21,280 nucleotides of DNA from a bacterium (lineage in GTDB: Bacteria > Blakebacterota > Blakebacteria > Blakebacterales > Blakebacteraceae). The DNA lies in assembly GCA_025774615.1 (NCBI GenBank), contig JALGVQ010000052.1, positions 1 to 21,280 of the forward strand, in the 5' to 3' direction. Below the pieces are notes generated by a model. That model ran no database searches. It was not told the DNA's origin and saw only the letters and a list, made by a program, of their open reading frames with translations. Shown piece by piece: positions 1 through 21,280 of this stretch. The position numbers were made by a program, and so were the translations under genes. Position 1 is the stretch's first letter, and the number at the start of each line of letters is the position of its first letter.

Positions 1-1741
1 CCTGAATCCCCCGCTCAGAGGGATGGCAGTGCCGGCCCCCGCGGCTTCGATCCCCGGCAGACCGGCCAGCCTCTCCGAGAGATCCACGTAGAAATCAGCC
101 CTGTTCAGGATGTGATAGTCCGACCAGTCCCGTGACATGGAGAAGGTCAGAACATTTTCGGCGTCGAAACCGGGATCGACGTCCATCATCCTGCCGAAAC
201 TCCTGATGAGCAAACCCGCTCCGGTCAGGAGGACCAGGGCAAGCGCAACCTCCACCACGACCAGCGTCTGTCTCGTCAGGTTGTGCTTTCTGCCGGCAGT
301 CTGTCGTCCTGCCTCGTTCAGGGAGGAGGCGGGATCGACCCTGGATGCCTGAAACGCCGGGACCATGCCGAACACAAATCCTGTCAGAAGCGAGAGTGCA
401 AGCGTGAAGAAGAGGACCGGACCATTTACGGTGATCTCCTCTATACGGGGGAAGTCGGCGGGGATCAGTGCCACAAGCGCTTCAGTCCCCAGGAGGGCGA
501 TGAGCACTCCAATACCGCCGCCAATCAGTCCAAGGAGCATACTCTCACCCGATCGCAGCGCTCACGGCAAGCTGGCTCCGCCTCCCGCGGGCCCTCGCCA
601 GCAGAAGGTTCGCGACATTGGTGCAGGCTATGAGCAGCACCAGCGCTACCGATCCCAGCAGGAGGAGGAGCAGTGGCCGGACACGTGCCGAGGTCTGACT
701 CTGCAGGGATACGATGTTGAAACCATGCTCGGTATTCGTCTCCGGGTAATCCTCCTGCAGTTGCAGAGCGAGAGTGGCCATCTGCTCCTGTGCGTCCTTG
801 AGTCGCACGCCAGGTTTGAGACGCCCGACAGCGGTCATCACCGGCCACGCCCGCTGCTCCTTTTCAACGAATTCGGTGGTGGTCGAAGTCCAGACCTCAG
901 CTCCGGCGACCCGCACCGGAAAATCGAAGTCGGGAGGGAGAACACCAATGATGGTATGCCCTCTTCCATCCAGCTGGAGCACCCTGCCAGTTACGTCGGG
1001 GTCGGCATCATAGAGGCGGCGCCAGATCCGGTCTGTGAGGAGAACCACTTCAGTGGCTCCCATCTCTTCATCCTCGGCAGCGAACAATCTGCCGAGCACC
1101 GCGTCCACTCCCAGAGTCGGGAAGAACCGCGAATCGGCCCTGCCACCGAGTATCCGCTCCGGCAGTTCCAGATCGGTCAGTGTGTGACGAACGGGATGGA
1201 ACGCGCCGATATCTGAGAATGCCTGGTTGCGCTCCCGCCACTCATCGAGGTTCGGATAGGAGACTCCCCCCTCCAGGATATTCCGGGTCCAGAAGGTCTC
1301 CCAGACCATCGCGAGTCTGTCCGGCTCCTCGAAGGGGAGCGGCTTGAAGACGACCGCGTTGATCACACTGAAGATCGAGGTCGTCGCCCCGATCCCGAGA
1401 CCAAGGCACAACAGGACCAGTGCCGAAAAACCCGGGTTCCTCCTCAGTATCCTCGAACCGATACGGAGATCACGCGCGATCGCGGCGGCGGTCCTGCTCA
1501 CAGACTCTCTCCTGAGTCTCTTCTCCCCCTCTACCCGGCAATCGTGTCGATACTCCTGCGCGGCGCCGAACTGCTCAAGAGCACGAGCGCGGGCTTCTTC
1601 GGCCGACATCCCGTCGGCCATGAACTGTTCGATCCGCTCTTCGACGTGGAAAGAAAACTCATCGTCGATATGGTTGTCGAGATGACGTGATGATTCCTCG
1701 AGTCGGAAAAGACGCCTCCAGTTCGAACCAGGTGATCTCAA
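1..1741 (-). pseudogene. MacB/FtsX-type ABC permease (ADOP-like), frameshifted and cut by the window edge
   Basis: The first reading frame (1741 to 545) gives 398 residues. A helical N-terminal segment (about 1-75, with a DDE-F-HVEER-type motif) resembles the N-terminus of ADOP permeases. A transmembrane helix follows at about 104-133, then a MacB-like periplasmic domain and an FtsX-type helix at about 361-385 ending in NVANLLLARARGRR. The frame stops right after the AAIG motif. From about position 546 a different frame continues the same family without a stop to base 1 (ESMLLGLIGGGIGVLIA, then further helices and FGMVPAFQASRVDP). Relatives have about 12 residues between the Ala-Leu/Ile-Gly and Glu-Ser motifs. 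Here that stretch is missing, which fits loss of about 35 nt. The start codon would be TTG at 1741, inside the PadR gene, with no clear Shine-Dalgarno sequence. No ATPase gene is visible. It is either a real pseudogene or a sequencing error. The family is confident; the transported substrate is unknown. Confidence 0.85.
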
Positions 1742-2063
1742 GGACTTTGCCTACAGCCACCGTGTGCCGCTTCCATTCACGGATCGCCCCGTTCAGTTCC
1801 TTCCTGCCGCTGGCAGTGATCTGGTAGAATTTCGCCCGTCGCCTCTTATCCGAGATCTTCCACTCGGCTTTCAGCAATCCCTCCTTCTGAAGCCGGTGGA
1901 GAGCCGGGTAGAGAGCCCCATCCTCCACTGAGAGAAAGTCACCGGAGTTCATCCGGATCTCATCGATGATCGACAGCCCGTGTTTCTGCTCACCGGAACT
2001 CAGGGTCTTGAGGACAAGAAGGTCGACCATTCCATAGAGACTTCTATCGGTAATTCGGGACAT
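1659..2063 (-). CDS. PadR family transcriptional regulator
   Basis: This is a 134-residue winged-helix DNA-binding protein. The PadR hallmarks are visible in order: HGLSIIDEI (helix 2 region, about 28-36), VEDGALYPALHRLQKEGLL (recognition helix, about 46-64), and the wing RRRAKFYQITASGRKEL (about 74-90). It lacks the long C-terminal dimerisation domain of the larger PadR subfamily. A GGGGGAG Shine-Dalgarno sequence precedes the ATG. Its 3' end overlaps the start of the permease by 83 nt, so the last 30 or so residues are probably a by-product of the overlap. PadR proteins usually repress a neighbouring transporter or themselves, and ADOP-type permeases are commonly paired with a PadR gene. 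The permease is therefore the inferred target. The ligand is not predictable. Confidence 0.93.
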   Translation of the reverse strand: MSRITDRSLYGMVDLLVLKTLSSGEQKHGLSIIDEIRMNSGDFLSVEDGALYPALHRLQKEGLLKAEWKISDKRRRAKFYQITASGRKELNGAIREWKRHTVAVGKVLEITWFELEASFPTRGIITSSRQPYRR

Positions 2064-2103
2064 GACTCCCCCATCCTTGCATGGGCCGCTGCGGACTTTT
2101 ATC

Positions 2104-2129
2104 TAAGCTGCTTATATCAACTGCTTATA
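2104..2129. promoter_or_regulatory. candidate PadR operator: inverted repeat plus direct repeat
   Basis: Upstream of the padR-like gene, TAAGC-T-GCTTA (2104-2114) is a perfect inverted repeat. The 9-mer CTGCTTATA occurs at 2108-2116 and again at 2121-2129 (period 13). The location, 41-66 nt before the PadR start codon, suits autoregulation. PadR operators are often short AT-rich dyads. The link to this regulator is inference from position only. The AT-rich stretch at about 2152-2180 just upstream could carry the promoter, but no convincing -35/-10 pair could be fixed. Confidence 0.35.
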
Positions 2130-2275
2130 CATACGCGCGGGAGCCGGGAAGGTTAATATGATTATTGATTATATCGATCCGGCACAGACCAGGAGGATGA
2201 GGGGCGATATCTGTTCAACTGCAGAGAGTCGTCGGCTGGAACTGGCAGGGAGATGTAGGCAGGTGATCGTATGGA

Positions 2276-2833
2276 TCAGGGACGGAAGCGGCCGGGTCTT
2301 TCCTGGGCCAGCCACCAGAAAGCGCAGAGCACCAGCGCGTTGACGATCTCACCGCCGGCGATGAGACCGGGGATATCGGCCAGTGGACGGAGTTCCGACT
2401 CCAGGTCCTCTCCCCCATCCTGTTCGGGATCACCGACCCGTTCGCACCCTTCCACCAGAAAGGTGGAACAGTGGTTGTTCAGGAATGCCGGATTGGGGGC
2501 CACCGTTCCAATCAGGTGGGCAGTGATCCCCGCAAACCCGGTCTCCTCACGCAACTCCCGGATGGCAGCCTGCTCGGGAGTCTCACCCGGATCGATGAGC
2601 CCCCCGGGGATCTCGAGTGTGAATGTCCGGGTTCCGTGCCGGTACTGACGGACCAGCAGCACATCCTCATCGGGAGTAAGCGCGATGATGTTGATCCAGT
2701 CACTGGTGTTGATACGGGTCATCCGGCGGATCTCACCGGTCCGGGGGGAGCGGGTATCGACCGTCCACGCCGAGAAGATACCCAGGTCGGCGATCAGTTC
2801 CTCATCTTCGACCGGCCACGGTTCCAGTGTCAT
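2276..2833 (-). CDS. NUDIX hydrolase, ADP-ribose pyrophosphatase-like
   Basis: The 185-residue protein has a complete NUDIX box at residues 78-100, matching G-x5-E-x7-REUxEExGU exactly (GLIDPGE...RELREETGF). The Glu residues of REhxEE bind the catalytic divalent metals. The upstream strand with VRQYRHGTRTFTLEIPGG resembles the ADP-ribose pyrophosphatase (NudF/YffH-like) subgroup, which hydrolyses ADP-ribose or other nucleoside-diphosphate sugars to NMP plus a phosphorylated moiety. Substrate specificity is inferred, not proven. The start codon overlaps the stop of the upstream oxidoreductase gene by 4 nt (ATGA), so the two are probably translationally coupled. About 212 nt separate its stop from the PadR start, and no hairpin-plus-T terminator was seen there. 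Confidence 0.93.
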   Translation of the reverse strand: MTLEPWPVEDEELIADLGIFSAWTVDTRSPRTGEIRRMTRINTSDWINIIALTPDEDVLLVRQYRHGTRTFTLEIPGGLIDPGETPEQAAIRELREETGFAGITAHLIGTVAPNPAFLNNHCSTFLVEGCERVGDPEQDGGEDLESELRPLADIPGLIAGGEIVNALVLCAFWWLAQERPGRFRP

Positions 2834-3840
2834 ATGAGCCTGCCCGCCACCCGCTCGAGTTCCTCTTCGGCGTCCGAGACAAGCTGTTCGATCACTTCCT
2901 TCATCGGGCGTACATCACCGACAAGGCCGACACTCTGCCCTGCCATCAGGGAACCCTGATCGACATCACCATCGACCACCGCCCTCCGAAGCGCGCCGAC
3001 CCAGTACTTCTCAACTTCATACTGCGCCTTCTCGCGGGATAGTTCCTCTCTCTCGAGGCGTTTGAGCAGGTCGAGCTGCAGGTTCCCGAAGTCATCGGTC
3101 CCCCTGTTCCTGATCGCGCGAACGGCAACGATCGGAAGCCTGGAATCGTACTGGGGTGTGGCAACCGCCTGTCGGGCGCGTGCCCTGGTAAAAGCCTGTT
3201 TGAAGTCCTCGTGTGCAGTGCACTCCTCGGTCATGACGAAGAGAGTACCGAACTGACAGCCTGCGGCACCCATCAGCATCAGGTGCGCCATCATCTGCCC
3301 CGTGGCGAGGCCACCCCCGACGAATATGGGTACCTGATCGAATTTGAAGAGTACCTGCTGCAGAAGGACCATGAGAGATACATGACCGACATGGCCGCCG
3401 GCCTCGTTCCCCTCAAGGATCAACGCGTCGGCACCGAACCGGATCTGCTGGCTTGCGATACTCTCACCGGAAGCGAATGACATGACCTTCTTGCCGGATT
3501 TCTTCATCCCCTGGATATCTGATTTCCTGGGGAAACTGCCGGCAAAGACCACGAATCCCACATCCTTATCGAGGAGTATCTCGTACTGGGCGCGATAGTT
3601 CGGCGCGATGGTGATCAGGTTCGCGCCAAAGGGTGTCTTCAGTTGATCGATACAGCGGTCGATCTCCTGTTCGAAAAGATCGGGATCCATATTGCCCCCG
3701 GCCAGGACAGGAAACGCGCCATTCTTCGCCACAGCCTTCATCAGCGTCACGTCACTGATCCAGGTCATCGCGCCACAGATGATCGGATAGTCCGTACCGA
3801 GGAACGCCGTTCCCCGTTCTGAGAGTCTGTCGAACAGCAT
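2830..3840 (-). CDS. nitronate monooxygenase / FabK-like FMN-dependent oxidoreductase
   Basis: From the chosen start the protein is 336 residues, a TIM barrel of the 2-nitropropane dioxygenase/FabK family. Visible signatures are PIICGAMTWISD (19-30), EGNEAGGHVGH (143-153) with the conserved His150 expected to act as base, the FMN-phosphate loop GGGLATG (175-181), and GAAGCQFGTLFV (191-202). The tail GQSVGLVGDVRPMKEVIE is typical of both groups. Class I nitronate monooxygenases oxidise toxic alkyl nitronates. FabK reduces enoyl-ACP, and sequence alone does not separate them safely here. An ATG 18 nt upstream (3858) is in frame, but a strong AGGAGAGG lies between the two ATGs at the right distance for 3840, so the inner start is preferred. 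It overlaps the NUDIX gene by 4 nt. Confidence 0.9.
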   Translation of the reverse strand: MLFDRLSERGTAFLGTDYPIICGAMTWISDVTLMKAVAKNGAFPVLAGGNMDPDLFEQEIDRCIDQLKTPFGANLITIAPNYRAQYEILLDKDVGFVVFAGSFPRKSDIQGMKKSGKKVMSFASGESIASQQIRFGADALILEGNEAGGHVGHVSLMVLLQQVLFKFDQVPIFVGGGLATGQMMAHLMLMGAAGCQFGTLFVMTEECTAHEDFKQAFTRARARQAVATPQYDSRLPIVAVRAIRNRGTDDFGNLQLDLLKRLEREELSREKAQYEVEKYWVGALRRAVVDGDVDQGSLMAGQSVGLVGDVRPMKEVIEQLVSDAEEELERVAGRLI

Positions 3841-3844
3841 CTGT

Positions 3845-3852
3845 CCTCTCCT
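3845..3852 (-). promoter_or_regulatory. Shine-Dalgarno deciding the oxidoreductase start
   Basis: AGGAGAGG on the minus strand lies 4 nt before the ATG at 3840 and downstream of the alternative ATG at 3858. It argues that translation starts at the inner ATG. Confidence 0.7.
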
Positions 3853-3883
3853 CGTCATTGCCCTTCATTCCCGGTGCCGACAT

Positions 3884-3913
3884 TTGCTACGTGACATGGC
3901 ATCAGGATAGACT
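3884..3913 (+). promoter_or_regulatory. weak promoter candidate for cutC
   Basis: TTGCTA (3884-3889) and TAGACT (3908-3913) are 18 nt apart, each 4 of 6 to consensus. Its -10 overlaps the -10 of the divergent candidate. If both are used they would compete for polymerase. Low confidence. Confidence 0.22.
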
Positions 3914-3933
3914 GACCAGTGACAGAATACCAA
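3904..3933 (-). promoter_or_regulatory. weak promoter candidate for the oxidoreductase-NUDIX pair
   Basis: On the minus strand, TTGGTA (3928-3933) and TATCCT (3904-3909) are separated by 18 nt. Each matches sigma-70 consensus at 4 of 6 positions. The implied leader to the ATG at 3840 would be roughly 55-60 nt. This is a pattern match only. Confidence 0.28.
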
Positions 3934-3997
3934 TCATCAGCTCCGGGCAGGGTAATGTTCCCGGGCGGGAAGCCGCAACGAAAGGAAGCGCGCAATC

Positions 3998-4735
3998 ATG
4001 CCGCTGTTCGAAGTGTGTATCGATTCACTGCCGGGCGCCCGCGCGGCATCCTCCGGGGGTGCCCATCGGATTGAACTCTGTGCAGGTCTCGTGGAAGGCG
4101 GCACAACTCCCAGCCTGGGTATGATCAGACAGGTGATCGAGAACGCCCCGATCGATTGTGTCGTGCTGATCCGACCGAGAGGAGGTGATTTTCTCTACTC
4201 CGGTGATGAGACAGCGATCATGGAGGAGGACATCCTCACCGCAAAAGAAACCGGCGTATCCGGTATCGCAACAGGCGTCCTGACCGCGGAGGGTATGGTC
4301 GATGAAGAGGTGATGTCCCGATTGATCGAAGCTGCCAGGCCGATGAACGTGACCTTCCACCGTGCCTTCGATATGGCGCGGGAGCCGTACGAGGCGCTGG
4401 ATGTACTGATACGACTCGGGGTGGATCGCGTGCTGACCTCAGGCCGCGAACGGTCGGTCATGGACGCGCTCGACCTGATCGGTGAGATGGTGGCATACAC
4501 CGGCGGGGAGTTGTCTGTGATGCCGGGAGGTGGAGTGCGGGAGCAGAATATCCGTGAGGTACTCAATCGGACAGGAGCCCGTGAGATCCATTTCACGGCC
4601 TTCTCCCCGGAGGCGAGTGCCATGCGATTCCGCAACGACAGGCCGTCTATGGGATCAGATAGAGTACCAGGTGAGTATGAACGATCAGGAACGGATGTTG
4701 AAAGAGTGCAGGCGTTTATCCGGTCGGCGTCCTGA
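3998..4735 (+). CDS. cutC: CutC family protein
   Basis: The 245-residue protein is a TIM barrel of the CutC family. Diagnostic motifs are GAHRIELCAGLVEGGTTPS (21-39), LIRPRGGDF (57-65), FHRAFD (120-125), DRVLTSG (143-149) and MPGGGV (175-180). The family is named for copper homeostasis in E. coli, but a direct copper role is disputed and the catalytic activity is not established. A purine-rich AAAGGAAG precedes the ATG at a slightly long distance. This is the only plus-strand gene in the window. Its TGA ends at 4735 and the rplQ stop codon begins at 4736 on the other strand, so the two genes converge with no intergenic base. It is divergent from the oxidoreductase gene across about 157 nt. 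Confidence 0.95.
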   Translation: MPLFEVCIDSLPGARAASSGGAHRIELCAGLVEGGTTPSLGMIRQVIENAPIDCVVLIRPRGGDFLYSGDETAIMEEDILTAKETGVSGIATGVLTAEGMVDEEVMSRLIEAARPMNVTFHRAFDMAREPYEALDVLIRLGVDRVLTSGRERSVMDALDLIGEMVAYTGGELSVMPGGGVREQNIREVLNRTGAREIHFTAFSPEASAMRFRNDRPSMGSDRVPGEYERSGTDVERVQAFIRSAS

Positions 4736-5110
4736 CTAATCCTCATCCTGCATACCGCGTCCCACCAGCTCGATGAGCGCGATATCAGCAGCGTCAGATT
4801 TCCTGAATCCGAGCTTCACGATACGCGTGTACCCGCCGTTGCGGTCCTGGAATGATGGGGCTACATCATGCATGAGCCGATCGACGACATCCTTCCGCTT
4901 GAGTTGCTTCAGGACCTCCCGGCGGCTGTGAAGATCTCCCCGACGGGCCTTCGTGATCAGCTTTTCGGCATACGGGCGCAGTTCTTTGGCCTTGGCTACG
5001 GTCGTTACGATCCTGTCCTCCATGAACAGCGCCTGAGCCAGACTCGCGAGGGTCGCCTTCCGGTGGGACGTTGACCGGGAGAGCTTCCTCCCCTTCTTAC
5101 GGTGCCTCAT
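4736..5110 (-). CDS. rplQ: 50S ribosomal protein L17
   Basis: The 124-residue bL17 begins [19 protein letters not shown] and contains the conserved [21 protein letters not shown] and [24 protein letters not shown]-type segments. It binds 23S rRNA near the peptide exit tunnel. It has about the minimal bacterial length without extension. It is the last gene of the alpha-operon section and follows rpoA after 3 nt, the usual rpoA-rplQ order. No terminator hairpin is visible after it, and the opposing cutC stop abuts directly. Confidence 0.98.
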
Positions 5111-5113
5111 CGT

Positions 5114-6109
5114 TTACTCCTGCTCGATCAGGCCTTCGATGGCCTCATATTTAGCTATATCCATTCCGAAACCGAGGCCCATCTCATGCAGGATATCGGC
5201 CAGCTCAGAGAGGGACTTCCGCCCGAAATTCCGGTACTTGAGCATCTCCGACTCGGACTTCTGAACGAGATCTCCGATAGCCTGGATATTCGCGGCCCTC
5301 AGACAGTTGGCGCTCCGTACACTCAGCTCGAGTTCATCCACCGGCATCTTCAGCAGTTCGTGGATCCGCAGACTCTCCTCTTCGATCTCGGGAGCCGATT
5401 CTTCCACAGGTTCCTCTTCGAACGCCATGAAGACAAGGTAGTGATCCTTCTGGATCTTCGCGGCATGACTCACAGCCATGAGAGGTTCGATCGAACCGTC
5501 GGTCCACACTTCCAGTGTGAGGCGCTCGAAGTCGGTGCGCCTGCCGACACGCATGTTCTCGACCTCGTAATCGACCTTCACGATGGGTGAGAAGATCGCG
5601 TCGAGTGGTATCATGCCGATCGGGAGCTCAGGGTCTTCCAGGTCCTCAGCCGGCATGTACCCACGGCCATGGCCGATCGTTACATCCATCTTGAGGGAGG
5701 CATCCTCGTCGAGCGTCGCCAGGTAGTGCTCGGGGTTGTGGATCGTAAAGGATTCGCTCAGTTGCAGACCCTTCGCTGTCAGCACGCCCGGTCCATTCAT
5801 CTCGAGCGTGATGGTGACCGGCTCATCCACATGGAGTTCAGGCCTGACACCCTTCAGGTTCAGCATCAGATCGGTGAAATCCTCAAGCACGCCCGGGATG
5901 CTGGTGAACTCATGCAGAGTGCCGTCCAGCTTCACGTACGTGATCGCCGCTCCCTGGAGACTCGACAGCAAAACCCTTCGCAGGGAATTACCGAGCGTTA
6001 CACCGAATCCGCGGTCGATGGGACCAGCGACGAACTTGCCATATGTCCGCGAGTAGGACTTGCTGTCCCACTCGATGCCTTCCGGCATGGTAAGGTTCTT
6101 CCACTTCAT
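5114..6109 (-). CDS. rpoA: DNA-directed RNA polymerase subunit alpha
   Basis: The 331-residue alpha subunit dimerises to start assembly of RNA polymerase. The N-terminal domain (about 1-230) shows GVTLGNSLRRVLLSSLQGAA (36-55) and the EFTSIPGVLEDFTD segment. An acidic linker (about 231-247) leads to the C-terminal domain (about 250-322) with VRSANCLRAANIQAIGDLV. Arg265, Asn268 and Cys269 fall at the same numbers as in E. coli, where Arg265 contacts UP-element DNA and CRP. Only a weak AAGGGG lies upstream, so the start is fixed mainly by homology. It sits between rpsD (52-nt gap) and rplQ (3-nt gap). Confidence 0.98.
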   Translation of the reverse strand: MKWKNLTMPEGIEWDSKSYSRTYGKFVAGPIDRGFGVTLGNSLRRVLLSSLQGAAITYVKLDGTLHEFTSIPGVLEDFTDLMLNLKGVRPELHVDEPVTITLEMNGPGVLTAKGLQLSESFTIHNPEHYLATLDEDASLKMDVTIGHGRGYMPAEDLEDPELPIGMIPLDAIFSPIVKVDYEVENMRVGRRTDFERLTLEVWTDGSIEPLMAVSHAAKIQKDHYLVFMAFEEEPVEESAPEIEEESLRIHELLKMPVDELELSVRSANCLRAANIQAIGDLVQKSESEMLKYRNFGRKSLSELADILHEMGLGFGMDIAKYEAIEGLIEQE

Positions 6110-6161
6110 ATAGCGGATACCCCTTGGTTGCTTCGGTTCGAAAGTGCCTTACGTTCTCTGA

Positions 6162-6794
6162 TTACCTTGAGTAGAGCTCGACGATCAGTTGTTCGTTGAT
6201 CTCGAGGTCCACATCGGAACGTGTCGGAGCCTGTACGACCTGTCCGGTCATCTTGGCTTTGTCGAGTGTGAGCCAGCTCGGCTCACCCCGGCGTCCGAAT
6301 CGTTTCATCGCGTCCTGGATGGCTTCCATGGATCGTGAACGCTCCTTGACTTCGATCAGATCGCCCGCCTTCACCTGATAGGAGGGAATATCCACGGCAC
6401 GGCCGTTCACCATCACATGCCGGTGCCGGACGATCTGCCTGGCCTGGGGCCGCGAAGACGCGAACCCGAGGCGGTAGACAACATTGTCGAGTCTTGTTTC
6501 GAGCATGGTGAGGAGCACTTCACCCGTGGTTCCCTTGGAGCGGGTAGCCTTGGCGAAGTAGTTCCGGAACTGGGCCTCGCCCACTCCGTAGATCCTCTTC
6601 ACTTTCTGCTTCTCACGGAGCTGGATCGAGTAATCACTCGCCTTGCGGCGTCTCATCCCCGGACCGTGCTGCCCCGGCGGGTAGCTCCGCCTCTCCATGG
6701 CGCATTTTTCACTCACGCACCGCTCACCTTTGAGGAACAGTTTCATCGATTCCCGGCGGCACAGTTTGCAGACTGAATCAGTGTATCGAGCCAT
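6162..6794 (-). CDS. rpsD: 30S ribosomal protein S4, zinc-binding form
   Basis: The 210-residue uS4 is a primary 16S rRNA binder that nucleates 30S assembly. The N-terminal zinc site is intact: Cys9, Cys12, Cys26 and Cys31 (C+ type). The S4 RNA-binding domain follows at about 98-160 ([33 protein letters not shown]). In E. coli S4 represses the alpha operon by binding the rpsM leader. The gene keeps its usual place between rpsK and rpoA, but no such leader is evident before rpsM here. The start is ATG. Confidence 0.98.
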
Positions 6795-6819
6795 TACTTC
6801 CTGGTTCCTTCTCGTGGTC

Positions 6820-7221
6820 TCAGACGCGGCGCCGCTTCGGTGGGCGGCAACCGTTGTGAGGGATCGGAGTGACGTCTTTGATCGCCTTGATCTGCAGTCC
6901 GGCCGCCTGAAGCGATCGGATGGCAGATTCCCTGCCTGAACCGGGGCCCTTGACCCAGGCCTCCACCGACTTCATTCCGGCAGCCATAGCTTCACGCGCC
7001 ACCTTGTCCGCAGCCATCTGAGCCGCGAAGGGGGTGCCCTTACGACTCCCCTTGAATCCGGCTGACCCGGGAGTAGACCAGGCTATGACATCCCCGTTCT
7101 CGTTTGTAATCGTAATATTTGTATTGTTGAAGGTCGCCTTGATATGGGCGACACCATGGGCTTCGGCGACCTTTTTGACCTTCCGTCGTCCCTTGCCCTT
7201 CTTTCCTGCCTGCTTGGCCAC
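6820..7221 (-). CDS. rpsK: 30S ribosomal protein S11
   Basis: The 133-residue uS11 is a 30S platform protein next to the E-site mRNA path. It has a basic N-terminal extension typical of bacteria, then [20 protein letters not shown], the [17 protein letters not shown] motif, and the C-terminal [18 protein letters not shown] end. The start codon is GTG at 7221. It sits between rpsM (38-nt gap) and rpsD (25-nt gap), the standard alpha-operon order. Confidence 0.98.
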
Positions 7222-7259
7222 GTGTTTCTCCTATTCAGGAAGTCAGTTACCTGTCCGCC

Positions 7260-7622
7260 TTACCGGCGAGCGAACCTCTTGCCCGGTCCCTTTCGGGTGC
7301 GGGCGTTCGTGCGGGTGCGCTGTCCTCGGACGGGCAACCCGCGACGGTGTCTCTGCCCCCTGTAGCAACCGATATCCATCAGCCGCTTGATGTTCATGTT
7401 CACTTCCGCGCGTAGTGCCCCCTCCACCTTCCGATTGGTCTGGATATCCTCACGGATAGCCGCGACCTCTTCAGGAGTGAGGTCCTGCACTATCTTGGCG
7501 GGTTCAACACCCGCTGCCTCGCAGATCTTGCAGGCGGTGGTCCGCCCGATCCCGTAGATGTACGTCAGCGCGATGCTGACGTGCTTGTTCCTCGGGATGT
7601 CCACACCGGCGATTCGAGCCAT
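7260..7622 (-). CDS. rpsM: 30S ribosomal protein S13
   Basis: The 120-residue uS13 sits in the head of the 30S subunit, contacts the P-site tRNA and forms the B1 bridges to the 50S. It begins [20 protein letters not shown] and has [10 protein letters not shown] and the basic tail [20 protein letters not shown]. Length and ends match the family. The start is ATG. It follows rpmJ and precedes rpsK. Confidence 0.98.
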
Positions 7623-7653
7623 CTATTCGCTCCCCCAGCTCTTACCTGGTCTT

Positions 7654-7767
7654 CTAGCCCTGGCGCTGTTTGTGTCGCGGGTTCTTGCAGATTACCCGCA
7701 CCACGCCTTTACGTTTCACGATCTTGCAGTGCTCGCAGATCTTCTTGACCGAGCTCTGAACTTTCAT
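7654..7767 (-). CDS. rpmJ: 50S ribosomal protein L36, zinc-binding form
   Basis: This is a 37-residue ORF in the gap between infA and rpsM, starting at an ATG and reading [20 protein letters not shown] and onward to a TAG stop. The zinc ligands Cys11, Cys14, Cys27 and His32 are all present (C+ form). bL36 stabilises 23S rRNA near the L7/L12 stalk base late in 50S assembly. A purine-rich GGTGGAGAC precedes the start. The position infA-rpmJ-rpsM is the canonical one. No C- paralogue is seen in the window. Confidence 0.97.
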
Positions 7768-7804
7768 GTCTCCACCTTGGCCGTTTTCCGGCCTGCAGGT
7801 CGTT

Positions 7805-8023
7805 CTACTTGTACCGGTACGTGATCCGACCACGGGTCAGGTCATATGGCGATAATTCGACCTGAACCCTGTCACCGGGAAGGATCCGGATATAGTGCAT
7901 CCGCATCTTCCCCGATATGTGAGCCAGAACCTCGTGGCCGTTGTCCAATTCCACCTTGAAGGTGGCGTTGGGCAACGGTTCCAGTACCGTACCTTCGACC
8001 AGTATCGGTTCTTCTTTCGCCAA
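7805..8023 (-). CDS. infA: translation initiation factor IF-1
   Basis: This 72-residue OB-fold protein binds the 30S A site and supports IF2/IF3 function. It carries [40 protein letters not shown] and the terminal [13 protein letters not shown]. It is exactly the normal bacterial length. The start codon is TTG at 8023, supported by a GGAGGG ribosome site 4 nt upstream. No in-frame ATG fits the family N-terminus. Its place between map and rpmJ is standard. Confidence 0.97.
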
Positions 8024-8027
8024 ACTT

Positions 8028-8033
8028 CCCTCC
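8028..8033 (-). promoter_or_regulatory. Shine-Dalgarno supporting the TTG start of infA
   Basis: GGAGGG on the minus strand lies 4 nt before the TTG at 8023. It supports this rare start codon for IF-1. Confidence 0.7.
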
Positions 8034-8052
8034 AGATCGGAAGTTAACAGCC

Positions 8053-8799
8053 TTATGGCAGGGTCAGTATCTCCGCCACTCCGTTATGGATCGACACGCA
8101 GTGCTCAAAGTGAGCCGAAAGGCTCCCGTCTCTGGTCACTGCGGTCCATCCGTCCTTCATAGTGGCAATCTCATGGGAACCCTGGTTCACCATCGGCTCG
8201 ATAGCAAATACCATCCCAGCTTTGAGTAACGGACCTCTGCCGGGGGGCCCGAAATTCGGGATCTGCGGTTCCTCGTGCATCCGTGTTCCGATGCCGTGGC
8301 CGACCATCTCCCGAACCACACTGAATCCACGCCCTTCCACCCATGTCTGGACTGCGTGGCTTATGTCAAACAGGCGGTTTCCATCAACCGCCTTCGCGAT
8401 ACCCTTGTAAAGACTCTCTTCGGTGACCGCAAGGAGCTCTCCGGCGCCCTGAACATCCTCACCCACAATCCACGACCATGCAGAATCGCCGTAGTAGCCG
8501 TCTTTCTCGACACCGATGTCGATACTGACGACATCTCCTTCATTCACCACCCTGCGTCCCGGTATCCCGTGCACAACCTCGTTGTTGACGCTGAAGCACA
8601 CGCTGGCGGGGAACCCCTGGAACCCCTTGAATGCCGGTGTGCCGCCACAGTCCCGGATGAATGTTTCGACCTCGCGGTCGATCGTTTCCCCCCGTACGCC
8701 CGGTATCAGCAACTCCTTTGCTCTCTCGTGAGCCTGCGCCACGATGCGGCCCGCCTCACGCAGGAGTGCGATCTCTTCGGCAGAACGGATATGGATCAT
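8053..8799 (-). CDS. map: methionine aminopeptidase, type I
   Basis: The 248-residue enzyme removes the N-terminal Met of nascent proteins. The dimetal site is complete: Asp94 (SIDIG), Asp105 (GDSAW), His168 (GHGIG), Glu201 (EPM) and Glu232 (HFEH). Substrate-positioning His77 sits in EVVHGIP. There is no N-terminal zinc-finger extension, so it is a plain type I enzyme. Its ATG overlaps the adk stop by 4 nt, so translation is probably coupled to adk. IF-1 follows after 29 nt. Confidence 0.98.
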
Positions 8800-9467
8800 C
8801 CGGCCTCCGGATCCAGCTCTCTTTCAAGGCTTTTGAAAAGCCTGTTGCTTATCTCATCAACTCTCCCAAAGCCGTCCACTTTCAGCAGCAGGTTCTTCCC
8901 CTCGTAATATTCAACCAGCGGGGCGGTCTGCCTGCGATAGACCTCCAGGCGGTTCTGAACGGTCTCGGCTTTGTCGTCCTCTCTCTGGTAAAGCTCGCCA
9001 CCACAGTGAGGACAGACATCGGAAATCGTGCCCTGGCCTGCGTTTGCGTCGCGTTTGCACTCCCGGCACAGAAAGCGGCTGCTGATCCTGCGGACGATCT
9101 CTTCATCCTCAACATCGAGGAGAGCGACCACGTCTATCGGCATCTCGCGCTCCCGGAGGAGATCTTCGAGCGATACCGCCTGAGCCAGTGTCCGCGGGAA
9201 TCCGTCGAGAAGGAATCCGTTTTCGGCGTCATCATGCCCTATCCGGTCAGCGATCAGCTCTATGATCAGCTCGTCGGGTACCAGATCCCCACCCTCCATG
9301 AAGGAGTGTGCCTTGAGACCCAGTTCGGTCTCACGCGCAACGTTGTCGCGCAGAATGTCACCGGTGCTGATATGGGGGACCTGATAGTGTTCGGCCACCC
9401 GTACAGCCTGCGTGCCCTTGCCCGCGCCGGGCGGACCGAGCATGATAGCGACGAACCTGTTATCCAC
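8796..9467 (-). CDS. adk: adenylate kinase, zinc-LID form
   Basis: The 223-residue enzyme catalyses AMP + ATP to 2 ADP. The P-loop GPPGAGKGT lies at 11-19, the AMP-binding region has STGDILRDN (34-42), and DGFPRTLAQA is at 88-97. The LID domain carries four cysteines, 134, 137, 152 and 155, as in zinc-structured adenylate kinases. Start choice: a GTG at 9467 gives MDNRFVAIMLGPPGAGKG, the normal distance to the P-loop. It overlaps the secY 3' end by 8 nt. The order secY-adk-map-infA is the common spc-alpha junction. Confidence 0.97.
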   Translation of the reverse strand: MDNRFVAIMLGPPGAGKGTQAVRVAEHYQVPHISTGDILRDNVARETELGLKAHSFMEGGDLVPDELIIELIADRIGHDDAENGFLLDGFPRTLAQAVSLEDLLREREMPIDVVALLDVEDEEIVRRISSRFLCRECKRDANAGQGTISDVCPHCGGELYQREDDKAETVQNRLEVYRRQTAPLVEYYEGKNLLLKVDGFGRVDEISNRLFKSLERELDPEAG

Positions 9468-10797
9468 GGCCTACCCTTCCCCGGATCTTGCCGGACCGAG
9501 TGAAGCCCTCGTAATGTCTCATCATCAGGTGCGATTCCATCTGCTGCAGCGTATCAAGAGCGACACCCACGATGATCAGCAGTCCCGTACCGCCGAAGAA
9601 GTCGGTCATCGAGACACTCAGATTGAAGTAGCGCACCAGCATGTAAGGCAGAACCGATAGTGCCGCCAGACCGAGCGCTCCCGGGAAGGTCACCCGTCCC
9701 AGCACCCGTTCCACGTACTCCGCGGTCTTCTTTCCCGGCCTGATACCGGGGATGAATCCACCGTATTTCTTCATGTTCTCAGCCAGGTCCACCGGATTGA
9801 ACACAACCGCGGTGTAGAAGAAGGCAAAGAACACGATCAGCGTCCCGTAGAAGAGCCAGTACACCGGATGCTGGTAACTGAACCAGTTCTGGGCGTTCGC
9901 GAAGAACGCGCTGTTCGGGAAGAAGGTGAACAGCGTCTGTGGTATGAACATCAGCGCCTGGGCAAAGATGATCGGAATCACACCCGCTGTGTTGATGCGC
10001 AGAGGAATGTGCGTGCTCTGCCCGCCGTAGACCTTCCTGCCGACCACCCGCTTCGCGTACTGCACAGGGATCTTCCTGACACCCTGTGTCAGCAGTACTG
10101 CTCCCATCGTCACGACGAACATGAGGATGAAGGTGAGCAGCAGCTCTATCAGGGTCTTGTTCTGCGCGGCGACCAGCGTTATCTCCTGAATGACAGCGAC
10201 CGGGAAGATGGCGATGATCCCCACATAGATGATGAGACTGATCCCGTTCCCGATCCCCCTGTCAGTGATCTGTTCCCCGAGCCACATGATGAAGATCGTC
10301 CCGGTCGTGAACGAGAGCATCGTCAGTAGCATGAAGCCCAATCCGGGATTAGGCACCACCAGGTAGCCGCTCGGCGTCTGGAGACCCTGCAGCCAGACAC
10401 TCATGCCAGCTGACTGCCCCGCACAGATAAGGAGGGTGCCGTACCGCGTCAGCCGGTTGATCTTCTGGCGCCCCTCTTCCCCCTCTTTCTGCAACCGCTG
10501 GAAATAGGGAACGGTCGCGCCCATCAACTGGATGATGATGGAAGCGGAGATGTAGGGCATGATCCCGAGGGCAAAAACTGTTGCCCTTCCGAGCGCTCCG
10601 CCCGTGAACATGTCATAGAGCGCGAAAATGCCGGCCGACTGCGCCGTCAGATATTCACCCAGAGCATGCGCATCGATCCCCGGTGAGGGAACGTGCCCAC
10701 CGATCCGATATACCACCAGGATGCCCAGCGTGAAGAGGACCCGCCTCTTCAGCTCAGGTATCTTGAAGACATTCTGGAATCTATCGAGAACGCTCAC
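9460..10797 (-). CDS. secY: preprotein translocase subunit SecY
   Basis: The 445-residue inner-membrane channel of the Sec translocon should have ten transmembrane helices. Visible signatures are the first helix after FKIPELKRRVLFTLG, the plug region ALGRATVFALGIMPYISASI, the loop RLQKEGEEGRQKINRLTRYG, and the basic cytosolic loops used for SecA and ribosome contact. The start is GTG at 10797 with only a weak ribosome site. It follows rplO by 23 nt, which places SecY synthesis next to the ribosomal proteins as in most bacteria. Confidence 0.98.
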   Translation of the reverse strand: MSVLDRFQNVFKIPELKRRVLFTLGILVVYRIGGHVPSPGIDAHALGEYLTAQSAGIFALYDMFTGGALGRATVFALGIMPYISASIIIQLMGATVPYFQRLQKEGEEGRQKINRLTRYGTLLICAGQSAGMSVWLQGLQTPSGYLVVPNPGLGFMLLTMLSFTTGTIFIMWLGEQITDRGIGNGISLIIYVGIIAIFPVAVIQEITLVAAQNKTLIELLLTFILMFVVTMGAVLLTQGVRKIPVQYAKRVVGRKVYGGQSTHIPLRINTAGVIPIIFAQALMFIPQTLFTFFPNSAFFANAQNWFSYQHPVYWLFYGTLIVFFAFFYTAVVFNPVDLAENMKKYGGFIPGIRPGKKTAEYVERVLGRVTFPGALGLAALSVLPYMLVRYFNLSVSMTDFFGGTGLLIIVGVALDTLQQMESHLMMRHYEGFTRSGKIRGRVGRG

Positions 10798-10820
10798 AGT
10801 AGTCCGTATCCAGCCTCGAG

Positions 10821-11306
10821 TTAGTTATCTGCAGGCTTACGCTTCGCCCGGAAGTCACGCCTGTCTGTCTGAATGACGGTACACGTACCTCCCGCAACCT
10901 CAATCGCTGTCCGCGCGGAGGATGAAAAAGCATCAACTGTCACATTAACTGTTTTATCCAACTTCCCGTTACCAAGTACTTTCACGAGAATGTTAGTCGA
11001 CCGAATCAAGCCCGCTTCCTTCAGTGCCTCTTTGTCGATCTGCTCTGTCTTGACACGATCCAGGTCACCCACATTGACGACATCGTATGCCGTCCTGAAC
11101 GGGTTCTTGAATCCTCTCTTGGGGACTCTGCGCTGCAACGGCATCTGTCCCCCCTCGAACCACGCCCGGTACGAGTATCCTGAGCGGGCCTTTTGTCCCT
11201 TATGCCCCTTCCCGGCGGTCTTGCCTGTGCCGGAACCGGTGCCACGACCGATGCGCTTCCGCGTCTGCCGGCTGCCCTCGGAAGGACTAATCTCGTAACG
11301 TCCCAT
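10821..11306 (-). CDS. rplO: 50S ribosomal protein L15
   Basis: The 161-residue uL15 is a late-assembly 50S protein with a long glycine- and arginine-rich N-terminal arm (RIGRGTGSGTGKTAGKGHKG) that threads into 23S rRNA. The WFEGGQMPLQRRVPKRGFKN motif and a globular C-terminal half follow. The ATG is preceded by a GAGGA ribosome site. It sits in the usual order rpmD-rplO-secY. Confidence 0.98.
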   Translation of the reverse strand: MGRYEISPSEGSRQTRKRIGRGTGSGTGKTAGKGHKGQKARSGYSYRAWFEGGQMPLQRRVPKRGFKNPFRTAYDVVNVGDLDRVKTEQIDKEALKEAGLIRSTNILVKVLGNGKLDKTVNVTVDAFSSSARTAIEVAGGTCTVIQTDRRDFRAKRKPADN

Positions 11307-11331
11307 CAGAATCCTCGTATCCTTCTACCGG

Positions 11332-11898
11332 TCACTTGTCCTGGATCTCAACTACATCGATCAGGTGGATGACCGTTCGTACCATTCCACGTATGGACGG
11401 TGTATCCCGGTGCTCAACGGTGTGTCGGATCCTTCTCAGGCCGAGCGCTTTCAGCGTGGCCTTCTGATTGGCCGGTCTGCCGATAGGGCTTCTGGTCTGG
11501 GTGATCCGCAGCAGACCCGGTTTCTTCGCGGGTTTCGGTTTTTTGGCTTCAGGGCTGGGAGCAGTTGGCGGAGCTGCCGCCTTCTTCTCCACAACCGGTT
11601 CCGGCGGGGCTGCCTGAATGACAACCTTCTCCTCGGGAGCTTTCTTCTCGGCGACCTGCTTCGCGGTCGTCTTCTTCGCCGTAGTCTTCTTCGCGGCGGT
11701 CTTCTTCGCGGCGGTCTTCTTCGCCGTGGTCTTCTTCGCCGTAGTCTTCTTCGCCGTAGTCTTCTTCGCGGCGGTCTTCTTCACGGCAGCCTTCTTCGCC
11801 GTGGTCTTCTTCGCGGCAGTTTTCTTCGCCGCGGTCTTCTTCGCGACGGTCTTCTTCGCGACGGTCTTCTTCGCCGAGGATGTCTTTTTCTCTGCCAT
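11332..11898 (-). CDS. rpmD: 50S ribosomal protein L30 with long histone-H1-like N-terminal domain
   Basis: The 188 residues divide in three. Residues 9-78 are fourteen tandem pentads of the type AKKT(A/T/V). Residues 79-127 are a Pro/Ala/Glu/Lys linker. Residues 128-188 are a complete uL30 ([45 protein letters not shown]). Normal bacterial L30 is about 60 residues, so the protein is tripled in size. The extension has about 41 lysines and only 7 Glu/Asp. It resembles the lysine/alanine tails of bacterial histone-H1-like proteins and should bind nucleic acid non-specifically. Position rpsE-rpmD-rplO and the intact L30 core make the gene identity secure. The function of the extension is unknown. 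The ATG lies 2 nt after the rpsE stop. Confidence 0.95.
11665..11874 (-). repeat. 15-bp tandem repeat array encoding AKKTx pentads
   Basis: Fourteen near-identical 15-bp units lie inside rpmD (plus-strand form close to GCGGTCTTCTTCGCC), with variation mostly at third positions and at the last residue of each pentad. The array is entirely coding and in frame, so unit gain or loss would not break the gene. Confidence 0.95.
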
Positions 11899-11900
11899 CG

Positions 11901-12839
11901 TTACTCAGCCTTCTCTTCTTCGGCGTCTTCCTGCTTCTCCTCAACGGAGGTCTCTTCGGAAGTCTCTTCCACTGCGTCGACAGCCGGTGTCTCTTCCTTC
12001 ACCTCGACAGGCGCCTCTTCTTTCACTTCGGTTTCCGGAGCCTCAGCAACGGGTTCCTCTGCCACCACCTCGACATCAGGGGTCTCGACAACAGGCGCCT
12101 CTTCTTTCACTTCGGTTTCCGGAGCCTCAGCAACAGGTACCTCTTCCTTAACCTCGACAGGCGCAGACTCGACGACCGTCTCTGCTTTCTTCTGGCTCTG
12201 CCGGCGTTTCTCTACCTTGGTCCGGGCATCACTCTTGACCCGCTCCTGCTCATTACTACTGCGCTTCGAGGCGTCCTCAGCCTCCTTGAGCATCGTCGCT
12301 TCGAGGGCCGCCTGCTGTTTGTGCCAGGTCTCCTCTTTCACACCCAGAACTTCCCATATCTCGATACCACGCCGCTTTGCCACCTCGAGTGGTGCCTCAA
12401 GCGTCTTGAGGCCGTTGATCGTGGCGTGTACGACGTTGTGCGGATTGTTGCTCCGCATCGACTTGGTCAGGATGTTCCTGATCCCTGCCGCTTCCAGTAC
12501 CGCGCGAACCGGTCCACCCGCAGTGACTCCCGTACCGGGACCTGCCGGTTTGAGCAGAACACGTCCGGCGCCTGCGCGGCCGATCGTCTGATGAGGGATG
12601 GTCCCATTGGTGATCGGCACCCGGAACAGGCTCTTCCGCGCGTTCTCGTTGGCTTTACGGATGGCAGAGGCCACCTCGTTCGCCTTGCCGACACCGACTC
12701 CGACGATACCCTGCCTGTTTCCAACGGCAGAGATCGCACTGAAGTGGAACCGTCGACCACCCTTGACGACTTTGGCGGTCCGGTTGATATAGATGACCTT
12801 CTCTTCAAGGTCGAGATTTTCAGGATTGATCCTGGCCAC
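11901..12839 (-). CDS. rpsE: 30S ribosomal protein S5 with long acidic C-terminal tail
   Basis: Residues 1-170 are a complete uS5: [37 protein letters not shown], and [20 protein letters not shown]5 lines the mRNA entry channel and acts in decoding fidelity. About 142 further residues follow. Residues 171-219 are mixed-charge and rich in Lys/Arg/Glu/Gln, probably helical. Residues 220-312 are Glu/Val/Pro/Ala-rich with about 36 acidic residues and 6 Lys, and include a 15-residue segment present twice. Typical S5 is about 160-175 residues. The start is GTG, with AGGGAG upstream. The low-complexity 3' end abuts the lysine-rich 5' end of rpmD. Confidence 0.96.
12007..12134 (-). repeat. 44-bp exact direct repeat (period 84) in the S5 tail
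   Basis: The same 44 nt occur at 12007-12050 and 12091-12134. They encode the repeated segment [14 protein letters not shown]. The period is 84 nt (28 codons), so the repeat keeps frame. This indicates recent in-frame duplication within the acidic tail. Confidence 0.93.
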
Positions 12840-12881
12840 TCTGACAACTCCCTGCTTTTTCTGTCTGTCCGGTAGTGCCTG

Positions 12882-13250
12882 CTAGAACTTGAGCCCGCCT
12901 TCGCGCGCCCCTTCAGCAAGAGCCTTCACCCGGCCGTGATACAGATAGCCGCCTCGATCGAAGGCAACTGTTTCGATTCCGCACTCTTTTGCCCTGGCCG
13001 CAAGAACCTTGCCTGCTTCTTTGGCGGCGTCTGCAGTCTTCGCCGAACCCTTGATGTCGAGCTTGCGCGTGGAGGTCTCCACCAGCGTGTGCCCCTGGAC
13101 ATCGTCGACGATCTGGGCGTAGATGTGCTTGTTGCTTCTGAATACCGAGAGTCTGGGACGCTCTGCCGTGCCGGAGATCTTCATTCTGATCCGGCGACGC
13201 CTGCGCGTCCTGAGTTTCACGGTGTTCTTCTCGGTGTACTCAACGGGCAT
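12882..13250 (-). CDS. rplR: 50S ribosomal protein L18
   Basis: The 122-residue uL18 binds 5S rRNA with L5 in the central protuberance. It has a basic N-terminus ([15 protein letters not shown]), then [20 protein letters not shown], and the C-terminal [20 protein letters not shown]. Length and ends are normal for the family. It lies between rplF (23-nt gap) and rpsE (42-nt gap). Confidence 0.98.
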
Positions 13251-13273
13251 AACGTATTCCCTCCTGGATGCCC

Positions 13274-13822
13274 TTAACCGATACCGCCGGCACCGGTCTT
13301 GCCGGCCTTACGGCGGATGTATTCACCCCGGTACCGGATTCCCTTACCTTTGTAAGGCTCCGGTGGCCGGATTGCCCTGATGTTCGCGGTTACCTGACCG
13401 ACCAGGTATTTGTTAATTCCACTGACCTCGATGCTCCCATCCTTCTCAACGGCGAACGAGATGCCCTCGGGAGCCCTGATGAGAACCGGGTGGCTGAAGC
13501 CGATATTGATCAGCAGGTGCCTGCCCTTCGGTACAGCCTTGTACCCGACTCCTACGATCTCGAGAACCTTCGTGTAACCATCCGAAACTCCGGTGACCAT
13601 GTTTGCCACAATCGTTCTGCTCAGTCCGTGAAGACTGCGGTTACGCGGTTCATCAGTCGGTCGTTCGACCTTGATCTCTTTCTCAACCAGCGAAACGGCG
13701 ATCGGCTCGGGGACTGTATCCGAAAGCGTCCCCTTCGGCCCGGTCACCGTGACATGCTGGCCTTCGATGTCGACCTTGACCCCATCAGGAATGGGGATCG
13801 GTTCTTTGCCTACTCGTGACAT
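13274..13822 (-). CDS. rplF: 50S ribosomal protein L6
   Basis: The 182-residue uL6 is a two-domain protein near the sarcin-ricin loop and the factor-binding site. It begins [17 protein letters not shown]. It contains [20 protein letters not shown] and ends with the conserved [17 protein letters not shown], the signature of the C-terminal domain. The length is standard. It is placed rpsH-rplF-rplR. Confidence 0.98.
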
Positions 13823-13843
13823 CGTCTGCTGAGCTCCTTCTCC

Positions 13844-14242
13844 CTACCAGACCGTGCAGAGGATCTCGCCGCCGACACCTTTCCTGCGGGCCTCACGATC
13901 AGAGAGGACTCCGTCAGGGGTCGAGATGATGGCGATACCGAGACCATTCTTCACCCGTGGTATCTCAACTGCGGTTACGTACTTGCGAAGCCCGGGCCGG
14001 CTGACCCGCCGCAGTTCGTGAAATGTGGGAGTCTCCTCCTCCGTGTATTTCAGATACACCCGAAGCACACCCTGCTTGTCATCCTCAGTCACCCGGAAGC
14101 CCCGGATATAGTGGGTGTTCCGCAGGATTCTGGCGATCTCCGTCTTCAGTTTTGACGCCGGAATATCGACGTTCTGATGACCGGCTTTCGCTGCGTTGCG
14201 GATCCTTGTCAGCATATCCGCTATCGGATCGGTCATACTCAT
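13844..14242 (-). CDS. rpsH: 30S ribosomal protein S8
   Basis: The 132-residue uS8 binds the central domain of 16S rRNA. It begins MSMTDPIADMLTRIRNA and ends with the conserved GLGIAIISTPDGVLSDREAR region and GGEILCTVW. A second ATG two codons in is also possible as start. In E. coli S8 represses the spc operon by binding a 16S-like site near rplX-rplE. Here rplX and rplE overlap by 4 nt, so any such site would have to lie within coding sequence. Confidence 0.98.
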   Translation of the reverse strand: MSMTDPIADMLTRIRNAAKAGHQNVDIPASKLKTEIARILRNTHYIRGFRVTEDDKQGVLRVYLKYTEEETPTFHELRRVSRPGLRKYVTAVEIPRVKNGLGIAIISTPDGVLSDREARRKGVGGEILCTVW

Positions 14243-14263
14243 CAGCTATTCAGACTCCTCAGT

Positions 14264-14449
14264 TTACCAGGATGCTTTGCGCACTCCGGGGATCTTCCCC
14301 TCGAGTGCCAGTTCCCTGAAACAGATACGGCAGAGGCCGAACTTGCGCATATACGCGCGTGGACGGCCACAACGCCTGCATCTGTTGTATTTCCGCGTTG
14401 AGAACTTCGGTGTCCTCTTCGCCTTCTCAACCAAAGATTTTTTCGCCAC
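14264..14449 (-). CDS. rpsN: 30S ribosomal protein S14, type Z
   Basis: The 61-residue short zinc form of uS14 sits in the 30S head. The zinc ligands Cys24, Cys27, Cys40 and Cys43 are present in [20 protein letters not shown]. The C-terminal [18 protein letters not shown] is fully typical. The start codon is GTG. The place rplE-rpsN-rpsH is canonical. No zinc-free long S14 is seen in the window. Confidence 0.98.
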
Positions 14450-14464
14450 CTGGTAATTCGCCTC

Positions 14465-15013
14465 CTACTTCTGGAACGGCATTCCGAGACCCTTGAGAAG
14501 TTCAAACGCCTCCTCATCGGTCTTCGCGGTCGTCACGATGGCAATATCCATTCCCTCGATCCGCGAAACCTTGTCGTATTCGATCTCCGGGAACACTATC
14601 TGCTCCTTCAGACCCATGTTGTAGTTACCATGGCCGTCGAAGGAGTCGGGATTCACGCCGCGGAAGTCCCGCACCCGCGGCAGGGTGATCGTGATGAAAC
14701 GATCGAGAAATTCATACATGTGCTGACGACGGAGCGTGACCCTGGCTCCGATCGGCATACCGGTGCGCAGTTTGAAATTGCTCACCGAGCGTCGGGATAG
14801 CTGCACACTGGCCCGCTGACCGCTGATCAGGGTCAGTTCCTCAACAGCCGTGTCAACCAGCTTGGCATCCTGTGTGGCATCGCCTACTCCCCGGTTCAAT
14901 ACGATCTTCACCAGTTTCGGTACACTGTGATTGTTCGTGTAACCAAAGCTCTTCTTCAGCGCGGGGATGGTCTTCTCTTCGTACCTGACCTGTACTCTCG
15001 GCTTCTCCATCAT
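14465..15013 (-). CDS. rplE: 50S ribosomal protein L5
   Basis: The 182-residue uL5 binds 5S rRNA and contacts the P-site tRNA and S13. Family motifs are VPKLVKIVLNRGVGDA, GQRASVQLSRRSVSNFKLR, PIGARVTLRRQHMYEFLDR and the FRGVNPDSFDGHGNYNMGL loop. There are two consecutive ATGs at the start (15013 and 15010). The first overlaps the rplX stop (ATGA), which implies translational coupling. Confidence 0.98.
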   Translation of the reverse strand: MMEKPRVQVRYEEKTIPALKKSFGYTNNHSVPKLVKIVLNRGVGDATQDAKLVDTAVEELTLISGQRASVQLSRRSVSNFKLRTGMPIGARVTLRRQHMYEFLDRFITITLPRVRDFRGVNPDSFDGHGNYNMGLKEQIVFPEIEYDKVSRIEGMDIAIVTTAKTDEEAFELLKGLGMPFQK

Positions 15014-15342
15014 TCCTCACCCCCCACCATCTCGCCGCATCGGGCACAGGTCCGCACGTGGCGTGTTTTCCCATCCGAGCCGGTGAGTTCGGTCGAACGG
15101 GTTCGGACGCCCTCTGCACAGCTGGTGCAGATGACCATCACATTGCTGGAGTGGATCGTTCCCTCACGCTCAACGATGCCACCCTGCGGGTTGGTCTGTG
15201 TGCCCCGTGTGTGTCTCTTGATGAAGTTGATCCCCTCGACGACAACCCGGTTTGATTCCGGGTACGTCTTGAGGACCTTGCCGGTCTTGCCGCGTTCATT
15301 TCCGGCGATCACGACAATCTGATCGTTCTTTTTCACATGCAT
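15010..15342 (-). CDS. rplX: 50S ribosomal protein L24 with a C-terminal zinc-ribbon-like motif
   Basis: The 110-residue uL24 is one of the two assembly-initiator proteins of the 50S. The KOW motif is at the N-terminus (MHVKKNDQIVVIAGNERGKT), followed by VVVEGINFIKRHTRGTQTNP. The C-terminal half has two CxxC pairs, Cys72/Cys75 (CTSC) and Cys99/Cys102 (CARC), spaced like a zinc ribbon. Many bacterial L24 proteins, including the E. coli form, lack these. Metal binding is inferred from the cysteine spacing. It overlaps rplE by 4 nt. Confidence 0.97.
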   Translation of the reverse strand: MHVKKNDQIVVIAGNERGKTGKVLKTYPESNRVVVEGINFIKRHTRGTQTNPQGGIVEREGTIHSSNVMVICTSCAEGVRTRSTELTGSDGKTRHVRTCARCGEMVGGEE

Positions 15343-15344
15343 CG

Positions 15345-15713
15345 TTACAAAACCTCGGGGGCAAGAGAGATGATCTTCATGAATTTCTTCTCTCTGAGTT
15401 CCCTGGCTACGGGCCCGAAGATGCGGGTGCCGATCGGCTCACCATTATCACTGATCGACACTCCGGCATTCTCATCGAACCTGATGTAGGTTCCATCCTT
15501 ACGGCGCGTTTCCTTGCGGGTGCGCACAACAACCGCCTTGCGCACCTCACCCTTCTTCACCGTACCACCGGGGATGGCATCCTTGACCGTTATGACGATT
15601 ATATCACCAACACGCGCGTACCGACGCCGGGTCCCACCGAGCACCTTGATGCACTGGACCACTTTGGCACCGGTGTTGTCGGCTACCCTGAGTTTGCTCT
15701 CTGCCTGGACCAT
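15345..15713 (-). CDS. rplN: 50S ribosomal protein L14
   Basis: The 122-residue uL14 lies on the intersubunit face and contributes to bridge B8 with 16S rRNA. It begins [20 protein letters not shown] and contains [20 protein letters not shown] and [20 protein letters not shown], then ends [12 protein letters not shown]. All are canonical, with normal length. It lies 2 nt before rplX and 20 nt after rpsQ. Confidence 0.99.
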
Positions 15714-15733
15714 GATCTATCCGTCCTGGTGCC

Positions 15734-15994
15734 TCAAACCGAGGCCTTCTTGATGATCTCAACGACACGCCAGCACTTGGTTCGGCTCAATGGCCGGGTT
15801 TCTGACACCCGGACGATATCGCCCTCGTTGCACTGGTTCTCTTCATCATGCGCGTACAGTTTCGACCGCTTCTTGATGGTTTTACCGTACAGGGGATGCT
15901 GGACGAGTCTGTCCACCGTCACCACAACGGTCTTGTCCATCTTCGAACTGGTAACGCGACCCATCCGTACCTTGCGCGCTCCACCTTCGCTCAT
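15734..15994 (-). CDS. rpsQ: 30S ribosomal protein S17
   Basis: The 86-residue uS17 is an OB-fold protein that binds the 5' domain of 16S rRNA early in assembly. It shows [39 protein letters not shown] and the [15 protein letters not shown] end. The ATG overlaps the rpmC stop by 4 nt (ATGA), so translation is probably coupled to L29. Confidence 0.98.
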
Positions 15995-16233
15995 GCTTCT
16001 TCACCTCCAGCCACTGCTTCAGCTTCTGCCGGGCCCGTGGCTGCCTTCCGGTTTTCCTCGGCTATGATCGTTTCGAGCCGGGCGATATCCCGGCGGACGG
16101 CCCTGATCTCCAACGGATTCGAGACCTGCTGCATAACATGCCCGAACCGGAGGCCACGAAGCTCCTCTTTCAGGTCCGTGAGCCTGGTCACCATCTCATC
16201 GGATGGCAGTTCTCGTACTTCCGAGGCACGCAT
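15991..16233 (-). CDS. rpmC: 50S ribosomal protein L29
   Basis: The 80-residue uL29 is a helical hairpin protein near the tunnel exit, beside the docking site for SRP and trigger factor. It has [20 protein letters not shown], the core [20 protein letters not shown], and [18 protein letters not shown] short acidic Ala/Glu-rich tail of about 18 residues extends the usual 60-70. Its ATG overlaps the last base of the undamaged-frame stop of rplP (TAATG). The rplP frameshift therefore breaks what looks like direct stop-start coupling. Confidence 0.97.
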
Positions 16234-16249
16234 TACAATTCCTCCCGGG

Positions 16250-16684
16250 TCACGAACGCCGTCTTGATCGGCAGTTTGTGAGTAGCAAGACGGAATGCCT
16301 CACGGGCAATTTCCTCATCCACTCCTTCGATCTCGAACATGATCCGCCCCGGCTCACTCCTTCGATCTCGAACATGATCCGCCCCGGCTTCACCACGGCG
16401 ACCCAATGCTCCGGGCTACCCTTTCCCTTGCCCATCCGGGTCTCAGCCGGCTTGACCGTCAGGGGTTTGTCGGGGAATATCCTGATCCAGATCTTCCCAC
16501 CCCTCTTCACATACCTGGTCATCGCAACACGGGCAGATTCTATCTGACGGTTCGTGATCCACGCCGCCTCGAGCGCCCTCAGACCGTAAGCCCCGAAGGA
16601 GACCTTTACGCCCCCCTTGGCTTTCTTGCCTTTGAACGTGCCCCGTTGCTGTTTCCGGTATTTGATCCGTTTCGGTGCCAGCAT
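16250..16684 (-). CDS. rplP: 50S ribosomal protein L16, C-terminus lost by a 35-bp tandem duplication
   Basis: Residues 1-110 are perfect uL16: [20 protein letters not shown], a segment with [40 protein letters not shown] and [10 protein letters not shown]. Then the frame shifts and 34 unrelated residues follow to a TGA at 16250. The cause is a perfect 35-bp tandem duplication (16320-16389). Removing one copy gives a 138-residue L16 that continues [20 protein letters not shown] and stops at 16233, overlapping the rpmC start. L16 organises the A-site region of the 50S and its C-terminal part is highly conserved, so the protein as written is unlikely to work. Either the assembly is wrong or this is a real damaged allele. 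No second rplP is in the window. Confidence 0.93.
16320..16389. repeat. perfect 35-bp tandem duplication inside rplP
   Basis: Bases 16320-16354 and 16355-16389 are identical over 35 nt, head to tail. The flanking bases differ (16319 c against 16354 t; 16355 c against 16390 t), so exactly two copies are present. The length is not a multiple of three and it shifts the L16 frame. Confidence 0.97.
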
Positions 16685-16696
16685 GACGCGCCCTCT

Positions 16697-17392
16697 CTAC
16701 TTCTTTCTCCGCGAACGGGAGCTGCTCTTCGGTTCTTCAGCAACTTCCTCTGCGGCCTCACCAGAACCAACAACCTCGCCATGGAACAGCCATACCTTGA
16801 CGCCGATGGTACCGTACGTCGTAAACGCTGTTTCGCGCGCGAAATCGATATCGGCACGAAGCGTATGGAGCGGTACACGTCCTTCCAGGTAGGTCTCTAC
16901 CCGACTCATTTCCGCACCACCCAGCCTTCCACCACAGGTGATCTTGATCCCCTCAGCGCCCATTCTCATGGCGCTGGCCATTGCTTTCTTCATCGCACGC
17001 CGCCACGAGACCCGACCTTCAAGCTGGCGGGCTATCGATTCTGCGACAAGCTGGGCATCCTTCTCCGGGCGTTTGACTTCCTGGATGTTGATGTAGATGT
17101 CTTTACCAGTGAGCTGCTGGAGCTCTTCCTTGAGTTTGTCGACCTCAGCTCCCTTTCGCCCGATAACCACACCGGGACGCGCCGTGTGGATGGTAACGGT
17201 CACCCGCTTGGGAGCCCGCTCGATAACGATCCTCGACAACGCAGCGCGAGCAAGACGACGCCACAGGTAGCGACGGAGTATGAGGTCCTCCTCAAGCAGA
17301 TCGGCGAACGTTCCGCGCTCGGCGAACCACTTGGAGTCCCAGTCCTTGACGATGCCCAACCGGAATCCGATCGGATGTGTTTTCTGACCCAA
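16697..17392 (-). CDS. rpsC: 30S ribosomal protein S3
   Basis: The 231-residue uS3 forms the mRNA entry site and helicase centre with S4 and S5. It has [20 protein letters not shown], a KH domain with the [17 protein letters not shown] loop, and the C-terminal [20 protein letters not shown] and [16 protein letters not shown]. The tail from about 212 is Glu/Ser/Arg/Lys rich. The start is TTG at 17392, supported by AGGAG 8 nt upstream and by the conserved N-terminus. The order is rplV-rpsC-rplP. Confidence 0.98.
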
Positions 17393-17397
17393 GAGAT

Positions 17398-17772
17398 TTA
17401 CTCCTTGGTGGCTTCTTTGGTCTCGTCCTGTCCATCGGAGACCATGAGCGTTATGTGACAGGATCGCTTCAGGATCGGATGTGCCCTGCCCATTGATCGC
17501 GGACGCCAGCGTTTCATCGTGGCCCCGGCATCAACGAAAGCCCGGGTAACGATGAACGATTCCGGAGGTACCACTGTTTCCCCATCGCTCCTGTTGATGA
17601 GATTCGCGACAGCGCTCCTCAGCGTCTTCTCGATCGGCACCGCAGCCGCTTTCCGGCTGAAGTGAAGGGTGTTCAGCGCGTCCTCAACCCGCTCACCCCG
17701 GATCTGATCGACGACGAGTCGAGCCTTTCCCGGACTGATTCGGATGAATTTTGCTATTGCTTTGGCTTCCAT
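17398..17772 (-). CDS. rplV: 50S ribosomal protein L22
   Basis: The 124-residue uL22 has a beta-hairpin that lines the peptide exit tunnel at the constriction. It shows [20 protein letters not shown] and, in the hairpin region, [20 protein letters not shown] followed by HITLMVSD. The C-terminus is slightly extended and acidic/basic mixed. Its last codons contain the ribosome binding site for rpsC. Confidence 0.98.
17401..17405 (-). promoter_or_regulatory. Shine-Dalgarno supporting the TTG start of rpsC
   Basis: AGGAG on the minus strand overlaps the final Lys-Glu codons of rplV and lies 8 nt before the TTG at 17392. It confirms this non-ATG start. Confidence 0.75.
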
Positions 17773-17791
17773 CTGCTGACAGGCCCTTTCT

Positions 17792-18082
17792 CTACTTCTT
17801 CAGCCTGGCGACACGTTCGGCTTTTTTCCCGGTGTGCTCGCGGAAGGTTCTCGTCGGAGCGAACTCACCCAGCCGGTGACCTACCATGTTCTCCGAGATG
17901 TACACCGGTACGAACTTGTTACCGTTGTGCACGGCAAAGGTGTGTCCCACGAACTCCGGCGGAATCGTGCACCGCCGTGCCCAGGTCTTGATCACCTTTT
18001 TATCACCGGAGCGGTTCATCTCAAGGACCTTCTTCTCGAGGTTCGCCTCGATCCAGGGTCCCTTTTTGAGCGATCGTGACAT
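17792..18082 (-). CDS. rpsS: 30S ribosomal protein S19
   Basis: The 96-residue uS19 partners S13 in the 30S head. It begins [20 protein letters not shown] and has [38 protein letters not shown] and the basic end [10 protein letters not shown]. The length is normal. It lies 14 nt downstream of rplB and 19 nt upstream of rplV. Confidence 0.99.
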
Positions 18083-18096
18083 ACCTGGTCTGCTCC

Positions 18097-18930
18097 TTAC
18101 TTCCGCTGGCTCCTGCGACGCAGGATATCCTTATCGGAGGCCTTCCCCTTCTTTCGGGTTTTGTGCCCCTTGGTAGGTACACCCCACGGACTTACCGGGT
18201 GCCGGCCACCGCTCGATTTTCCTTCTCCACCCCCATGAGGGTGATCGACAGGGTTCATTGCCACACCACGCACGTGCGGTCGACGTCCCCGATGTCTCGA
18301 CTTTCCAGCCTTGCCCCAGCTCATGTTCTCATGCTCGGGGTTTCCGACCTGACCGATGGTGGCGTAACAGACCTGCGGGATGAGACGCACTTCCTTCGAC
18401 GGAAGTCTCAGGATCGCCTTGCCCCGCTCACGCGCCATCAACTGCGCGGAGGTCCCGGCGCCACGGGCGATCTGACCACCCTTGCCCGGCTTCATCTCGA
18501 TGTTGTGCACGAAACTGCCCAGAGGCACCTTCGAAAGCGGCATGGCATTGCCAGGCCGGATAGCCACCGTCTCACCGGCTATGAGTTCATCACCCACCTT
18601 GAGCCCGAGCGGGGCGAGGATGTAACGACGCTCGCCATCGGCGTATTTCATCAGGGCTATATTCGCTGAGCGGTTCGGATCGTACTCGATCGTCTCCACC
18701 GTGGCCGGGATATCCCGCTTGTTCCGCTTGAAATCGATGATCCGGTAGCGACGCCTGTGGCCGCCCCCACGATGCCTGGCGGTGATCCGGCCCCTGTTGT
18801 TCCGTCCACCCGTTTTGCGCAGAGCGGTAGTCAGCGGCTTCCAGGGAGCGTCTGCGGTGACTTCTGAAAAGTCACTGACGTTCCGGAACCGCTGTCCGGG
18901 TGTGGTCGGCTTGTACTTCTTGAGACCCAT
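18097..18930 (-). CDS. rplB: 50S ribosomal protein L2
   Basis: The 277-residue uL2 is required for subunit joining and lies near the peptidyl transferase centre. It starts [20 protein letters not shown] and has [24 protein letters not shown]-type substitutes in the mid region, and the C-terminal [20 protein letters not shown] with the conserved histidine. The frame is open 13 codons further upstream, but that part overlaps rplW and does not resemble L2. The ATG at 18930, 7 nt after the rplW stop, is therefore chosen. GAGGGAG lies somewhat far upstream. Confidence 0.98.
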
Positions 18931-18937
18931 TATTCGA

Positions 18938-19228
18938 TCATGCTCCCTCGAAGAAGTCGAGCGAGTCACCTTCGCTCAGGGTGATGATTGCCTTTTTCCA
19001 CGATGCGCGACGACCGGCAAATCTGCCCATCGTCTTCATCTTTCCCTTGACGTTCATCGTCCGAACCGCAGTGACGGTTACATCGAACAGCTCTTCAACA
19101 GCGCGCTTTATGTCATTCTTGTTGGCGTGGACCGCCACCTCGAAGACGATCTTGTTCTCCCTCTCCATCATGTTGGCTGCACGCTCGGTGATCAGCGGTC
19201 TGATGATGATATCCTGTGCAGACTTCAT
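18938..19228 (-). CDS. rplW: 50S ribosomal protein L23
   Basis: The 96-residue uL23 sits at the tunnel exit and docks trigger factor and SRP. It shows [40 protein letters not shown] and [20 protein letters not shown]. The ATG overlaps the rplD stop by 4 nt (ATGA). The length is standard. Confidence 0.98.
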
Positions 19229-19857
19229 GGAATCAGGATCTCCTGCAGTGGGCTGATCGCGTCTTTCTCGATCAGGACCACATCGCTGTTGATGATGTCA
19301 TACACGCTGACGTTCGTCGCCAGCAGGGTCCGGCAGCGAGCCAGGTTTCTGACTGCCAGCCGGGTATTCCGGTCACTTTCAGAGAGGAGCCAGAGCACTT
19401 TCCTGTCACCCAGGTTCATAGTCTGCAGCAGCTCGGCAACAAGCTTTGTCTTCGGCTCTTCCGGTCGCAGTGTCTCGGTAGCGAATACCGCGTCGTTACC
19501 GAACTTGGCCGACAGGGCGCTGATCCGTGCTTTTCGAGATGCCTTCGCCGGCATCTTGCGGGTGTAATCACGCGGCTGGGGTCCAAATGTCGTTCCACCA
19601 CCCCGCCAGATCGGGGAGGCCACTGAACCCACCCGTGCCCGACCGGTGCCCTTCTGTTTCCACGGCTTCCTGCGCGAGGCGCGAACCTCGGAACGCTCTT
19701 TGGTTTTGGCTGTTCCCTGTCGCCGGTTTCCCAGATGGAACGTGACCGCTTCATACATCAGATGATCTCCACCTTCGACAGTGAAAACCCGGTCATCCAC
19801 CGGCACAGTCGCGGAAGTCAGGTTACCCGCGTTATCGAAAACTTTCAGTGTCGCCAT
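19225..19857 (-). CDS. rplD: 50S ribosomal protein L4
   Basis: The 210-residue uL4 has a long loop that lines the exit tunnel. It starts MATLKVFDNAGNL and contains the loop KPWKQKGTGRARVGSVASPI with WRGGGTTFGPQPRDY. The C-terminal domain ends [17 protein letters not shown]. An upstream in-frame start at 19911 would overlap rplC and adds unrelated residues, so 19857 is preferred; GAGTAGG lies just upstream. In E. coli L4 also represses its own operon through the S10 leader. No room for such a leader exists before rpsJ here. Confidence 0.98.
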   Translation of the reverse strand: MATLKVFDNAGNLTSATVPVDDRVFTVEGGDHLMYEAVTFHLGNRRQGTAKTKERSEVRASRRKPWKQKGTGRARVGSVASPIWRGGGTTFGPQPRDYTRKMPAKASRKARISALSAKFGNDAVFATETLRPEEPKTKLVAELLQTMNLGDRKVLWLLSESDRNTRLAVRNLARCRTLLATNVSVYDIINSDVVLIEKDAISPLQEILIP

Positions 19858-19864
19858 CGTCGGC

Positions 19865-20821
19865 CTACTCGTTCTCTTCCTCTGTGGTTGTCGCGTCAGC
19901 CTCATCCCCATCGGTGTCGGCTTCAGGCTCTTCTACCCCGGTACGCACTTCATCATCCTCTTCGACGGCCACTTCAGATGCCTCGGCTGTCTCAACCTCG
20001 ACATCGGTCTGGGGGGCTTCTTCAACATCAGCGGCAGATTCAGTCTCTTCCGCCGGATCGGTCTCCACGACTCCTTCTCCTGCCTCTTCATCGGCCCCGG
20101 TCTCCGGCAGATCGCCTTCATCGAGGACGGCTTCCTGCTCAAGATCCTCGTCTGCGGCAAAACTCTCCAGGGGTGTATAACTCCTCGGCGCTTCACCCAC
20201 GAGTTCGATCCTGACCAGACCGTTCACCGGACCGGGGACAGAACCACGCACCAGCAATAGTTCCTGATCGGGATCCACCTCGACGACGATGAGGTTCTTC
20301 TCGGTGATCTTCTTGTTGCCGTACTGTCCGGGCAGTTTCCGACCCTTCATGGTACGCGCCGGTGTGGCGCTCATGCCCACCGAACCGACTCCCCGGTGAC
20401 TCGGGCCACCGCCATGGGAGGTGCGGGTACCACCGTGGAACCCGTGCCGTTTTATGACACCGGAGAACCCACGCCCCTTCGACGTACCGCGGACCTTCAC
20501 CCGGTCCCCGATCTCGAAGAAGTCGACGCTGATCCGATCCCCTATCTTGAACTGTGAGGCATCGGGAGTACGGAATTCCCGAATACGGGTCGGCGCGGAG
20601 TCAAGCCCCGCCTTCTCAGCCCGTACCCGGTTGGATTTCTTTGCCCGGTTCAGCTTTTTCCGGCCGTAACCGACCTGGATCGCTTCGTATCCGTCCTTTT
20701 CGGTCGTCTTGACCTGCAGGACGGCATTGGGAGCGACCTCCAGTACGGTCACAGGGACAGCATCCCCGTTCCCACCGAATATCTGGGTCATGCCCAGTTT
20801 TCTGCCGATCAACCCCTTCAT
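19865..20821 (-). CDS. rplC: 50S ribosomal protein L3 with long acidic C-terminal tail
   Basis: Residues 1-210 are a complete uL3, an assembly initiator near the peptidyl transferase centre: MKGLIGRKLGMTQIFGGNGD, VRGTSKGRGFSGVIKRHGFH, and THGGGP-like SHGGGPSHRGVGSVGMSATP. About 108 residues follow (211-318) with 44 Asp/Glu, only two Arg and no Lys, ending in an EEENE run. Normal L3 is about 205-215 residues. The frame is open 18 codons further upstream but overlaps rpsJ. The ATG at 20821 with GGAG 7 nt before is the right start. The tail is expected to be disordered. No function is known to me. Confidence 0.96.
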   Translation of the reverse strand: MKGLIGRKLGMTQIFGGNGDAVPVTVLEVAPNAVLQVKTTEKDGYEAIQVGYGRKKLNRAKKSNRVRAEKAGLDSAPTRIREFRTPDASQFKIGDRISVDFFEIGDRVKVRGTSKGRGFSGVIKRHGFHGGTRTSHGGGPSHRGVGSVGMSATPARTMKGRKLPGQYGNKKITEKNLIVVEVDPDQELLLVRGSVPGPVNGLVRIELVGEAPRSYTPLESFAADEDLEQEAVLDEGDLPETGADEEAGEGVVETDPAEETESAADVEEAPQTDVEVETAEASEVAVEEDDEVRTGVEEPEADTDGDEADATTTEEENE

Positions 20822-20834
20822 CTTGTTCTCCGCA

Positions 20835-21143
20835 TCAGACCTTGATCTCCACGTCCACACCCGCGGGCAACTCAAGCTTCATGAGCGCGTCCACGGTCTG
20901 TGGCGTAGAATCGTAGATGTCGATCAAACGCTTATGCACACGGGTCTCGAACTGTTCACGCGACTTCTTGTCCACGTGAGGTCCCCTCAGCACGGTGTAA
21001 ACAGACCGCTTGACCGGTAGCGGTACCGGGCCCGAAATGCGGGCTCCGGTGCGCTTCGCGGTACGCACGATCTCCTGTGCTGAACGATCGAGTGTCGCGT
21101 GCTCGTACGCCTTCAGGCGTATCCGGATTTTCTGACCAGCCAC
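20835..21143 (-). CDS. rpsJ: 30S ribosomal protein S10
   Basis: The 102-residue uS10 is part of the 30S head and also binds NusB in antitermination complexes. It shows [40 protein letters not shown], and [20 protein letters not shown]. The start is GTG at 21143 with AGGGAGA just upstream. It follows tuf by 23 nt, so it lies in a tuf-S10 read-through arrangement rather than behind its own long leader. Confidence 0.98.
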
Positions 21144-21166
21144 CTCTATCTCCCTACTGGTTCCTG

Positions 21167-21280
21167 CTACTCTATGATCTCGGTTACAACGCCGGCACCG
21201 ACCGTGTGGCCGCCCTCACGGATCGCAAATCTCAGTTCCTTCTCCATCGCGATCGGCGTGATCAGCTCGACCTCCATCTC
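21167..21280 (-). CDS. tuf: elongation factor Tu, C-terminal 37 residues only
   Basis: The frame enters from the right edge and ends at a TAG (21167-21169). The visible part, [20 protein letters not shown] followed by [17 protein letters not shown], is the conserved end of domain 3 of EF-Tu, the GTPase that delivers aminoacyl-tRNA. The GTPase domain is outside the window. tuf next to rpsJ is the common str-S10 junction. Confidence 0.96.

Follow-up and report, generated by a model that had tools for sequence, protein, structure and literature searches.

The rplP locus and its 35-bp repeat

The window, by which we mean the whole stretch of 21,280 nucleotides analysed here, corresponds to contig C28 of a draft genome that totals 3.30 Mb, is split into 324 contigs and is 82% complete; from this fragmentation and incompleteness we infer that the draft derives from a metagenome. 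The window holds a normal ribosomal protein cluster with the gene order S3-L16-L29 present, in which rplP lies between rpsC and rpmC, the neighbours being identified by sequence. Specifically, from low to high coordinates the locus comprises:

15991-16233, minus strand: rpmC (L29), an intact neighbour, named from gene order and sequence
16233-16340, minus strand: remainder of the L16 C-terminus in the -1 frame, 35 codons and a stop
16250-16684, minus strand: rplP (L16) as written, 144 amino acids, made up of 110 genuine residues and 34 off-frame residues
16320-16354, minus strand: 35-bp unit, second copy in gene order, which throws the L16 frame and is a clean 35-nt gap in genomes G001, G002 and G003
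16355-16389, minus strand: 35-bp unit, first copy in gene order, in frame with L16
16697-17392, minus strand: rpsC (S3), an intact neighbour, named from gene order and sequence

The two copies of the 35-bp unit are identical, stand head to tail, abut directly and have colinear flanks. At an offset of 35 the sequence matches itself over exactly 35 nt, with no extension on either side (an excess of 0), and by this self-match there is no microhomology beyond one period at the joint of the repeat. The duplication is not a product of chance, since random sequence would be expected to hold about 1e-6 perfect tandem repeats of at least 20 nt per Mb. It is the only perfect tandem duplication of such size in the window that does not belong to a repeat array, and its distance to the nearest contig end is 4.9 kb.

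The genuine L16 C-terminus continues in the -1 frame, where an ATG stands at 16340, and its TAA ends at 16233, where the rpmC ATG begins (TAATG). The uL16 family profile (Pfam PF00252) matches both parts colinearly, namely the reading frame leading up to the duplication and the C-terminal piece that follows; no full-length match in one frame was obtained at the rplP of the window, where two overlapping frames are needed. The first-pass annotation had described this arrangement from the letters of the window, and its account of a perfect head-to-tail duplication at 16320-16389 proved accurate in every coordinate and frame. That account included a frame shift after L16 residue 110 with 34 aberrant residues following, a 35-residue fragment opened by the ATG at 16340 that covers the missing C-terminus, and an L16 stop overlapping the rpmC start.

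The remaining repeats in the window are imperfect 15-nt and 42/84-nt arrays, which lie in extensions of L30 and S5. L30 (11332-11898, minus strand) has a long, lysine/alanine-rich N-terminal repeat extension of KKTAAKK units of 15 nt, which is like a histone H1-type tail; this array looks natural, because there is a similar 15-nt array in G001 (L203:9382-9575). At the C-terminus of S5 (11901-12839, minus strand) there is a long acidic extension containing the 42/84-nt repeats, and acidic glutamate-rich tails are also found on L3 (19865-20875) and on an S6-like protein of another contig (L179:664-1347).

L16 in relatives and in the rest of the draft

In G001, which belongs to the same genus, L16 is intact and has 138 residues. 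Using phmmer, we found one unbroken L16 frame in 99 of the 99 other loci checked (G001 and 98 others), whereas the frame in the window breaks after residue 110. When G001, G002 and G003 were aligned to the window, a clean gap of 35 nt opened in each at the site of the duplication.

These comparisons bear on the idea that the duplication is fixed and that the organism makes L16 either in two pieces (a 110-residue body and a 35-residue fragment starting from the ATG at 16340) or by a programmed -1 frameshift that would add 12 residues. The -1 frame is indeed open across the second copy and the ATG is present, but L16 is a single unbroken frame in the relatives examined, and neither the duplication nor the sequence after it contains a -1 slippery heptamer. 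No zero-frame slippery heptamer was found within the overlap of the two L16 frames, and the nearest two (16427 and 16424) are located upstream, at a point from which the -1 frame runs into a stop before it reaches the duplication. We therefore consider a split or frameshifted L16 very improbable, in agreement with the first-pass annotation, which had mentioned a split protein and thought it unlikely.

Another proposal would be a true loss of function of this gene, tolerated through another rplP in the organism. As the draft is 82% complete, a second copy could be missing from it, but a search of its 324 contigs found no second rplP, and both matches to the L16 family are the two halves at the window locus. 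Moreover, the C-terminal codons left stranded still appear to be under protein-level constraint, to a degree similar to that of the N-terminal part: against G001, the 35 C-terminal codons comprise 21 identical, 10 synonymous and 4 nonsynonymous codons, and the N-terminal part 58 identical, 31 synonymous and 9 nonsynonymous. Such constraint would mean that the L16 C-terminus was translated until very recently, or still is, and it argues against a dispensable rplP, a reading to which we give very little credence.

Blunt duplications across the assemblies

We searched 100 stretches of the window genome, with 794 kb readable, and 20 stretches of G001 (129 kb), and counted perfect two-copy tandem duplications of at least 20 nt with no more than 2 nt of excess match. 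Beyond the 35-bp duplication of the window, its genome yielded ten (21, 21, 27, 32, 33, 37, 38, 39, 54 and 76 bp), and G001 yielded six (22, 24, 43, 47, 61 and 66 bp). The control consisted of 543 kb taken from other genomes at 98 loci, which have the ribosomal cluster at their centre and are mostly distant from contig ends. In this control we found no blunt two-copy duplication; its repeats were either short or belonged to arrays with a larger excess match. If mid-contig duplications alone are compared, their absence from this control has P = 0.006, with the control still biased to ribosomal loci. Nor was any such duplication present in small samples amounting to 79 kb read from G002 and G003.

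The joints of the 17 duplications are blunt, as expected without homology: the excess match is 0 nt in 13, 1 nt in 3 and 2 nt in 1, where a joint formed without homology predicts 0, 1 and 2 nt at 56, 28 and 11%. The duplications are also enriched near contig ends, 9 of the 17 being within 500 bp of one, whereas 10.7% would be expected there (P = 2e-5). For G001 the figure is 5 of 6 (P = 7e-5), and the distances of 222-345 bp would be compatible with gap filling or with the extension of contig ends by read pairs. In eight of the 17 the length is a multiple of 3 (P = 0.17), and a few of the in-frame ones may be real.

Other conserved genes are broken in the same way, with two halves that stay recognisable and colinear. 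In the window genome, a blunt 76-bp tandem duplication (contig C27, L129:3814-3965) interrupts der, the only gene for Der/EngA found; the C-terminal KH-like domain, the only KH domain of that kind in the genome, continues in another frame. In G001, two blunt duplications, of 47 bp (L206:234-327) and 61 bp (L211:223-345), lie roughly 220-235 bp from contig ends and interrupt topoisomerase I (topA) and a class I/II aminotransferase. Several further duplications are in frame, within HemC-HemD, RmlD, PAC2 and Nth-like genes, and some of these could be real.

One gene for a ROK-family sugar kinase carries two blunt duplications, of 54 bp (L192:4972-5079) and 37 bp (L192:5362-5436).

Perfect short tandem duplications arise through replication errors and readily revert. 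It is thus conceivable that a real 35-bp tandem duplication is carried by part of the population, as a strain mixture or a transient slippage allele, and was taken up by the consensus; its identical copies would make it recent. The repeat resembles duplications formed by slippage or microhomology in that identical copies some tens of bases long stand head to tail, but it differs from them in lacking microhomology at the joint, which slippage usually leaves, and in sharing its signature with many loci of one assembly that cluster near contig ends. The slippage-prone allele offered as an option by the first-pass annotation is likewise hard to reconcile with a joint of this kind. Furthermore, broken versions of several housekeeping genes would have to dominate the consensus simultaneously. 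We regard a partial-population duplication as unlikely.

It might also be supposed that tandem duplications of 20-80 bp, blunt and free of homology, truly build up genome-wide in this genus, essential genes such as rplP and der included, and that the genus copes with the split or frameshifted products; this strikes us as scarcely credible.

The origin of the second copy

We propose that the second 35-bp copy in rplP is an assembly artefact, an overlap left uncollapsed at a join, and by our estimate the probability that this is so is roughly 0.88. An assembly or consensus error had headed the options listed in the first-pass annotation, and it is favoured here because there are many similar blunt duplications, because these are enriched near contig ends, and because they break other housekeeping genes. 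Two contigs or graph segments that are truly adjacent and share a 35-bp overlap would have been joined without the overlap being collapsed, so that it was written twice. The join may have been made during scaffolding, gap filling or end extension, and at 4.9 kb from the contig end the window copy would represent an internal join. At this distance the clustering near contig ends does not bear directly on the window copy, and the case for it is therefore one of analogy, in which it would have been made in the same way as the other duplications.

For an artefact of exactly this kind, the literature found was limited to a general paper on metagenome curation. Local assembly errors in metagenomes include scaffold joins made despite overlapping flanks, which leave duplicate sequence (Chen et al., 2020; PMC7111523). 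The rplP duplication shares with those errors duplicate sequence at the putative join, colinear flanks, broken coding genes and recurrence across one assembly; it differs from the published case, in which Ns separate the copies, in that its copies abut without Ns. Contig C7 has the one 11-N gap that was found, and no hidden overlap adjoins it.

The main value of these observations is one of caution. In drafts with uncollapsed overlaps, housekeeping genes will look like pseudogenes when they are not, and this can distort completeness estimates and pseudogene counts and can mislead protein databases. Indeed, uncorrected assembly errors are known to spread wrong protein sequences into databases (Chen et al., 2020; PMC7111523). 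Such errors may be flagged without reads by scanning for perfect two-copy tandem repeats with zero excess match, together with their distance to contig ends. As for L16, the earlier statement that the duplication destroys its C-terminus is true of the record but probably not of the organism. Every relative examined has a single-copy, intact L16, and most likely the organism itself has one copy of the 35-bp unit and an L16 as ordinary as theirs.
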